Positions 1 through 64,000 of a stretch of DNA of 64,000 nucleotides are shown here, one piece after another. The notes under the pieces were generated by a model, which saw only the letters and a program-made list of their open reading frames with translations, made no database searches and was not told the DNA's origin. Source of the DNA: Thermomonas sp. HDW16 (GTDB lineage: Bacteria; Pseudomonadota; Gammaproteobacteria; Xanthomonadales; Xanthomonadaceae); NCBI RefSeq assembly GCF_011302915.1, contig NZ_CP049872.1, forward strand, positions 1,860,001 through 1,924,000, written 5' to 3'. The position numbers and the translations under genes were made by a program. How positions within the stretch are numbered: position 1 is the stretch's first letter; each line of letters opens with the position of its first letter.

Positions 1-195
1 TTCAACGGCACAGCAGGCCAGGCCGAAGGTCATCGGCCACATCGAGCCGGTGCGCGCCCAGTTCCACAGCGCGTCCATGCTGGTGGTGACGAAACCGTGC
101 TGCAGCAGCGGGTTGTCGTCGCCCGGGCGCAGGATGTCGTCAAGCCGGCCTTCCGGCACCGGGTTGTGCATCAGCCCGGAGAGGGTCTCGCTCAC
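1..195 (-). CDS. nuoB: NADH-quinone oxidoreductase subunit B, 5' part only
   Basis: The first 65 codons of NuoB are present; the gene runs off the left edge. NuoB is the peripheral-arm subunit of respiratory complex I that carries iron-sulfur cluster N2 next to the quinone site. The visible end contains the Cys-Cys pair in GLACCAVE, two of the N2 ligands. The start is a GTG at 195-193 that overlaps the nuoA stop (GTGA), so nuoA and nuoB are translationally coupled as in other nuo operons. The rest of the complex I operon presumably lies further left, outside the window. Confidence 0.93.
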
Positions 196-548
196 TCCCA
201 TTCCAGGGCTCCCTTCTTCCACACGTAGATGAAACCGATCAGCAGCAGGCTCAGGAACACGCCCATCTCGACCAGGCCGAACACGCCCAATTCGCGGAAT
301 ACCAGCGCCCACGGGAAGACGAAGGCGATTTCCAGGTCGAACACGATGAACAGGATCGCGACCAGGTAATAGCGCACGTCGAACTGGCCACGTGCGTTCT
401 CGAACGCACTGAAGCCACATTCGTACGGGGAGAGTTTCTCCGCACTCGGGCGCTTGGGGCCCAAGACGTTGCCAACGATGATCAGGGCAATCCCGATTCC
501 GGTGGCAACGATCAGGAACAGCAAAGTCGGCAGGTATTCGGCCAGCAC
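192..548 (-). CDS. nuoA: NADH-quinone oxidoreductase subunit A
   Basis: 118-residue membrane subunit of complex I, the usual length for NuoA. It has three hydrophobic segments: residues about 5-27, 62-83 (with the conserved acidic FDLE turn) and 88-110. The loop motif YECGF, with the conserved Cys, sits near residues 42-46. It is first in a nuo operon read leftward and overlaps the nuoB start by 4 nt. The 120 nt upstream, before the uup stop, should hold the nuo promoter, but no convincing -35/-10 pair was seen. Confidence 0.95.
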
Positions 549-670
549 GCGCGCCTCTGTCTTCTTATGGGGCTAGCTGGCACAAGGCCGCTCGCTTTAT
601 CCGCAATAGTGTAGCCGGCCCGGGTCAGGCACGGCCAGACCCGGACGCATTTGCCCGGATGAAATCGTGA

Positions 671-2551
671 TCAACTGCCTTCCAGCTCTTCCCAGCGTGC
701 GTAAGCGGCATCCAGCTCGGCCTGTGCAGCAGCCAAGGCCGCATTGTCCGCCGTGACCGCCACGGCATCGCGCTGGTAATAGCCGGCTTCGCCCATCCGC
801 GAGGTGAAAGCGGCCACCTGCGTTTCCAGCGCCTCGATCCGCGCCGGCAGCGCCTCCAGCTCGCGCTGCACCTTGAAGCTCAGCTTGGGTTTCGCTGCCG
901 GCGGCGGCACGGAGGCGGTCGGCGGCACGTTTTGCAAAGCCTGCGGCCTGGCCGACTCCGCGACAGCGGCGACGTCCCGCTGCCGGAGCCAATCGCTGTA
1001 GCCACCGACGTATTCGCCAATGCGGCCATCGCCCTCCATGACGATGGTGGACGTCACCACATTGTCGAGGAAGTCGCGGTCGTGGCTGACCAGCAGCAGG
1101 GTGCCGGGGTAGTCGGCCAGCAACTCTTCCAGCAACTCCAGCGTTTCGACGTCGAGGTCGTTGGTTGGTTCGTCCATCACCAGCAGGTTGGACGGCTGGG
1201 CGAACAGCCGCGCCAGCAGCAACCGATTGCGTTCGCCGCCGGACAGGCGGGTGATCGGCGCGCGCGCGCTTTCCGGGGTGAACAGGAAGTCCTGCAGGTA
1301 GCCGACGATGTGCTTCTGCTTGCCCCCCACCTCGATGAACTCGCGGCCTTCGGCCACGTTCTCGATGGCGTTCCAGTCCTCGCGCAGGGTGGCGCGGTAC
1401 TGGTCGAAATAGGCCACCTGCAACTGGGTGCCCTGGCGGATTTCGCCAGTCTGCGGCTGCAACTGGCCCAGCAGCAGCTTCAGCAAGGTGGTCTTGCCGC
1501 TGCCGTTGGGGCCGACCAGACCAATGCGGTCGCCGCGCAGGATCGTGGTCGAGAAATCGCGTACCAGCGCATTGCTGCCGTGGGCGAAGCCCACCTCCTT
1601 CGCTTCGATCACCTTCTTGCCGGATTCACCGGCCTGCGCGGTGGCCATCTTCACGTTGCCGGTCTGCGCGCGGCGTTCGGCGCGTTCGTTGCGCATCGCC
1701 TTCAGGCGGCGCACGCGGCCTTCATCGCGCGTCCTGCGGGCCTTGATGCCCTGCCGGATCCACACTTCCTCCTGCGCCAGCAGCTTGTCGAAACGCGCGT
1801 TTTCCTGCGCTTCGGCGTTCAGGCGCTCTTCCTTGCGCCGAACATAGTTGTCCCAATCACCAGGCCAGCTGGTGACCTGGCCGCGATCGATTTCGACGAT
1901 GCGGGTCGCCAGCGCGCGCAGGAAGCGGCGGTCGTGGGTGACGAACAGCAGCGCCCCGCTCCACTGCTTGAGGAAACCTTCCAGCCAGTCGATGGCGGCG
2001 ATGTCCAGGTGATTGGTTGGTTCGTCCAGCAGCAGCAGGTCCGGCTGCGAGACCAACGCGCGCGCCAGCAGCACGCGGCGCTTCATGCCGCCAGACAACG
2101 CCCCGAAATCGGCATCGCCATCCAGTCCGAGTCGTTCCAGAGTCTCGATCACCCGCTGGTCCAGCGACCAGCCGTTCGCGGCTTCGATCTTGGCCTGCAC
2201 CTCGGCCAGTGCGTCCATGTCGATGTGCTCGGCATGGATCAGATGGTGGTAGTGGGCGAGCTGCGCGCCGAGTTCACCCAGCCCGGCGGCGACCACGTCG
2301 AACACGCTGCCCGCTGCATCCAGCGGGACTTCCTGCTCCAGCCTGGCGACGCGGCGCCCGCCTTCGACCCGGATCTCGCCGTCGTCGGGCTTGAGCTCGC
2401 CAGCCAGCAGTTTCATCAAGGTCGACTTGCCGGCACCGTTACGGCCGATCAGGGCGATGCGCTCGCCGGGTTCGATGGCAAGGTCGACGTGTTGCAGCAG
2501 CAAGGGACCGCCGACGCTGTAGTCGACGCCCTGCAAAGTGATCAAAGGCAT
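671..2551 (-). CDS. uup: ABC-F ATPase Uup
   Basis: 626-residue soluble ABC-F protein with two tandem ATPase domains. The first has Walker A GRNGAGKST and signature LSGGMKRR; the second has GPNGSGKTT and LSGGERNR; both have a Walker B LLLDEPTNHLD or LVMDEPTNDLD. There are no membrane segments. The last ~70 residues are charged and helical and fit the coiled-coil DNA-binding tail of Uup, which separates it from EttA and YheS; E. coli Uup is about 635 residues. Uup has been linked to precise transposon excision and to ribosome function. The start MPLITLQG at 2551 was chosen because upstream in-frame sequence is Arg/Pro-rich and not conserved-looking. Confidence 0.92.
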   Translation of the reverse strand: MPLITLQGVDYSVGGPLLLQHVDLAIEPGERIALIGRNGAGKSTLMKLLAGELKPDDGEIRVEGGRRVARLEQEVPLDAAGSVFDVVAAGLGELGAQLAHYHHLIHAEHIDMDALAEVQAKIEAANGWSLDQRVIETLERLGLDGDADFGALSGGMKRRVLLARALVSQPDLLLLDEPTNHLDIAAIDWLEGFLKQWSGALLFVTHDRRFLRALATRIVEIDRGQVTSWPGDWDNYVRRKEERLNAEAQENARFDKLLAQEEVWIRQGIKARRTRDEGRVRRLKAMRNERAERRAQTGNVKMATAQAGESGKKVIEAKEVGFAHGSNALVRDFSTTILRGDRIGLVGPNGSGKTTLLKLLLGQLQPQTGEIRQGTQLQVAYFDQYRATLREDWNAIENVAEGREFIEVGGKQKHIVGYLQDFLFTPESARAPITRLSGGERNRLLLARLFAQPSNLLVMDEPTNDLDVETLELLEELLADYPGTLLLVSHDRDFLDNVVTSTIVMEGDGRIGEYVGGYSDWLRQRDVAAVAESARPQALQNVPPTASVPPPAAKPKLSFKVQRELEALPARIEALETQVAAFTSRMGEAGYYQRDAVAVTADNAALAAAQAELDAAYARWEELEGS

Positions 2552-2667
2552 CCGTACATTGTACGTGCAGGCGCCGCCGCAAACCCGGCGGCGCGGCCGT
2601 TCCCGTCCGCGCGTGGTCGCGGTAGGCTTGCGCCCAGCACACCCCAACCACCCGACCGGAGAGCACC

Positions 2668-2766
2668 ATGAGCAAGGGCATGGACCAGAAGAAAAGCGAG
2701 AAAAAGAAGCCGGAAAAGTCGCTGAAAGAGAAGCGCGCGGCCAAGAAGGAAAAGAAGGGCAAGTAA
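2668..2766 (+). CDS. Small lysine-rich protein (32 aa)
   Basis: A short ORF encoding 32 residues, about half Lys/Arg with several Glu and no hydrophobic stretch (begins MSKGMDQKKSEKKK). A purine-rich ribosome binding site (GGAGAG) lies just before the ATG. It is divergent from uup and convergent with selO. Family unknown. Such tiny basic proteins often bind nucleic acid or ribosomes, but that is inference. A second Lys-rich small protein lies at 38452-38595. The good RBS and coding bias support it; only its length makes it doubtful. Confidence 0.6.
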   Translation: MSKGMDQKKSEKKKPEKSLKEKRAAKKEKKGK

Positions 2767-2798
2767 GCCCAGACCGACGCCGGGGTCGAAACCCGGCG

Positions 2799-4358
2799 TC
2801 AGGAACTGCAGGACAGCATCGAGCAGCCGGCCTTGTCCTTCGCCCAATCGGGGCGTTTCCCGGCGTAGCGTTCATTGCCCGGTTGTTCGTCATACGGGCG
2901 ACGCATTACTTCCAGCAATTCGCCGACGCCGGCCATGTCGCCGCCATGCGCGCGGTCGATCGCTTCCTGCGCCAGCCAGTTGCGCAGCACGTACTTCGGA
3001 TTCGCGGCGTTCATTCGTGTGCGGCGCTGTTCGTCGCTGAACGCGTCATCGCACAGGCGCGCTGCGTAGCGCGCCAGCCATTCATTGAACGCGCCCTTGC
3101 CGGCTTCGCGCTTGGCGGCGTCATAGAACGCATCGTCGAACACGCTAAGTGAAGGTGCGACGGGATCGAGATCAGCCAACGCACGGAACCAGATCGTCAT
3201 ATCGACCTCATGCGCATGCAGCAGGCCGTGCAGGTCGCGGATCAGTTCGACGTCGGCATCACGGCATTCGGCCAGACCGAGCTTGCGCGCGGTGATCTCG
3301 CGATCCGCCGCCGCATACGCGCTGGCGAAGCGTTCCAGCCCGGCCTGCAGTGGCGCAGGATCGGCGAACAGCGGCGACAACGCCCGTGCCAGCTGGCCCA
3401 GGTTCCAGTACGCCACCCGCGGCTGCCAGCCGAAACGGTAGCGGCGACCGGTCGCGTCGGTGGTGTTCGGCGTCCAATCCGGGTCGTAGGCGTCGATCCA
3501 GCCGTAGGGGCCGTAATCGATGGTCAGGCCGATGATCGACAGGTTGTCGGTATTCAGTACGCCATGCACGAAGCCGACCCGCATCCACTCGGCGACCAGC
3601 CGTGCGGTGCGTTCGCAGATTTCGCCGAACCACGCGGCGTACAGCGCCTCGCCCTCGCCCGCCAGCTGCGGGAAATCGCGGACGATGCAGAACTCGACCA
3701 ACGTGCGCAGCAATTCGACATCGCCGCGCGATGACGGCAGTTCGAAGTGACCAAAGCGCAGGAACGACGGCGCAATCCGGCACACGATGGCGCCCGGCTC
3801 CACTTCGGGATGACCGTCGTAGAACATGTCGCGCACCACGCCTTCGCCGCTGCCGATCAGGCTCAACGCACGCGTGGTCGGGATGCCGAGGTGATGCATC
3901 GCCTCGCTGCACAGGAATTCGCGGATGGACGAACGCAGCACGGCGCGGCCATCGGCGCTGCGCGAATACGGCGTCGGCCCGGCGCCTTTCAGTTGCAGCT
4001 CGCGACGCTGCCCATCCGCCAACACTGCCTCGCCCAGCGAAATCGCCCGCCCATCGCCCAGCTGCCCGGCCCAATGGCCGAACTGGTGGCCGCCGTAATT
4101 GGTCGCGAACGGCTGCATGCCGGGCAGCAGCGCATTGCCGGCGAATACTTGTGCGAATTCGGGCGATGCCACATCGATCTCGCTCAAACCCAGCTCTGCG
4201 GCCACTTCGCGCGAATGCGCGAGCAACTGCGGCGCGACGACCGGCGTGGGAGCCACCGCCGACCACAGCGCGCCCTGCACCTGGCGCGGGAACACGCGCG
4301 GCTCGGGATCGCCGGGTAGCGTGTCGATCAACGCGTTGTCGAAGCGCAGCGGGGTCAT
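2799..4358 (-). CDS. selO: Protein adenylyltransferase SelO (YdiU family)
   Basis: 519-residue pseudokinase-fold enzyme of the SelO/UPF0061 family, which transfers AMP from ATP to Ser/Thr/Tyr of target proteins and is linked to redox stress. Visible family features are the LKGAG lysine motif, the RSSIREFL helix, NTDNLS and the metal-binding DYGPYG. The protein ends in CSS; in eukaryotic SelO the equivalent residue is selenocysteine, third from the end. Its ATG overlaps the stop of the upstream hemerythrin gene (ATGA), so the two are co-translated. Confidence 0.95.
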   Translation of the reverse strand: MTPLRFDNALIDTLPGDPEPRVFPRQVQGALWSAVAPTPVVAPQLLAHSREVAAELGLSEIDVASPEFAQVFAGNALLPGMQPFATNYGGHQFGHWAGQLGDGRAISLGEAVLADGQRRELQLKGAGPTPYSRSADGRAVLRSSIREFLCSEAMHHLGIPTTRALSLIGSGEGVVRDMFYDGHPEVEPGAIVCRIAPSFLRFGHFELPSSRGDVELLRTLVEFCIVRDFPQLAGEGEALYAAWFGEICERTARLVAEWMRVGFVHGVLNTDNLSIIGLTIDYGPYGWIDAYDPDWTPNTTDATGRRYRFGWQPRVAYWNLGQLARALSPLFADPAPLQAGLERFASAYAAADREITARKLGLAECRDADVELIRDLHGLLHAHEVDMTIWFRALADLDPVAPSLSVFDDAFYDAAKREAGKGAFNEWLARYAARLCDDAFSDEQRRTRMNAANPKYVLRNWLAQEAIDRAHGGDMAGVGELLEVMRRPYDEQPGNERYAGKRPDWAKDKAGCSMLSCSS

Positions 4359-4972
4359 CGCGTCACGCCCAGCACGGCGGGGATCACGATTTCCTCTTCG
4401 TCCTCGATATGCCGGCGCGCCACCCGAGCAACGCGTTCGCCGGCCTTCGCGACCTCATCCCAGGCCGAGGCCGGCGCATCGGCCGCGGGCAGGTTCGCCA
4501 ACGCGCGCTCGAACGGCCCCAGCACCGCATTGAGCACGATATGGTCGGCCTCCAGCAGGTTCAGCGGGCGTGCGAGCGACGGTGCCGCGCGCAGCAGCTG
4601 TGGGAACATGCTCTGGTCCTCCAGCCGGTGATGACCGTGGAGGTGATCGACCGACTGCCTGGCGATCGGCGCGATCTCACCCGCCAGCCGCCTGCGGTCG
4701 GCATCGGACAGACGATCCTCGGCCAACGTGCGCAGGGTACGTTCGACGATGCCGAGGTTGTGCACCATCGCCCGATGGATGTCCTGCCAATGGCTGGCAA
4801 GACCATTGGCATAGTCGGGATGCTCCGCCCAGCGCTCGGGCGGCCACTGCGCCAAGCCACTCAGCGCAGCGCGCAACTCGGCTTGCAGGCAGGGGCGTTC
4901 CAGCACGTTATGGGCCGGCGTGCGGTAGTCGGGGAAGCGGGACGCAGCGGCGTCTAAGACGGTATAAGCCAT
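4355..4972 (-). CDS. Hemerythrin HHE-domain protein
   Basis: 205-residue soluble protein with the four-helix hemerythrin/HHE pattern. His and Glu residues are spaced as HWQDIH, a DHLHGHHRLED segment, EADH and RRHIEDEEE, consistent with a di-iron carboxylate site able to bind oxygen or NO or to act in iron/redox sensing. The start MAYTVLD at 4972 is the first Met before the conserved part. It is the first gene of a two-gene operon with selO (4-nt overlap), so both are likely made together. Its exact role is not known. Confidence 0.85.
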   Translation of the reverse strand: MAYTVLDAAASRFPDYRTPAHNVLERPCLQAELRAALSGLAQWPPERWAEHPDYANGLASHWQDIHRAMVHNLGIVERTLRTLAEDRLSDADRRRLAGEIAPIARQSVDHLHGHHRLEDQSMFPQLLRAAPSLARPLNLLEADHIVLNAVLGPFERALANLPAADAPASAWDEVAKAGERVARVARRHIEDEEEIVIPAVLGVTR

Positions 4973-5080
4973 GGCCCTTAGATGGGGACGCAGGCGGCCT
5001 GTCGCAAGCGCTGGAGCCTTCGCTCTGGGCCGGGCGCGTACACTGTGCAACCGATTACGGCGACACGCCGCGAGACGCCC

Positions 5081-6877
5081 ATGAGCGCCGACACCCCAAC
5101 CACCACCTTTGCCGATCTCGGCCTGCCGGATTCCCTGCTGGCGGCCCTGCGCGAAGTGGGCTACGAAACCCCCAGCCCGATCCAGGCCGCCACCATCCCC
5201 GCCCTGCTGGCCGGCCGCGACATGATCGGCCAGGCGCAGACCGGCACCGGCAAGACCGCTGCGTTCGCCCTGCCCGCGCTGGCGCGGCTGGAAGCGGCCG
5301 CCAACAAGCCGCAGGTGCTGGTGCTGGCACCCACCCGCGAACTGGCGATCCAGGTCGCCGAGGCCTTCCAGAAGTACGCGCACCACATCCCCGGCTTCCA
5401 CGTGCTGCCGATCTACGGCGGCCAGAGCTACCAACCGCAGTTGAGCGCGTTGAAGCGCGGCGTGCATGTGGTGGTGGGTACGCCCGGCCGCGTCATCGAC
5501 CACCTCGAACGCGGCTCGCTCGACCTCTCCCAACTGCGCATGCTGGTGCTGGACGAAGCCGACGAAATGCTGCGGATGGGCTTCATCGACGATGTCGAAG
5601 CCGTCCTCAAGAAAACCCCGGAAACCCGCCAGGTCGCGCTGTTCTCGGCGACGATGCCGGCGCAGATCAAGCGCATCGCCCAGACCTATCTGAAGGATCC
5701 GGTGGAGATCGCGATCAAGTCGCAGACCTCCACCGCCGAGAACATCCGTCAGCGCTTCTGGATGGTCAGCGGCGTCAACAAACTGGATGCGCTGACCCGG
5801 ATCATGGAAGCCGAGCCGTTCGACGCGATGATCATCTTCGCGCGCACCAAGCTGGGCACCGATGAGCTCGCCGAAAAACTCGCTGCGCGCGGCTTCAGCG
5901 CGGCGGCGATCAATGGCGACGTGGAGCAGAAGACCCGCGAGCGCACCATCCAGCGGCTGAAGGACGGCCAGATCGACGTGCTGGTGGCCACCGACGTGGC
6001 CGCGCGCGGGCTGGATGTGGATCGCATCAGCCACGTGCTGAACTACGACATCCCGTACGACACCGAAAGCTACGTGCACCGCATCGGCCGCACTGGCCGC
6101 GCGGGCCGCAAGGGCGAGGCGATCCTGTTCGTGGCCCCGCGCGAGCGCGGCATGCTGGGCGCGATCGAACGCGCCACCCGGCAGAAGATCGAGCAGATGA
6201 ACCTGCCCAGCGTGGACGCCGTCAACGAGCGCCGCGTGGCCAAGTTCCTGGACAAGATCGAAGGCGCGTTGGCCAGCGACGATCTCTCGGTGTTCCGCGA
6301 TCTGGTGGAACGTTACGAGCGCGAAAAGAACGTGCCGGCGGTGGAAATCGCCGCTGCCCTCGCCGCGCTGGTACAGGGCAAGACCCCGCTGCTGCTGGCA
6401 AAGCCGGCGGCGCCGGAACGCACCTTCGAGGTGTGCGAGCGCCCGGAACGCGCCGAGCGTCCGCAGCGCGAACCCCGCGAGCGCACCCCGCGCGACCCGA
6501 GCGCACCGGAAGTCGGCATGCAGACCTTCCGCATCGATGTCGGTTACCAGCACGGCGTGCAACCGGGCAACATCGTCGGCGCCATCGCCAACGAAGCTGA
6601 CCTCGAAGCGCGCTTCATCGGCCGTATCGACATCCGCGACGATTTCACCCTGGTCGACCTGCCCGAAGGCATGCCGCCGGAGCTGCTGCAGCACATGCAG
6701 ACCGTGCGCGTGGCCAGCCGGCCGCTGCGCATGCGCCCGGCCGAAGCCGCCGATATCGACGCACCCAAGGCCAAGCGCAGCTTCGGCCCGCCGCGTGGCG
6801 ATCGCCCCGGCGGCCCGCGCAAGCCAGGCGGGTTCAAGAAGCCCGGTGGTTTCAAACCACGCGGTCCGCGCTCCTGA
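5081..6877 (+). CDS. deaD: DEAD-box ATP-dependent RNA helicase (DeaD/CsdA type)
   Basis: 598-residue RNA helicase with all the core motifs: Q motif FADLGL...SPIQ, Walker A AQTGTGKT, DEAD, SAT, and the C-terminal HRIGRTGRAG. Residues about 480-560 form a DbpA-type RNA-binding domain (begins MQTFRIDVG), followed by a basic Gly/Pro/Arg/Lys tail. This is the DeaD/CsdA layout for cold-shock and ribosome-assembly helicases. The ATG at 5081 directly precedes the Q-motif region; the in-frame sequence upstream is not helicase-like. It is divergent from the hemerythrin-selO operon across 108 nt. Confidence 0.95.
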   Translation: MSADTPTTTFADLGLPDSLLAALREVGYETPSPIQAATIPALLAGRDMIGQAQTGTGKTAAFALPALARLEAAANKPQVLVLAPTRELAIQVAEAFQKYAHHIPGFHVLPIYGGQSYQPQLSALKRGVHVVVGTPGRVIDHLERGSLDLSQLRMLVLDEADEMLRMGFIDDVEAVLKKTPETRQVALFSATMPAQIKRIAQTYLKDPVEIAIKSQTSTAENIRQRFWMVSGVNKLDALTRIMEAEPFDAMIIFARTKLGTDELAEKLAARGFSAAAINGDVEQKTRERTIQRLKDGQIDVLVATDVAARGLDVDRISHVLNYDIPYDTESYVHRIGRTGRAGRKGEAILFVAPRERGMLGAIERATRQKIEQMNLPSVDAVNERRVAKFLDKIEGALASDDLSVFRDLVERYEREKNVPAVEIAAALAALVQGKTPLLLAKPAAPERTFEVCERPERAERPQREPRERTPRDPSAPEVGMQTFRIDVGYQHGVQPGNIVGAIANEADLEARFIGRIDIRDDFTLVDLPEGMPPELLQHMQTVRVASRPLRMRPAEAADIDAPKAKRSFGPPRGDRPGGPRKPGGFKKPGGFKPRGPRS

Positions 6878-6945
6878 TCGGGTGCGATAAGCGCATGACG
6901 GCTGGCGATTGGCGATAACGCGACGGCTTTTGGCATAGTCGCTGC

Positions 6946-7701
6946 ATGTCGCGCCTCCTCGTCTTCCAACACGTCGCCGCCGAACCGCTGGGCACGCTCG
7001 ACCCGCTGATTCGTCGTCGCGGGCACCGGATCCGCTTCAAGAATTTCGAGCGGCATCCGGACGCCCAGCTCAATACGGACCGCTACCGCGGGCTGATCGT
7101 GCTGGGCGGACCGATGAACGTGGAAGACCACCCGCAACGCGCGCACCTGATGAACGAGATGCGCGCCATCGAACGCATGCTGGAACAGGGCAAGCCAGTG
7201 CTGGGTATTTGCCTGGGCGCGCAGCTGCTGGCGCATGTGCTGGGTGCACCGGTGCAGCGCAACGATCAGCCTGAAATCGGCTGGTATCCGTTGCAGAAAA
7301 CCACTGATGGCCTGACCGATCCGGTGCTGGCGCCGCTGCAAGCGGAAACGCCTGTGTTCCAGTGGCACGGCTGCCGCTTCGATATCCCGAAGGATGCCGT
7401 GCACCTCGCGCGCAGCCCACAATGCGAACAGCAGGCCTTCCGCTACGGCGACAATGCCTACGGTTTCCAGTTCCATCTGGAAATGGACGAACGCCTGGTC
7501 GAGCGCTGGCTGGCGAATCCGGCCTATCGCGAGGAACTGGCGGATTCCGGCCTGCCGCATGACGAGCACGCAATCCGCGAACAGACCCGGCAACACATCG
7601 CGACCATGCAGCAGCAGGCCGATGCCGTGTTCAACAATTTCCTCGACCTGGTCGGCCGCCCCGAACGCCGCTACACCTTGCCCTCGCGCGAGTGGGCGTG
7701 A
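6946..7701 (+). CDS. Class I glutamine amidotransferase-like protein
   Basis: 251-residue GATase1 (GMP-synthase amidotransferase-like) protein. The nucleophile elbow is GICLGAQ with the catalytic Cys, and HLE in QFHLEMDE supplies the His/Glu of the triad. No synthetase domain is attached, so it probably acts as a stand-alone amidotransferase or gamma-glutamyl hydrolase of unknown substrate. It ends 4 nt before the next gene and probably shares a transcript with it. Confidence 0.85.
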   Translation: MSRLLVFQHVAAEPLGTLDPLIRRRGHRIRFKNFERHPDAQLNTDRYRGLIVLGGPMNVEDHPQRAHLMNEMRAIERMLEQGKPVLGICLGAQLLAHVLGAPVQRNDQPEIGWYPLQKTTDGLTDPVLAPLQAETPVFQWHGCRFDIPKDAVHLARSPQCEQQAFRYGDNAYGFQFHLEMDERLVERWLANPAYREELADSGLPHDEHAIREQTRQHIATMQQQADAVFNNFLDLVGRPERRYTLPSREWA

Positions 7702-7705
7702 ACGC

Positions 7706-8899
7706 ATGAGCGAGCGACACTACGACGCCATCGTGATCGGCGCCGGCGCCGCCGGCCTGATGTGCGCGATCACCGCCGGCCAACGCGGCCTGCGCGTGCT
7801 GGTGCTCGACCATGCCAACAAGGTGGGCAAGAAGATCCTGATGTCCGGCGGCGGGCGCTGCAATTTCACCAATACCGGCACAACGCCCGCTCAGTACCTG
7901 TCGGCCAATCCGCATTTCTGCAAATCGGCGCTGGCGCGGTACACACCCTGGCAGTTCATCGAGCTGGTCGAACGCCACGGCATCAAGTACCACGAGAAGG
8001 AACTCGGCCAGCTGTTCTGCGACGAATCCTCCAAGCTGATCGTCAAGTTGCTGCTGGACGAATGCGCGGCGGCTGGCGTCGAAGTGCGCACGCTGTGCAG
8101 CATCGAACAGGTCGTGCATGGCGATGGCGGGGATTTCCGACTGCGTACGTCGCAAGGATCGTTTTCGGCAAAGGCGCTTGTCGTCGCCAGCGGCGGCCTG
8201 TCGATCCCGAGCATGGGCGCCAGTGGCTTCGGCTACCAGCTTGCGAAACAGTTCGGCCACGAGGTGCTGCCGACGCGCGCCGGCCTGGTGCCGCTCACGC
8301 TGACCGGCAAGCATGCCGAGCGCCTGCAGGAGCTCGCCGGTGTGTCGCTGCCGGTGGAAGCGCGCTGCAACGGCGCGAGCTTCCGCAATTTCATGCTGGT
8401 CACCCATCGCGGCATCAGCGGGCCATCGATCCTGCAGATTTCCAGCTACTGGCAACCCGGCGATGACCTGCGCCTGAATCTGTTGCCCGGCATCGACATC
8501 GACACTCTGTTCCGCGAATGGCAAGCCACCCGCCGCGATGCCGAACTGAAAACCCTGCTCGGCGAAGTGCTGCCCAAGCGTTTCGCCCAGCGCCTGTGCG
8601 AACACTGGATCGTCAGCAAGCCGTTGCGCCAATACAACGCGCCGGAGCTGCGCGGCATCGCCGAACTGTTGGCGTCATGGCCGCTGGTCGCCAGCGGCAC
8701 CGAGGGCTACCGCACCGCCGAAGTCACGCTGGGCGGTGTGGATACCGATGGACTGTCATCCAGCACGATGATGTCGCGCCATGTGCCGGGCCTGTATTTC
8801 ATCGGCGAGGTCGTCGATGTCACCGGCTGGCTGGGCGGCTACAACTTCCAGTGGGCCTGGGCCAGCGGCCATGCAGCCGGAGCCGCGATCGCGTCCTGA
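7706..8899 (+). CDS. FAD-dependent oxidoreductase, HI0933/YhiN family
   Basis: 397-residue flavoprotein of the HI0933 family. The N-terminal Rossmann motif is GAGAAGLMCA, followed by GKKILMSGGGRCNFTN, a family signature. The C-terminal GGVDT and IGEVVDVTGWLGGYN motifs close the FAD site. The biochemical role of the bacterial members is poorly defined; some relatives reduce bile-acid-like substrates. The start MSERHYD at 7706 lies 4 nt after the amidotransferase stop. A distant paralogue is at 10672-11919. Confidence 0.88.
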   Translation: MSERHYDAIVIGAGAAGLMCAITAGQRGLRVLVLDHANKVGKKILMSGGGRCNFTNTGTTPAQYLSANPHFCKSALARYTPWQFIELVERHGIKYHEKELGQLFCDESSKLIVKLLLDECAAAGVEVRTLCSIEQVVHGDGGDFRLRTSQGSFSAKALVVASGGLSIPSMGASGFGYQLAKQFGHEVLPTRAGLVPLTLTGKHAERLQELAGVSLPVEARCNGASFRNFMLVTHRGISGPSILQISSYWQPGDDLRLNLLPGIDIDTLFREWQATRRDAELKTLLGEVLPKRFAQRLCEHWIVSKPLRQYNAPELRGIAELLASWPLVASGTEGYRTAEVTLGGVDTDGLSSSTMMSRHVPGLYFIGEVVDVTGWLGGYNFQWAWASGHAAGAAIAS

Positions 8900-8900
8900 T

Positions 8901-9056
8901 TCAGAACGGACTGAACGGCACGCCCAAATAGGGGGCGATGAACCACCAGGCGGCCAATGCGACCACCAGCCACAGCAACAACTTGAAGAACACGCCGGCG
9001 ACCTTGAGCGCCAGCCAGATGCCGATGATGACGATGACGATGCCGAGCCAGCTCAT
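8901..9056 (-). CDS. Small membrane protein (51 aa)
   Basis: A 51-residue ORF that is almost all hydrophobic, with two likely membrane helices (residues about 3-18 and 23-41) separated by a Lys-containing turn. It starts at ATG 9056 with MSWLGIVIVI. It fills the otherwise empty 180 nt between the flavoprotein gene and trhO, reads leftward, and has a GGAACGACA-like purine stretch before the ATG. No function can be assigned. Small size is the main uncertainty. Confidence 0.6.
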   Translation of the reverse strand: MSWLGIVIVIIGIWLALKVAGVFFKLLLWLVVALAAWWFIAPYLGVPFSPF

Positions 9057-9086
9057 GTGTCGTTCCCCGTTGGAGTTGCGTGCAGC

Positions 9087-9842
9087 TTAGGCGACCGGCT
9101 CGCCGTCGGCCAGCGGCTTGAGCTGCGGATCCAGCGCGACGCGCTCATCGAACACGAAGCAGCGACCGTCGTAACCGGCACCGCCAACCTGCTCGAAATA
9201 ACCCAGGATCCCACCGTCGAGTTGCAGCAAGTTGTCCATGCCGTCGTGCCGCAGCCACAGCGCGGCCTTTTCGCAGCGGATGCCGCCGGTGCAGAAACTG
9301 ACCACGGTGGCGTCGCGCAGTGCGTCGCGATGCGGTGCCAGTGCTTCGGGCAGTTCGGTGAAATTGTCGATGGACAGGGTCAACGCATCCTTGAACGTGC
9401 CGAAGCCGAACTCTTCGCGGTTGCGGGTATCCAGCAGCACCAGCCGCTTGCCGGAATCATCCCGATAGCCCTGCGCGATCCAGCGTTGCAGTGTCGCGGG
9501 TTCCACTGCCGGCGCGCGTTCGCCGGTGTCGAGCGGCGAAGCATGCTCGCGGCGGAACGCGATGACCTCGTCCTTGCGCTTCACCTTCAGCTTCGCGAAC
9601 GGCAGCGTTTCGCTCCAACTTTCCTTGGCGTACAGCGATGCGAAGCGCGGGTCTTCGCGCAGCCAGTCGAGGAAGCCGCGCAGCGGCGTTTCCGCGCCCG
9701 CCAAAAACAGGTTGAGGCCTTCGGGCGTGACCAGCACGCTGCCGCGCAGGGCATCCGCTTCGGCGCGTTCGCGAATGAGTGCAGCCAGCGCATCGGCATC
9801 GTCGATGGCCACGAACAGGTAGGCGGCGATATTGAGGATCAT
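9087..9842 (-). CDS. trhO: tRNA uridine(34) hydroxylase TrhO (rhodanese fold)
   Basis: 251-residue YceA/TrhO protein, which makes 5-hydroxyuridine at tRNA position 34 in an oxygen-dependent reaction. An N-terminal acylphosphatase-like part is followed by a rhodanese domain with active-site Cys in SFCTGGIRCEKA; the partner motif LDTRNREEF is also present. The start at 9842 overlaps the stop of the upstream dimethylargininase gene (ATGA), so the two genes are coupled. In-frame sequence further upstream is shadow of that neighbour. Confidence 0.92.
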   Translation of the reverse strand: MILNIAAYLFVAIDDADALAALIRERAEADALRGSVLVTPEGLNLFLAGAETPLRGFLDWLREDPRFASLYAKESWSETLPFAKLKVKRKDEVIAFRREHASPLDTGERAPAVEPATLQRWIAQGYRDDSGKRLVLLDTRNREEFGFGTFKDALTLSIDNFTELPEALAPHRDALRDATVVSFCTGGIRCEKAALWLRHDGMDNLLQLDGGILGYFEQVGGAGYDGRCFVFDERVALDPQLKPLADGEPVA

Positions 9843-10618
9843 GCCGCGCCCTCGGTGCGGAACAACACGCTGCAACAGGTCACCGCGCCTTCGGCTTTCT
9901 GCAATTCGGATACATCGACCGTGGTGACGGCAATACCGGCTTCGCGCAGGCGTTCCAGCGTGCGCGGGAAACAGTCCGGATACAGCAACGCCTCGCCGAT
10001 GCGCACCGCATTGGCGGCATGTCCCTCGACGGAATCGACTTCGATCCGTCGATAGTCGGCAAACGATGCGGCATCCACCAACCACTTCGGATTCACCAGC
10101 ACTGCGTCCTCGGCCACTTGGGTCACCGCCGATTTCAGGTGCAGGCAGTTGCGAGTCGCTATGCCTTCGACCGTGTAGCCATAGGGCGCCAACAACGTGC
10201 GCAACTGTGCTCTGCCCGCTTCGTTGCTGCGCGCGGAGATGCCGACGAACACCCGCTTGCCGATGCGCAATACATCACCGCCGTCCAGCGTGCCGGGCGC
10301 TTCGATCCGCAGCACCGGGCGGAAACGGCTCAGCGCGTCCAGCACTGCCGCGCCTTCATCCCGGCGCGATGCCGCGCCCGGACGAGTGGCAATGGAAACT
10401 TCATCGAAGGCCAGCGCCACGTCTTCCACGAATACCGAATCCGGGTAGGCCGGCTCTGCAGGCAAGCGGATCACCTTGCAGCCAAGCGACTCCAGCGCAT
10501 GGCAATACGCTTCGTGTTGCGCCTGTGCGCGGGCAACGTTGATGGGGGTGCGGTCGACGAACGAGAGTTCGCAATCGGCCAGCGCCGGGCTGACGTCACG
10601 GGTAATGGCGGTCCACAT
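9839..10618 (-). CDS. ddaH: Dimethylargininase (N(G),N(G)-dimethylarginine dimethylaminohydrolase)
   Basis: 259-residue guanidino-group-modifying enzyme. Motifs seen: FVEDVAL near residue 65, LDGGDVLR with the catalytic acidic residue near 110, the catalytic His in NCLHLKS, and the nucleophilic Cys near the C-terminus (AVTCCSVLF). Family enzymes hydrolyse methylated arginine to citrulline and methylamines. It is the first gene of an operon with trhO (4-nt overlap). An arginine deiminase-like activity is possible but the length and motifs favour DDAH. Confidence 0.9.
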   Translation of the reverse strand: MWTAITRDVSPALADCELSFVDRTPINVARAQAQHEAYCHALESLGCKVIRLPAEPAYPDSVFVEDVALAFDEVSIATRPGAASRRDEGAAVLDALSRFRPVLRIEAPGTLDGGDVLRIGKRVFVGISARSNEAGRAQLRTLLAPYGYTVEGIATRNCLHLKSAVTQVAEDAVLVNPKWLVDAASFADYRRIEVDSVEGHAANAVRIGEALLYPDCFPRTLERLREAGIAVTTVDVSELQKAEGAVTCCSVLFRTEGAA

Positions 10619-10671
10619 CGCGTCATTGTAAGCGGGCCATCACACGTAGCCGCGCATGGGATCATGTGCGC

Positions 10672-11919
10672 ATGTCCACGCCTGCCTGCCCCCAACCTCG
10701 CCTCGCCGTGATCGGCGGCGGCCCTGCCGGCCTGATGGCTGCGGAAGTTGCATGCGCGGCGGGGATCGAAGTGCATCTGTTCGAGGCCAAGGGCTCGGTG
10801 GGCCGCAAGTTCCTGATCGCCGGCAAGGGCGGGCTCAACCTCACCCACTCCGAGCCGCGGCCCGCGTTCGATGCGCGCTTCCGCGAGCGTGCACGCGAAG
10901 TCGGCGCCTGGCTGGATGCGTTGGATGCCGACGGGTTGCGCGACTGGGCGCGCGGTTTCGGCATCGAAACCTATGTCGGCAGCTCGGGCCGCGTGTTCCC
11001 GATGGATCGCAAGGCCGCGCCGTTGCTGCGCGCCTGGGTGCACCGGCTGCGCGATGCCGGTGTGCACTTCCACGTCCATCACCGTTGGCTGGGCTGGGAT
11101 GAGGCCGGCGCGCTGCGCTTTTCCACGGAGGATGGCGAAACCGCGTTCGTCGCGGATGCGGTGGTGCTCGCAGTGGGTGGCGGCAGCTGGCCGCAGCTGG
11201 GCTCCGATGGTGCGTGGGTGGAAACGTTGGTCACGCGCGGCATCGACATCGCCCCGCTGCAGCCGGCCAATTGCGGTTTCGACATCGGCTGGAGCGAATT
11301 CCTTTCGAAAAAGCACGCCGGTGCGCCGCTGAAGCCGGTGGTCGCGTATTGGCGCGATGCGCATGGCATTGAACAGGCATTGCAAGGCGAGTGCGTGCTG
11401 ACCGAAGGCGGCATCGAGGGCAGCCTCATCTACGCCATCGCCGCCGACCTACGCGATGCGATCACACGCGATCGTGAAACCACATTGCACCTCGACCTCG
11501 TGCCTGGCCGCGTGTTCGAAAGGTTGCAGCGCGACCTCGAAAACCCGCGCAAAGGTCGCAGCCTGGGCGAACACCTGCGCCGGCAGGCCAGCATCGATGG
11601 TGCCAAGGTTGCGCTGCTGCACGAAGTGCTCGACAAGCCCGCGCTGCAGGACATGACCCGTGTCGCCGCTACCCTCAAGCGCCTGCCGCTGCGCCTGCTG
11701 CGTCCGCGACCGATGGCGGAAACCATTTCCACCGCCGGAGGCGTGCGGCTGGAGGCACTGGACGGCGCACTGATGTTGCATGGATTGCCCGGTGTGTTCT
11801 GTGCCGGGGAAATGCTGGACTGGGAAGCCCAGACCGGCGGCTACCTGCTCACCGCCTGCTTCGCCAGCGGGCTGCGTGCCGGCAACGGTGCCGTGCGCTG
11901 GTTGCAGGCAACCCGCTGA
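10672..11919 (+). CDS. FAD-dependent oxidoreductase, HI0933-like (second copy)
   Basis: 415-residue flavoprotein with Rossmann motif IGGGPAGLMAAE, the signature VGRKFLIAGKGGLNLTHSE and the closing CAGEMLDWEAQTGGYLL. It belongs to the same broad family as 7706-8899 but to a different subgroup: the conserved SGGGRCNFTN is replaced by AGKGGLNLTH. Substrate unknown. Start: ATG 10672 is preferred over an in-frame GTG two codons upstream. It is divergent from the ddaH operon across about 50 nt. Confidence 0.88.
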   Translation: MSTPACPQPRLAVIGGGPAGLMAAEVACAAGIEVHLFEAKGSVGRKFLIAGKGGLNLTHSEPRPAFDARFRERAREVGAWLDALDADGLRDWARGFGIETYVGSSGRVFPMDRKAAPLLRAWVHRLRDAGVHFHVHHRWLGWDEAGALRFSTEDGETAFVADAVVLAVGGGSWPQLGSDGAWVETLVTRGIDIAPLQPANCGFDIGWSEFLSKKHAGAPLKPVVAYWRDAHGIEQALQGECVLTEGGIEGSLIYAIAADLRDAITRDRETTLHLDLVPGRVFERLQRDLENPRKGRSLGEHLRRQASIDGAKVALLHEVLDKPALQDMTRVAATLKRLPLRLLRPRPMAETISTAGGVRLEALDGALMLHGLPGVFCAGEMLDWEAQTGGYLLTACFASGLRAGNGAVRWLQATR

Positions 11920-11922
11920 TCC

Positions 11923-13674
11923 TCACGGCGTCTTCTTCGCCGCCTCGGCCCTGGCCTTCTCCATCGCGGCCTTCGCGCGATCCGCCGTATCCTTCTGGAA
12001 TTCGCTGATATGCGGCAGTTCGCGCAGCACGTGCGAATGCGGATCCAGCGTGTAAGTCGCGCCTGTCGGCAGGTTCACGTGGCCGCGGCCACCTGCCATC
12101 GGCACATCCACCACCTGTCGACCCACGCGCACCTGCACCGGCAGCGGGAACGGCTTGCCGCCCTGCGTCTTCCAGCGCAACGACAGCCCGTTCGCGTCGC
12201 GCGTGGCCAGCAATTCCGGCAGCTTCGCCGAACGCAGGTAGACATCGAAAAACCAGCGGTAGTCCTTGCCGGTGATGCGATCGACGATGTCGATAAAGTC
12301 ATTGGTGGATGCGTAACGTGGCTTGAAATTGCCGGCGCGCGGCGTGGCGGTGCCGTAGACCAGCTCGCGGGTGGAGCGGAAGAACGCTTCATCGCCGATC
12401 AGCCCGCGCAGGGTGTGCAGCATCAGCGCGCCTTTGTAGTACACGTCGTTGCCGGGGCCGCGTTCCTTCTTGGAGACGTCGTGCTCGGTCATCGCATGAC
12501 CAGTCACCACCGGGTATTCGTTGACCAGCGCCGCGCGCATCTTCATCAGCGCCGCCATGTATTCCATGTCGCCACGCAGCCATTGCAGGTACAGCGGCTG
12601 CATGTACGTACCGAAACCCTCGTGCAGCCACAGGTCGTCCCAGTCCACGTTGGTCAGCTGGTTGCCGAACCACTCGTGGGCGAATTCGTGCTGCAGCAGC
12701 CAGTCGTAGCCGGCATCGGCCTTCTTGTACTCGTTACCATAGGCATTGATGGTCTGGTGTTCCATGCCCAGGTGCGGGGTCTCCACCACGCCCATCTTCT
12801 CGTCGGCGAACGGATACGGGCCGATCACCTCTTCGAAGAAATCCAGCATCGGTGCAAATTCGGCGAACAGGCCTTCTGCCTTGGCCTTGTTGCCTTTCAG
12901 GTACCAGAAGCGCAGCGGAATGGTGTTGCCGTAGCGCGACGCGTAATCGCCCTGCAGCAGTTCGTACGGGCCGATGTTGAGGGCGATGGCATAGGTATCC
13001 GGTTGCTTCGCCCGCCAGTGGTAGGTGCTCCAACCATCCTTTTCGTCCACGCCGATGGCGATCCCGTTGCCGGCGGCCACCAGCGGCGCAGGCACGGTGA
13101 TGTGCTGCACGACTTCCAGTGGCTCGCCCTGCGGGTGGTCGATGCACGGCCACAACAGGTCGCAGCCCTCGCCCTGCACGGCGGTGGCGATCCACGGTTC
13201 GCCGGTTGGCGCCGTGGCCCAGACGAAACCGCCATCCCACGGCGCCTTGTCCGCTACATGCGGGTTTCCGGCATAGCGGATGCGCAAGGTCGCGCGAGCA
13301 CCCGCGGCCAGCGCCTTCGGCAAGTCCACCGTCATTCGCCCTTCCGGATTGCGCCAGTGGGCGGCGTCGACGGCCTGCCCATCCAGTTCAACCAGGTCGA
13401 TCGTGTAGTTGCGGTCGAGATCGACGACCAGCTTGCCAATGGGTTGGTCGGCGAGGAAGGTCAGCTTCGCATCGCCGTCCAGCCATTTGCGCGCCGGATC
13501 GACCTTGAACGAAAGGTCGGCCCGCTCGAAGGTTACGGCCTCCTGCTCTGGCGCACGCGGCAAACCGCTGGCGGCGGTGGTTTCGGTCAGTGCGGGTTGT
13601 TCGGCTTGTGCGGCTTGCGCAACCAAGGTGGCAGACGCGATTACGACGGCAAGCAGGCAACGGGCGACGGGCAT
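11923..13674 (-). CDS. M1 family metallo-aminopeptidase, exported
   Basis: 583-residue zinc aminopeptidase. A signal peptide (residues 1-24, cleavage near AQA) sends it to the periplasm. The zinc site is HEFAHEW at 329-335 with the third ligand Glu at about 352 (LHEGFGTY). The exopeptidase motif reads GMEHQ at 303-307 rather than GAMEN, as in leukotriene-A4-hydrolase-like M1 enzymes. It lacks the long C-terminal domain of PepN. Its stop is 3 nt from the convergent flavoprotein stop. Confidence 0.9.
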   Translation of the reverse strand: MPVARCLLAVVIASATLVAQAAQAEQPALTETTAASGLPRAPEQEAVTFERADLSFKVDPARKWLDGDAKLTFLADQPIGKLVVDLDRNYTIDLVELDGQAVDAAHWRNPEGRMTVDLPKALAAGARATLRIRYAGNPHVADKAPWDGGFVWATAPTGEPWIATAVQGEGCDLLWPCIDHPQGEPLEVVQHITVPAPLVAAGNGIAIGVDEKDGWSTYHWRAKQPDTYAIALNIGPYELLQGDYASRYGNTIPLRFWYLKGNKAKAEGLFAEFAPMLDFFEEVIGPYPFADEKMGVVETPHLGMEHQTINAYGNEYKKADAGYDWLLQHEFAHEWFGNQLTNVDWDDLWLHEGFGTYMQPLYLQWLRGDMEYMAALMKMRAALVNEYPVVTGHAMTEHDVSKKERGPGNDVYYKGALMLHTLRGLIGDEAFFRSTRELVYGTATPRAGNFKPRYASTNDFIDIVDRITGKDYRWFFDVYLRSAKLPELLATRDANGLSLRWKTQGGKPFPLPVQVRVGRQVVDVPMAGGRGHVNLPTGATYTLDPHSHVLRELPHISEFQKDTADRAKAAMEKARAEAAKKTP

Positions 13675-13750
13675 GACGGCGATCCAGGTAGGCGAACCTC
13701 AACTCTCGCACGACTGCACCGGCATCGGTGCCTGCCGTTTGTCACGGCGC

Positions 13751-13777
13751 ATGAAGCCCGGCGTTGCCGGGCTTCAT
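13751..13777 (-). terminator. Strong hairpin downstream of the 13787-14212 gene
   Basis: A perfect 12-bp stem (ATGAAGCCCGGC with its complement) with a GTT loop lies 10 nt past the stop of the leftward gene and just upstream of the aminopeptidase start. A T-run is not clear on the minus strand, so it may end transcription weakly or protect the mRNA end. Confidence 0.4.
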
Positions 13778-13786
13778 CGTTTGCGG

Positions 13787-14212
13787 TCAGCGGCAACGGC
13801 CGAAGCGATCCGGTGATGCACCGGGGCCACCTCGCCAACCGGGCGGATTCTCCCAATTGGTGCCCCGTCCGCCCGCACGACCCGGCGGGTTGCGGTCGTT
13901 ATCCAACCAGCAGCGCTTGGCCTGGTTCCAGAAACCATATTGCGGGTGCCAGTATCCGTAGCTTGGACTGAAGTAGTACCCGGCGGCGACGCGGTTGAAA
14001 CGATAGGCATGTCCCTGGTTGCGCCAGTCGCGGTAATCCGGCGACTTGCCTAGCCCGCCACGCCAGCCCGGCGGGTTTTCCCAATTGGTGCCAGGGCCGC
14101 CAGCACGGCCGGGCGGATTGTTGTCGTGGTCGTGGCGGCGATCGCGCGCGCCTGCGGTGCCTGCAACGCCAAGCGTCAGCAATGCAGCAATGAGCAATGT
14201 CCTGGCTTTCAT
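13787..14212 (-). CDS. Secreted Pro/Gly/Trp-rich protein with an internal repeat
   Basis: 141 residues with a signal peptide (residues 1-22, ending AGA). The mature part carries two near-identical blocks at roughly 31-55 and 108-132, each reading NPPGRAGG then TNWENPPGWRGG, separated by a Tyr/Trp-rich segment (YYFSPSYGYWHP). A single Cys lies in the middle part and one at the C-terminal end. No enzyme motif is recognised. The pattern suggests a surface or periplasmic structural or binding protein; this is inference. The DNA encoding the two blocks is also clearly duplicated. Confidence 0.75.
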   Translation of the reverse strand: MKARTLLIAALLTLGVAGTAGARDRRHDHDNNPPGRAGGPGTNWENPPGWRGGLGKSPDYRDWRNQGHAYRFNRVAAGYYFSPSYGYWHPQYGFWNQAKRCWLDNDRNPPGRAGGRGTNWENPPGWRGGPGASPDRFGRCR

Positions 14213-14463
14213 GTCCCTGGCTCCTGTCGCGCGGGATGCGCCCTTTCAACAACTGGTGCCGGGCCCGTGAAGTTGACTGCGGGAACGATGTCGTTGGGGT
14301 TTCGCTCAGCCACCGGCGCATGGCGAACAGGAATCTGAATGGATGCTTGCAGGATTTCACCACCGGCCTGCAACAACGGAAAACCTCAGCATCGATTCAT
14401 CCATGCAGCCGCTAACTGCATGCATCGGGCACGAATGGGTCGCGCCCCGAGGAGACAAGCAAG

Positions 14464-15720
14464 ATGAACCACCTTCCCGCCACCCGCATCCTGACCACCA
14501 CGTTGCTGGGCACCCTGATTGCGGTGGGCAGCGTCGCACCTGCGTTCGCGCAGCAGCACGACGACGATGGCGACAAGAACGACCGCCGCGCCGCACGCAA
14601 GGAACAACGCGACCAGCGTGCAGAACAACGCGCCCCGCAACCGCAGCGCGAGCAGCCGCGCACCCAGCCACGCCAGGAGCGCAGCAATGAACCCCAACGG
14701 CACGAGCATTGGGGCGACGCGCAGCGCCAACAGCAAGAGCAGCACCGCGAGAGTGTGGCCGTCGAACGATCGCGCCAACGCGAGCAGATGGGCGAACGCA
14801 TCGAGCAGCAACGCCGCGACCAGGCCGAGCGCCAGGCGCAATTCCGCAACGCCGATGCCGAACGCAGCCGCGCCCGCAACGAACAGATCATCGAGCAGTC
14901 CCGCCAGCGCGAAGAGATGAGCCGACGCATCGCCGACCAACGTCGCGAAGCCATTCAGCGCCAGGCCGAACAACGGCATTCCAGCGGGCAAACCGCCAGC
15001 GAGCGTGTCATTGCCGAAGCCCGCGGCCGCGAGGAACGCCGCGACCGCGACAACGCTCGCCGCGACGACCGCAGGCAGGACTGGCGCAACGACGACCGGC
15101 GCAATGACGACCGCGACAATCACGTCTCGCGCGAACAGCAGGAACGTCGCATCCAGGATCAGCGCCGCCAGGCAATGGACTGGCAACGCCATGAAGCCTC
15201 GCGACGCAACCAGCTGGAGCAGCGCAACCGCGAACTCGAGCGCCAACGCCGCAACGCCCAGTACCGCTACCAGCAGGACTACTACCGCCGCTGGCTGGCC
15301 CAGCAGTCGCGCTGGAACGCATCGCGTTACGACTACTACAACGACCCGTACTACTACACCGCCTCCAACTATCGCTATGGCTACGGCGGCAACTGGTACA
15401 ACACCAACCAGTACGGCGCCAACCTGCTCCGCCAGGCCGTCAGCGATGGCTACCAGGAAGGCTATTACGCAGGCCGCGCCGACCGCATGGATCGCTGGCG
15501 CTTCGACTACAGCAACAACTACGGCTACATGGACGGCACGTTCGGCTACAACGGCTATTACGTGAACCGCAACGACTACCGCTACTACTTCCGCCAAGGC
15601 TTCGAGCGCGGCTATCGCGACGGCTACTACAGCCGCAACCAGTACGGCCGCTACGACAACGGTTATGCGGTGATCCTGCCGGTCATCCTCAGTGCGATCC
15701 TGGGGTTCCAGACCTACTGA
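14464..15720 (+). CDS. Secreted Gln/Arg-rich protein with Tyr-rich C-terminal domain
   Basis: 418 residues. Signal peptide 1-29 (cleavage AFAQQ). Residues about 35-270 are very rich in Gln, Arg, Glu and Asn with strong coiled-coil character. Residues 275-405 are Tyr/Asn/Arg-rich with repeated DYYRR, NRNDYRYY and RDGYYSRNQYGRYD patterns. A short hydrophobic C-terminus follows. A strong RBS (GAGGAGA) precedes ATG 14464. No known family was recognised; a role in the envelope or in binding polymers or nucleic acid is a guess. It is divergent from the repeat-containing secreted gene. Confidence 0.8.
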   Translation: MNHLPATRILTTTLLGTLIAVGSVAPAFAQQHDDDGDKNDRRAARKEQRDQRAEQRAPQPQREQPRTQPRQERSNEPQRHEHWGDAQRQQQEQHRESVAVERSRQREQMGERIEQQRRDQAERQAQFRNADAERSRARNEQIIEQSRQREEMSRRIADQRREAIQRQAEQRHSSGQTASERVIAEARGREERRDRDNARRDDRRQDWRNDDRRNDDRDNHVSREQQERRIQDQRRQAMDWQRHEASRRNQLEQRNRELERQRRNAQYRYQQDYYRRWLAQQSRWNASRYDYYNDPYYYTASNYRYGYGGNWYNTNQYGANLLRQAVSDGYQEGYYAGRADRMDRWRFDYSNNYGYMDGTFGYNGYYVNRNDYRYYFRQGFERGYRDGYYSRNQYGRYDNGYAVILPVILSAILGFQTY

Positions 15721-15744
15721 TCACCAGCGTCGTCGCGGTCCAGA

Positions 15745-15773
15745 CGCCCGGCTTCCGCGCCGGGCGTTTTCTT
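15745..15773 (+). terminator. Rho-independent terminator
   Basis: Stem CGCCCGG / CCGGGCG with an 8-nt loop, followed by TTTTCTTT, 24 nt after the stop of the Gln/Arg-rich gene. It fits an intrinsic terminator for that rightward gene. Confidence 0.8.
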
Positions 15774-15785
15774 TCCGGCACGTGC

Positions 15786-16052
15786 TCAGCGCAGCTGGCT
15801 GTCCTTGCTGCCGCGGCGGTTGTAGCCGCTGGCGGCGCCGGCCTCGAGATCGTGCGCTTCCTGGCAGGGTACGCACAGGCGCACACCCGGCATCGCTTTG
15901 CGGCGCGCCTCGGGAATCGGCGCATCGCATTCCTCGCAATGCGTGAGTCCGGGCCCGCTGGGCAATTGCCTGCGCGCGCGTTTGATCGCATCCTTCACCG
16001 TGGCATCGATCTGGTCTTGAACTGCGCCGTCGCCGGCCCATCCGGTTGCCAT
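15786..16052 (-). CDS. DksA/TraR-type C4 zinc-finger protein
   Basis: 88 residues with the TraR/DksA zinc finger: CEEC near residue 39 and CVPC near 61, separated by the usual PEARRKAMPGVRL segment. It is much shorter than DksA (about 150) and resembles the YbiI group, lacking the long coiled coil that reaches into the RNA polymerase secondary channel. It may modulate RNA polymerase, but that is unproven for this group. Confidence 0.85.
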   Translation of the reverse strand: MATGWAGDGAVQDQIDATVKDAIKRARRQLPSGPGLTHCEECDAPIPEARRKAMPGVRLCVPCQEAHDLEAGAASGYNRRGSKDSQLR

Positions 16053-16163
16053 GGCTAGTCCTCCTCATGACCCGGCCGCAACCCTAGCACCGCCCACGTC
16101 ACGGGTGTGGCAAGGATCCGGCCAGTGCCCCACACTTGCGTGAATGCCACGGGGAGCCGCTGG

Positions 16164-17246
16164 GTGCCAGCAATCCGGAACAAAGCCCCGCGCAACGACA
16201 TCGGTGACGCATCATCGCGTCTGCGCGACCTGCACAGGCGCGTCTATCGGTTCCGCACGCTTGGCATGGGCCTGGGCTTGCTGCCCATTGCAGCCGTATT
16301 GACCGAACTTCATGCCGCTTGGCCGAGCTGGGCCTGGGCCATCTGCTGTTGCCTGCTCTGGCCGCACCTGGCGTACCTGTCTGCGGCGCGCGGCAAGGAT
16401 CCCGCGCGCGTGGAAATCCGCAACCTGATGGTGGACTCCATGCTCGCCGGCAGCCTGGTGCCGCTGATGCAATTCAACCTGCTGCCGTCGGTCATGCTGA
16501 TGACCGTGAGCACCGCCGACAAGATCAACGCCGGCGTGCGCGGGCTGTGGTTGCGGGCGTTGCCCGGCATGTTCCTCGCCCTGCTCGCGATGGGCGCAGT
16601 CAACGGATTCGCCGTGCGCTATCCCACCAGCACGCCGGTGTTGCTGGCCTGCCTACCGATCATGATCATCCATACGCTTGCGGTCAGCGCCAGCGGCTAC
16701 CAACTGATCCGTAAAGTGCAGAAGCAGAACGCGCGGCTGGACGAGCTCCGCCGCCACGACAGCCTGACCGGACTGGAGAGCCGTGGCCATTGGCAAGAGC
16801 AGGTAGGCACCCTGTTCGATCACCATGCCAGTACCGGCGCATCGGCAAGCATGCTGTTGGTCGATGTCGATTGGTTCAAGAGCATCAACGACCAACACGG
16901 TCATGCCACCGGCGACGACGTGCTGCGCGGCATCGCCGGCGTGATCCGCGCCGTCATCCCGGACGGCAGCCATGCTGGCCGCGTGGGCGGCGATGAGTTC
17001 GCCATCGCCGTGCCGGTTGCCCTGTTCGAAGCGCACTCCATTGCCGAACGCATCCGCAAGGGCGTGGATACCCTGCAATTCCCGCGCAAGCCGCCGCTGC
17101 AATGCTCGGTCAGCATCGGCATCGCCGAACCTGCAACGGCCGATGCCGACCTGCGCGGCTGGATGGAAGCCGCCGACCGCGCGCTCTACCGGGCCAAGGC
17201 GGCCGGGCGTAACCGCGTTGCCGCCAGACTGGATGTCCATGCCTGA
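16164..17246 (+). CDS. Diguanylate cyclase with MASE2 membrane domain
   Basis: About 360 residues. The N-terminal MASE2 domain (residues about 25-180) has five membrane helices and the family signature WPHLAYL...RNLMVDS...FNLLPS. A GGDEF domain follows, with the active site GGDEF at 275-279, giving synthesis of c-di-GMP from two GTP. The inhibitory RxxD motif is absent at its usual place. The layout is that of AdrA/DgcC. Start: GTG 16164 with GGGGAG upstream; an in-frame GTG at 16107 is less likely. Confidence 0.88.
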   Translation: MPAIRNKAPRNDIGDASSRLRDLHRRVYRFRTLGMGLGLLPIAAVLTELHAAWPSWAWAICCCLLWPHLAYLSAARGKDPARVEIRNLMVDSMLAGSLVPLMQFNLLPSVMLMTVSTADKINAGVRGLWLRALPGMFLALLAMGAVNGFAVRYPTSTPVLLACLPIMIIHTLAVSASGYQLIRKVQKQNARLDELRRHDSLTGLESRGHWQEQVGTLFDHHASTGASASMLLVDVDWFKSINDQHGHATGDDVLRGIAGVIRAVIPDGSHAGRVGGDEFAIAVPVALFEAHSIAERIRKGVDTLQFPRKPPLQCSVSIGIAEPATADADLRGWMEAADRALYRAKAAGRNRVAARLDVHA

Positions 17247-17288
17247 CCACATGCAGGAGCTTCATCCAGTACCGGCCAGAATCCGGGC

Positions 17289-18323
17289 ATGAAAGACGAA
17301 ACGACCACCCGACGCGACTTCATCGCCCGTCTGTCGGATTCCATCAGCGATGCCGACTCGCTGGAAACGCTGGTGCGCCCGCTGCTGGAAATGCTGGAGG
17401 CAGTGACGGGCCTGGAATCGACCTACATGACGTCGATCGATGAGGACGCCGGCCTGCAGCGCATCCTGTATGCGCGCAACACCCGCGACCTGCAGATCCC
17501 GGAAGGACTGACCGCGACCTGGCAAGACACCCTGTGCAAACGCGCGCTCGAACAGGAGCGGGTGTACGTGGACGACGTGCCGGCGGTATGGGGCGATTCC
17601 GATGCCGCACGCGCATTGGGCATCGCCACCTATGCCAGCACCCCGATCCATGGCCAGGACGGGCGCCTGTACGGCACCCTGTGCGCGGCCAGCAGCGCTC
17701 GCAAGCCGATGACCGTCGATGCCGAACGCGTGCTGCGCATGTTCTCGCTGCTGATCGGCCAGCAGGTCGAGCGCGAACGACTGCTGCAGGAACTGCGCCA
17801 GGCGAATCGGGCGCTGGCGTTGAGCGCGTTGACCGATCCGGCCACCGGCCTGCCCAACCGGCGCGCATTGATGAGCGAGCTGGCCAGGCGACTGGCGCGC
17901 AGCGAACGCAACCACAACGCGCTCTTGGTCGCCTTCATCGACCTGGACGGTTTCAAGGCGATCAACGACCAGCACGGCCACGAAGCCGGCGACCGCATGC
18001 TGGTGCTGGTCGGCCATGCGCTCGTGCATGCCGCGCGCGCCGGCGATTACTGCGCACGGCTGGGCGGCGACGAGTTCGTGGTGCTGGCCAGCGTGCCGCC
18101 GGAGGAAGGCGAAGCGGCATTGGCTGCCTTGCAGAAACGCCTGCACGACGCCACCCGCGGCCGTTTCGAACTGAGCGAAGGCACCGCCATCGACTACGCC
18201 GGCCCCAGCATCGGCACGATCCTTGCGCCTGCCGACCAGCACGATGTGGACGCCGTGCTGGCGTTGGCGGATGCCGCGATGTATTCAATCAAGCGGCTGC
18301 GCAAGATCGACCGTCCGGGTTAA
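17289..18323 (+). CDS. GAF-GGDEF diguanylate cyclase
   Basis: 344 residues, cytoplasmic. Residues about 20-160 form a GAF-like sensory domain (LETLVRPLLEML...YASTPIHGQDGRLYGTLCA). The GGDEF domain begins near 175 and has intact GGDEF at 259-263. The product-inhibition site RAGD lies five residues before it, so feedback control by c-di-GMP is likely. It follows the MASE2 cyclase by 42 nt and may be cotranscribed. Its stop overlaps the stop of the convergent next gene within the four bases TTAA. Confidence 0.92.
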   Translation: MKDETTTRRDFIARLSDSISDADSLETLVRPLLEMLEAVTGLESTYMTSIDEDAGLQRILYARNTRDLQIPEGLTATWQDTLCKRALEQERVYVDDVPAVWGDSDAARALGIATYASTPIHGQDGRLYGTLCAASSARKPMTVDAERVLRMFSLLIGQQVERERLLQELRQANRALALSALTDPATGLPNRRALMSELARRLARSERNHNALLVAFIDLDGFKAINDQHGHEAGDRMLVLVGHALVHAARAGDYCARLGGDEFVVLASVPPEEGEAALAALQKRLHDATRGRFELSEGTAIDYAGPSIGTILAPADQHDVDAVLALADAAMYSIKRLRKIDRPG

Positions 18324-19468
18324 CCGGTCTTGCGCGCCTTCCACAGCGCCAGCAATTCGGCTTCCTTCTCGCGGGTGATGCCGGCGCGCGGCTTGGCCTG
18401 GCGCTCGGCCGGTAGTGCGTGGAACCACGCGAGCAGGTCGGCCACCGTGGTCGCCAATGGACGCAGGGTCATGCCAGCCGCCAACGCACGCGCATTGCTC
18501 ACCGTGCCGTAGCCCGCATACGGATTGTCCGCGCGCGGTACCCAGATCGGCAGCTCGACCTTCTGCTCGTCCACGAATTGCGGCGAGACATGAGTCAGCT
18601 GCACGCCATTCGCGGTGACCGCCTGGCAGCCGTAGATCATCGCGTCGGTGGTCAGCGTGTAATCCGGGCCGACTGCGTTGAAGGTGCCGTACGTCTTGGC
18701 TTCGGCGAGGCGGATCATCCATTCGCCAAGGTCACGGCCATCGATGACCTGGATCGGATCCTGGCCATCGCCCGGCACCAGCATTTCGCCACCTTGCGCG
18801 ACACGCAACGGCCAATAGGTGAAACGGTCGGTCTCGTCACGCGGGCCGACGATGTAGCCCGGCCGCACGATCGTGCTGCGTTCGCCGTAGTGCTTGCGCA
18901 CCTCGGCTTCGCTCAGCGCCTTCAGCGGGCCGTACAGGTTCTCGATGTCGGCCATCAGGTTGGCCTGCGTTTCCGCCATCGCATCCTTGCCCTTGTACAC
19001 GGCCAGCGGCGAGTTCTCGTCGATGCCGTGCTTGCTGCCATCGGCATAGACCGAGATCGTCGAGATGAACAGGTACTGGCCGACGTTGCCCTTCAGTACC
19101 TTCGCTGCATCGCGCACCCAGAACGGCAGGCTGGTCGGGTTGTCGATGCAGACATCCCACTTGCGCCCCTGCAACGACTTCAGGTCGCCGGTATTGCGGT
19201 CGCCATGGAGTTGTTCCACCTCGCCGGGCCATTCCGGCGACGGTCGCTTGCCGCGGTTGAACAAGGTCACCTTGTGTCCGCGCGCCAGTGCGTAATTGAC
19301 CTGGAACGGGCCGGTGAAGCCGGTGCCGCCGAGGATCAGGATATTCAGCGGTTTGGCTGCCTTGCCGACTGCAGCCGGCGTTGCCCCGGCAGCGGCGATG
19401 GACGGCAGCGCAGCGGCGGCAGTCGCCAGTGCGCCGAGCTTGAGCAGGTCGCGGCGGGTGGTGTGCAT
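18320..19468 (-). CDS. NAD-dependent epimerase/dehydratase, Tat-exported
   Basis: 382 residues. It starts with a twin-arginine signal (TRRDLLKLGA, then a hydrophobic Ala-rich stretch to about 28), so a folded, cofactor-loaded protein is probably exported. The extended SDR Rossmann motif is ILGGTGFTG near residue 45. The central strand LFISTISVYAD supplies the Ser/Tyr region; the usual YxxxK is not obvious, so catalysis may differ from classical sugar epimerases. Substrate unknown. The Tat signal is unusual for this fold but seen in related exported members. Confidence 0.82.
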   Translation of the reverse strand: MHTTRRDLLKLGALATAAAALPSIAAAGATPAAVGKAAKPLNILILGGTGFTGPFQVNYALARGHKVTLFNRGKRPSPEWPGEVEQLHGDRNTGDLKSLQGRKWDVCIDNPTSLPFWVRDAAKVLKGNVGQYLFISTISVYADGSKHGIDENSPLAVYKGKDAMAETQANLMADIENLYGPLKALSEAEVRKHYGERSTIVRPGYIVGPRDETDRFTYWPLRVAQGGEMLVPGDGQDPIQVIDGRDLGEWMIRLAEAKTYGTFNAVGPDYTLTTDAMIYGCQAVTANGVQLTHVSPQFVDEQKVELPIWVPRADNPYAGYGTVSNARALAAGMTLRPLATTVADLLAWFHALPAERQAKPRAGITREKEAELLALWKARKTG

Positions 19469-19564
19469 GCGGATCCCCGATGATGGTCGTGGCCCACTCT
19501 GCCAGTGCCCAGTTAACGGCGCGTATGTCGGAAGTCGGGGGCACTCACGTCAGGGGTGGCGATT

Positions 19565-19599
19565 TCTAGACAAATTTTTCTAGACAATCTGTTCTACAA
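19565..19599 (+). promoter_or_regulatory. Candidate BlaI-type operator/promoter
   Basis: Two copies of TCTAGACAA at 19565-19573 and 19579-19587, spaced 14 nt start to start, and a partial third (TCTACAA, 19593-19599) lie just upstream of the BlaI-like gene. TCTAGA is itself palindromic. The region is AT-rich in a GC-rich setting. Repeats at this place suit autoregulation by the BlaI-like repressor, but the site is not the classical TACA/TGTA operator. Confidence 0.5.
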
Positions 19600-19626
19600 G
19601 GCGTAGCGTGCATCGCACAGACCTTG

Positions 19627-20028
19627 ATGGACGCCCCGATGCGTACAGGCAAACGCCTTCCCAAGCCCACCCCGGCGGAACTGGAACTGCTGCGCACGCT
19701 GTGGCGGCTGGGCCCGTCATCGGTCAAGCAGGTGCACGAAGCGCAGCAGGCGGAACGCCCGGAATTGGGTTACGCCAACGTGCTGCGGCTGATGCAGATC
19801 ATGCACGGCAAGGGCCTGCTCAAGCGCGACGAAAGCCAGCGCTCGCATGTCTACGCCGCCGCGCAGCAGCAAGGCTCGATGCAGACCAAACTGCTCGACG
19901 ACTTCATCCACAAGGCCTTCTCCGGTTCCGGCAAGGAGCTGGTGCTGGCCGCCCTGCGCGGCGGCAGCGTCAGCGATGCCGAACGCGAGGAAATCCAGCG
20001 CTTCCTGGAGGACACCCGCAATGACTGA
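19627..20028 (+). CDS. BlaI/MecI/CopY-family transcriptional repressor
   Basis: 133-residue winged-helix repressor. The N-terminal half has the BlaI pattern (PTPAELELLRTLWRLGP...VKQVHEA...YANVLRLMQIMHGKGLLKR). The C-terminal half (FIHKAFSGSGKELVLAAL) is the dimerisation region. It overlaps the M56 gene by 8 nt, the standard blaI-blaR1 arrangement in which the membrane protease inactivates the repressor on a signal. Start: ATG 19627; a second ATG at 19639 is possible. No strong RBS is visible. Confidence 0.9.
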   Translation: MDAPMRTGKRLPKPTPAELELLRTLWRLGPSSVKQVHEAQQAERPELGYANVLRLMQIMHGKGLLKRDESQRSHVYAAAQQQGSMQTKLLDDFIHKAFSGSGKELVLAALRGGSVSDAEREEIQRFLEDTRND

Positions 20029-21976
20029 TGCGATTGCTTCGATGATCCCGTTATTGGCGACGGTGCTGCTGCACTTCCTCTGGCAAGGCGCGTTGATCGG
20101 CGTGCTGGCCTGGATGCTCTTGTCGCTGCTGCATGCGGCGCGTCCGCAGGCGCGGTACGCGGTGGCCTGCGGCGCCCTGCTCGCCTGCGTGCTGCTGCCG
20201 GCGCTCACCTTCGCGAAGCTGGCCTTCGCTGGCGCGAGCAGCAGCGCCGCAGTCGTCTTGCCCGAAACCGGCGCCATTACCGCGCGCATGGTCGAAGTCT
20301 CGATGCTGTCCACGCTGTCTGCGCCCGGCAATCCGGCATTGCAGTGGATCGTGGCCCTGTGGGCTGCAGGCGTCGGCACGTTGGCACTGCGCATGGCCTG
20401 CGGCCTGTGGTGGGTGCGCGGCATGCGCAGCAGCCCGCCCTGTGGCGATGCCCAACGCTGGCAAGCCTGCGTCGACCAGCTCGCACTGTCTTTCGGCATC
20501 CGTCGTCAGGTGGCCGTGCGCTTGATCGAAAACGGCGACAGCCCGCTGTCGGTCGGCTGGTTGAAGCCGATGGTCTTGCTGCCCGCCGCCATCGCCGCGC
20601 GCATGCCGGAACCGTTGCTTGAAGCGCTGATCGCCCACGAGCTCGCGCATATCCGCCGCCACGACTACCTCGTCAACCTGTTGCAGGGCGTGGTCGAAGC
20701 CCTGCTGTTCTACCACCCGGTGGTCTGGTGGTTGTCGTACCGCATCCGCATCGAACGCGAACAGGTCGCCGACGACCTGGCCGCCAAACAACTCGGCGAT
20801 CCGCGTCGCCTCGCCATCGCCCTGTCCGAACTCGACCGCTTCGCGATTGCCGTCGCCGGCACGCGGTCGCCCGTCCCGCATACCGCACTCGCGCAAGCCG
20901 CGCATGGAGGTCAGCTCATGTCCCGCATCAGGCAACTCCTTCGTCCCGAACACCGCATCGTCGGCGGCACCCTGCTGCTGCCGGCGATCGGCATCGTCGC
21001 CCTCGGCATCGCCTTCCAGGCCTATGCCAAGCTCGGATCCAATCCACCGCAAGCCAATCGCACGTGGGTCACGAAGGACGTGCCACCCCCGCCACCACCA
21101 CCGAGCACGCCGCGCATGCCGCCGGCGCCGCCCGCGCCACCGGCTCCGCCTGCACCATCTGCTGCGCCAATCGCGCCGCCACCACCGCCACCTCCGCCGC
21201 CGCCGCCATCGCATGCAAGAGTTTCGATGCACGACGGCGGCAACCACGACGGTTATGCACTGGTGCGCAAGGGCCGCGATGGTTACATGATGTCCGGCAG
21301 CACCGACGACATCCGCGACATCGAGGCAGCAAAGCGGAGTATCGACGGTGACTTCCTCTGGTTCCGTCGCGATGGCAAGGCTTACCTGCTGCGCGATGCC
21401 GCCACCCTGGCCCGCGTCGAGCAAGCCTGGGCCCCGCTGAAGCCACACGAAGCCCGCATGCAGGAATTGCAGGCGCAGATGGAACCGCATCAGCGCAAAC
21501 TGGATGCGCTCGGCAAGCGCATGGACACCCTGCATGCGAAATTCGAGCAGACGCCGGAAATGAAACAGGCGGAACGCTCCCTCGAGGCATTGGCCGGACA
21601 GCAGCGCGACCTCGCCGCGCAGCAGCTCGCGCTTGCCAGCAAGCAGATGCGCGCAAGCGACGCACAACGCGATGAACTGTCTCGCAAGATGGAACAACTC
21701 GGTGCGCAGCAAGAAGCATTGAGCGCACAGATGACACGGCATTCCGCCGTATTCACCGCCCAGCAGGACCGCCTGCAGGTCGAGAGCGCGAAGATGGAAG
21801 CGCTTGGCAGCGCAATGGAAGCGGCAAGCCAGCCGATGGAAGCGATCGGCCAGCAGATGGAAGCGGCGGGCAAGCAGATCGAGCAGCAGGCCGCCATCGC
21901 CGAAAAGAAGACGCGTTCGCTGATCGATGAAGCCGTGCAGCAGGGCCTGGCGCAGCCGGCACCGGTACGACGCTGA
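20021..21976 (+). CDS. BlaR1-like M56 membrane metalloprotease with atypical C-terminus
   Basis: 651 residues. The N-terminal part has four membrane helices and the gluzincin motif HELAH at 206-210 in a cytoplasmic loop. Unlike BlaR1/MecR1 there is no penicillin-binding sensor domain. After a helix at about 320-340 come a Pro/Ala-rich linker (roughly 353-400, with runs of 7 and 11 Pro), a small globular segment of about 60 residues, and a long Gln/Met/Ala-rich coiled coil to the end. The signal sensed is therefore probably not a beta-lactam. Coupled to the BlaI-like gene. Confidence 0.88.
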   Translation: MTDAIASMIPLLATVLLHFLWQGALIGVLAWMLLSLLHAARPQARYAVACGALLACVLLPALTFAKLAFAGASSSAAVVLPETGAITARMVEVSMLSTLSAPGNPALQWIVALWAAGVGTLALRMACGLWWVRGMRSSPPCGDAQRWQACVDQLALSFGIRRQVAVRLIENGDSPLSVGWLKPMVLLPAAIAARMPEPLLEALIAHELAHIRRHDYLVNLLQGVVEALLFYHPVVWWLSYRIRIEREQVADDLAAKQLGDPRRLAIALSELDRFAIAVAGTRSPVPHTALAQAAHGGQLMSRIRQLLRPEHRIVGGTLLLPAIGIVALGIAFQAYAKLGSNPPQANRTWVTKDVPPPPPPPSTPRMPPAPPAPPAPPAPSAAPIAPPPPPPPPPPPSHARVSMHDGGNHDGYALVRKGRDGYMMSGSTDDIRDIEAAKRSIDGDFLWFRRDGKAYLLRDAATLARVEQAWAPLKPHEARMQELQAQMEPHQRKLDALGKRMDTLHAKFEQTPEMKQAERSLEALAGQQRDLAAQQLALASKQMRASDAQRDELSRKMEQLGAQQEALSAQMTRHSAVFTAQQDRLQVESAKMEALGSAMEAASQPMEAIGQQMEAAGKQIEQQAAIAEKKTRSLIDEAVQQGLAQPAPVRR

Positions 21977-22000
21977 CGAGGACCGGCATGGATGCAATGC

Positions 22001-22025
22001 AAAGGGGCGCAGATCGCGCCCCTTT
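22001..22025. terminator. Bidirectional terminator between convergent genes
   Basis: Perfect 10-bp inverted repeat AAAGGGGCGC / GCGCCCCTTT around a 5-nt loop, 24 nt past the M56 stop and 24 nt before the stop of the convergent YciI-like gene. The A/T ends give short U-runs in both directions. Confidence 0.75.
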
Positions 22026-22049
22026 CGCTTCATGCGGCAACACGACGAC

Positions 22050-22532
22050 TCAGAACGACGACTTTGCCACCTTGTCGTGCAGTTCGCCCACCAGCATGTT
22101 CGCCGCCGAGCCGTACCACGCGTGGTATTCGGCCACCATCTCGCCCTTGACGATCACCGGATCGGTGGCGACCAACGCCTTGGCCTGATCGATATCGTCC
22201 ACCGCGAACACGAACAACCCGCGCCAATCGCCACCCTTGTCCATGAACGGGCCGGCCAGCGCCAGCTTGCCCTCCTTCGCCAGCCGCTGGATGTTGGCCA
22301 TGTGGCCGGCGAACATCGCCTTGCGCTCTTCGGCATCGTCCACCCGGGTCGGCCCGGTCTTGAGGATGACCAGCACATAACGACGCATGCCGTAGTCGTC
22401 CGCGCCGGTTTTCTTCGCAAGCTCGGCATCGAACACAGGCTTGGCGGGCGTTACCGCCGCATCCTGCGCAGCGGCAAACGGCGAAGCGGAAGCCAATAGC
22501 AAAGCGAGCGCGGTGGCAGCGAGGATGTTCAT
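22050..22532 (-). CDS. YciI-like (YCII superfamily) protein with signal peptide
   Basis: 160 residues. A signal peptide (1-22, ending AAAQ) is followed by a YCII-like ferredoxin-fold domain: YVLVILKTGP, GHMANIQRLAKEGKLALAGPF, then WRGLFVFAVDDIDQAKALVATDP. The His-containing GHMANI stretch and the GPF turn match the family's putative active-site region. The exact reaction is not known. Export is less common for this family. Confidence 0.82.
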   Translation of the reverse strand: MNILAATALALLLASASPFAAAQDAAVTPAKPVFDAELAKKTGADDYGMRRYVLVILKTGPTRVDDAEERKAMFAGHMANIQRLAKEGKLALAGPFMDKGGDWRGLFVFAVDDIDQAKALVATDPVIVKGEMVAEYHAWYGSAANMLVGELHDKVAKSSF

Positions 22533-22592
22533 ACAGGGATCCTTGCGTTTCGATGCGGATAGCGTACGCCGGAACCTTTGTTACGCGTACCG

Positions 22593-22829
22593 TCACGCAT
22601 CGTCGGCAAGCTCAAGATCGTCATCGGCATGGTCGTAGCCAAGCAAATCGCCCGGCGCGCACTGCAGCACTGCGCACAGCTTGGCCAAGGTGCGGAAACG
22701 GATGCCCTTGACCTTGCCGCTGCGGAAAAGCGACAGCTGGGTCTCGCTGATGCCGACCGTGGCTGCCAACTCGCGCGCCTTCATGCCGCGCCGGGCCAAC
22801 ATCTCGTCCAGTGTCACCCGGATCGGCAT
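22593..22829 (-). CDS. XRE/Cro-type DNA-binding regulator (YozG-like)
   Basis: 78 residues, a single helix-turn-helix domain (MKARELAATVGISETQLSLF... with CAPGDLLGY). This compact type is usually encoded next to a DUF2975 membrane protein, as here: its ATG overlaps the DUF2975 stop by one base (TGATG). It probably binds the inverted repeat in the divergent promoter region at 23341-23393 and controls both its own operon and the ABC transporter; that part is inference. Confidence 0.88.
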   Translation of the reverse strand: MPIRVTLDEMLARRGMKARELAATVGISETQLSLFRSGKVKGIRFRTLAKLCAVLQCAPGDLLGYDHADDDLELADDA

Positions 22830-23320
22830 CAGAGGATCTCGTCCAGTTCGGCCTGCAGCGCCCGCGCCTGGTCGACCAGATGCGCCAGCAGCACCAGCGC
22901 GGCGCCAACGACACCCAGCACGATGCCGGACAGGTCGAAATACGCATAGCTGCCATGTCCGCCCACGATCCAGCGCGACAGGTTGGTGACCGCGAATACG
23001 TTGAGCAGCGCCCCGGCCAGCACGCCGATGCCGATCTGGCGCATTGCGCGAGCAACGGTCGGTTGGAACAGGCGGCCTGCGGCAAGGTCGCCCAATGCGC
23101 GTTGCACCGCCCACAACGCCCACAGATAGCCAAGCCCAGGCAGGAAGCCCACCACCGACAGCAGCACCCGCGTGTCCCGGGCCGACGGCATGTCCGCCGC
23201 CGCCTGCCATGGCAGGCCGATCATGCCCAGTGCCAGCAGCAGGAACAGGCCGGCGAAGACCACCAACGTGGCGATACGCAGCAGGCGGCACTGGTTGCGG
23301 AAACGGCCTGGAATCGTCAT
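22829..23320 (-). CDS. DUF2975 membrane protein
   Basis: 163 residues with four predicted membrane helices (about 14-36, 51-71, 93-112 and 129-152) and an RLFQPTVARAMRQIG amphipathic loop typical of DUF2975. It is the first gene of a two-gene operon with the XRE regulator. Function unknown; such pairs are thought to link a membrane signal to transcription. Divergent from an ABC transporter operon. Confidence 0.85.
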   Translation of the reverse strand: MTIPGRFRNQCRLLRIATLVVFAGLFLLLALGMIGLPWQAAADMPSARDTRVLLSVVGFLPGLGYLWALWAVQRALGDLAAGRLFQPTVARAMRQIGIGVLAGALLNVFAVTNLSRWIVGGHGSYAYFDLSGIVLGVVGAALVLLAHLVDQARALQAELDEIL

Positions 23321-23340
23321 ACGGAGTTCCCGAAGTGGAA

Positions 23341-23393
23341 TTTAAGTTTGACTTAAAGTTTTTGCTGTCTTATAACTTTATCCCAGACTTAAA
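23341..23393 (+). promoter_or_regulatory. Divergent promoter/operator: sigma-70 promoter under an inverted repeat
   Basis: A perfect inverted repeat TTTAAGT-TTG-ACTTAAA lies at 23341-23357, and a third half-site ACTTAAA at 23387-23393. A good sigma-70 promoter for the rightward ABC genes overlaps it: TTGACT at 23348-23353, 17 nt, TATAAC at 23371-23376. The repeat covers the -35 box, so a bound regulator (best candidate the adjacent XRE protein) would block it. The region is strikingly AT-rich. Confidence 0.75.
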
Positions 23394-23411
23394 TTTTCAG
23401 GAAGCGGCAAC

Positions 23412-24344
23412 ATGCTACCCGCCATCGAAACCCAGGGCCTGAGCCGCCGCTTCGGCCAGCACGTGGCCGTCGACGCGATCTCCATGACCGTGCCGGAGCG
23501 CAGCATCTACGGCTTCCTCGGCCGCAATGGTGCGGGCAAGACCACCACCATCAAGCTGTTGCTGGGATTGCTGCAGCCCGATGCCGGGCAGGCGCGAATC
23601 GCCGGCACCGACCTCACTTCCGATCGCCTCGGCGCGGCACGTAAGGTTGGTGCGCTGCTGGAGGCGCAGGGCTTCTACCCGCAGCTCAGCGGCCACGAGA
23701 ACCTCGATCTCAGCCGCCGCCTGCTGGGCCTGCCGAAGTCCGAAATCGAGCGCGTGCTGGAGGTTGCGGAGATGACCGCACATGGGCGCCGTCGCGTCGC
23801 CGATTATTCCTTGGGCATGCGCCAGCGGCTGGGATTGGCACGCGCCATGCTCGGCGCACCGCCGGTGCTGATCCTGGACGAACCGACCAATGGGCTGGAT
23901 CCGGAGGGTATCGCCGACATGCGCGGCTTCCTGCGCGATCTGCCCGCACGCAGCGGCGCGACCGTGCTGCTCTCCAGCCACCTGCTAGGCGAAATCGAAC
24001 AGGTTGCGACCCATATCGGCATCCTCAGCCATGGCCGCCTGGTGCTGGAAGGTGCACTGGCCGACCTGAAGGCCGGGATGGCAAACGAAGTCGCGATCGA
24101 AACCGATATGCCCGAACGCGCCGCCCTGATCGCGCGCGAGCACGGGTTCGATGTCGAACAGACCCACGATGCGTTGGTCGCACGCTTCGCACCACGGGAA
24201 GACGCACGCAGTGCGACCGCCGCCCTCAATCGCGTGCTGTGCGTGGCCGGCATCCGCATCCATGCTCTCGCCCCGCGCCAGCGCACGCTGGAAATCCTCT
24301 ACCGCAATGCCGCCCGTGCCGCCGAGCCTGCGGCGCTGGCCTGA
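23412..24344 (+). CDS. ABC transporter ATP-binding protein
   Basis: 310-residue ATPase of the CcmA/BcrA type. Walker A GRNGAGKTT near residue 37, Q-loop EAQGFYP, signature YSLGMRQRLG, Walker B VLILDEPTNGLDPEG and the switch His in SSHLLGE. The ~80-residue C-terminal extension is typical for exporters of lipids, antibiotics or small peptides. The stop overlaps the permease ATG (TGATG). The RBS is in the AT-rich region just upstream (CAGGAAG). Confidence 0.93.
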   Translation: MLPAIETQGLSRRFGQHVAVDAISMTVPERSIYGFLGRNGAGKTTTIKLLLGLLQPDAGQARIAGTDLTSDRLGAARKVGALLEAQGFYPQLSGHENLDLSRRLLGLPKSEIERVLEVAEMTAHGRRRVADYSLGMRQRLGLARAMLGAPPVLILDEPTNGLDPEGIADMRGFLRDLPARSGATVLLSSHLLGEIEQVATHIGILSHGRLVLEGALADLKAGMANEVAIETDMPERAALIAREHGFDVEQTHDALVARFAPREDARSATAALNRVLCVAGIRIHALAPRQRTLEILYRNAARAAEPAALA

Positions 24345-25114
24345 TGACCGGAACCACGCCCATGCCACATGCCGCCCCTGCCCGCTTCGCCACGGCGCTT
24401 GCCGTCGAGGCCTACAAGCTGCGCCGTTCGCTGGCCCTGCTGCTGGCTGCGGTCGCACCGCTGCTGATCGCGGTGTTCGTGTTCTTCAACCTGATGCGGT
24501 TTGAAAAGGCGACTCCCTGGACGATGACGTTGTATTCCTCCGCCGCGATCTGGGCATTCTTCATGCTGCCGATGAGCGTGACCGCGTTGACTGCACTGGT
24601 CGCGCATACCGAACACGGCCCGCGCACCTGGGATCACCTGCGGGCATTGCCGCTGCCACGCTGGCACCTGTACGCGGCGAAGGCGGCCTGCGTGCTCGGC
24701 CTGGTTGCGGCGATGAGCCTGCTGCTTGCCATGCTCACCATATTCGTCGTTGAACTCGCAGGCTGGCTGAAGCCGGCTGTCGCTGCTGGCGGTACGCCGG
24801 ACATCGCCGGTTATCTCGCACTGCTCGGCCGCATCTTCCTCGCAGCATGGCTGTTGGTCGCTGTGCAGTTGTGGATCGCGCTGCGTTACGCCAGCTTCGT
24901 GCCGGCGCTGGCGGTCGGCATCGGCGGCACGTTCTTCGCGGTGGTCGCAACCACGGCGAAAATCGGCGCATTCCTGCCTTGGCAAATCCCGGTCAACCAG
25001 CTGGCCACCGATCCGGCGCGCGCGCAGCTCGCACTGACGCTTGGCGGCATCGGTGGGTGCATCGTATTCGCGGCGATGCTGTGGCAGCTGAGTCGACGCG
25101 AAGTGCTGGATTGA
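24344..25114 (+). CDS. ABC-2 type permease
   Basis: 256 residues with six hydrophobic segments (about 24-45, 63-84, 108-135, 150-178, 185-204 and 222-242), the layout of ABC-2/lantibiotic-immunity-type permeases. Works with the ATPase encoded just before it (1-nt overlap). Substrate unknown; efflux of a toxic peptide or lipid is plausible. The start MTGTTPMPH at 24344 is fixed by the coupling. Confidence 0.88.
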   Translation: MTGTTPMPHAAPARFATALAVEAYKLRRSLALLLAAVAPLLIAVFVFFNLMRFEKATPWTMTLYSSAAIWAFFMLPMSVTALTALVAHTEHGPRTWDHLRALPLPRWHLYAAKAACVLGLVAAMSLLLAMLTIFVVELAGWLKPAVAAGGTPDIAGYLALLGRIFLAAWLLVAVQLWIALRYASFVPALAVGIGGTFFAVVATTAKIGAFLPWQIPVNQLATDPARAQLALTLGGIGGCIVFAAMLWQLSRREVLD

Positions 25115-25126
25115 GGCGCAGCACGC

Positions 25127-25471
25127 TCACACCACCGCCGTCACCACGATCTCCACCTTCCACACGGGATTGGCCAGGCGCGCTTCGACGGTCGCGCGGG
25201 CTGGCGCTTCGCCGGGGACGACCCAGGCATCCCAGGCGCGGTTCATCCCGGCGAAATCGGCGATATCGGCCAGGAAAATCTGCGCGCGCAGGATCCGTGT
25301 CTTGCTGCTGCCGCATTTGGCCAGCAGGTCGTCGATCTCGGCGAGTACTTCGCGGGTCTGGGTTTCGATATCGGCATCTGGCGTGAGCGGGATCTGGCCC
25401 GCGAGATAGGCGATCCCATTGTGGATGCAGGCCTCGGACATCCGCGGGCCTGCGTCGATGCGCTCGATCAT
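25127..25471 (-). CDS. RidA family protein
   Basis: 114 residues, the RidA/YjgF trimer-forming fold. Family features: AYLAGQIPLTPDADIETQTREVLAEIDDLL and the C-terminal VEARLANPVWKVEIVVTAVV. Canonical RidA hydrolyses reactive enamine/imine intermediates from PLP enzymes; the key Arg is in the ARATVEARLA segment (usually R-V-E/RxxVEV), so this may be a Rid1-7 subgroup with another substrate. It lies downstream of the M14 peptidase gene on the same strand. Confidence 0.85.
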   Translation of the reverse strand: MIERIDAGPRMSEACIHNGIAYLAGQIPLTPDADIETQTREVLAEIDDLLAKCGSSKTRILRAQIFLADIADFAGMNRAWDAWVVPGEAPARATVEARLANPVWKVEIVVTAVV

Positions 25472-25506
25472 GTGATGGACTCCATTTCCAGTGGCAACCA
25501 GCGGGT

Positions 25507-26430
25507 TCAGCCTTGCGCCAGCGCGAAATCGATCCCGGCGCGCACCGCTGCCGCCTGCGCATCGTTGCATTGTTGCGGCGTGGCACGCGGACTGTCGGGA
25601 TAGACTTCGGTCGTGGTGGTGTAGCGCGCATCGGTGATGCCGGCGCACAGGCCCAATGCACGGTAGTCGTATTCGATCACGCCCGGCGCCGTCACTTCCG
25701 AGCCGATGATGGTGCCATCGGGATCCGCCGGCGCGATATGCGTCACCTTCGCCACTTCGGCATTCACCGCCTGCTGGAATGCAGGTTGCGGATTCCTGGC
25801 ATCCGCGCACAGGTAGAACCCATCGGGAATCGTGCCCGGTTCGTAGTCCTTGCCATCGCGCGCGGCCAGCGCCGGGCGGAATTCGGATTCGTCGCTGTCG
25901 GTGGTTTCGTGCAGGTCGATATGCACGATGAAGCGGCCGAGCAACGGCTCCACCAGTGCCATCAACGCGGCCGATTCACCGGCAGGACTGCCAGCAGTGA
26001 AGTTCCGGTTCGGATCCAGAGCCTGCGGGTTCCAGCGATTGATGCGCTCGTAGGCCCACGGGCTGACGCAAGGCGCGACCAGCAGGTTCACCCTGCCCGC
26101 GTATTCAGCCGCGTGGCGCTCGACGAACTGCAACGCACCGTGCACGCCGCTGGTCTCGTAGCCGTGCACGCCACCGGTCACCAGCACCACCGGCAATGCA
26201 TCGTCCCAGTCGCGATTGCGGATCGCGAACAGCGGATAGCGGCCATCCGCCGCGTAATCGAGCTCGCCGTATTGCGTGACATCGAAACGCTCGCGCAAAC
26301 CATAGATCCTGGCGACCACCTCATCCGCATAACTGCGCAACTTGCATTGGGTGGCGCGCCATTCGGCTTTCTCGGCATCGCCCCAAGGCTGGCCGGGGGT
26401 GCCGATCGGATAGGGATTTGCTGCGTTCAT
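25507..26430 (-). CDS. M14-family metallocarboxypeptidase/deacylase
   Basis: 307 residues of the succinylglutamate desuccinylase/carboxypeptidase superfamily. Zinc ligands HGYE (GGVHGYETS near residue 90) and the later His in HIDLHETTD; the substrate-binding NRNF follows PQALDP. No signal peptide, so it acts in the cytoplasm on a small amide or peptide. The start MNAANPY at 26430 was chosen over upstream in-frame codons that are not conserved-looking. Ends 35 nt before the ridA-like gene, likely one transcript. Confidence 0.85.
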   Translation of the reverse strand: MNAANPYPIGTPGQPWGDAEKAEWRATQCKLRSYADEVVARIYGLRERFDVTQYGELDYAADGRYPLFAIRNRDWDDALPVVLVTGGVHGYETSGVHGALQFVERHAAEYAGRVNLLVAPCVSPWAYERINRWNPQALDPNRNFTAGSPAGESAALMALVEPLLGRFIVHIDLHETTDSDESEFRPALAARDGKDYEPGTIPDGFYLCADARNPQPAFQQAVNAEVAKVTHIAPADPDGTIIGSEVTAPGVIEYDYRALGLCAGITDARYTTTTEVYPDSPRATPQQCNDAQAAAVRAGIDFALAQG

Positions 26431-26502
26431 CGCGTGATCCTTGTTGCGGTTCCCGGCATTTTCGCATGGTCGAACATGCATCGATGCGCGGATAATCCGC
26501 GG

Positions 26503-27336
26503 ATGCGATACCAGGGCCCCTTGCTGACCAAACCCGGCGCCGATGCGCTGCTCGCCGCCCGCGATGCCGGCGAACCGACGTGGACGGGCTCGCTCGACCT
26601 GGGCCGCGGCATCGGCGAAGCAGGACTGGCCCCCAATGACTGGGAGTGGCGTGGCAAGCGCTACCCCTATCCCGGCAAGCTCAAGGAACGCACGATCTAT
26701 TGGTGGGACGGCGAAGGCTTCGAGCCCGTCTCGCGCTATGCCGGATCGCTCATCAAGCTGGTGCCGACCGAATGGAACTCGCCAACGTTCGAGATCGACG
26801 GCATCAAGATGTTGCCAACATCGAAAGAATCTCCGCTGGACGATGCGCGGCGCAAGGTGGCTTTGATCCAGCCAATGGGCAAGCGCGTGCTGGATACGTG
26901 CGGCGGGCTAGGCTACTTTGCCGCGTGTTGCCTGGATGCTGGCGTCGCGAGCATCCAGTCGTTCGAGAAGAACGAAGACGTGCTGTGGCTGCGCACGCTC
27001 AACCCGTGGTCGCCGGATCCCGCTGCTAGCGACGGCCGGCTGCGGTTGACGCATGCCGATGTGTCGCAGGCCATCGCCACCTTGCCCGATGCGAGTTTCG
27101 ATGCGCTGCTGCACGATCCGCCGCGTTTCGGCATCGCCGGCGAGCTCTATTCGCAGCTGTTCTACGACCAGCTCGCGCGGGTGCTCAAGCGCGGCGGCCG
27201 GCTGTTCCACTACACCGGAAGCCCCAACAAACTCACCAGCGGGCGCGACGTGCCGCGCGAAGTGGCCAGGCGGCTGGAAAAGGCCGGATTCAGGGCGGAA
27301 CTGGCGCTAGACGGGGTGCTGGCGACCCGCCGCTAG
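26503..27336 (+). CDS. Class I SAM-dependent methyltransferase-like protein
   Basis: 277 residues. SAM-binding motif I is VLDTCGGLGYFA near residue 130, motif II ends SFEKNED, and the catalytic-loop motif is HDPPRFGIAGELY with a later LKRGGRLFHYTG. The N-terminal ~100 residues are Trp-rich and of unknown fold. The spermidine-synthase-like topology is possible. Substrate unknown. ATG 26503 is preferred; an ATG nine codons upstream is also open. Confidence 0.78.
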   Translation: MRYQGPLLTKPGADALLAARDAGEPTWTGSLDLGRGIGEAGLAPNDWEWRGKRYPYPGKLKERTIYWWDGEGFEPVSRYAGSLIKLVPTEWNSPTFEIDGIKMLPTSKESPLDDARRKVALIQPMGKRVLDTCGGLGYFAACCLDAGVASIQSFEKNEDVLWLRTLNPWSPDPAASDGRLRLTHADVSQAIATLPDASFDALLHDPPRFGIAGELYSQLFYDQLARVLKRGGRLFHYTGSPNKLTSGRDVPREVARRLEKAGFRAELALDGVLATRR

Positions 27337-27354
27337 GAGCGTTCTGGCACGGGC

Positions 27355-27894
27355 TCACAGCATCCGTTTCAGGGTGTCGTCACGGCGCATCAGGTGGTGC
27401 CACAGTGCAGCCAGTACGTGCGCGCCGATCACCCAGTAGAACGCCTCGCCGATGCTGCCGTGGAGGTCTTCAAGACGATGCGCCAAATCTTCGTTCTCGG
27501 CCAGCAGCGCCGGCAGCGCAAGGTCGGTGAACGGAATGAGCACTTTCTTGCCGTCGGCCCATGCGGTCGCCATGCCAAGCAGGGGCATGACGATCATGAA
27601 GGCGTACAACGCCAGGTGCATGAGCTTCGCCGCCAGGGCCGTCCAACGATCCAGCGGCGGCGTGATCGGCGGCGCACCGTCGCGACGACGCAACGCCAAC
27701 CGCCACCACACCAGCACGAACACGCTGATCCCGACCCAGAAATGACCCTGCACCATCGCCGCACGCGGGCTGCTGCCACGCGGGAACACGCCACGCTGCT
27801 CGATCAGCAGATAAGCCAAGGCGACCAGCACCGCCATCAGCCAGTGCAGGCGGCGCAGCGGAAGGCTGAAGCGGGTGGGAATCGTGGTGTCCAT
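27355..27894 (-). CDS. Cytochrome b561
   Basis: 179 residues with four membrane helices and haem-ligand His residues in RRLHWLMA, VQGHFWVG, KLMHLALY and HVLAALWHH, the bacterial CybB pattern. It shuttles electrons between quinol and a periplasmic partner, for example superoxide or other redox proteins. It reads leftward and ends 18 nt from the methyltransferase stop. Confidence 0.9.
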   Translation of the reverse strand: MDTTIPTRFSLPLRRLHWLMAVLVALAYLLIEQRGVFPRGSSPRAAMVQGHFWVGISVFVLVWWRLALRRRDGAPPITPPLDRWTALAAKLMHLALYAFMIVMPLLGMATAWADGKKVLIPFTDLALPALLAENEDLAHRLEDLHGSIGEAFYWVIGAHVLAALWHHLMRRDDTLKRML

Positions 27895-28207
27895 GGAATT
27901 CGACTCTCGAACGGATATCCGCGAACGCTAGCGCATCGCCCTGGCCTGCGTAAGCCCCGGGCTTCGGTGCAATGGAATGCGCCAAACTCCGAAGCACGGC
28001 TTATGGCGTAGGATGGGCTTGCACCGCGACACCACGTGCGTCCCGTCCGACCTGACTCCATCGTCGCTCGCTGCGCTCCCCTCCACGCGTCACCACCCCA
28101 TTGCGGGGTGACGCCCCTCAGGGAACGCCCATGCCGGATCCTTGCCTCGGCGCTGCCTATCACACCGCTCACGTCCACTCGCGGCAACTCCAACGGCTGG
28201 CTTGCGC
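27895..28207. other. Intergenic region between cybB and the YkgJ-type gene
   Basis: 313 nt with no convincing gene. It must hold the cybB promoter (leftward) and the promoter for the YkgJ-type gene (rightward). A 26-codon ORF at 28131-28211 has a fair RBS and overlaps the next start (ATGA), but its coding nature is unclear. Confidence 0.5.
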
Positions 28208-28519
28208 ATGACTGTTGCGGGCGACAAGCCAAGCTGCGACCGCTGCGATGCGGTCTGTTGCCGCCTGACCGTGGTGTTGATGGCGGAAGACGATGTGCCA
28301 CCGCGCTTCACCATGCTCAACCAACACGGCGTCGAAGTCATGGCCCGCGACGAGGATGGCTGGTGCGTGGCGATCGACCAGGGGCGGATGTGCTGTTCGA
28401 TCTACGAACAACGCCCGACGATCTGCCGCAAGTTCGCGATGGGCGGTCCGTACTGCCGCGAAGTGCGCGCCGACTACGCCGATCGCAACGCCCGCGGCAT
28501 TCCACTCACCCTGTACTGA
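28208..28519 (+). CDS. YkgJ-family cysteine-cluster protein
   Basis: 103 residues. The CxxCxxxCC cluster (CDRCDAVCC, residues 10-18) and later CCSIYEQRP and PTICRKF match the YkgJ/UPF0153 metal-binding pattern, which probably holds zinc or an iron-sulfur cluster. Function unknown. It is followed 11 nt later by a small gene with a strong RBS and is likely cotranscribed with it. Confidence 0.88.
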   Translation: MTVAGDKPSCDRCDAVCCRLTVVLMAEDDVPPRFTMLNQHGVEVMARDEDGWCVAIDQGRMCCSIYEQRPTICRKFAMGGPYCREVRADYADRNARGIPLTLY

Positions 28520-28530
28520 AAGGAGGCAGC

Positions 28531-28779
28531 ATGCCGCGTCAGAAGAAACCCGCGCCGGCACCGGCCACGATCCCGCCTTCGAAGACCACGCACCTGTTTG
28601 CATCGCGCAAGCCAGTCGACCGCAACGCGCTCACCCACGAGCGCATTGCTTCCGACCTCGAAGCCTTCCGCAAGGCTGGCGGCAAGATCGAAGTCCTCGG
28701 CGTTACCCGCACCTTGAAGAAGATCGGCCCCGATGCCGACGACGCTCCACCGCCCGCACCCGCGAAATCCCGGCGCTGA
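28531..28779 (+). CDS. Small conserved-motif protein (82 aa), paralogue of 32680-32889
   Basis: 82 residues with a near-perfect RBS (AAAGGAGG). A Lys/Pro-rich N-terminus leads to the segment ERIASDLEAFRKAGGKIEVL, followed by a basic and then Pro/Ala-rich tail. The same FRK.GG.IEVLG pattern occurs in the small protein at 32680-32889, so the two are paralogues. I do not recognise the family; the helix-turn-GG pattern loosely recalls short RNA-polymerase-binding proteins such as SutA, with low confidence. Confidence 0.72.
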   Translation: MPRQKKPAPAPATIPPSKTTHLFASRKPVDRNALTHERIASDLEAFRKAGGKIEVLGVTRTLKKIGPDADDAPPPAPAKSRR

Positions 28780-28794
28780 CGCACCGAAAACGCA

Positions 28795-29373
28795 TCATGC
28801 TTTCGCACCGTCGCTTGCCTGCTGGCGCGCGGCCCTGCGGAACAGCGCTGCCGATGCCAGCCATGGCAGCGCGAACATGGCGCCGAGCACGAGCTCACGC
28901 GGCTCGAATTCGCGCATCGCCAGACCCACGCCTACCGCCAGCAACTGTGCCGCGGCGGTCGCAAGCATCGTCCAGGCCATGCCGCCAGGCTTCAGCGCCG
29001 CGAGCAGCGCGCCTGCCGCGGCAACGAACAACACGCCGGCGAACATCAGGTTGACGATGTCGTGCTCGTTGCCGAGCATGCCCACCGCCAGGTTGACCCA
29101 CACGGTGAGGAAGGCAGCCACCACCGCCAGACCGAAACCGACACGATAGGCCGTGCTGCCGCTGAGCCATGCACCGAATTCGTACAGTCCGCACGCAATC
29201 GCCAACATCGCGCCCATCACGATGAAATCGAAAGTGCTCCAGTTCACCCCACTTGCCGGGAAGAACTGCATCGCCATTGCCGGCAACAGCAGCAAACATG
29301 CCGCCGCACCCCACAGCAACGGTCGCAAGTGATTGCTGCCACGGCCATGCCCCATCGTCACCATCCCTGTCAT
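28795..29373 (-). CDS. Hypothetical multi-pass membrane protein
   Basis: 192 residues with about six membrane helices (residues 19-37, 46-66, 76-97, 107-125, 130-150, 160-176) and short loops; basic C-terminal tail. No known motif. It reads leftward, convergent with the small-protein gene and downstream of the acyltransferase gene. The start could be at 29373 or at an internal Met seven residues later. Confidence 0.72.
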   Translation of the reverse strand: MTGMVTMGHGRGSNHLRPLLWGAAACLLLLPAMAMQFFPASGVNWSTFDFIVMGAMLAIACGLYEFGAWLSGSTAYRVGFGLAVVAAFLTVWVNLAVGMLGNEHDIVNLMFAGVLFVAAAGALLAALKPGGMAWTMLATAAAQLLAVGVGLAMREFEPRELVLGAMFALPWLASAALFRRAARQQASDGAKA

Positions 29374-29474
29374 CGCCCCACCCCTTGGCTTGTGTCGGGG
29401 CGCAGTCTCAACCGATCAGATGAGGATGCCATGGGCCTGGCGTGAAGCGAAGGCGAAGTCCGTCATCGCAAGGA

Positions 29475-30371
29475 TCAACCATCAGCGCTGCTGCCATCGG
29501 CAAGCAACCGCGCAATGTCCGCGTCCTTTTCCCGCCAGACCTCGTTCATCCACTGTTGGAAACGTACGCGAAAGGCGCGGTCGCCCTGGTAATCGCCATC
29601 CAGCATCTCCCGCGTAATCGCACGTTGCCGCACCATCACCCGGATCTCCGGAATGCGATCCGCCAGCAAGTCCAGCAACGACGGATTTCCCGCCGGATAC
29701 ACGATGGTCACGTCCAGGATCGCCTGCAGGCCATCGCCCATCGCATCCAGCACGAACGCGACACCGCCGGACTTCGGCTTGAGCAAGTAGCGGTAGGGCG
29801 CTCCCTGGGAATCGTGCTTGGCCGGGGTAAAGCGCGTGCCTTCGACGAAATTCATGATCGACACCGGGATGTCGCGGAATTTCTCGCACGCGCGACGGGT
29901 GGCTTCGATGTCGCGCCTGGCCAGGTCGGGACGGCGGGCGATCTGCTTCGGCGTGTAGCGGCCCATGAACGGAAAATCCAGCGCCCACCATGCGAGCCCC
30001 AGCAACGGTACCCAGAACAATTGCCGTTTCAGGAAGAAGCGCATGAACGGGACGCGCCGATTGAATACTTTCTGCAGGACAAGGATGTCCACCCAGCTCT
30101 GGTGGTTGGCCATCACCAGGTAATGACCATCCAACTGCAGGATGGCATCCTCGTGCAGCCGCACCCGTGCATGGGTGAAGCAATGCCACATCCAGTTGTT
30201 CACGCCGATCCAGCTCTCGGCCAAGCCGACCAGCAGCGGGTTCAAGGCCGACCGCAAACGCTTCCACGGCAACACCCCCTTGATCAGCGCCACCAGCAAC
30301 AACGGCAGCACGTGAACGATGGTGCTGGCCGCGATCAACGAACAGATCAGGACGAGACGGAATGGGCGCAT
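29475..30371 (-). CDS. Membrane acyltransferase (PlsC/YihG-like)
   Basis: 298 residues. One or two N-terminal membrane helices precede an LPLAT domain with the catalytic NHQSWVD at about 88-94 and the substrate-binding FVEGTRF at about 178-184. This is the 1-acyl-glycerol-3-phosphate acyltransferase superfamily; length and motifs fit the YihG group of lysophospholipid acyltransferases, which set acyl chains in phospholipids. Divergent from the TPR-GGDEF gene. Confidence 0.88.
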   Translation of the reverse strand: MRPFRLVLICSLIAASTIVHVLPLLLVALIKGVLPWKRLRSALNPLLVGLAESWIGVNNWMWHCFTHARVRLHEDAILQLDGHYLVMANHQSWVDILVLQKVFNRRVPFMRFFLKRQLFWVPLLGLAWWALDFPFMGRYTPKQIARRPDLARRDIEATRRACEKFRDIPVSIMNFVEGTRFTPAKHDSQGAPYRYLLKPKSGGVAFVLDAMGDGLQAILDVTIVYPAGNPSLLDLLADRIPEIRVMVRQRAITREMLDGDYQGDRAFRVRFQQWMNEVWREKDADIARLLADGSSADG

Positions 30372-30465
30372 GGCATCGGCATTGGTGGATATGCGCCTAT
30401 TGTCCCCACTTTCCCCGGCGCATGCCGCCGTCGATCCTGCATGCCGCGCGTTCGGCCGTCACTCG

Positions 30466-30494
30466 TTCCTGACCTCGCTTTCGATCGGTATAAT
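30466..30494 (+). promoter_or_regulatory. Candidate sigma-70 promoter for the TPR-GGDEF gene
   Basis: A perfect TATAAT at 30489-30494 is preceded, after 17 nt, by TTCCTG at 30466-30471. It lies 92 nt upstream of the start of the rightward diguanylate cyclase gene. The -35 box is weak. Confidence 0.5.
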
Positions 30495-30585
30495 TTCGCT
30501 TCCCCCGAAACTTGCAAGCCGCATTCCGCCCAGGACTGCGGCGTATTCGCATGGATTCAGGGCAACGACGGGACCCGAACAGGAC

Positions 30586-32529
30586 ATGCCGGCAAACACA
30601 CGATCTGCGGCCATCGCCCGATCACTCCTGTTCAGTGCGTCGTTCGCCATGGCCATGGCCTGCGTCCATGCCGCGCAACCATCGAAGGCCGCGCCCACCT
30701 ACCCGGCCGAACGCGCCAGTCTGCGCGCGGACATCGCCCGCCTGGACCTGCAGGGCTCGCAAGAGCAAGTCTTCGCCGCGATGGAATCGCTGCGCCAGTT
30801 GGCACTTCGCAACGGCGACCAGGACCAGGCGCAGCTGGTCGAACTCGAGCGCATCTTCGCCACGCACGACGACGACGCCATCGACGCAAGCCTTGCCGCC
30901 GTCAACGCGGTGCGTGCGCAGGTGCGGCCGCAAGCGTCGGTCGAATTGCAGGAAGCCCTCTCGCGCATCTACGGCAACCTGTATTTCGATGCCGGCAATT
31001 TCCAGCTGGCGCTGCGGCACCAGCTCGAAGCGTTGCGCCTGAGCGCCCGCCTTCCCGATGGCGCCACGAAAGCGTGGTTGTACCGACTGGGCACCATCGC
31101 CGAGTTGTACAACGCGATGGGCTTGCCCAAGGATGCCCTGCGCTACGCCAACCAGGCCCTTGCCGGCAGCGGTACCGCCGATGCGCCTTCCGGCAACCGC
31201 GTCTCGCTGCTCGGCGCACGCGCACTCGCCCTGCTGCAACTCGGAAAGACGACCGAAGCCGAACAGGCCCTCGCGGAAGCGGAACGGATCGATGCCCGTC
31301 GGGAACCCGGCTTCAACACCCTGCGCCTGACCGCCAATCGTGCAACCGTGGAATCGGCGAAGGGCAATCCGGCGGCGGCGCTGCGCGCGATCGATCGGCT
31401 GCAAGCGCTCGCCGAATCGCAGGACAGCAACTACTACCTCACCCGCGCCCAACTGCTGCGCGGGCAGGCGCGCATCGCCCAGGGCCAGCTCGATGCCGGC
31501 CTGCAGGACATGCGCGGGGCGATCGCCACATTCGAACGACTCGGGCAGATGGTCGACGTGCTGGACGGGCTGGAACGCGAAATCCGGATCCTGCGCGCCC
31601 AGCATGCGTGGCCGCAGGCCGTCGACGTGATGGCGCAACGGCAGGAACTGTGGACGCAACTGTTCCGCAATGCGCAATCCCGCACCATCGCCGAGCTGGA
31701 GGCCAGGCACCGCGCCGAAAGCCGCGAGCAACGCATCACCGCGCTCGCCACTGAAGTGCGTCTGGAACGTGCGCGCCTGCATTCCCAGCGCCTGCTGCTG
31801 GCGTTGGCGGCAACAGTGGCCCTGCTGGCCGCGAGTGCGGCCGGCCTGCTCTATCTGAGCCGTCGTCGCACTCGCCGTGAGCGCGATCGCCTGTCGCATG
31901 CCGCGCGCCACGACCCCCTGACCGGCGCCTACAGCCGTTACGAGTTCCAACGCCGCGCGCTTGCAAGCGGCACGAAGGAGGACGGTCGCCAGGACGGTCG
32001 CTGCCTGCTGTTGCTGGACCTCGACGATTTCAAGTCGATCAATGACGGCCACGGCCACGAGGCCGGCGACGCCGTGCTCAAGGAAGTGGTCGCTCGGCTG
32101 CGTCGGCAAACGCGCCACGCCGACGAAATCTACCGTTGGGGCGGCGAGGAATTCCTGCTGGTTCTGTCCGGGCGTGACCAGGATGCACTTGGGCAGGACG
32201 TCGCGGCGATGCTCGATGGCGTGAGCCGCGACCCGGTCGTCTGGCACGAACACAAGATCGCGGTCGCGCTGTCCGGAGGGCTGGTCACACACCCCCTCTC
32301 ACCCAGTTGGACAGCGCCCCTGGGCGATGCCATCCGTTGGGCCGACAGCGCGTTGTACGCGGCCAAGCGCGCCGGCCGGCGACAGGTGCTGCAGGTGACC
32401 GTCACCTCCCTCGGCGAGCAGGCACTGTCCGGCCGCAGGCCGATCGACACCGTCCAGTTACAAGACTGGGTGCGTCAAGGCTACGCCCAGCTCACCACCG
32501 TCCAGGCCTCGCATCCGCCGACCGCCTGA
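30586..32529 (+). CDS. TPR-repeat membrane diguanylate cyclase
   Basis: 647 residues. Signal peptide (1-29). Residues about 40-380 are helical TPR-like repeats placed in the periplasm. A single membrane helix at about 398-422 (LLLALAATVALLAASAAGLL) leads to a cytoplasmic GGDEF domain with GGEEF at 519-523 and an intact inhibitory site RHAD five residues before it. The protein thus looks like a periplasmic-sensing cyclase making c-di-GMP with product inhibition. Ligand unknown. Confidence 0.9.
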   Translation: MPANTRSAAIARSLLFSASFAMAMACVHAAQPSKAAPTYPAERASLRADIARLDLQGSQEQVFAAMESLRQLALRNGDQDQAQLVELERIFATHDDDAIDASLAAVNAVRAQVRPQASVELQEALSRIYGNLYFDAGNFQLALRHQLEALRLSARLPDGATKAWLYRLGTIAELYNAMGLPKDALRYANQALAGSGTADAPSGNRVSLLGARALALLQLGKTTEAEQALAEAERIDARREPGFNTLRLTANRATVESAKGNPAAALRAIDRLQALAESQDSNYYLTRAQLLRGQARIAQGQLDAGLQDMRGAIATFERLGQMVDVLDGLEREIRILRAQHAWPQAVDVMAQRQELWTQLFRNAQSRTIAELEARHRAESREQRITALATEVRLERARLHSQRLLLALAATVALLAASAAGLLYLSRRRTRRERDRLSHAARHDPLTGAYSRYEFQRRALASGTKEDGRQDGRCLLLLDLDDFKSINDGHGHEAGDAVLKEVVARLRRQTRHADEIYRWGGEEFLLVLSGRDQDALGQDVAAMLDGVSRDPVVWHEHKIAVALSGGLVTHPLSPSWTAPLGDAIRWADSALYAAKRAGRRQVLQVTVTSLGEQALSGRRPIDTVQLQDWVRQGYAQLTTVQASHPPTA

Positions 32530-32616
32530 ACGCTTCGACCTGAAACGCCAGCTCCCTACGATTCAAACGCGGAATTAGCGTCAATTTGATCGAAATTGAA
32601 CGAATTTGTCTGTTTT

Positions 32617-32645
32617 TTGATTAATTTCGATATTTCGCATAAAAT
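32617..32645 (+). promoter_or_regulatory. Sigma-70 promoter for the small gene at 32680
   Basis: TTGATT at 32617-32622, 17-nt spacer, TAAAAT at 32640-32645, in a very AT-rich stretch (32575-32650) with repeated AATTTCGA elements. The expected start point is about 28 nt before the ATG. Confidence 0.7.
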
Positions 32646-32679
32646 TTCGACTTGTTCACCGCAACGCCAAAGGAGACGC

Positions 32680-32889
32680 ATGGCTCGCAAGCCAACGCAA
32701 ACCGCCGTTGTGGCCCGCACCCTGGACCACGAAACCATCGCCGCCGACATCGCCGAATTCCGCAAACGCGGCGGCCGCATCGAAGTACTCGGCAATAGTC
32801 CCTTGCGCAGCGTCGCCAGCTCGCCGTTCCGTTCGCAACCCGAACAGCGCAAACCGCCCACTCCCATCAAGCGGGCCGCATCGCGCTGA
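32680..32889 (+). CDS. Small conserved-motif protein (69 aa), paralogue of 28531-28779
   Basis: 69 residues; strong RBS (AAAGGAG) and its own AT-rich promoter. The segment ETIAADIAEFRKRGGRIEVL matches the motif of the 82-residue protein at 28531-28779; N- and C-terminal tails differ and are basic. Family not recognised. The strong promoter and RBS suggest high expression, which is typical for small nucleic-acid- or RNA-polymerase-associated proteins (inference). Confidence 0.72.
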   Translation: MARKPTQTAVVARTLDHETIAADIAEFRKRGGRIEVLGNSPLRSVASSPFRSQPEQRKPPTPIKRAASR

Positions 32890-33159
32890 GCCACGATATC
32901 GCCCGACGGGTGGTGCCGGCATAGCCCGACTTGGCCTCGCGGTGGAGCCTTGCCTCCACCGCACCGGCATTGCCGGTCGACCGAACGCGACGATCCACTA
33001 GCAATGGCGAGCTCACGGCATTTGTTTGCCGAGCCGGACGTCACCCGCCTGCAACTGCACGATCAACTCGCCGGCTTGTTGCGCGCCAAGCCGGGCATCG
33101 CCCTGGCGGATTGAACACAGGCTCGCCAAACATACCGCTGGGATCATGTACGGTCGGGA

Positions 33160-34323
33160 TCATGCAGGCAACGAGTACTCGGCCCACTGCACCCGGTTGC
33201 GGCCGGCGTCCTTGGCGGCGTACAGCGCGACATCCGCGATCTCGACGGCCTGCTCGTAAGGTACGTTGCGTGCGACAACAGCACCGATACTGACGGTCAG
33301 CGGTATCCGCTCGCCATCGTGATCCACCGGCGATTGTTCGGTGTACAGACGCAGGCGTTCGGCCAGCTCAGCCGCCTGCGCCTGTTCGAACCCTGGCAGG
33401 AACACCGCGAATTCCTCGCCGCCATACCGCGAGAACAACGCGGTGCGCGGCAAGCCGACGGAACGGATCTGCGCGGAAAAATGCTTGAGCGCCTGGTCCC
33501 CGGCGCCATGCCCCCAACGGTCGTTCACGCCCTTGAAGTCGTCCAGGTCGCACAGCATCAGCACGAACGGGGCCCCTTCCTTGTTGCAACGCGCGATTTG
33601 GCGACGCGCACGTCTGGTGAACACCGCCCGATTCGGCACGCCGGTAAGTGCATCGTGCTCCGCGGCGTGCCGAAGATCGTTGGTCATCTTCTCGGCCAGC
33701 ATCGCCAGCAATCCGATCGCGAGCAACATGGTCGACAACGTGCCGAACAGGTAGTTGCTCGATATCACCCCGGCGGCGAAACCGGGCAGATCCGCGACCC
33801 CGTCCCTCGCCTCCAGCAACGCCTTCATCAGGTAGAACAGCAAGTCCGCAACGAACACCAATGCGGTCAGGATGCTGGACGCCTTCAATGCCTTGGGCGA
33901 CCGTACCAACAGCCACCAGATGATCCACACATCCCAGACCAGGCTGTGCACGGCGAACACGGGTTCCTCGACGTGCCTGGCCGCCGATACCGTCAACATG
34001 AGCGTCAGTACGACCGCATACATCGCCACCAGCAGGAAGGGCCAGCGCGGACGGATCGGATGCTTGAAATGCGTGGCGATCCCGAGCAGGAAAAAGGCAT
34101 TCGCGACGGAGACCAGCACATTGGCCAGCACCAGCAGCGGGCCGCCGTCCGGGGGCAGCCATTGGGCAAGCAGCTGACCGGCCGCCAACGCCCAGAACGC
34201 GATTGCCCACAGCACCAACGCCGGTGGACGCTTCATCAGAGCGCACAAGATGGTCATGTTGACCGCAAGCGCAGAACTGACCGCAACCGCCACCGTTGCA
34301 AGGGTTGGAACATCCAGTGTCAT
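33160..34323 (-). CDS. Membrane diguanylate cyclase (seven-helix N-terminus)
   Basis: 387 residues. The N-terminal ~210 residues carry about seven membrane helices of an unrecognised sensory module. The GGDEF domain follows from about 215, with GGEEF at 301-305. The inhibitory RxxD motif is absent at its usual position. It makes c-di-GMP; signal unknown. Reads leftward, between a small gene and the S66 peptidase gene. Confidence 0.9.
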   Translation of the reverse strand: MTLDVPTLATVAVAVSSALAVNMTILCALMKRPPALVLWAIAFWALAAGQLLAQWLPPDGGPLLVLANVLVSVANAFFLLGIATHFKHPIRPRWPFLLVAMYAVVLTLMLTVSAARHVEEPVFAVHSLVWDVWIIWWLLVRSPKALKASSILTALVFVADLLFYLMKALLEARDGVADLPGFAAGVISSNYLFGTLSTMLLAIGLLAMLAEKMTNDLRHAAEHDALTGVPNRAVFTRRARRQIARCNKEGAPFVLMLCDLDDFKGVNDRWGHGAGDQALKHFSAQIRSVGLPRTALFSRYGGEEFAVFLPGFEQAQAAELAERLRLYTEQSPVDHDGERIPLTVSIGAVVARNVPYEQAVEIADVALYAAKDAGRNRVQWAEYSLPA

Positions 34324-34489
34324 CTAGAACAGCCGCATGCCGTCCAATTGGGCCACCCGATTTGCGCACGAAAGCGGTAGCCGGTGCAACCCCAACCATG
34401 GTCGCAGCGAATCGCGCAGCGCCGGGGCTCTGATAGCCATCCGGATAGTCGGTCATTCAAGCGCTCGCACGCTCGCAGCCGATCACGCC

Positions 34490-35533
34490 TCAGGACTGAA
34501 AGACCGGTTCCAGCAAGCGGAACGAACCCGTATCGGCATCCAGCTCCACCTGGCCGCCCACCGGCACGATGAACTGCTCGCGGATGTGGCCGATCATCGC
34601 ACCGCGGTAGGCTGGGATCTGTAGCGGCTTGATGTAATCGTCGAGGATCTGCTCAAGCGTGAGCGAACCGTATCCGTCGCCGGGCTTGCAATCGGTGCAC
34701 TCGCCAAAGATGAAACCTGCGATCTTGTCCAGCGCCCCCATCAGCTTCAACGTGCTCAACATGCGGTCGATGCGGTACGGCGCTTCGCCCACGTCCTCCA
34801 GGAACAGGATCTTGCCGCCGAAATCCGGCAGAAACGGCGAACCGGCCAATGCAGCAAGCACGGTCAGGTTGCCACCCACCAGTTCGCCGCGTGCCTTGCC
34901 ACCAGTGATGGTGATGGTGCGGTTGCGCCGTGGTACAAGCTCATCGCCGAGTTCGATCTTGTTGCGGTATTCCATCAACTCGCGCTTGAAGAACACGCGC
35001 TGGAACTGGTCGACATTGAACGCGTTCCAGCTGCCGGATCCGATCTGCCCGTGGAAGGTCACCAGACCGGTCTTCGCATGGATTGCGCTGTGCAAGGCGG
35101 TGATGTCGGAATAGCCCAGCAATGTCTTCGGATTCCGGCGGATCGTTTCGTAATCCAGCAATGGCAACAGGCGCGCGCCACCGGATCCGCCGCGAGTGCA
35201 GACGATGGCCTTGACCGTCTTGTCGGCGAACATCGTATTGAGATCGTCGGCGCGTTCGGCATCACTGCCAGCCAAGTATCCGCGCCGGCCGGCGAAGTGC
35301 GCACCGGTTTTGACCTCGAAGCCGAGCGCTTCCATCGCTTCGCGGGCCAATTGCAGGCTGAAACTGTCATCCGATGCCGATGAGGGACTCACCAACCCCA
35401 CGCGATCGCCCTTGTCGAGGGCAACCGGCAACAGGCGCCTGCGTGGTGCCGCTTCCACGGTGCCCGCAACTCCGGCGAACGGCAGCAAGGATGCCGCCAA
35501 CGCCGCATTGCCGATGAATTGCCGTCTGTTCAT
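34490..35533 (-). CDS. S66 family LD-carboxypeptidase, exported
   Basis: 347 residues. N-terminal twin-arginine-like signal (NRRQFIGNAALAASLLPF) suggests export; most LdcA enzymes are cytoplasmic, so this may be a periplasmic variant. Family motifs: VGLVSPSS near residue 46, the nucleophile Ser in CTRGGSGGARLL, and the late ILFLEDVGEAPYRIDRML region with the catalytic Glu. It trims the terminal D-alanine from peptidoglycan tetrapeptides or acts on related peptides. Confidence 0.87.
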   Translation of the reverse strand: MNRRQFIGNAALAASLLPFAGVAGTVEAAPRRRLLPVALDKGDRVGLVSPSSASDDSFSLQLAREAMEALGFEVKTGAHFAGRRGYLAGSDAERADDLNTMFADKTVKAIVCTRGGSGGARLLPLLDYETIRRNPKTLLGYSDITALHSAIHAKTGLVTFHGQIGSGSWNAFNVDQFQRVFFKRELMEYRNKIELGDELVPRRNRTITITGGKARGELVGGNLTVLAALAGSPFLPDFGGKILFLEDVGEAPYRIDRMLSTLKLMGALDKIAGFIFGECTDCKPGDGYGSLTLEQILDDYIKPLQIPAYRGAMIGHIREQFIVPVGGQVELDADTGSFRLLEPVFQS

Positions 35534-35695
35534 GCCGATGCAAACCATTCTGCATATGTCGAGCGGCCATCCTAACCGGCATCCAACGCGCTCGCGGCTT
35601 GCGCCACGCGGAAGCTTCCGGCCGGCGACCGCTATCGCCACGGCAGCGCGTTGACATGGACAGGCAGCGCCCCCGACTGCCTGCGAGGGAACGCC

Positions 35696-37222
35696 ATGGC
35701 CAGGATCGAGCGACCGTTTTATCCGATCATCTACGTGCGCGGTTATGCGATGACCCGCGACGAGATCGTCCAGACCACATCGACCCCGTACATGGGTTTC
35801 GAAACCGGTTCGACCAAGATCCGCCAGGCGCAGGACGGGCGCATCGTCAAGTTCGTGTTCGAATCGCCGCTGGTTCGACTGATGAAGGATTACGACTATC
35901 GCGACACCTATGCATCCGGCGCGGAAAGCACAGGCAAGCTGTCGTCGCGCAGCATCGTGATCCACCGCTATTACGACGAGGCCGATCCCGCCTTCGGCAA
36001 CGGCAAGGCACCCTCGATCCCAGATGCCGCCGCCGCGTTGGCTCAGCGCATTCTGGCCTTGCGCGACAGCGTTTGCGGCAACTCGGAGGCCGATCGAAAG
36101 GCCTTCCGCGTCTACCTGGTGGCGCATTCGATGGGCGGGCTGATCTGCCGTTGCCTGCTGCAGAACCCCGACATCGCAAGCGCGGACGTGCGCGCCATGG
36201 TCGACAAGGTGTTCACCTACGCCACGCCGCACAACGGCATCGAGCTGGGCGGGATCAACGTACCCAGCTTCCTGTCGATCAACGACATGAACAACTTCAA
36301 CCGCAGCGTGATGGCCAAGTACCTGAAGGTCACCGCGTCCAAGGCGAACACCCTGGGCGATTCCGACTTCCCGCCCGAGCGGCTGTTCTGCCTGATCGGC
36401 ACCAACAGTCGCGACTATGCCGTGGCCCACGGCCTGTCCTCGCTCGCGGTCGGGCAGATGAGCGATGGACTAGTCAGGATCGAGAACGCCTATGTCGCCG
36501 GCAGCCCGCGCGCCTTCGTCAACCGCAGCCATAGCGGCTTCTTCGGCATCGTCAATTCCGAGGAGGGTTACCAGAACCTGGTGCGTTTCCTGTTCGGCGA
36601 CATCTGCGCCACCGGCCGCCTGGACATCAGTGCACTACCCTTCCCACCGGAAATCGAACGCGCGCGCGGCAAGGGAAAGAAGATCGCCTCGTCTTACTAC
36701 ATCGAAACCACGGTGGCCCCGCGCGGCGCCTACACCTATGACCTCACTTCACGCACCAAGCCGCAGGAAAGCGCAGTTCGACGCGAATACTCGGAGTTGT
36801 TCGACGCGGACGGCAGCCTGGCCAAGTCGGCGCGTTCGCCCACCCTGTTCTCGGTGTTCCTGGACAGTTCGAAGATCACCGCCGGCAGCGAAGTCGCCTT
36901 CTCGATCGACATCGCGGTGTCCAACGCCGGCTACGAAATCGATGGCGCGCTGTTCCTGAAACAACATATCCCCGGCGAATACCTGTTCCGCGACACCCTG
37001 GTGCTGTTCGCCAAGCGCGACGACGCAGGTGATTGGAGACTGCGCTACGTCTGGGCCGACGAGCACTGGGCCACCGGCTCCAAGAACGCCGCCGAACTCG
37101 CCCGCATCGGCCAGAAGTCGGTCGGCATCGCGCAACAGGATCCGCATGTCTTCGCGGTACCGCTGGAATCCAGCAAAGGCTTCCGCGCCGAATTGAACAT
37201 CGCGCTGGCGCCGTGGGGATGA
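35696..37222 (+). CDS. Alpha/beta-hydrolase (lipase/PGAP1-like)
   Basis: 508 residues. An N-terminal alpha/beta-hydrolase domain has the nucleophile elbow VAHSMGGL with Ser at about 145 and PIIYVRGYAMT near the start, typical of lipases and PGAP1-like esterases. Residues about 340-508 form a second, beta-rich domain of unknown type. No signal peptide. Substrate unknown. The start MARIERPF is preceded by GAGGGAACGCC. Confidence 0.8.
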   Translation: MARIERPFYPIIYVRGYAMTRDEIVQTTSTPYMGFETGSTKIRQAQDGRIVKFVFESPLVRLMKDYDYRDTYASGAESTGKLSSRSIVIHRYYDEADPAFGNGKAPSIPDAAAALAQRILALRDSVCGNSEADRKAFRVYLVAHSMGGLICRCLLQNPDIASADVRAMVDKVFTYATPHNGIELGGINVPSFLSINDMNNFNRSVMAKYLKVTASKANTLGDSDFPPERLFCLIGTNSRDYAVAHGLSSLAVGQMSDGLVRIENAYVAGSPRAFVNRSHSGFFGIVNSEEGYQNLVRFLFGDICATGRLDISALPFPPEIERARGKGKKIASSYYIETTVAPRGAYTYDLTSRTKPQESAVRREYSELFDADGSLAKSARSPTLFSVFLDSSKITAGSEVAFSIDIAVSNAGYEIDGALFLKQHIPGEYLFRDTLVLFAKRDDAGDWRLRYVWADEHWATGSKNAAELARIGQKSVGIAQQDPHVFAVPLESSKGFRAELNIALAPWG

Positions 37223-37258
37223 TGCAGGCGGCCATCCCACATCCCAAGCAGTACCCCG

Positions 37259-38230
37259 CTAAAGCAATACCTCGATTCGGTTCCTGCCATTGCTTTTCGC
37301 GACATACAGCATTCGATCAACCGCCTCAACGAAACCACGCTCCAAATCATCCGTGCGTGCCACCACGGTGCCGACGCCGATGCTCGCGGTCACGTACTCG
37401 CTCGTCTGCGAGCCGCCATGCGGAATCCGCAACCCGGCAATGCCGCTGAGGCACGCCTCCGCCAAGCCGCGCGCCGCGCCCGTATCCGTCTCCGGCAGCA
37501 GCAAGATGAATTCCTCGCCGCCGAACCGCGCCACAACGTCACGCGGTCGCCTGGCCACGTCGCGCAGCACACCGGCAATGCGCTTCAGGCATTCATCACC
37601 AGCCACATGCCCATGCAGGTCGTTGTATTGCTTGAAGCTGTCGATATCCAGGATTGCCAGTGAAACCGGCTTGCCGCTGCGCCGCGAATCATCCCACTCG
37701 GTTTCCAGCCGCCGGTCGAACATGCGGCGGTTGGCGATGCCGGTCAGGCCATCGGTCAGCGACAACTGTTCCAGTTCCTTGTGCAGCCGCAGCAGCTCTT
37801 CCTCGTCCCGCTTGCGCTCGCTGATATCGAACATGAAGCCGATCAGGCTGTCGACTTCGCCCTGGTCGTTTCGCACGACATGCACCACGTCGCGAATCCA
37901 GACATAGCCTCCATCCTTGGTGAGCGCTCGATAGTCGGCCTCGTGATCCACGCCCGCCTGCGATTGCGCAACGCAGAAGTTCACCACGTATTCGCGGTCT
38001 TCCGGATGCATGCGCGAGGCCCAGTCATCCACGGTCAACCAACTGTCCTGCGGCCAGCCCAGCAGCGCCTCGATCTGCGGGCCGATATAGGCGAAGCGCA
38101 TGCTTCCCCAGTCGAGCTTCCACGGGATCGCCTTGGTCGATTCCAGCAAGGTCTTGTAGACGCCGGCATTCGCCAGCACGTCTTTCACGTGCCCGGCCCC
38201 GAAGTCCGCTTCCAGCAAGGTTTCGCTCAT
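37259..38230 (-). CDS. PAS-GGDEF diguanylate cyclase
   Basis: 323 residues, cytoplasmic. A PAS/PAC sensor (about 20-140: YIGPQIEALLGWP, then YRALTKDGGYVWIRDVVHVV and FDISERK) is followed by a short coiled linker and a GGDEF domain with GGEEF at 237-241. The inhibitory site RPRD lies five residues before it. It makes c-di-GMP in response to an unknown PAS ligand. Confidence 0.92.
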   Translation of the reverse strand: MSETLLEADFGAGHVKDVLANAGVYKTLLESTKAIPWKLDWGSMRFAYIGPQIEALLGWPQDSWLTVDDWASRMHPEDREYVVNFCVAQSQAGVDHEADYRALTKDGGYVWIRDVVHVVRNDQGEVDSLIGFMFDISERKRDEEELLRLHKELEQLSLTDGLTGIANRRMFDRRLETEWDDSRRSGKPVSLAILDIDSFKQYNDLHGHVAGDECLKRIAGVLRDVARRPRDVVARFGGEEFILLLPETDTGAARGLAEACLSGIAGLRIPHGGSQTSEYVTASIGVGTVVARTDDLERGFVEAVDRMLYVAKSNGRNRIEVLL

Positions 38231-38451
38231 GGAAGCAATGTTAGGGCGAAACGTCGGGTGGAATACGGGGTCGCCGTCGATTTTTCGGCTTCTGGTGCCT
38301 GAATCAGTGCAGGTCGGCGTCGCGCTTGCAGCATGCCTTGGACGCCCCTACACCGCGCCGAATCGGATCGAACCGCGGGCTCTGCACGCCGCCCTGAGCC
38401 GCAGCCCGGCGGCATACGCTTACACTTACGCACCCCCAACGAATCCAGACA

Positions 38452-38595
38452 ATGGCCAAACCCAACTATTCCTTCGAGAAGCGCCAGCGCGAACTCGCCA
38501 AGAAAAAGAAACAAGACGAGAAAGAGGCCAAGAAGCAGGCCGAGCGCGAAGCCGCCAAGGCCAAGGCCGAATCGGATACACCCGCATCGGAATAA
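38452..38595 (+). CDS. Small Lys/Glu/Ala-rich protein (47 aa)
   Basis: 47 residues: a MAKPNYSFEKRQRELAKKKK start followed by a highly charged Lys/Glu/Ala helix and an acidic C-terminus. The start resembles that of small conserved proteobacterial proteins annotated only as hypothetical. It sits alone between a diguanylate cyclase and a RIO kinase gene. No domain recognised; a single long charged helix is expected. Confidence 0.72.
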   Translation: MAKPNYSFEKRQRELAKKKKQDEKEAKKQAEREAAKAKAESDTPASE

Positions 38596-38604
38596 GCGCG
38601 GCAC

Positions 38605-39462
38605 TCAATCCGCTTCAGCTGCGGCCTCCCGGCCCTGCTGGCGGATCAACGCTTCCTCGCGTGCATCATTGATCGCATGGCGCACGCCATCGAGGTCGAC
38701 CGCCGATGCGTCATGCACGAAGACACCGGTCAGTTCCGTGTCCGGGCGCAGTTCACCTGCCTCGAACAGCGCCCACATTTCCTCGCCGAACCAGGTGTCC
38801 AGCAAGTCCGGCGCCCAGGCGCCCAGGCTGGCGGTGAGGTTGTTGACGTCGCGCAACAACATCGTCCGCGCGGCGTTGTTGCCGGCGGCGCTGACCACCT
38901 GCGGGAAATCGATGATCACCGGGCCATCCGGCGCGACCAGCACGTTGTATTCCGACAGGTCGCCGTGGATCAGGCCCACGCACAGCATCTTCACCACCTG
39001 GCGCACCAGGAAGCGGTGGAAACCGCGCGCCTGCTCCGGCGATAGCTCCACCTCGCCCAGCCGCGGTGCGGAATGGCCGTCCGCATCGACCACCAGCGCC
39101 ATCACCAGCACACCGTGGAAATAGCCGAAAGGCTCCGGCACGCGCACGCCGGCATCGCGCAATTGGTACAGCGCGTCGACCTCGGCGTTCTTCCACTCCG
39201 CTTCCTGCTGCTTGCGCCCGTATTTGCTGGCCTTGCCGATCGCCCGCGCTTCGCGGCTGCCGCGCACCTTGCGCCCTTCCTGGTACTGCACGCGCTGCTG
39301 GAAGCTGCGCTGCGCCATGTCCTTGTAGACCTTGGCGCAACGGATCTCCTCGCCCGCGCGGACCACGTACACGGCTGCTTCCTTGCCGCTTTTCAGCGGT
39401 CGCATCACTTCGTCGATCACGCCGTCGTCGATGAGTGGTTGCAGGCCCGGGGGAGTTTTCAT
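38605..39462 (-). CDS. RIO-type serine/threonine protein kinase
   Basis: 285 residues with the RIO1-like kinase core: the ATP-binding KSGKEAAVYVV, the Lys in CAKVYKD, the catalytic loop HGDLSEYNVL and the metal-binding IDFPQ. This matches the bacterial PA4780-type RIO kinases. The target is unknown. The stop is 10 nt from the convergent small gene. Confidence 0.9.
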   Translation of the reverse strand: MKTPPGLQPLIDDGVIDEVMRPLKSGKEAAVYVVRAGEEIRCAKVYKDMAQRSFQQRVQYQEGRKVRGSREARAIGKASKYGRKQQEAEWKNAEVDALYQLRDAGVRVPEPFGYFHGVLVMALVVDADGHSAPRLGEVELSPEQARGFHRFLVRQVVKMLCVGLIHGDLSEYNVLVAPDGPVIIDFPQVVSAAGNNAARTMLLRDVNNLTASLGAWAPDLLDTWFGEEMWALFEAGELRPDTELTGVFVHDASAVDLDGVRHAINDAREEALIRQQGREAAAEAD

Positions 39463-39520
39463 GGGGCGCTAGAGTGCCTGATCGTTACACTGCCTGTCCT
39501 GAATCCCGTGGTGCGAGTGC

Positions 39521-40243
39521 ATGTCCGATCCGGTACGACTGGCGAAACGCGTGGCCGATCTCGCCCATTGCTCCCGCATCGAGGCCGAGCAGTACATCAA
39601 GGGCGGCTGGGTGTCCGTCGATGGGCGCGTGGTCGAAGACCCTGCTCACCCCGTATCGACCGAAACCGTTGCGGTTGATCCGGCTGCGCTGCTGGAAACC
39701 GTGGAGCCCGCGACCATCCTGCTGCACAAGCCGGTCGGCTACGACACGATCAGCGGCCGCATGGCGGCTGCGGGCCTGGTGCAACCTGAGACGCGCTGGG
39801 CCGAAGATCCATCCGGCATGCGCCTACTCGAACGCCATTTCCATCGCCTGACCCCGCTGGTGCCGCTGGATGCCGAAGCCAGCGGCCTGATGGTGCTGAC
39901 CCAGGACGGCCGCGTGTGGCGCCGCCTGACCGAGGATGGCGACGAGATCGAACAGGAATTCGTGGTCGAAGTCAGCGGCGAGATCGCCCCGTACGGCCTG
40001 CGCAAACTCAATCACGGCCTGCACTACAACGGCCGCGCCCTGCCCCCATGCAAGGTCAGCTGGCAGAACGAGATCCGCCTGCGTTTCGCGCTGAAGGGAG
40101 TGCAAGGCGGGCAGTTGCGCGACATGTGCGCGCAGGTCGGGCTTGGTGTGGTGGCGATCCGCCGCCTGCGGATCGGCAAGGTCTCGCTGGCAAAGATGCC
40201 GGTGGGCGCGTGGCGGTATTTGCCGACGGGTGAACGGTTCTGA
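39521..40243 (+). CDS. RNA pseudouridine synthase (RluF-like)
   Basis: 240 residues. An N-terminal S4 RNA-binding domain (KRVADLAHCSRIEAEQYIKG) is followed by an RsuA/RluBEF-type catalytic domain; the catalytic Asp is in LVPLDAEASGLMVLT, where the canonical motif is GRLDxxTxGL. The change of R to P before the motif and the short length make the exact target (23S rRNA or tRNA) uncertain. Confidence 0.85.
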   Translation: MSDPVRLAKRVADLAHCSRIEAEQYIKGGWVSVDGRVVEDPAHPVSTETVAVDPAALLETVEPATILLHKPVGYDTISGRMAAAGLVQPETRWAEDPSGMRLLERHFHRLTPLVPLDAEASGLMVLTQDGRVWRRLTEDGDEIEQEFVVEVSGEIAPYGLRKLNHGLHYNGRALPPCKVSWQNEIRLRFALKGVQGGQLRDMCAQVGLGVVAIRRLRIGKVSLAKMPVGAWRYLPTGERF

Positions 40244-40280
40244 AGAAACGGTACGCATCGACGCGTCCAGGAGTCGCGAA

Positions 40281-40760
40281 ATGACCAGCAAGAACACGAT
40301 CTGCCTGTGGTACGACGGCACCGCGCTTGAAGCCGCGACGTTCTACGCCGGAATCTTCCCCGACAGCGCCGTGCATGCCGTGCATCGCGCGCCCGGCGAC
40401 TTCCCCTCCGGCAAGCAGGGCGCTGTGCTCACCGTCGAGTTCAGCGTGCTGGGCATCCCCTGCCTTGGCTTGAACGGCGGATCGGCGTTCAAGCACAGCG
40501 AGGCATTCTCGTTCCAGGTGGCCACCGACGACCAGGCGGAAACCGACCGCTACTGGAACGCCATCGTCGACAATGGCGGTCAGGAAAGCGAGTGCGGCTG
40601 GTGCAAGGACAGGTGGGGGTTGTCGTGGCAGATCACCCCTCGCGTATTGACGGAAGCGTTCACCAGCCCTGACCGCGCGGTGGCCAAGCGAGCATTCGAC
40701 GCGATGATGACCATGCGCAAGATCGATGTGGCGGTGATCGAAGCGGCGATGCGCGGCTGA
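40281..40760 (+). CDS. VOC-family (PhnB/3-demethylubiquinone methyltransferase-like) protein
   Basis: 159 residues of the PhnB-like VOC superfamily: NTICLWYDGTALEAATFYAGIFPDS, FKHSEAFSFQVATDDQAETDRYW and CGWCKDRWGLSWQITP. These proteins are often misnamed 3-demethylubiquinone methyltransferases; the true role is not known. RBS CAGGAG before ATG. The stop overlaps the GST start (TGATG). Confidence 0.85.
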   Translation: MTSKNTICLWYDGTALEAATFYAGIFPDSAVHAVHRAPGDFPSGKQGAVLTVEFSVLGIPCLGLNGGSAFKHSEAFSFQVATDDQAETDRYWNAIVDNGGQESECGWCKDRWGLSWQITPRVLTEAFTSPDRAVAKRAFDAMMTMRKIDVAVIEAAMRG

Positions 40761-41407
40761 TGCGCCCCACCATCACCGCCTTCGAACGCTCACCCGATCT
40801 CGGCCGCGGGTTGGCGCGCGACATGCGCGTGCGCTGGGCGATGGAAGAAATCGGCCAGCCCTGTGATGTCCGGCTGGTGTCGTTCGAGCAGATGAAGCAA
40901 CCCGCGCACCTCGCGCTGCATCCGTTCGGCCAGATTCCGACTTACGAGGAAGACAATCTCGCCCTGTTCGAATCGGGGGCCATCATCCTGCACCTGGCAC
41001 AGAAACATCCGGGGTTGCTGCCAGTGGATGCCGATGCGCGCGCACGCGCCATCGCCTGGATGTTCGCCGCGCTCAACACGATGGAACCGCCAATCGTCGA
41101 ATACGGCATGAGCAAGGTCGTGGAACGCGGGCAACCCTGGTTCGAGGCACGACAGCCGATGCTGGAGGATCGCGTGCGCACCCGACTGGGCCAACTATCC
41201 GCCCGCTTGGGCACTGCCGACTGGCTCGACGGCGACTTCAGTGCCGGCGACCTGCTGATGGTGACGGTGCTGCGTCGATTGCCTGGCTCCGGTCTGGTGG
41301 AAGAACACCCGAATCTCGCTGCGTATGTCACCCGTGCCGAGGCACGGCCCGCCTACCAGCGGGCGTTCGCGGCGCAGTTGGCCGTGTTCAACCGCGCAGC
41401 AGGATGA
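40760..41407 (+). CDS. Glutathione S-transferase family protein
   Basis: 215 residues with a thioredoxin-like N-terminal domain (MEEIG..., NPFGQIPTYEEDNLALFESGAI region) and an all-helical C-terminal domain (DWLDGDFSAGDLLMVTVLRRL). It probably conjugates glutathione to electrophiles or isomerises a small molecule. It is coupled to the VOC gene. Its 3' end overlaps the convergent DUF6164 gene by 20 nt. Confidence 0.88.
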   Translation: MRPTITAFERSPDLGRGLARDMRVRWAMEEIGQPCDVRLVSFEQMKQPAHLALHPFGQIPTYEEDNLALFESGAIILHLAQKHPGLLPVDADARARAIAWMFAALNTMEPPIVEYGMSKVVERGQPWFEARQPMLEDRVRTRLGQLSARLGTADWLDGDFSAGDLLMVTVLRRLPGSGLVEEHPNLAAYVTRAEARPAYQRAFAAQLAVFNRAAG

Positions 41408-41753
41408 CCGGCAGCGCCACCAGGCCCAACAGACAGACAATGGCAAATACCGTCAGCAAGACGCGGATGGGCTCCGCACGCAGCTGCATCCAGAACGTCT
41501 CCGCTGTGCCGTCGCGCACCGCAGCGGCGTATTCGGCACGGGCGCGCATGCCTCGCTGGTCCTGGTAATCGGCCATCAGCCGCTTGGCTTCGGCCATCGC
41601 CGCGTCTTCCTTTACCCAGATCCCGCCGACCGAGATATTCCACGGCCCCGGCTTGGTCTCGTAGTACGCAACCCCGTTTGCATCGAGCAACGCCCGCACA
41701 TCGTTGGCCTCGTCGTCGGGCACATGGCGCAGGTTGAGCAGGAGTTTCGGCAT
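41388..41753 (-). CDS. DUF6164-family small membrane-anchored protein
   Basis: 121 residues: a soluble ferredoxin-like N-terminal part (LLNLRHVPDDEANDVRALLD...YETKPGPWNISVGGIWV) and one C-terminal membrane helix (residues about 95-117). The pattern matches DUF6164 proteins, function unknown. It overlaps the GST gene tail-to-tail by 20 nt. Confidence 0.75.
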   Translation of the reverse strand: MPKLLLNLRHVPDDEANDVRALLDANGVAYYETKPGPWNISVGGIWVKEDAAMAEAKRLMADYQDQRGMRARAEYAAAVRDGTAETFWMQLRAEPIRVLLTVFAIVCLLGLVALPVILLRG

Positions 41754-41812
41754 GGCGTGATGATAGCGCGCGGGTCGTGGACAATTGGCAGGCGACCCCC
41801 ATCAGGACAGAC

Positions 41813-42406
41813 ATGCGCACCTTCGTACTCAGGGCACGGGCGGCACCCACCGACAGCCAGAAACTGCTGGCGGGCGTCGGCAAGGAAGCCCACACCGAGA
41901 TCCTTGCGCATACGCTGATGAATGCGATGTTCGTGGCGCAGTCGCACCGCGCGAATGTCGTCGTGTATCTGGTACTGGAAAGCACCCAGGACTATTCGCG
42001 CACGATCCGTTTCGAACCCGAGGCCATGCACGACATCGGCGGCTTCAACGAGGCCGCCCTGCTCGGCAAGATCGTTCACGCACTGGATGCGTCGAGAGGC
42101 ATGGGCAAGGAAGAAACGCGGCCGGTGGAATCGGGCGTGAGCGTGCGCACGGTGGCCTTCGAACGGCTGGTGCAGGAGCTGGCCGAAGACCACCAGTTGT
42201 TCGTGATGGATCGCAAAGGCACGCCAATCCGCGAGCAGTCCTTCGAGGGCAATCCCTGTTTCCTGCTGACCGACCACATCCCGATGCCGAAGAAGAGTTT
42301 CAACAGCCTTGAACGGCTGGGCGCGAAGAAACTCGCACTGGGATCGAAGATGCTGTTCGCTTCCCAATGCGTGGTATTGATCCATTACGAACTGGACCAG
42401 CGGTAA
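41813..42406 (+). CDS. TrmY-like SPOUT methyltransferase (DUF358)
   Basis: 197 residues resembling archaeal TrmY, the SPOUT enzyme that methylates N1 of pseudouridine 54 in tRNA. Matching landmarks: RTFVLRARAAPTDSQ at the start, LMNAMFVAQSHR, VYLVLESTQ, the RTIRF strand, and a C-terminal knot region LLTDHIPMPKKSF...LGSKMLFASQCVVLIHYEL. Bacterial homologues are sporadic, and their substrate is unsettled. RBS AGGACAG before ATG 41813. Confidence 0.82.
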   Translation: MRTFVLRARAAPTDSQKLLAGVGKEAHTEILAHTLMNAMFVAQSHRANVVVYLVLESTQDYSRTIRFEPEAMHDIGGFNEAALLGKIVHALDASRGMGKEETRPVESGVSVRTVAFERLVQELAEDHQLFVMDRKGTPIREQSFEGNPCFLLTDHIPMPKKSFNSLERLGAKKLALGSKMLFASQCVVLIHYELDQR

Positions 42407-42644
42407 CGCCGCCCGCCCGGGCTGCAGCGACCGACAACAGGCATCGGCAGCCGGAAACAGCAGGGAATCGACATTCACCCGCATGGGTCATCGCACATGG
42501 ATGAGGGCCATCGGCCTCCCAAGACATCGACGCCTGCCGGCAACACAGCGACCTGAATCCGACCTTCGGCCTGTCGTCCGGAAATGTATAGTTTCCGCGT
42601 CTACGGTGGGTACGGTGCCCGTCCACGAATCACGGAGAGATGTC

Positions 42645-43793
42645 ATGGGTCTTGTTCAAGCGGTGGTGGGTGCGGTTGGCGGCATGCTGGGCGACCAGTG
42701 GAAGGATTTCTACACCGTGCCGGCGGGCCTGCCGTCGACGGCAGCGCTGTTCGCCGCGGTACCGCAGGGCACCAATGCCGGGCGCGGTTCGAACACCCAC
42801 GGCTCCTCCAACATCATCAGCAACGGCTCGAAGATCGTAGTCCCGGAGGGCTACGGCCTGCTGCTGTTCCAGGACGGCAAGATCACCGGCTTCGCCGCCG
42901 AGCCGGGCGGCTACGAATGGCGTTCTGACGACATCAATTCGAAGTCGATCTTCGCCGGCGATGGCCTGGTGTCTTCGCTGATCACCCAGAGTTGGGAGCG
43001 CTTCAAGTTCGGCGGCCAGCCGGGTTCACAGCAGGCGGCGTTCTTCGTCTCGCTGAAGGAACTGCCGGACAACCGTTTCGGCACGCAATCGGAAATCTAC
43101 TGGGACGACGGCTTCCTCAACACCCAGGTCGGCGCGGTGACGCGCGGCTCGTACACGCTGAAGATCGTCGACCCGATCCTGTTCGTGAAGAACTTCGTGC
43201 CGGCCAGCTACCTGCAGCCCGGCCAGGTGTTCGATTTCACCGACCTCGACAACGCCGCCGCCGCCCAACTGTTCAATGAAGTGGTGGGTTCGCTGGCGCC
43301 GGCCTTCAGCCTGTATACCAACGACCCGAGCAAGGGCAATCGCATCACCAAGCTGCAGCAGGATTCGCTTGGTTTCGCCAAGAGCCTGTCGGATGCAGTG
43401 GAGAATGGCTACCAGTGGAAGTCGGACCGTGGCCTGGCCATCGTCAAGACCGCCATCGTCTCGATCGAATACGACGCCAACACCCGCGAGCTGCTGAAGA
43501 CAGTGCAGCGCGCCGATGCGCTGTCCGGCGCGCGCGGCAATTCCAACCTGCAGGCCAGCGTGGCGCAGGGCATCCAGTCGGCCGGCGAAAACGGCGGCGC
43601 GGCGGGCCTGATGGGCGTGGGCATGGCCACCGGCATGATGGGCATCGGCGGCCTGCAGCAACCGGCGGCACCAGCTGCAGCGGCGGCGGATGACCCGGTC
43701 GCCAAGCTGAAGAAGGCCAAGGAGATGCTCGACCTCGGCCTGATCACCCAGCAAGACTACGACGCGCTCAAGGCCAAGGCGCTGGGCCTGTAA
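42645..43793 (+). CDS. SPFH-domain protein with SHOCT tail (YdjI/COG4260 type)
   Basis: 382 residues. Residues about 60-270 form an SPFH (band 7/stomatin-like) domain: IVVPEGYGLLLFQDGKITG, DGFLNTQVGAVTRGSYTLKI. A Gly/Ala-rich linker (about 310-345) leads to a C-terminal SHOCT helix pair (DPVAKLKKAKEMLDLGLITQ). There is no clear membrane helix; COG4260 members are recruited to membranes by partners. First gene of a tight operon with a double zinc-ribbon membrane protein. RBS CGGAGAG. Confidence 0.88.
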   Translation: MGLVQAVVGAVGGMLGDQWKDFYTVPAGLPSTAALFAAVPQGTNAGRGSNTHGSSNIISNGSKIVVPEGYGLLLFQDGKITGFAAEPGGYEWRSDDINSKSIFAGDGLVSSLITQSWERFKFGGQPGSQQAAFFVSLKELPDNRFGTQSEIYWDDGFLNTQVGAVTRGSYTLKIVDPILFVKNFVPASYLQPGQVFDFTDLDNAAAAQLFNEVVGSLAPAFSLYTNDPSKGNRITKLQQDSLGFAKSLSDAVENGYQWKSDRGLAIVKTAIVSIEYDANTRELLKTVQRADALSGARGNSNLQASVAQGIQSAGENGGAAGLMGVGMATGMMGIGGLQQPAAPAAAAADDPVAKLKKAKEMLDLGLITQQDYDALKAKALGL

Positions 43794-43814
43794 GCCGCGA
43801 GCCACGCGACCACC

Positions 43815-45119
43815 ATGTCCAACACCACCAACCCGCCACCGGTGCCGCCAAGCGGCCCCGGGTCGCCGCAGGACGTACCGCCGTTGCCCGGGAGTTTCCC
43901 GATCGACCCGGCCACCCTGCCCCCACCGATCCGCGACGAATTGCTGGCGCCCGATCCTGCCGCCATCGATACCTCCGCCGAAGAGCTCAAGGACGGTGCC
44001 AACCGTTGCCCGAAGTGCGGTGCCACCGACATCAAGCAGCGCCCCGGCACCGACCTCTTGATCTGCCTGTACTGCCGCAACGAATGGCACGGGCAACGGG
44101 TCGAGGAAGAATTCGGCTTCGGCGAGGGTCTCGACCAGCTCGAGGGCACCGTTATTGCCTCCGGCGCGCGCGACATCGACGCTGATACCACCAGCCTGAT
44201 GAGCTTCAAGTGCACCGGCTGCGGTGCCGAGGTCACGGTCAATACCGAGAACGCGATGACTGCGCGCTGCCATTGGTGCCGGCACGTGTTCGGCGTCAAC
44301 GAGCAGGTGGCGAACGGCGCGGTGCCCGACGCGGTATTGCCCTTCCACATCAAGAAGGATGATGCCGTCGCGCGCATCCGCCAGTTCGTGGACAAACGGC
44401 GGCTGTTCGCGCTGAAGGCATTCAAGGAACAGTTCACGCCGGAGAACGTGGTCGGCGTGTACCTGCCGTACATGATCGTCGATGCCAGGGTGGCCGCCGA
44501 TGTCGCCGGCCACGGCGAAATCGAGACCCGTCGCTACACGCGCGGCGAAGGCGACAAGAAGAAGACCTACTACGACGCGGACGTGTACCAGGTACGGCGA
44601 CATGTGGACTTCACCGTTGACGACTTGACGCTGGAATCCTCCAACGAACGCGGCAAGCTGGACGCGCGCACCAACACCAACAACATCATCAACACGATCC
44701 TGCCGTTCGATACCAAGAACGCGGTGAAGTGGAACGCGTCCTACCTGTCCGGCTACAGCTCGGAAAAGCGCGACCTGGACGTGGAACAGCTGCGTCCGCG
44801 GCTGGAAGACCAGTTGCTGTCGATCTCGCGCGCCCAGGTCGAAGCCTCGGTGGGCCGCTACGACCGCGGCGTGCGCTGGGAACAGGAACGCCTCGACGTG
44901 CATGGCACGCGCTGGGTCGCCATGTACTTGCCGGTCTGGCTGTATTCGTACCACCAGTCCGGCAGCGACGGCGGCATGCTGCACTACATCGCGGTCAACG
45001 GCCGCACCGGCGAGACCATGGGCAGCGTGCCAGTGCAGCAGTGGAAGCTGCTCACTGCGGCAATCACCGTCGGCACCTTCCTTGAAGGCATTGCACTCAT
45101 GATCATCGGGAGCCAATGA
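43815..45119 (+). CDS. Double TFIIB-type zinc-ribbon membrane protein (YdjG-like)
   Basis: 434 residues. A Pro-rich N-terminus is followed by two zinc ribbons: Cys 65/68/84/87 and Cys 133/136/152/155. A long middle domain follows and then C-terminal hydrophobic segments (about 365-385 and 410-430). Architecture and gene order fit the YdjG partner of SPFH protein YdjI in Bacillus membrane-stress modules. It lies 21 nt after the SPFH gene and overlaps the next small gene. Confidence 0.85.
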   Translation: MSNTTNPPPVPPSGPGSPQDVPPLPGSFPIDPATLPPPIRDELLAPDPAAIDTSAEELKDGANRCPKCGATDIKQRPGTDLLICLYCRNEWHGQRVEEEFGFGEGLDQLEGTVIASGARDIDADTTSLMSFKCTGCGAEVTVNTENAMTARCHWCRHVFGVNEQVANGAVPDAVLPFHIKKDDAVARIRQFVDKRRLFALKAFKEQFTPENVVGVYLPYMIVDARVAADVAGHGEIETRRYTRGEGDKKKTYYDADVYQVRRHVDFTVDDLTLESSNERGKLDARTNTNNIINTILPFDTKNAVKWNASYLSGYSSEKRDLDVEQLRPRLEDQLLSISRAQVEASVGRYDRGVRWEQERLDVHGTRWVAMYLPVWLYSYHQSGSDGGMLHYIAVNGRTGETMGSVPVQQWKLLTAAITVGTFLEGIALMIIGSQ

Positions 45120-45373
45120 TGAGCGACGACGGTGGACTCGCCCTGCTTCTGCTCGGTCCGGCCGGTGCCGGCGGCCTGTACTGGATGCTCTATCGCTACT
45201 ACCGCAACACCGACAAGTCGCACGCCTTCGAACGCGAAACCACCGTCGATGCCAAGCCGGTGACCGGCGACGACAGGAAGGTCGATGAAGTGAAGGGCAC
45301 GCGGGAGACGCGGATCGACGGCGACAACGTGGGCGAGTACCGGCGGCGCGTGCAGCGGCTGCAGGGCGACTAG
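45116..45373 (+). CDS. Small membrane-anchored protein of the SPFH operon
   Basis: 85 residues: one N-terminal membrane helix (about 7-28, LALLLLGPAGAGGLYWMLYRYY) and a charged cytoplasmic tail. The ATG overlaps the preceding stop (ATGATGA), so it is translationally coupled and probably a component of the same complex, similar in place to YdjH. No other motif. Confidence 0.72.
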   Translation: MMSDDGGLALLLLGPAGAGGLYWMLYRYYRNTDKSHAFERETTVDAKPVTGDDRKVDEVKGTRETRIDGDNVGEYRRRVQRLQGD

Positions 45374-45384
45374 CGAGCAACCGC

Positions 45385-45957
45385 ATGACCAGCTTCGAGT
45401 TCGTGTTCGGCATGATCTCGGTGATCACTTCGCTGGCGCTGACCCGTCTGATGAGCGGCCTGGTCGGCTTGTATCGGCATGCCGATCGCATCCGCTTCTC
45501 CTGGCGGCATGGCTGCTGGACCGCCATGGCCCTGATGCTGCTGCTGGGCAACTGGGCGGCGTTCTGGGGCATGCGCGGCATCCAGTCATGGAGCGCGCTG
45601 GATGTGCTCACCCCACTGGTGTTCGTCGGCATGCTGTACGCGTTCTGCGACCTGGTCATGCCGGATGAACCGAAAGACGGCGAAAGGCTCGACCTGCGCG
45701 ATTACCACGCCCGGCAAGGACGGCGTTACAAGACACTGCAACTGGCGTTCTCGGTGCTGGCGGTGCTGGTCATCGCGCGTCGCAGCGACAGCGTTGGCGA
45801 CTGGTTAGCCAATTCCGGGTTCGCCCTGGTGGCGGCCGCCTGCAGCCTCATCGCCCTGCGCACCCATCGCGCCTGGCTGGATACCGCAGTGGCAGTGGTG
45901 CTGGTGGCGATGGCACCGGTCTTCCTGTGGATGCACCTGCAGGGGTTGTCTGGTTAG
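45385..45957 (+). CDS. Hypothetical six-helix membrane protein
   Basis: 190 residues with about six membrane helices (residues 4-24, 45-66, 72-92, 120-135, 143-160, 165-184). It follows the SPFH operon by 11 nt and is probably the last gene of that transcript. No known motif. It could also serve the RiPP locus that starts 318 nt downstream, but the spacing makes that less likely. Confidence 0.68.
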   Translation: MTSFEFVFGMISVITSLALTRLMSGLVGLYRHADRIRFSWRHGCWTAMALMLLLGNWAAFWGMRGIQSWSALDVLTPLVFVGMLYAFCDLVMPDEPKDGERLDLRDYHARQGRRYKTLQLAFSVLAVLVIARRSDSVGDWLANSGFALVAAACSLIALRTHRAWLDTAVAVVLVAMAPVFLWMHLQGLSG

Positions 45958-46274
45958 ACCACCCCAAAAAGGTCAATCCCACTCGCCCAGACGCTGTGGT
46001 GGCGCGCATGGCGAATGGCCTATGCAATCGCATTGCGCTCCCAAGATTGCTGCCTGGATGCCATAGGACATCGGCAAGTGCAGGATTTATTCCTGGGATT
46101 CCACAGTCTTTCCGACGGAACCGGGATATGCCTTCTGCCACCGATCTTGATGTCCTTCGCCCCGTAATCGCCTCGTTTCTTCCAATGGGACTGGACAATT
46201 ACCAGGCCCGCGAGGCCGAGGCATTCGCACTTGCCTCGGCGAACGTCCCCACACACCCAACAAGGAGACCGACC
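45958..46274 (+). other. Leader region upstream of the CxxCH precursor gene
   Basis: 317 nt without a convincing gene; in-frame codons upstream of 46275 are open from 45927, but the strong RBS (AAGGAG, 46261-46266) points to ATG 46275. It should hold the promoter of the two-gene MNIO locus. I saw no clear -35/-10 pair. Confidence 0.5.
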
Positions 46275-46514
46275 ATGGGCCGCAAGATCGCAGCCGCCGC
46301 TTACATGCTTACCCCCAACACCGTCAATGTGTCCGTTCCGGCAGGCGTCGCGAACGACCTCAAGCAGATGAACGAGCTCACCAAAAAAATCCTGGGGCGC
46401 CTCGGCTGCCTGGGGTGTCATTCCGGCTACGACATCCGCTTCCTGATCGAGCGCGATTTCCGGGTCAACCCGCAGCTCGAAATCGAAGGCTTCAACGCAC
46501 GGTTCGGCTTCTGA
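46275..46514 (+). CDS. Precursor-like peptide with CxxCH motif (79 aa)
   Basis: 79 residues, no signal peptide. The first ~40 residues form a plausible leader (GRKIAAAAYMLTPNTVNVSV, ...QMNELTKKILGRLG). The Cys-bearing core is GCLGCHSGYD with Cys 45 and 48 and His 49; a 26-residue charged/aromatic tail follows. It lies 11 nt before a DUF692/MNIO gene, the place where substrates of MNIO enzymes are normally encoded. Precursor family not recognised; it is not DUF2282/bufferin-like. Perfect RBS. Confidence 0.75.
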   Translation: MGRKIAAAAYMLTPNTVNVSVPAGVANDLKQMNELTKKILGRLGCLGCHSGYDIRFLIERDFRVNPQLEIEGFNARFGF

Positions 46515-46525
46515 CCCGATCCGCC

Positions 46526-48022
46526 GTGAACGTCCACCATTTGCCTGGTCTAGGCGTCGGGCTCGTTCTCTGGCCTGCCTTGCTGCCATTGCTGTCGGAC
46601 GGCGGCAGTGGCATCGACGTGGTCGAGATCGAGCCCGAATTCTTCTGGTTCGAAACCGGTGATCCGCGCGAGCCGATGCGCCTTGACACCGGCATCCTGC
46701 AGCAGCTGGCGCAACTGCCCCAACACAAGCTTGTCCATGGTGTGGCCGCGCCTATCGGCGGCACGCTGGGGCCACAAGCATGCCAATTGCAGCTCATGCG
46801 TGACGTGGTGGAAACCCTGCGCGCACCGTGGGCCAGTGAACACCTGAGCTTCAACGCCATCCCGTCCGGTGAGTCACGCATGGATTCCGGCTTCCTGTTG
46901 CCGCCGCTGCAGACTGCGGAAGGCGCGACGCAAGCCGCGCGCAACATCGTCGCGATGCGCCAACAGCTGCAACTGCCCGTTGCGGTGGAGAACAACGTCA
47001 ACTACCTGCGCCCGTTGCCGGGCGAATTGAGCGATGGCGATTTCATCACCCAGGTCGTGCAAGCGGCCGACTGCGGCCTGCTGCTGGACCTGCACAACCT
47101 CTGGGTCAACGAAAAGAACGGCCGTCAACCCGCGCGCGAAGTGTTGGCGCAACTGCCGCTGGATCGCGTCTGGGAAGTCCACCTGGCGGGTGGCTCCCAA
47201 CATCGTGGCTACTGGCTGGATGCGCACAGTGGCCTGGTCAACGACGAGGTGATGGCGCTTGCCGCCGAAACGGTGCCGGACCTGCCCAACCTGCGCGCCA
47301 TCATCTTCGAAATGCTTCCCGACTATCTGCCGCAAGTCGGACTGGATCAGGTGCGGCTCCAGATCGAGCGGCTGCATCGGCTGTGGGCTTTGCGACGCCC
47401 GCGCGTGTCATCACCGCGCGCACCCAGTATTGAAGCGTCGCAGTACAACGACGCCACGCGCGCCGTTCCCACGCCGGCGGCATGGGAGCAGGCCTTGGGC
47501 ACGCTCGTCTCAGGCCGGCCTTCAGGGTTGAACGCCAATGCACCGTTCCCCGCGGACGAGCCGGGCGTGGCGATCTTGCGCGAGCTGGCGCGAAACGCGC
47601 GTGCCGGCCAGATCGCAAGCGCAGCGAAGCTCACCACCCGCCTGCTGCTGGCGCACGGAGGTGAAGCCGCGTTCAACGCCGCCTTCGATCCATATGTCGC
47701 GCGGCATGCGCCACGGCAGTTCGCCAGCAGCGAGGCACTGGCTTTCCTCGACGACATACAAGGCACGGCGCTGTCCATTCCCCACCTGCTCGAGGTCGCC
47801 AGGTTCGAAAGCGCTGTCATCCGCTCCGCCCTGTCCCGCGACGAACGCATGACCCTGTTCGAAACCGATCCGTTGCCGCTACTCGCTGCCCTCGCCGAGG
47901 GGCGCCCGCCCGCACGGGCCTATGATGCCATCCCCCACCGCGTCACCCTGCGCAATGGTGCGGTTACCCGCATGCAACGCGTGGCCCTGCGGAATGGTGC
48001 CAGGGACAAGTCGCACGCCTGA
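46526..48022 (+). CDS. MNIO (DUF692) oxidative enzyme with fused HvfC/BufC-like C-terminal domain
   Basis: 498 residues. The N-terminal ~285 residues form a DUF692 TIM barrel, the MbnB/TglH/HvfB family of multinuclear non-haem iron enzymes that oxidise Cys or Asp residues of RiPP precursors. Likely metal ligands: H71 (HGV), E105-H106 (SEH), E155-N156, D188/H190, H219 (EVHL), D232/H234 and E262. The C-terminal part (about 310-498) resembles the separate partner proteins (HvfC/MbnC type; IPHLLEVARFESAVIRSA). Start GTG 46526, coupled to the precursor gene. Confidence 0.85.
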   Translation: MNVHHLPGLGVGLVLWPALLPLLSDGGSGIDVVEIEPEFFWFETGDPREPMRLDTGILQQLAQLPQHKLVHGVAAPIGGTLGPQACQLQLMRDVVETLRAPWASEHLSFNAIPSGESRMDSGFLLPPLQTAEGATQAARNIVAMRQQLQLPVAVENNVNYLRPLPGELSDGDFITQVVQAADCGLLLDLHNLWVNEKNGRQPAREVLAQLPLDRVWEVHLAGGSQHRGYWLDAHSGLVNDEVMALAAETVPDLPNLRAIIFEMLPDYLPQVGLDQVRLQIERLHRLWALRRPRVSSPRAPSIEASQYNDATRAVPTPAAWEQALGTLVSGRPSGLNANAPFPADEPGVAILRELARNARAGQIASAAKLTTRLLLAHGGEAAFNAAFDPYVARHAPRQFASSEALAFLDDIQGTALSIPHLLEVARFESAVIRSALSRDERMTLFETDPLPLLAALAEGRPPARAYDAIPHRVTLRNGAVTRMQRVALRNGARDKSHA

Positions 48023-48058
48023 CTCTCCCCCCGCCCTTTTGTGTACTGCCGCTTTTTC

Positions 48059-48343
48059 TCAATCGTGATTTTCCAGGTTTCGCGCGGCTTGCGCCGCCGC
48101 TGCCTGCAACACGCCTGCGTAGACCTTGCGGGTCCGCTCTGTCTCACGGGCGGCACTCTCCAGCCCCTGAGCATAGGCTGAGAGCAAGTCCCGGGCGTTG
48201 TATTGGTGAGCGAGGTCTTCGATCGTCTTTGCAATGGCATCCCGCACGTGCCAATCAACGTTGACGCCTGCCTCGGCCTGCTTGGCGAGATCAATGACCT
48301 TCAGGAGATGTGGCGTGACTAGACCTACGATCGTGACCTTCAC
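48059..48343 (-). CDS. Hypothetical helical protein (94 aa)
   Basis: 94 residues, all-helical and Ala-rich, with a Val/Ile-rich start (MKVTIVGLVTPHLLKVIDLA) and no recognised motif. It reads leftward, convergent with the MNIO gene (stops 36 nt apart). It may be real or accessory; nothing ties it to its neighbours. Confidence 0.5.
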   Translation of the reverse strand: MKVTIVGLVTPHLLKVIDLAKQAEAGVNVDWHVRDAIAKTIEDLAHQYNARDLLSAYAQGLESAARETERTRKVYAGVLQAAAAQAARNLENHD

Positions 48344-48421
48344 TTGCTCGACCTGATGTGCATGGAACCGGGAAGATAACGCGATGCGGCGTTAAGGGCA
48401 CGTGACTTAACAAGAACCTTA

Positions 48422-48819
48422 TGGAAGGGCCGCTACAAGGCCTGCCTCGTCGGGGATGCAGATCACCTGCTGCGTTGCGTGCGTTATATCGACCTCAACC
48501 CGGTACGCGCGCGCATGACGGACGATCCCGCCGCGTTTTCATGGCCCAGTTGCGCCGGTCTCTGCGGCCTACGCGAAGATCCGTTGCTGGCACTTCACCC
48601 CACCCAGCGCATGCTCGGTGGCAACGCGGCGAGGCCTATCGCGCCCTGCTTGCCTAAGCGCTCAATGAGGAACACCTAGCCGCCATCCGCGCCTACCTGC
48701 AGCAGCAACGCGCCTACGGCCGCGACGACTTCCGCGCGATGGTCGAAGCCAAGACGCAAAGATTTGCCAGCGTGCGCGCGGCGTATCGGCCGACCAAATC
48801 AATGACCGCGACGGGGTAA
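48422..48819 (+). pseudogene. Remnant of a RAYT (REP-associated tyrosine transposase) gene
   Basis: Translation gives WKGRYKACLV, CVRYIDLNPVRARM and, in another frame, AIRAYLQQQRAYGRDDFRAM, all matching the intact RAYT at 50923-51621. The N-terminal half with the HUH motif is missing, a frameshift separates the two parts, and there is an in-frame stop before the second block. It ends at TAA 48817-48819 inside a repeat shared with 51731-51743. No longer functional. Confidence 0.82.
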
Positions 48820-48820
48820 G

Positions 48821-48833
48821 TGAACCTGACCCC
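48821..48833 (+). repeat. RAYT-associated short repeat, copy 1
   Basis: TGAACCTGACCCC directly after the stop of the RAYT remnant; the same 13 nt recur at 51731-51743 next to the intact RAYT. Similar sequences follow RAYT genes in many gammaproteobacteria. Confidence 0.6.
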
Positions 48834-48981
48834 ATTTTGACCCACCCCGTTTTGACCCAGGCCTGCACATCGGTCGACCAGATCAGCCAGTGAATCCGGC
48901 CCCATTTGCTGCTGAGTCGTCGCAAGGAGGCAGGAACGATATGATCCCGCGAATTCCCGATTTCCACAGAGGAGCATCGCG

Positions 48982-49869
48982 ATGCCACGTCCTTCGCTTC
49001 ACGCAGTGGCCCCTGCCTTGTCTGGCTTAGTGGCATTGGGCCTTTGCGGCGCCGGGTTGACCGGATGCAGCTCCGTTCTTTCGGACAGTTCCGCAGCACC
49101 GGCGCAGGCAGCCTCCGCGCCAACCGCAGTGCCCGCAGGCTGGGAAGGGATGCCTGCCGGATACCTGGGCAACAACCTGCCGGACAGCCTGTTGCTGCTA
49201 CCCCCGCCGCCAGCGGAAAACAGCGCCGGCTTCAGCCACGACCAGGCCGTGCACGACGCAGCGCAGGCACTCAAGGGAACCGCGCGCTACACCCTGGCGA
49301 CCGCCGATGCCAACTTGCACCTGCCGCATGCCACCACCGCCTTCGAATGTGCGTTGGGCGTACCGATCACGCAGGCCGATACCCCCCGTCTCTATCAGCT
49401 GATGCAACGGGTGATGGTCGATGCCGGCCTTGGAACCTACACGGCGAAGAATCACTACAAGCGCATCCGCCCGTTCGTCCACTACAACGAACATACCTGC
49501 CTTGCTGCGGACGAGGCCGCACTGCGCGGCGACGGCTCTTATCCCTCCGGACACACATCGCTCGGCTGGGCATGGAGCCTGGTGCTGACCGATCTTTCGC
49601 CGGAGCGCGCCAACGCGTTGCTGGCGCGCGGACGCGCATTCGGCGAGAGCCGCCTGGTATGCAATGCGCACTGGCAGAGCGACGTACTTGAAGGCCGCAC
49701 GATAGGCGCCGGCGTGGTGGCGCAGCTTCAATCCAACCCGACCTTCCAGGCGGACATGCAAGCAGCCCGCAAGGAAATCGCCGCACAGCGCACTTCAGGC
49801 AAATCCCCGGGCGTCGACTGCGCGGCTGAAGCGAAAGCACTGGCGATCAAGATTCCGGGCGTGCTTTAG
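48982..49869 (+). CDS. Class A non-specific acid phosphatase (PhoN-like), lipoprotein
   Basis: 295 residues. A signal ending in the lipobox LTGC (Cys about 29) suggests membrane anchoring. The PAP2/PhoN signature is complete: KNHYKRIRP (KX6RP), PSGHTS, and SRLVCNAHWQSD (SRX5HX3D), the vanadium-haloperoxidase-like active site. It hydrolyses phosphomonoesters in the periplasm. RBS GAGGAG before ATG 48982. Confidence 0.92.
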   Translation: MPRPSLHAVAPALSGLVALGLCGAGLTGCSSVLSDSSAAPAQAASAPTAVPAGWEGMPAGYLGNNLPDSLLLLPPPPAENSAGFSHDQAVHDAAQALKGTARYTLATADANLHLPHATTAFECALGVPITQADTPRLYQLMQRVMVDAGLGTYTAKNHYKRIRPFVHYNEHTCLAADEAALRGDGSYPSGHTSLGWAWSLVLTDLSPERANALLARGRAFGESRLVCNAHWQSDVLEGRTIGAGVVAQLQSNPTFQADMQAARKEIAAQRTSGKSPGVDCAAEAKALAIKIPGVL

Positions 49870-49875
49870 CCGCGT

Positions 49876-49893
49876 AAATGGTGTCAGGGACAA
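49876..49893 (+). repeat. RAYT-type repeat, direct copy
   Basis: AAATGGTGTCAGGGACAA, identical over 18 nt to 50915-50932; the two direct copies bracket the CPBP protease gene. The 14-nt core recurs inverted at 51688-51701 and twice inside icmF. Confidence 0.85.
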
Positions 49894-49900
49894 TTTCGCT

Positions 49901-50812
49901 TCAGGCGTGCCGCTTGCCGTCGGTCGCGGCCCGTCGCTCCCTGTGAATCGCCATCCATGCGATGGCGAGGATGAAGAACACGCTGCACAGCACGCTGCCT
50001 TCTGGACCCTGGGCGCCGCCGGTCAGCACATCGCCACCATGCGGACGCAACGCCACCAGCAGTGCGGGAAGGTGCGTGTCGATGCCGGTCACCGGCAACT
50101 CGAAACCGGTGGCGAGCAGCCAGTTCCAGCCCGCGTGCCAACCCATCGCGCCCCACACGTTGCCGGTGCGCAGCACCAAAGCGCAGGCGAACAATGAGAA
50201 CAGCACCGAACTCGCCACGACGCGAAGCGGCTGTTGCGGGCTGTAGTGCAGCAAGGCGAACGTGAGCGATACCAGCAGCACCGCCACCACCACGTTGGAC
50301 CTGCGCGCCAGCGTGGACAGCAGCCAACCGCGGAAGATGATTTCCTCCACGCTGGACTGGAACGCGAACGCCGGCAGCAGCAGGGCGATCTGCAGCAAGC
50401 CAGACGGGGATCGCCAAGCCGGCCCGATGCCTGTGGCCTGCATCCCGCCCGCGGCCCAGATCGCGCACACCACAAGCATGATCGTCGCGAAGCCGATCCC
50501 CAGTCCGCACAGGAACATCTTCTGCGGCTTCGTCCCCACCAGGCCGATGCTCGCAAGCGAACGCCGCTCGACCCATCGCACCCACGCCAGCACGGCCAGC
50601 AAGGTGGGCGCGAAGCCGATCCACAGCAGCGCGTGCAAGCCGGCAAGGCCTACCGGGTCGCCACCGGGCGTGGACCACCCGCGCGCCTGCATCCAGCCAT
50701 CCATCGCGACCACCGGCACCGCGTTGAACAGCACCAGCAGGATGGGCGACAACCAGACCCACGGCAGCCAGCCACGGGCCGGGTCTTGCGAGAACAGGGC
50801 GACACGGGACAT
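49901..50812 (-). CDS. CPBP-family intramembrane glutamic protease
   Basis: 303 residues with about eight membrane helices. The CPBP/Abi motifs are EEIIFR at 156-161, His 189 in LLHYSP, and HAGWNWL near 230. Such proteins cleave prenylated or membrane substrates or give immunity to bacteriocins. The frame was chosen over another long overlapping frame because only this one has these motifs and the helix pattern. Direct repeats flank the gene, and a RAYT lies next to it. Confidence 0.88.
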   Translation of the reverse strand: MSRVALFSQDPARGWLPWVWLSPILLVLFNAVPVVAMDGWMQARGWSTPGGDPVGLAGLHALLWIGFAPTLLAVLAWVRWVERRSLASIGLVGTKPQKMFLCGLGIGFATIMLVVCAIWAAGGMQATGIGPAWRSPSGLLQIALLLPAFAFQSSVEEIIFRGWLLSTLARRSNVVVAVLLVSLTFALLHYSPQQPLRVVASSVLFSLFACALVLRTGNVWGAMGWHAGWNWLLATGFELPVTGIDTHLPALLVALRPHGGDVLTGGAQGPEGSVLCSVFFILAIAWMAIHRERRAATDGKRHA

Positions 50813-50914
50813 GCACGGCTCCGGTTCGGTGCCCTACGGCGCCCGATACGGCACCTTCCTGTCCGCACGGGATCGCAGCAACCGCTTTGCGACGAACCCC
50901 CGGAAAACCGGATC

Positions 50915-50932
50915 AAATGGTGTCAGGGACAA
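50915..50932 (+). repeat. RAYT-type repeat at the 3' end of the transposase gene
   Basis: AAATGGTGTCAGGGACAA; the complementary strand supplies the TGA stop of the leftward RAYT gene. Pairs as an inverted repeat with 51688-51701. Confidence 0.85.
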
Positions 50933-51621
50933 AATGGCTTCAGCGGTGGTCGCCCAGGCGGGCGCGCCGTCGCGAACCGCCCGGTGCGCGCCTCGACCCA
51001 CGCGCGGAACCGATCTGTTCCCAATGCCCGCTGCTGCTGCAGGTAGCGCCGGATCTCGGCCAGCATGTCGTCCGGCAGGGCTTCGTCGAACAGCGCGCGA
51101 TAGGCGGCAGCACGCGACGCGGGATCGACGCCAAGGGCCAAGTAGCAAGGATGCGCGCGCAGCAGCGGGTCGTACGCCCCGGCAGCATTCGCCCGATGGC
51201 TGGACCATAGGTGCTCTGCGGGCTCAGCCACCATCCATGCACGCACCGGATTGAGTTCGATGTAGCGGCTGCAGGCGAGGAAATAGCCGTCCGACGCCAC
51301 AAGGCAGGCCTTGTAGCGCCCTTCCCACAAGGTGCCGGTGCGTCCATGCCGGTGGTTGAACAGTCCGGCGTAGTGACGCGCGAAGGTGTGCATCAGCCGC
51401 GACACCGCGCCCGCCTCGACTGGCGTCATCAACAGATGCACGTGGTTGTCCATCAGCACATAGGCATGCAGTTGGCAGCCGAACCGGGGCAACGCCTCCA
51501 CCAGGCACTGCAGGTACCGTTGGCGGTCCTCGTCGTCGAGGAAGCAAGGAAACCGGTTGTTGCCTCGTTGCACGATGTGCTGCGGGATGCCGGGGAGATC
51601 GGGACGAGGCAAGCGGGCCAT
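50923..51621 (-). mobile_element. REP-associated tyrosine transposase (RAYT, IS200-like Y1)
   Basis: 232 residues. HUH nuclease motif MDNHVHLLM and the catalytic Tyr in CSRYIELNP; the C-terminal ends in a basic Pro/Arg stretch. RAYTs are single-copy domesticated relatives of IS200/IS605 transposases that mobilise or use short palindromic repeats. The ATG at 51621 has RBS GGGGAGG; a Met eight codons upstream is possible. Inverted copies of the repeat GGTGTCAGGGACAA flank the gene. Confidence 0.92.
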
Positions 51622-51687
51622 GCCAACAGCCTCCCCGACGGGCATGGCCTCAGGCGATCAGCACAACCCGCGACCCAATGTCAGAAA

Positions 51688-51701
51688 TTGTCCCTGACAC
51701 C
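51688..51701 (-). repeat. RAYT-type repeat upstream of the transposase gene
   Basis: TTGTCCCTGACACC, the inverted form of the core in 49876-49893 and 50915-50932. With 50915-50932 it forms a terminal inverted repeat around the RAYT. Confidence 0.8.
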
Positions 51702-51730
51702 TTTTATACACCTTTTTTGGACACCTTTTT

Positions 51731-51743
51731 TGAACCTGACCCC
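51731..51743 (+). repeat. RAYT-associated short repeat, copy 2
   Basis: TGAACCTGACCCC, identical to 48821-48833. It lies between the RAYT and the chaperone gene of the TAC operon and marks the edge of the lower-GC island. Confidence 0.6.
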
Positions 51744-51755
51744 CTTTTGCCCCGT

Positions 51756-52343
51756 CTACTCGGACCCCTTTTCGAGCTCCACCTCGAACTGGTCGCCGTC
51801 AGTTCTGAGGGACCTCGTGATCCTCACATTCTTTCTACGATATTTCGTTTGCCCAGCATAAAGCGGCACAGATGGAACTGGGAGCTCGGCCCTCTTAAGG
51901 GTGTCAAACACATGTTGCCGCCAGAAAGGCCAAACATTGTGTATGCAGTTGAAGCTCACAAACTTATCGAAGATTTCTTGCGTCGGCTCATCAAGCATGA
52001 AGTAGTCGGCGCAGAAGGTAGCTTCAAGTGTGTAGATCGGATCTATCTCGTCATCATCATTTGGCCGAACCATCCGAGTGCCCAGCTTGACAAGAATACG
52101 CAGCAGTATCTGTCTCTTCTCGGCCTCGCCCTCAAGCTCAACCTCGTACATCTCAGGCTCGACACTCCTGAACGTCTGAGTCGCACATTTTTCTTTTGTA
52201 TCTTCGCCCCAGCGAAATTCACGGTGACGACGGAGCGATGCCTCCCAAAGAGAGACATCATTTAAGTGAAAATAGCGAGTCGGATCGGCCTTTTGAGTGT
52301 CAGTGGCAGGCGCTATGGTCTCTTTTGACGTCTTCTTAGCCAT
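51756..52343 (-). CDS. mqsC: SecB-like chaperone of a toxin-antitoxin-chaperone operon
   Basis: 195 residues. The middle part has the SecB fold signature: YEVELEGEAEK..., IYTLEATFCADYFM, then FVSFNCIHNVWPFWRQHVFDTLKRAELPVPSVPL. Solitary SecB-like proteins of this type stabilise the antitoxin of TAC systems. It overlaps the mqsA stop by 8 nt and has no RBS of its own, so it is translated by coupling. An N-terminal extension of about 25 residues is not in E. coli SecB (155 aa). Confidence 0.85.
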   Translation of the reverse strand: MAKKTSKETIAPATDTQKADPTRYFHLNDVSLWEASLRRHREFRWGEDTKEKCATQTFRSVEPEMYEVELEGEAEKRQILLRILVKLGTRMVRPNDDDEIDPIYTLEATFCADYFMLDEPTQEIFDKFVSFNCIHNVWPFWRQHVFDTLKRAELPVPSVPLYAGQTKYRRKNVRITRSLRTDGDQFEVELEKGSE

Positions 52344-52917
52344 ATGCAACTTCGCAAGTTTCCCAGCGATCTGAGTTTGCTGCCGAAGAGTGAATCTTGA
52401 CGCCAGAATGCGAAATTGCGGCCGCACTCACTTTGCTCTTTAGCGGTGCACACGAAGATGGAATCGTCTTCCAACTCGGGGCGCTATCCAGCCGAACTCT
52501 TGCGAGCTCTGTAAGCACCTCCCTCGCCTCCTCGCTTTCACTAAAGACCCTCATTAGAAGATCCATAGATTTGCTATGGATAACTTCACCACGCTCATAC
52601 TTTGAGAAAGCATTTGCACCACCCCCGAATAGCTGAGATGCGATGCTTTGAGTGATGCTCCACTCCTTCCGAAATGCTTCAATCTTTCCACACGACCAAA
52701 GGCCAAGCCTTGCCTTTTTCGCATCCGCGTAAGCCAATTCGTTTTGCTTCGCCTGAACAGGAAGCACAACTTTTTCACCACATTCCGAACACTCGGAATA
52801 GCGAACGTTCGAAACGCGTAGGGGCGCACCCTCGAACTGAATGGTCTTGTCACCCACGCGCGAGGCTAGCGTGCCGATCTCACAAGCTGGGCAAAGGTTA
52901 GTCATCTGGGGACTCAT
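52336..52917 (-). CDS. mqsA: MqsA-family antitoxin with C-terminal extension
   Basis: 193 residues. The N-terminal zinc domain has Cys 9/12 and Cys 43/46 (CPAC, CSEC). The HTH domain with QLFGGGANAFSKYERGE (E. coli MqsA: IFGGGVNAFSRYEKGN) binds DNA. Residues about 140-193 are an extra tail absent from E. coli MqsA (131 aa); in TAC systems such tails are the chaperone-addiction (ChAD) region that binds the SecB-like protein. Starts directly after the mqsR stop. Confidence 0.9.
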   Translation of the reverse strand: MSPQMTNLCPACEIGTLASRVGDKTIQFEGAPLRVSNVRYSECSECGEKVVLPVQAKQNELAYADAKKARLGLWSCGKIEAFRKEWSITQSIASQLFGGGANAFSKYERGEVIHSKSMDLLMRVFSESEEAREVLTELARVRLDSAPSWKTIPSSCAPLKSKVSAAAISHSGVKIHSSAANSDRWETCEVAYG

Positions 52918-53253
52918 TCAAAGCGAATTGGACTTGTGAAACGATGTTACGTAGAGGTAGTACACACTGCGTGGAGACGGAATGCGGAATTTGATGTACA
53001 GCTGGACTGGCCTAGGCTCTGAAGGGACCTTTTGTGGATTTGTAACGTAGTCATCAAAAGGCTGTTGCTTCTCATAGGAAAGCGATCGGCGGTATTCGCT
53101 GGGGAGGAGCACATTGATGCACTCAATCGCTTCTTCTTTCGATAGACCAAGTTCCTGATAGTCCGCTTCGGCATCCATTGAAAACGTCACCTTGCCGGTG
53201 GCGATGATCTGCCTGACTTCAGCAAGTGCGTATAGTGGGCCCGCGTGTTCCAT
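52918..53253 (-). CDS. mqsR: MqsR-family mRNA interferase toxin
   Basis: 111 residues with the MqsR fold (RelE-like). The C-terminal part aligns with E. coli MqsR: YRRSLSYEKQQPFDDYV, QLYIKFRI (catalytic Tyr) and SFHK (catalytic Lys). MqsR cleaves mRNA at GCU or related sites. First gene of the mqsR-mqsA-chaperone operon, a toxin-first order typical of MqsRA. The island is clearly lower in GC than its surroundings. Confidence 0.85.
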   Translation of the reverse strand: MEHAGPLYALAEVRQIIATGKVTFSMDAEADYQELGLSKEEAIECINVLLPSEYRRSLSYEKQQPFDDYVTNPQKVPSEPRPVQLYIKFRIPSPRSVYYLYVTSFHKSNSL

Positions 53254-53258
53254 TAATC

Positions 53259-53271
53259 AACCATCATGGTT
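53259..53271. promoter_or_regulatory. Palindromic candidate MqsA operator
   Basis: Perfect palindrome AACCAT-C-ATGGTT, 5 nt upstream of the mqsR ATG. It fits AACC-N5-GGTT, the spacing of the known E. coli mqsRA operator (AACCT-TTT-AGGTT). It likely mediates autorepression by MqsA; the promoter itself was not located with confidence. Confidence 0.65.
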
Positions 53272-53553
53272 AGATAAGGCAATAGGTCGAAAGACATGGT
53301 CTTTACAAATCAATGAGTTACAGATGCGCCATGGCTCGAGACCTGAACGAACTGAGTCTGGGGTCACGATTCAGTGTTGGCAAGGCTTGGTAGGTAGGTA
53401 ACCGCCCACAACCAAACGCTCGCCTACTAGCCCACATAAGCCCAACTCGAAGCGATCCTCACTAGCGAACCTGAGCTAGCCAGTGCTAGGTCTCGACTCC
53501 CGCGCAGCAGACAGGCTTGCGTCCATCGAAGGCGCAACAAGAACTCAATGCAC
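53272..53553. other. Intergenic region between the TAC operon and icmF
   Basis: 282 nt with no gene seen. It should hold the leftward promoter of mqsRAC. Includes a GGTA-rich stretch (53389-53402). GC is lower than in the chromosomal background. Confidence 0.5.
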
Positions 53554-56500
53554 CTACATATTCCTTCGATACTCCCCACCCACATCGTACAACGCATGAC
53601 TAATCTGCCCCAAGCTATGCGTCTTAACCGCCTCCATCAACGCCGCAAACACATTCCTGCGATCCCGCGCCGTCTGCTGCAGATACCCCAGCCCGTGACC
53701 ATCATGAACCTCGGGCTCGACAACTTCATCCGCATCCGCCATATGCGAGTGCTCGGTCTCCCCTGACGGCGCCAGCGCATTCCGCGCCTTCTGCCAGTTC
53801 GCCACATTCGCGATCTGCTGCCCTTTCTCTTCTTCCGTCGAGCGGATCAGCTCGATCTCGGTAGCAATCTCGCCGCCGTGCTCCTTCGGCAGGAAGGTGT
53901 TGACGCCCACCAGCGGCAGGCTGCCGTCGTGCTTCTTGTGCTCGTAGTACAGCGACTCTTCCTGGATCTTGCCGCGCTGGTACATGGTGTCCATCGCGCC
54001 CAGCACGCCGCCGCGCTCGCTGATGGCCTCGAACTCCTTGTAAACCGCTTCCTCCACCAGGTCGGTAAGGTAGTCCACGGCGAAGCTGCCCTGCCAGGGG
54101 TTCTCGATGAAGTTGAGCCCCAGTTCCTTGTTGATGATCATCTGGATGGCCACCGCGCGACGCACGCTTTCCTCGGTGGGCGTGGTGATGGCTTCGTCGT
54201 AGGCGTTGGTGTGCAGGCTGTTGCAGTTGTCGAACAGCGCATACAGCGCCTGCAGCGTGGTGCGGATGTCGTTGAACTGGATCTCCTGCGCGTGCAGGGA
54301 ACGGCCGCTGGTCTGGATGTGGTACTTCATCATCTGGCTGCGGCTGGACGCGCCGTAGCGCTCGCGCATGGCGCGCGCCCAGATGCGGCGGGCCACGCGG
54401 CCGATCACGGTGTACTCCGGGTCCATGCCGTTGCTGAAGAAGAACGACAGGTTGGGCGCGAAGTCGTCGATCTGCATGCCGCGCGCCAGGTAGTACTCCA
54501 CGATCGTAAAACCATTACTCAGGGTGAAGGCGAGCTGGCTGATCGGGTTCGCCCCGGCCTCGGCGATGTGGTAGCCGGAGATGCTGACCGAATAGAAATT
54601 GCGGACGCCGTGGTCCACGAAGTATTGCTGGATGTCGCCCATCATCCGCAGCGCGAACTCGGTGCTGAAGATGCAGGTGTTCTGCGCCTGGTCCTCCTTC
54701 AGGATGTCCGCCTGCACGGTGCCGCGCACGGTGCGCAGCGTTTCCGCCTTGATGCGCGCGTAGGTCTCGGCATCGACCAGCTGGTCGCCGGACACGCCGA
54801 GCAGGCCGAGGCCGAGGCCGTTGTTGGTCGGCGGCAGTTCGCCCGAATATTGCGGGCGCACGTGCCCCTTGAAGAGTTCGTCCAGCTTCGCCTGCGCGGC
54901 GGCCCAGCGGGCGTCGTCGGCCTTCAGGTATTTCTCCACCTGCTGGTCGATGGCGCAGTTCATGAACATCGCCAGGATCATCGGCGCCGGGCCGTTGATG
55001 GTCATCGACACGCTGGTGCTGGGCGCGCACAGGTCGAAGCCGGAGTACAGCTTCTTCATGTCGTCCAGGGTGGGGATGTTGACCCCGGAGTTGCCGATCT
55101 TGCCGTAGATGTCCGGGCGCGGCGCCGGGTCTTCGCCGTACAGGGTCACGCTGTCAAAGGCGGTGGACAGGCGTGCGGCAGGCTGGCCGACGCTGAGGTA
55201 ATGGAAGCGGCGGTTGGTGCGCTCCGGCGTGCCCTCGCCCGCGAACATGCGGATCGGGTCTTCGCCTGTGCGGCGGTACGGATACACGCCGCCGGTGTAC
55301 GGGTAGCTGCCCGGCAGGTTTTCCTTGCCGAGGAAAGTCAGCAGCTCGCCCCAGCTCTTGTAGGTGGGCGCGGCGATCTTCGGAATCGGCTGGTGGCTGA
55401 GCGAGGTGCGGTAGTTGTCGACGCGGATGGTCTTGTCGCGGACCTGGTATTCGGTGACTTCGTCGGTGATCGACTTCAGCCGCGCCGGCCATTCGCGCAG
55501 CAGCTTGAGCGAATCGTTGCCGAGCGATTGCACGGCGTCGTTGTAGCGCTGGCGCAGGGTGAGCAGGCTGCGGTCGCCGTCTTCGGTGAGGGCATCGCCC
55601 GCGTACAAGTCAAGCTGCATCGGCAACGCGGCATCGCCCAGTTCCTGCAAGGCCTGCCACAGCGACTGCGCGCGGTCGGCGATCTCCGCCTGGGTCTCGA
55701 TGCGGCGGTTGATGGCGCGGCCCTGCTCGGCGATCTCGGCCAGGTAGCGCACGCGGCTGCCGGGGATCAGCACGGTGGCGCGCGGTTCCTTGAGGCTGGT
55801 GTCGAGGCCGGGCGTCCACGCCACGCCGACTTTCTCGCGCAGCAGGCGGCACAGGTTGGCGAACATCCAGCTGATGCCGGGGTCGTTGAACTGGCTGGCG
55901 ATGGTGGGATACACCGGCACGTCCGCATCCGCGGTCTGGAACGCGACGCGGTTGCGCTTCCACTGCTTGCGGATGTCGCGCAGCGCGTCCTCGGCGCCGC
56001 GCTTGTCGTACTTGTTGAGCACGATGAGCTCGGCGAAGTCGATCATGTCGATCTTCTCGAGCTGCGATGCCGCGCCGTAGTCGCTGGTCATCACGTACAT
56101 CGGGAAATCGACCAGGTCGACGATCTCCGAATCGCTCTGGCCGATGCCGGCGGTTTCCACGATGACGAGGTCATAGCCCAGCGACTTGAGGAAGCCGATG
56201 CAGTCCTTGAGTACCGCGTTGGTCGCCACGTTCTGCCGGCGCGTGGCCATCGAGCGCATGTACACGCGATGGCTGCGCAGCGAGTTCATGCGGATGCGGT
56301 CGCCGAGCAGCGCGCCACCGGTGCGGCGGCGGGTGGGATCGACGCTGATCACCGCGATATGCATCTTCGGGAAGCTGGCGAGGAAGCGGTTGAGCAGTTC
56401 GTCGGTCACCGAGGACTTGCCGGCGCCGCCGGTACCGGTGATGCCGATGACCGGGGTCTTGCCGCCGGCCAGTTGCCACTCCTTGCGCAGGCGCGAGAGT

Positions 56501-57090
56501 TCGGCGTCGCCGTAGTCGCCGTCTTCGAGCGCGGACAGCACGCGGCCGATGGCGATTTCGTCGGAAAAGGTGTCAGGGACACTTTCTCCAAGTGCTTTTT
56601 GCGCTGACTGCTTCGAGCCGGGAAATTGTCCCTGACACCTTTTCCCGGCGCGCGCGACCACGTCCTCGATCATCTCCACCAGCCCCATCTTCATGCCGTC
56701 GTTGGGGTGGTAGATGCGTTCGACGCCGTAGGCTTCGAGCTCGCGGATTTCCTCCGGCGTGATGGTGCCGCCGCCGCCGGCGAACACCTTGATGTGCGGG
56801 GCGCCGCGCTCCTTGAGCATGTCGACCATGTACTTCAGGTACTCGACGTGGCCGCCCTGGTAGGACGACAGCGCGATGCCGTCGGCGTCTTCCTGCAACG
56901 CGGCGCGCACGACATCTTCGACCGAACGGTTATGGCCCAGGTGCACCACTTCCGCGCCCTGCGCCTGGATCAGCCGGCGCATGATGTTGATCGCGGCATC
57001 ATGGCCGTCGAACAGGCTGGCGGCGGTGACGAAGCGCAGCGGGGTGGAGTCGTGTTGCTGCTGCGGGAGGGTTTCGGCGGGGGTGCTCAT
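53554..57090 (-). CDS. icmF: Fused isobutyryl-CoA mutase IcmF
   Basis: 1178 residues. Order: B12-binding domain ([23 protein letters not shown], residues 20-145), a MeaB-like G-protein chaperone domain (P-loop GTGGAGKSS about 219-227, NKYDKRG), a linker and the mutase TIM barrel. It interconverts isobutyryl- and n-butyryl-CoA and can take isovaleryl-CoA. Residues about 150-176 come from an in-frame 81-nt palindromic insertion. Start [10 protein letters not shown] at 57090. Fits branched-chain acid catabolism with leucine dehydrogenase nearby. Confidence 0.92.
56564..56644. repeat. 81-nt palindromic RAYT-type element inside icmF
   Basis: Perfect 18-nt inverted repeat GAAAAGGTGTCAGGGACA (56564-56581) / complement (56627-56644) around a 45-nt loop. 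Total 81 nt, 27 codons, keeping the icmF frame and adding no stop. The core GGTGTCAGGGACA is the same as the repeats around the RAYT at 50923-51621. Confidence 0.88.
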
Positions 57091-57177
57091 GGGGCGCATC
57101 CACAACATTTCAGGTGACCCATGATTGTACCGCGCGGGTTAGGATCGCCCGGACGCCACCGTATTCGCCGCATATCG

Positions 57178-58740
57178 ATGACCCGGCTGAAGACCATCAT
57201 GCTGTCCACTGCCCTCATCCTGCTGGCCGCGCTCGTGATCGGCGTGCTGTTGGCCGACCGGTTGATGCCGAAGGGCACCGGAGCACCCTCGCACGCGTTG
57301 CCGGTGCAGGCCGATGCCACCGAATGGGACCGCGTGCTGGTGCCGATGCTCGCGCAGCATCCGGGGCAGACCGGCACCATCCTGGTCAACGACGGACTGG
57401 AAGCCTTCGCCGCGCGCGCCCTATCCACTCGCGGCGCCGGCCGCAGCCTGGACCTGCAGTACTACATGTGGCACGACGACCTGACCGGCCGCCTGCTGGC
57501 GCTGGAAGTCTGGCGCGCAGCCGAACGCGGCGTGCGCGTGCGCATGCTGCTGGACGACATGAACGCCCACGGGCTGGATCAGCAGATGCTGGCGCTGGAC
57601 GCGCATCCGAACGTCGAGATCCGCATCTACAACCCGTTCCGCAACCGCACCGGCGTGCGTCGCCTGATGGAAACGCTGATCCGCGCGTTCCGGGTCAACC
57701 ACCGCATGCACAACAAGGCGTGGATCGTGGATGGCCGCGTCGCCGTGGTGGGCGGTCGCAATATCGGCAAGGAGTATTTCGATGCCGCCACCGACACCAA
57801 TTTCCGCGACCTGGACGTGGTGATGATGGGGCCGGCGGTGGCCGGGGCTAGCGAGGTGTTCGATCGTTACTGGAACAGCAACGCAGTGGTGCCGATCGGC
57901 GAACTCGGCGAGAAGGACGAGACACAGTTGAAGGGACTGGTTGCTGCCGTCGAATCGCATACCGACAGCGCCGAAGCCCAGGTCTACCTGCGCCGCGTGG
58001 AGGCGACCCCGGGCGTGCAGGCCTTCGTGACCCAGCAGCTCAACCCGTTCTGGGTACACGACATCAAGGTCGTTTCCGACCCGCCGCTGAAATGGCGCGA
58101 AGACGACCACAGTGAATGGTTGGCGCATACCCTGGCCAAGGTGGTCGAAGGCGCGCAGCAGCGCGCTGCGCTGATCTCGCCCTACTTCGTGCCCGGGGTC
58201 GATGGCACCGAGATGCTGACCACGCTGGAAGCCAAAGGCGCGAAAGTCGGCGTGGTCACCAATTCGCTGGCGGCCAACGACGTCCCGGCCGTGCATAGCG
58301 GATACGCGCGCTACCGCGAGCCTCTACTGGCGGGAGGCGTGGAACTGCATGAACTGCGTGCGCAGGGACAGGGGCAGACCGCATCGGCCGGATTGTTCGG
58401 CAGCAGCGGTGCCAGCCTGCATACCAAGGCGTTCGTGATCGATGGTCGGCACGGCTTCGTTGGTTCGTTCAACCTGGATCCGCGCTCGGTGGCGCTGAAT
58501 ACCGAGATGGGCGTGCTGTTCGACCATGCGGGTCTGGGCGCGGAACTGCAGGCGGAATACAACCGCCTGGCCGGCCCCGCCTTCAGTTACGTGGTGTACG
58601 AAGACGCCAAGGGCCGCCTGCGCTGGCGCGACGACAGCACCACGCCACCCACCGTGCATACCGGCGAACCGGATGCCAGCGTGTGGCGGCGGATGATCGC
58701 CAGCGTGTTGCGGGTACTCCCGATCGAATCGCAGCTCTAA
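57178..58740 (+). CDS. Phospholipase D / cardiolipin synthase-like protein
   Basis: 520 residues. One N-terminal membrane helix (about 5-26). Two HKD motifs: H178-x-K180...D185 and H415-x-K417...D422, as in phospholipase D superfamily members such as ClsC or YmdC-like enzymes. It probably synthesises cardiolipin or modifies phospholipids. Divergent from icmF across about 90 nt. Start MTRLKTIM chosen because it opens with the membrane helix. Confidence 0.9.
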   Translation: MTRLKTIMLSTALILLAALVIGVLLADRLMPKGTGAPSHALPVQADATEWDRVLVPMLAQHPGQTGTILVNDGLEAFAARALSTRGAGRSLDLQYYMWHDDLTGRLLALEVWRAAERGVRVRMLLDDMNAHGLDQQMLALDAHPNVEIRIYNPFRNRTGVRRLMETLIRAFRVNHRMHNKAWIVDGRVAVVGGRNIGKEYFDAATDTNFRDLDVVMMGPAVAGASEVFDRYWNSNAVVPIGELGEKDETQLKGLVAAVESHTDSAEAQVYLRRVEATPGVQAFVTQQLNPFWVHDIKVVSDPPLKWREDDHSEWLAHTLAKVVEGAQQRAALISPYFVPGVDGTEMLTTLEAKGAKVGVVTNSLAANDVPAVHSGYARYREPLLAGGVELHELRAQGQGQTASAGLFGSSGASLHTKAFVIDGRHGFVGSFNLDPRSVALNTEMGVLFDHAGLGAELQAEYNRLAGPAFSYVVYEDAKGRLRWRDDSTTPPTVHTGEPDASVWRRMIASVLRVLPIESQL

Positions 58741-58759
58741 GGCGGCGCGCCGGCAGGCG

Positions 58760-60745
58760 CTACTTCACTTCATCGAACACGTATTCGTGCTGGCCATCGC
58801 GCACGATCAGCTTGCGCACGCCGTCCTTGTCGGCGCGAATCAGCTGGAAGCCGGCCGCGACCGGATCGATGGTGACGAAGGCCAGGCTGCCGTCGGGCTG
58901 CGGCTGGGTGGCGAGTTCCGACGAGAACGAGCCGACGTCGATATAGGCCTTGCCGTCCTTGCGGGTGACCACGATGTCGCCCAATGCAGCGCTGTGGTAA
59001 CGCGGCGCCAGACCATCCAGCGCAGCCGCATCACCGGGGATCTGCAGCAGCTTGCGGAAGGCATCGAAGGCTTCCTTGTTGGCCTTGGCGTTGGCATCGG
59101 CGGTCGCCTGCGCCTGCGCTTCGCCATCGAACATCAGTTCGGTCAGCCGGCGCTTGAACGGACCACGCAGGTACACGCCCTCGTCGGCATTGGTCAGGAT
59201 CACCGCACCGACCTTCTGCTCCGGCCACCACATCATGTTGGAATGGAAGCCGCCCATGTCGCCGCCGTGATCGATCACAGTGACGCCGTCGCTCTTGTCC
59301 ACCATCAGCGCCATCGCGTAGTCCTTGCCCACGCCCAGCGAGATCTGCGGCTCGCGCCGCTGCATCAATGCGGCCTCGCCGATGTAGCGGGTGCCATCCG
59401 GCAGCACGCCACGGTCGATCTCCATCTGCACGTACTTGAGCAGGTCGTTGACCGTGCCCCAGGCCGCGCCGGCCGGGCGCGAGGCCACGATGGTGTCGTT
59501 CAGGCCCATGCCCATCACTTCGACCTTGTGGTCGATATCGTAGCCATGCGGCGCGGCGTAGTTGCCGGTCTGCGCCTTGGCGTAGTCGAAGGTGGTGTTG
59601 CGCATCCCGAGCGGATCGAACACCAGCGCCTGCATCGCCTTGTCATAGCCTGCGCCGAGCTCACTGCCCGGATACGCCACCTGCCCACCGATGTAGCCGG
59701 CGGCGGCGGCCATCGGGTTCGAATACTGGAACAGTTCGCCGAACCCGCTGGTGGGTTGCATCGTGCCGAGCGTGGTCATGACCGTCTCCGGCGTCTGTTT
59801 CTCGCCTTCGAACAGCCATTCGTAATCCTGGCGTGGCAAGCCGGTGCAGGCGCAAATCAGGTGCTTGACCAGTACCTTGTCCGTGGTGGCGGCATCGCCC
59901 AGCTTGAACGCGGGGTACACATCCTCGGCGCGCGCGTTCCAGTCCAGCTTGCCGGCATCCACCAGTTTGGCCAGCATCAGCGTGGTCAGCGCCTTGGTGT
60001 TGGAGGCGATCATGAAGCGGGTGTCGCCATCCACCGGGGCCGGCTTGCCGAGTTCGCGCACGCCGAAGCCGCGCGACATCACCACCTTGCCGTCCTGCAC
60101 GATGCCGACCGCAACGCCAGGCACATTGAACTCCTTGCGCATCGATTCGACGAAATCCGCCACCGTCTGCAGGCGGGCGGCGTCAAGCTTGTGAGCGGTG
60201 CGACCGGCGAAGGTCTCGCGCGCGTAGCCGGCAGGCTGGAAACGCTGGCCCATCTTGCCGAACTGCGAGCCACGCTTCTCGGCGATGGCCTGATCCACAT
60301 CGACCAACACCACCGTCCACGCCTTGCCTTTGCGATAGGCACTGGCATTGATGACGCGCTTGGCGTTGGCCGGGATGTCGTAATCGTAGAAGCGGCGCTG
60401 TTCCCAGCCGTCGCGCGGGGCTGCATCGGTGGCGAGCAGAAACTTGGGCGCCATGCCCAGCACCTTCCACGCCTCTGCGACTGCTTCATCAGGTGTGGTG
60501 GCAACGGCGTCGACCATCACCGTGCGCGATCCATCGGCCTCCGGCGGCGTGACGATCACCGCATTCCCTTGCACCGTCTTGCCCCAGCCAGCCGGCAGCA
60601 GGAAAGTGGCGCGACCGCCGGCCGTGGTCACCGTTGTCTCGGCGGCGGCAGGCGTTGCTTGCGGATCAGAAGCAAACACGACGGGCGCGGCCAGCGAACA
60701 TGACAGGGCGATGGCCAGCGCGGCCTTGTTCAACACATGATGCAT
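58760..60745 (-). CDS. Serine hydrolase (beta-lactamase class C-like), exported
   Basis: 661 residues. Signal peptide 1-24 (VFAS). An N-terminal domain of about 200 residues precedes a class C beta-lactamase/DD-peptidase-like domain with SNTK (SxxK), YSN and the later HGG (equivalent to KTG). A C-terminal ~100-residue domain closes the protein. Such proteins are usually D-amino-acid peptidases or esterases rather than resistance enzymes; substrate unknown. Confidence 0.87.
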   Translation of the reverse strand: MHHVLNKAALAIALSCSLAAPVVFASDPQATPAAAETTVTTAGGRATFLLPAGWGKTVQGNAVIVTPPEADGSRTVMVDAVATTPDEAVAEAWKVLGMAPKFLLATDAAPRDGWEQRRFYDYDIPANAKRVINASAYRKGKAWTVVLVDVDQAIAEKRGSQFGKMGQRFQPAGYARETFAGRTAHKLDAARLQTVADFVESMRKEFNVPGVAVGIVQDGKVVMSRGFGVRELGKPAPVDGDTRFMIASNTKALTTLMLAKLVDAGKLDWNARAEDVYPAFKLGDAATTDKVLVKHLICACTGLPRQDYEWLFEGEKQTPETVMTTLGTMQPTSGFGELFQYSNPMAAAAGYIGGQVAYPGSELGAGYDKAMQALVFDPLGMRNTTFDYAKAQTGNYAAPHGYDIDHKVEVMGMGLNDTIVASRPAGAAWGTVNDLLKYVQMEIDRGVLPDGTRYIGEAALMQRREPQISLGVGKDYAMALMVDKSDGVTVIDHGGDMGGFHSNMMWWPEQKVGAVILTNADEGVYLRGPFKRRLTELMFDGEAQAQATADANAKANKEAFDAFRKLLQIPGDAAALDGLAPRYHSAALGDIVVTRKDGKAYIDVGSFSSELATQPQPDGSLAFVTIDPVAAGFQLIRADKDGVRKLIVRDGQHEYVFDEVK

Positions 60746-60874
60746 GGCGAGTCTCCGGGCGTTGTCGTGCCGTGCATGTAGGCCAGGCACTACAAGGGAA
60801 TAACGCGGGCCGGCTCGCGCTTCGGCCAGGCGACACGTGGCAAGCTGTGCACTCCTGCCCGATTGCCGACCGCC

Positions 60875-61681
60875 ATGCTGCGTACCGCCATCGCCCTGCC
60901 CCTGCTCGCCCTTCTGTCCGCCTGCAGCCACACGCCAGCTGCGTCATCGCCGCACGTGTTGCTGCTCGGTGAAGTCCACGACAACGCCATCGGCCATGCC
61001 GAACGCGCCGCCCTGCTGCGCGAACGCATCGACGCCGGCTGGCGGCCGGTGATCGCGATGGAACAGTTCGATACCGGCCAACAAGCCGCGCTGGATGCGG
61101 CGATGCGCGACTGTGCGGATGCCGATTGCGTGGTGGCGAAAGTCGCGCCCGCGAAGTCCAGCTGGACGTGGGACTACTACAAGCCGGTGGTCGCGCTGGC
61201 GCTGGATCGCGAATTGCCGCTGCTGGCGGCCAACCTCTCGCGCAGCGATGCCTCGAAGATCGTCAAAGGCGGTTTCGCCGCAGCGCTGCCGGCCGAGCTC
61301 ATCGCGCGCTACCAGCTGGACACCCTGCCCGCGCCATTGCTCGCGGCGCAGGCCACCGAAGTGCGCGACAGTCATTGCGGCATGCTGCCGGAGGCGATGG
61401 TGGAACCGATGGCCAAGGCGCAAATCGCCCGCGACGTGATGATGGCGGACACGATGCGCACGCATGCCACCGATGGCATCGTGCTGATCGCCGGCAATGG
61501 GCATGTACGTGGGGACATCGGCGTGCCGTTCTGGCTGCGGCGGGATGGATTGGCGCCGCAGGCCGTCGGTTTCCTGGAACCGGGCACGGATGCGGCCGGC
61601 TTCGACATCGCGCGCCGCATTCCACCCGCGGAGCGCCCGGATCCGTGCGCGCAGTTCAAGGCCCCCAAGCCCGTTGGATAG
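60875..61681 (+). CDS. ChaN-family haem-binding lipoprotein
   Basis: 268 residues. Lipobox LLSAC puts the acylated Cys at residue 17. The ChaN domain motifs are LLGEVHDN near residue 31 and the later IAGNGHVRGDIGVPFWL; the fold binds haem in known relatives and is linked to iron uptake. The ATG at 60875 is preferred over a TTG four codons upstream. Divergent from the serine hydrolase gene. Confidence 0.88.
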   Translation: MLRTAIALPLLALLSACSHTPAASSPHVLLLGEVHDNAIGHAERAALLRERIDAGWRPVIAMEQFDTGQQAALDAAMRDCADADCVVAKVAPAKSSWTWDYYKPVVALALDRELPLLAANLSRSDASKIVKGGFAAALPAELIARYQLDTLPAPLLAAQATEVRDSHCGMLPEAMVEPMAKAQIARDVMMADTMRTHATDGIVLIAGNGHVRGDIGVPFWLRRDGLAPQAVGFLEPGTDAAGFDIARRIPPAERPDPCAQFKAPKPVG

Positions 61682-61701
61682 GAACCGTACCTAGGCGTAT
61701 T

Positions 61702-61731
61702 CAAGTCCCGTCACGGCCGATGGCTTAGAAT
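61702..61731 (+). promoter_or_regulatory. Weak candidate promoter for the leucine dehydrogenase gene
   Basis: TAGAAT at 61726-61731 resembles a -10 box 115 nt before the start; the -35 (CAAGTC, 61702-61707, spacer 18) is poor. Low confidence. Confidence 0.3.
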
Positions 61732-61846
61732 GCGCGCCCTGCATCCGCGGCCATGCCGCCCCAGATGCGGATCCAGTCGATTCCATTTCCTCACTTTGCC
61801 GTCGGCGCCACCGCATTCGCGCGCGGTTCCGGCCGGAGTTTTCGCA

Positions 61847-62947
61847 ATGATTTTCGAGACGCTCGACACCTACGGCCATGAACAGGTCGTGTTCTGCCAC
61901 AACAAGGATGCTGGCCTGAAGGCGATCATCGCCATCCACAACACCACCCTGGGCCCGGCCCTGGGCGGTACCCGCATGTGGCCGTACAAGAGCGAACAGG
62001 AAGCCCTGAACGACGTGCTGCGCCTGAGCCGCGGCATGACCTACAAGAACGCAGTCGCTGGCCTCGATATCGGCGGTGGGAAGGCTGTGATCATCGGCAA
62101 CCCGGCCACCGACAAATCCGAGGCGCTGTTCCGCGCGTTCGGCAAGTTCGTGGATTCCCTCGGCGGCCGCTACATCACCGCCGAGGACGTCGGCATCGAC
62201 GTCAACGACATGGAATACGTGTACCGCGAGACCGAATACGTGACCGGCGTGCACCAGGTGCATGGCGGCTCCGGCGACCCCTCGCCGTTCACCGCCTACG
62301 GCACCCTGCAGGGCCTGATGGCCACCCTCAACACCAAGTTCGGCGACGAGGAAGTCGGCAAGTATTCCTATGCCGTGCAGGGCCTGGGCCACGTCGGCAT
62401 GGAGTTCGTGAAGCTGCTGAAGGAACGCGGCGCCAAGATCTTCGTCACCGACATCAACCAGGGCCTGATCGACAAGGCCGTGTCCGAGTACGGCGCCGAA
62501 GCCGTGGGCCTGGACGAGATCTACGACGTGCCCGCCGACGTGTATTCGCCCTGCGCGCTGGGCGGCACCGTCAACGAGCAGACCCTGCCGCGCCTGAAGG
62601 CGAAGGTGATCTGCGGCGCGGCCAACAACCAGCTGGCCAACAACGCGATCGGCGATGAAGTCACCAAGCGCGGCATCCTGTATGCGCCGGACTACGCGGT
62701 GAACGCCGGTGGCGTGATGAACGTGGCGCTGGAGCTCGACGGCTACAACCGCGAGCGCGCGATGCGCATGATGCGGACGATCTACCACAACCTGCATCGC
62801 ATCTACGAAATCTCCGAGCGCGACGGCATCCCGACCTACATGGCCGCCGATCGGCTGGCCGAGGAGCGCATCAGCGCCATCGGCAAGCTCAAGCTGCCGC
62901 TGGGCCGCGGTGCGCCGCGCTTCCAGGGCCGAATTCGCGGGCATTGA
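61847..62947 (+). CDS. Leucine dehydrogenase (Glu/Leu/Phe/Val family)
   Basis: 366 residues, typical for leucine/valine dehydrogenase. The catalytic Lys lies in GGGKAVIIG, the substrate-binding Lys in SRGMTYKNAVAG, and the NAD-binding GLGHVG at about 182-187. It oxidatively deaminates branched-chain amino acids to 2-keto acids, the first step of leucine catabolism. The next gene is an isovaleryl-CoA dehydrogenase, a later step of the same pathway. RBS CCGGAG; a strong terminator follows. Confidence 0.92.
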   Translation: MIFETLDTYGHEQVVFCHNKDAGLKAIIAIHNTTLGPALGGTRMWPYKSEQEALNDVLRLSRGMTYKNAVAGLDIGGGKAVIIGNPATDKSEALFRAFGKFVDSLGGRYITAEDVGIDVNDMEYVYRETEYVTGVHQVHGGSGDPSPFTAYGTLQGLMATLNTKFGDEEVGKYSYAVQGLGHVGMEFVKLLKERGAKIFVTDINQGLIDKAVSEYGAEAVGLDEIYDVPADVYSPCALGGTVNEQTLPRLKAKVICGAANNQLANNAIGDEVTKRGILYAPDYAVNAGGVMNVALELDGYNRERAMRMMRTIYHNLHRIYEISERDGIPTYMAADRLAEERISAIGKLKLPLGRGAPRFQGRIRGH

Positions 62948-62979
62948 TCCGGCGTTCGCGCAGCGATAGGCGATAATTG

Positions 62980-63010
62980 GACGGGGCTTCGCGCCCCGTC
63001 CTTCGTTTTC
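62980..63010 (+). terminator. Rho-independent terminator after leucine dehydrogenase
   Basis: Perfect 8-bp stem GACGGGGC / GCCCCGTC with loop TTCGC, followed by CTTCGTTTTC. It lies 33 nt past the leucine dehydrogenase stop and just before the acyl-CoA dehydrogenase gene, so the two have separate messages or partial read-through. Confidence 0.75.
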
Positions 63011-63031
63011 ACGAGATACAGGTTGAATTGC

Positions 63032-64000
63032 ATGCGTCCTTTCCCCCTCGGCGAAGACATCGATGCCCTGCGCGACGCGGTGCGCCGCTTCGCCGATGCC
63101 GAGATCGCCCCGCGCGCGGCGCAGGTCGACGAGGACAACTGGTTCCCGCAGGATCTGTGGCCGAAGCTCGGCGAGATGGGCCTGCTCGGCATGACCGTGC
63201 CCGGCGAATACGGCGGCAGCGAGATGGGCTACCTGGCCCACCTGGTGGCGATGGAAGAGATTTCCCGCGCTTCGGGCTCGGTGGGCTTGAGCTATGGCGC
63301 GCATTCCAATCTGTGCGTGAACAACCTCTACGCCAATGGCAACGAGGCACAGCGCCAGAAGTACCTGCCGAAGCTGTGCAGCGGCGAATGGAAGGGCGCG
63401 CTCGCAATGAGCGAGCCGGGCGCGGGTTCCGATGTGGTCGGTTCGATGTCCTGTCGCGCCGAACTCAAGGGCGGCGTGTGGATCGCCAACGGCAACAAGA
63501 TGTGGATCACCAACGGCCCCGAGGCCGACGTGCTGGTGGTCTACATGCGCACCGCCGGCAAGGACGCAGGCAGCAAATGCATGACTGCCTTCATCGTCGA
63601 GAAGGACATGAAGGGATTCAGCACGGCGCAGAAGCTGGACAAGTTCGGCATGCGCGGCAGCAACACCTGCGAACTGGTGTTCGAGGATTGCGAAATCCCG
63701 CAAGAGAACGTGTTGGGCGAAGTGAACCACGGCGTCAAGGTGCTGATGAGCGGCCTCAACACCGAGCGACTCGTGCTCACCGGCGGCCCGCTGGGACTGA
63801 TGCAGGCCGCGCTCGATATCGCCCTGCCTTATGTCCGCGACCGCAAGCAGTTCGATGCCGCGATCGGCACCTTCGGGCTGATGCAGGGCAAGATCGCCGA
63901 CATGTACACCGCGTTGCAGTCCAGCCGCGCCTTCGCCTACCAGGTCGCGCGCGATTACGATGCCGGCTACAAGAGCCGCGTGGATGCGGCATCGTGCCTG
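63032..64000 (+). CDS. Isovaleryl-CoA dehydrogenase-like acyl-CoA dehydrogenase, 5' part
   Basis: First 323 codons, open to the right edge. Acyl-CoA dehydrogenase core: N-terminal helical domain ([19 protein letters not shown]), [16 protein letters not shown], the FAD motif [49 protein letters not shown]. The [12 protein letters not shown] stretch is characteristic of isovaleryl-CoA dehydrogenases (leucine degradation, liu/ivd clusters). Start ATG 63032. Catalytic Glu lies beyond the edge. Confidence 0.9.

Follow-up and report, generated by a model that had tools for sequence, protein, structure and literature searches.

In the TglHI system (3-thiaglutamate, Pseudomonas syringae; PDB 8hi7/8hci), the helical N-terminal part of the partner is described as docking on the barrel of the MNIO enzyme, while its RRE part takes the peptide (PMC10880893). 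Docking and binding by PesI are described in similar terms (PMC13060819). In HvfBC, the partner is reported to be needed also for reaching mixed-valent iron, and more product came from an artificial HvfBC fusion, built because weak enzyme-partner contacts hamper work, than from the coexpressed pair (PMC13419390). The usual precursor order is given as small Cys peptide, MNIO, partner; PME-type 2 partners are described as separate genes, and the available text names no MNIO-PME fusion (PMC12452194). As far as the accessible descriptions go, the natural MNIO fusions in print are MovX (with an RRE or winged helix), the ChrH family (with a 7.8-kDa helical bundle that is separate in Cyanobacteria; PMC12636315) and PflD (fused with a nitroreductase; PMC12636437).

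The window analysed here is a 64,000-nucleotide stretch of the genome of Thermomonas sp. HDW16 (genome positions 1860001-1924000). It contains a peptide gene followed, after a gap of 11 nt, by an MNIO gene (Table 1), as an earlier note on this DNA had described. The note had counted about 190 residues beyond the barrel, had recognised an HvfC-like pattern among them and had seen no separate partner gene nearby. We find that ~206 residues follow the barrel and that the pattern aligns with a segment of a DUF2063 partner; there is no DUF2063 match among five neighbours of the cassette and six more that were scanned. The locus is probably a self-contained two-gene RiPP cassette, in which an MNIO joined to its own partner oxidises the adjacent Cys peptide at its core cysteine(s).

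Table 1. Features of the cassette (positions in the window).
Feature	Position	Strand	Basis
AAGGAG, likely ribosome-binding site of peptide gene	46262..46267	+	sequence
Putative precursor peptide gene, 79 aa	46275..46514	+	ATG 46275, TGA 46512-46514
Peptide residues 15-23 (NTVNVSVPA), conserved V-x-V-x-x-P segment	46317..46343	+	peptide alignments
Peptide residues 44-53 (GCLGCHSGYD), conserved core, candidate modification site	46404..46433	+	31 aligned peptides
Fused MNIO-partner enzyme, 498 aa	46526..48022	+	GTG 46526, TGA 48020-48022
MNIO barrel, residues 1-292	46526..47401	+	PF05114, alignments, fold search
Interdomain linker, residues 293-316	47402..47473	+	lower pLDDT in model
DUF2063/TglI-like helical domain, residues 317-437	47474..47836	+	fold and profile matches
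IPHLLEVARFESAVIRSA, residues 418-435	47777..47830	+	aligned with LPYLPDVARLEWA segment of DUF2063 partner
Small beta-alpha-beta-beta part, residues 440-485	47843..47980	+	model of tail

PF05114 (MbnB_TglH_ChrH) is the sole Pfam domain of the enzyme (residues 11-256; E 4.3e-41; 141 bits, cut-off 25). All nine iron ligands of TglH are present (H71, H106, E155, D188, N191, H219, D232, H234 and E262; seven assigned by alignment to TglH, H71 and E262 by position), and they are invariant across 119 homologue rows. The barrel match and the ligands place the enzyme in the MNIO family (DUF692). The best NCBIfam matches are BufB (120 bits), ApyH (100.7 bits), HvfB (96.8 bits) and ChrH (NF050165; 45.2 bits, spanning residues 140-266 only). 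Because all four scores lie far below the cut-offs (BufB 310, HvfB 360, ChrH 600), the enzyme is none of these by the NCBI criterion, and we rejected NCBIfam-level membership of the bufferin, oxazolin or ChrH families. A search of PDB sequences with the whole protein returned barrel relatives and one chance row. At the cassette, PHROGs and PADLOC searches gave nothing useful, Rfam gave no match, and a scan for promoters and terminators found none.

Only barrel matches were listed in a fold search with the whole chain, and the tail was therefore modelled alone. The model has five helices before a small sheet that appears to be a truncated RRE-like part, placed after the helical part like the RRE in TglI. 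The tail matches MNIO partners by fold and by profile, and is structurally like NGO1945 and TglI. PME-type 2 partners are likewise described as resembling NGO1945 and TglI without a Pfam DUF2063 signature (PMC12452194); unlike these, the tail lies in the same open reading frame as the MNIO. The kinship with partner families that the earlier note had suggested thus holds by fold and profile and fails in Pfam: at E up to 1, the tail (residue 294 on) matched neither DUF2063 nor anything else in Pfam or NCBIfam. PHROGs gave no match to the tail either, and its profile found chance-level rows only among PDB sequences. The lack of Pfam, NCBIfam and PHROGs matches would fit an unrelated domain or an annotation artefact (two-gene read-through, wrong start, sequencing error). 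We give this explanation almost no weight, since uninterrupted frames of 472-500 aa occur in nine further loci and the fold and profile matches to MNIO partners contradict an unrelated domain. Moreover, among the 120 homologues listed, 119 have a length of 464-525 aa (the exception, P0016, has 294 aa); these are the best 120 of 1870 from a search in which 7998 candidates were scored, and for many of those beyond the 120 the match may be confined to the barrel.

The reading of the tail as a fused partner is best supported by the correspondence between this two-gene cassette and three-gene relatives. A full-length enzyme profile was run against 198 genomes of the window's family, Xanthomonadaceae (threshold E 1e-60), and matched ten: four with full-length fused enzymes (the window's included), one with a broken enzyme (Luteimonas endophytica, described below), and five with MNIOs ending near residue 300. 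In all five of the latter loci (L086-L090) the MNIO gene, of 305-318 aa, is followed by a separate partner gene of ~193-225 aa, the two sharing four bases when the conserved (M/V)S is read as the start, and a peptide with GCRPCLSGLDR is encoded upstream. These partners align with the window tail in BLASTP (27-31% identity, E 1.3e-9 to 5.5e-13) and in profile comparison (Prob 99.1, E 6e-19), and their profile also matches that of 14 DUF2063 partners (Prob 83.7, E 8e-6); two of them give faint matches to Pfam DUF2063, below its cut-off (E 0.03 and 0.04). The peptides of the split and the fused systems show modest homology to each other (Prob 56.6, E 1.1e-4). Together with the fold and profile matches, the split relatives support the single-polypeptide MNIO and partner with its own peptide that the earlier note had proposed. 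A quick tree of barrels comprised 46 fused rows (38 of the 119 homologue rows and eight loci), five split and 41 other MNIOs. Fused rows form one group (SH-aLRT 99) beside the split ones, a topology that a single fusion or fission could have produced; bufferin-type MNIOs are the sole outsiders, the root is arbitrary, and long branches, including F_L043, are flagged.

Upstream of the split loci L087-L090 lies a gene that we take to encode a MetX-like acyltransferase, accompanied at least in L087, L089 and L090 by what is presumably a cysteine-dioxygenase-like cupin; L086 has instead genes that we take to be Doc-like and AbrB-like.

As a single query, the window peptide found four relatives besides itself. 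A ten-row profile gave 841 matches at E up to 1e-3, of which the best 120 were listed; the set analysed (n=120) consists of 119 peptides among the matches listed in the single-query and profile searches and the window's own. The core CxxCxSGxD is present in 119/120, a count that is partly circular because the search profile itself contains the core. Invariant in 31 aligned peptides are L40, G44, C45, C48, S50, G51, D53 and R55, and the core pattern of the family is GCxxC[C/H]SGxD. At E up to 1 the peptide has no match in Pfam or NCBIfam. Its V-x-V-x-x-P segment is a candidate leader strand, which the partner domain may bind. Residues 5-12 (IAAAAYML) form a short apolar stretch, an eight-residue run, that most relatives lack. 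By a crude apolar-run proxy we saw no clear signal peptide on the window peptide, and N-terminal apolar runs of >=9, a similarly crude proxy for a Sec signal, are absent in 120/120 peptides. No recurring exporter or protease was found by eye near the cassette in eight loci (simple ORF picker). Given these two results, the product may stay in the cytosol.

The CxxCH motif resembles a haem c site. We set this reading aside for the window peptide, since most relatives have Cys at the third position and the crude test showed no clear export signal.

The residue after the second Cys is C in 61 peptides, H in 27 and T in one (89 strict motif matches, 92 one-domain peptides), an exchange that looks like that of a metal ligand. 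This would suit a different chemistry for the same fused enzyme and substrate, in which the enzyme modifies the invariant Asp (or the preceding residue), as in ApyH, PesH and PflD, and the cysteines or CxxC[C/H] only hold metal. D53 is indeed invariant in 31/31 aligned peptides, the split peptides keep an invariant Asp at the same place in the motif (5/5), and ApyH is the second-best NCBIfam match. However, the window enzyme has the Fe3 motif that PesH and PflD, which are Asp hydroxylases, are reported to lack (PMC13060819); its retained ligands lean towards four-electron cysteine chemistry. The best NCBIfam match, BufB, is moreover a Cys enzyme, yet all four matches are far below their cut-offs. 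On this evidence we consider Asp an unlikely target and prefer oxidation of the core cysteine(s).

Two-domain peptides of 136-159 aa make up 28 of the 120 sequences. Among these 28, 26 have 5-6 Cys, and 20 carry two strict copies of CxxC[C/F/T]SG. Their first motif is often altered (CxxCFSGxDC) and the second is closer to the standard, which suggests a division of labour between the domains. Two-domain versions, the conservation of most of the ~75-aa peptide rather than the core alone, and the lack of a leader cleavage site evident by eye would each be consistent with a small folded partner or regulator that is not a substrate, the enzyme acting elsewhere. We regard this as quite improbable, more so even than an Asp target: the order of peptide, MNIO and partner is the one usual for precursors (PMC12452194), and the Cys motif is the most conserved block of the peptide. 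A folded peptide could also itself be a substrate, because MelH, an MNIO, is described as also modifying a 34-kDa protein (PMC12636315).

The pairing of peptide and enzyme is regular. A peptide profile, independent of the enzyme, was run against 395 genomes of the family and matched eight, counting that of the window; in 8/8 the fused enzyme lies directly downstream. Of the outcomes that would have told against the earlier note's reading, an unrelated tail and a peptide not kept beside MNIO genes elsewhere were not borne out. Two genomes found by the enzyme, G190 and G057, also have the peptide, G190 in two tandem copies. Two short pairwise comparisons of relatives' peptide genes gave dN/dS values of 0.16 (L036 vs L037) and 0.37 (L036 vs L039), so that the gene looks to be under purifying selection. 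Since the pair recurs in other genomes and the peptide gene is apparently under such selection, the association is more than chance.

Every genome search drew on a sample, and scoring was in many genomes restricted to the best candidates (3-14 of those found). Across the phylum, 398 evenly sampled genomes gave no match other than the window's own, either to the enzyme profile (E 1e-40) or to the peptide profile (E 1e-5). At class level (369 genomes), the enzyme profile matched the window's own genome and G190, and in part G242 (residues 27-260, in a 295-aa frame). No full-length match was found in 24 other genomes of the genus; the cassette is therefore patchy and was probably moved horizontally. 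We found no plasmids with enzyme and peptide and no phages with the peptide. In Luteimonas endophytica (L003, G507) the enzyme is broken, with a match starting at residue 33 and the tail in another frame, and there is no peptide match.

In the genome as a whole, DUF2063 is matched twice (PF09836, E up to 1e-3), at genome positions 51259 and 1305710, each time beside one of the genome's two other MNIO genes (50417 and 1306099); both sites lie outside the window. In G190 (L042:3017-9407), the fused pair is preceded by an MNIO and DUF2063 cluster, whose signal-like, Cys-rich peptide has no Pfam match, and followed by a convergently oriented FTR1 iron permease with cytochrome c domains; this one case hints at metals. 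At 42483-45373 of the window, a Band-7/SPFH protein (weak C-terminal SHOCT match below cut-off) precedes two further proteins, one with weak zinc-ribbon matches and then a small one that matched nothing. On the other side, 400 bp past the cassette, a short frame (48421-48657) is by eye an apparent Y1 transposase fragment (no Pfam match). Further on are an IS200-like Y1 transposase (50923-51645; PF01797) and, at 52336-53253, an MqsA-type antitoxin (PF15731, E 3.9e-16) beside a toxin resembling MqsR (PF15723, E 2.2e-5, slightly short of the cut-off).

The closest described systems compare with this cassette as follows. TglHI consists of two separate chains rather than one, acts on a Cys appended to the peptide C-terminus, unlike the internal core here, and shares about 22% and 11% sequence identity with the window enzyme. 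BufABC/HvfABC also combine a Cys peptide, an MNIO and a DUF2063 partner, but with separate partner genes, other Cys motifs and Sec signal peptides, which the crude proxy did not show here; the active HvfBC fusion described is man-made (PMC13419390), whereas that of the window is natural. ChrH/DybH are described as an MNIO with a C-terminal helical domain in one chain, in minimal clusters of peptide and MNIO, with a split version (MelH/MelHc) and a peptide with a CxxC motif (PMC12636315), all as here. The extra domain is given as ~7.8 kDa, against ~20 kDa in the window enzyme, and the ChrH motif CPxCGxG stands at the peptide end, whereas the core here lies at residues 44-53 of 79. MovX (Vibrio) is likewise a single-chain MNIO needing no separate partner (PMC12452194, PMC13419390). 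Its extra part is reported as a C-terminal RRE or winged helix and it acts on Asn; the available description includes no DUF2063-like helical domain and so would set it apart from the window enzyme. Two described peptide groups, both signal-peptide-less, fit by description only: adjamnio-7 (CxxC; example, Novilysobacter) our split or one-domain peptides, and adjamnio-IV (CxxCC, 119-146 aa, 5-6 Cys, listed as 'Adjamnio-IV - MNIO') our two-domain peptides, with agreeing Cys pattern and overlapping lengths (PMC12452194). A literature search, mostly outside subscription journals, found no description of an MNIO fused with a DUF2063/TglI-like domain and having its own peptide. The natural fusion with DUF2063/TglI-like helices and an RRE-like part would be a variant beyond the MovX, ChrH and PflD fusions.

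We envisage that the helical domain and truncated RRE-like sheet, joined covalently to the barrel, would hold the adjacent peptide by its N-terminal V-x-V-x-x-P segment and bring the GCxxC[C/H]SGxD core to the iron cluster for oxidation of one or both core cysteines. The product would presumably be a metal ligand of the cytosol. The fusion would stand in for the separate partner gene of the three-gene relatives and fix the ratio at 1:1. By analogy with TglI/HvfC-type partners, a single chain may thus perform docking, peptide binding and the iron-state role. More tentatively, and with rather less confidence than in the cassette itself, the locus might belong to a large class of signal-less RiPPs with this core, comprising one- and two-domain peptides and MNIOs with a whole fused partner, yielding a peptide or protein that would bind metal in the cytosol and bear an undescribed cysteine modification.

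The natural fusion and its split relatives offer a one-protein, one-peptide system for testing the role of the partner. Such a fusion could help to show how the iron cluster is activated by MNIO partners, and the peptide family, with its 841 matches, points to unassigned chemistry.
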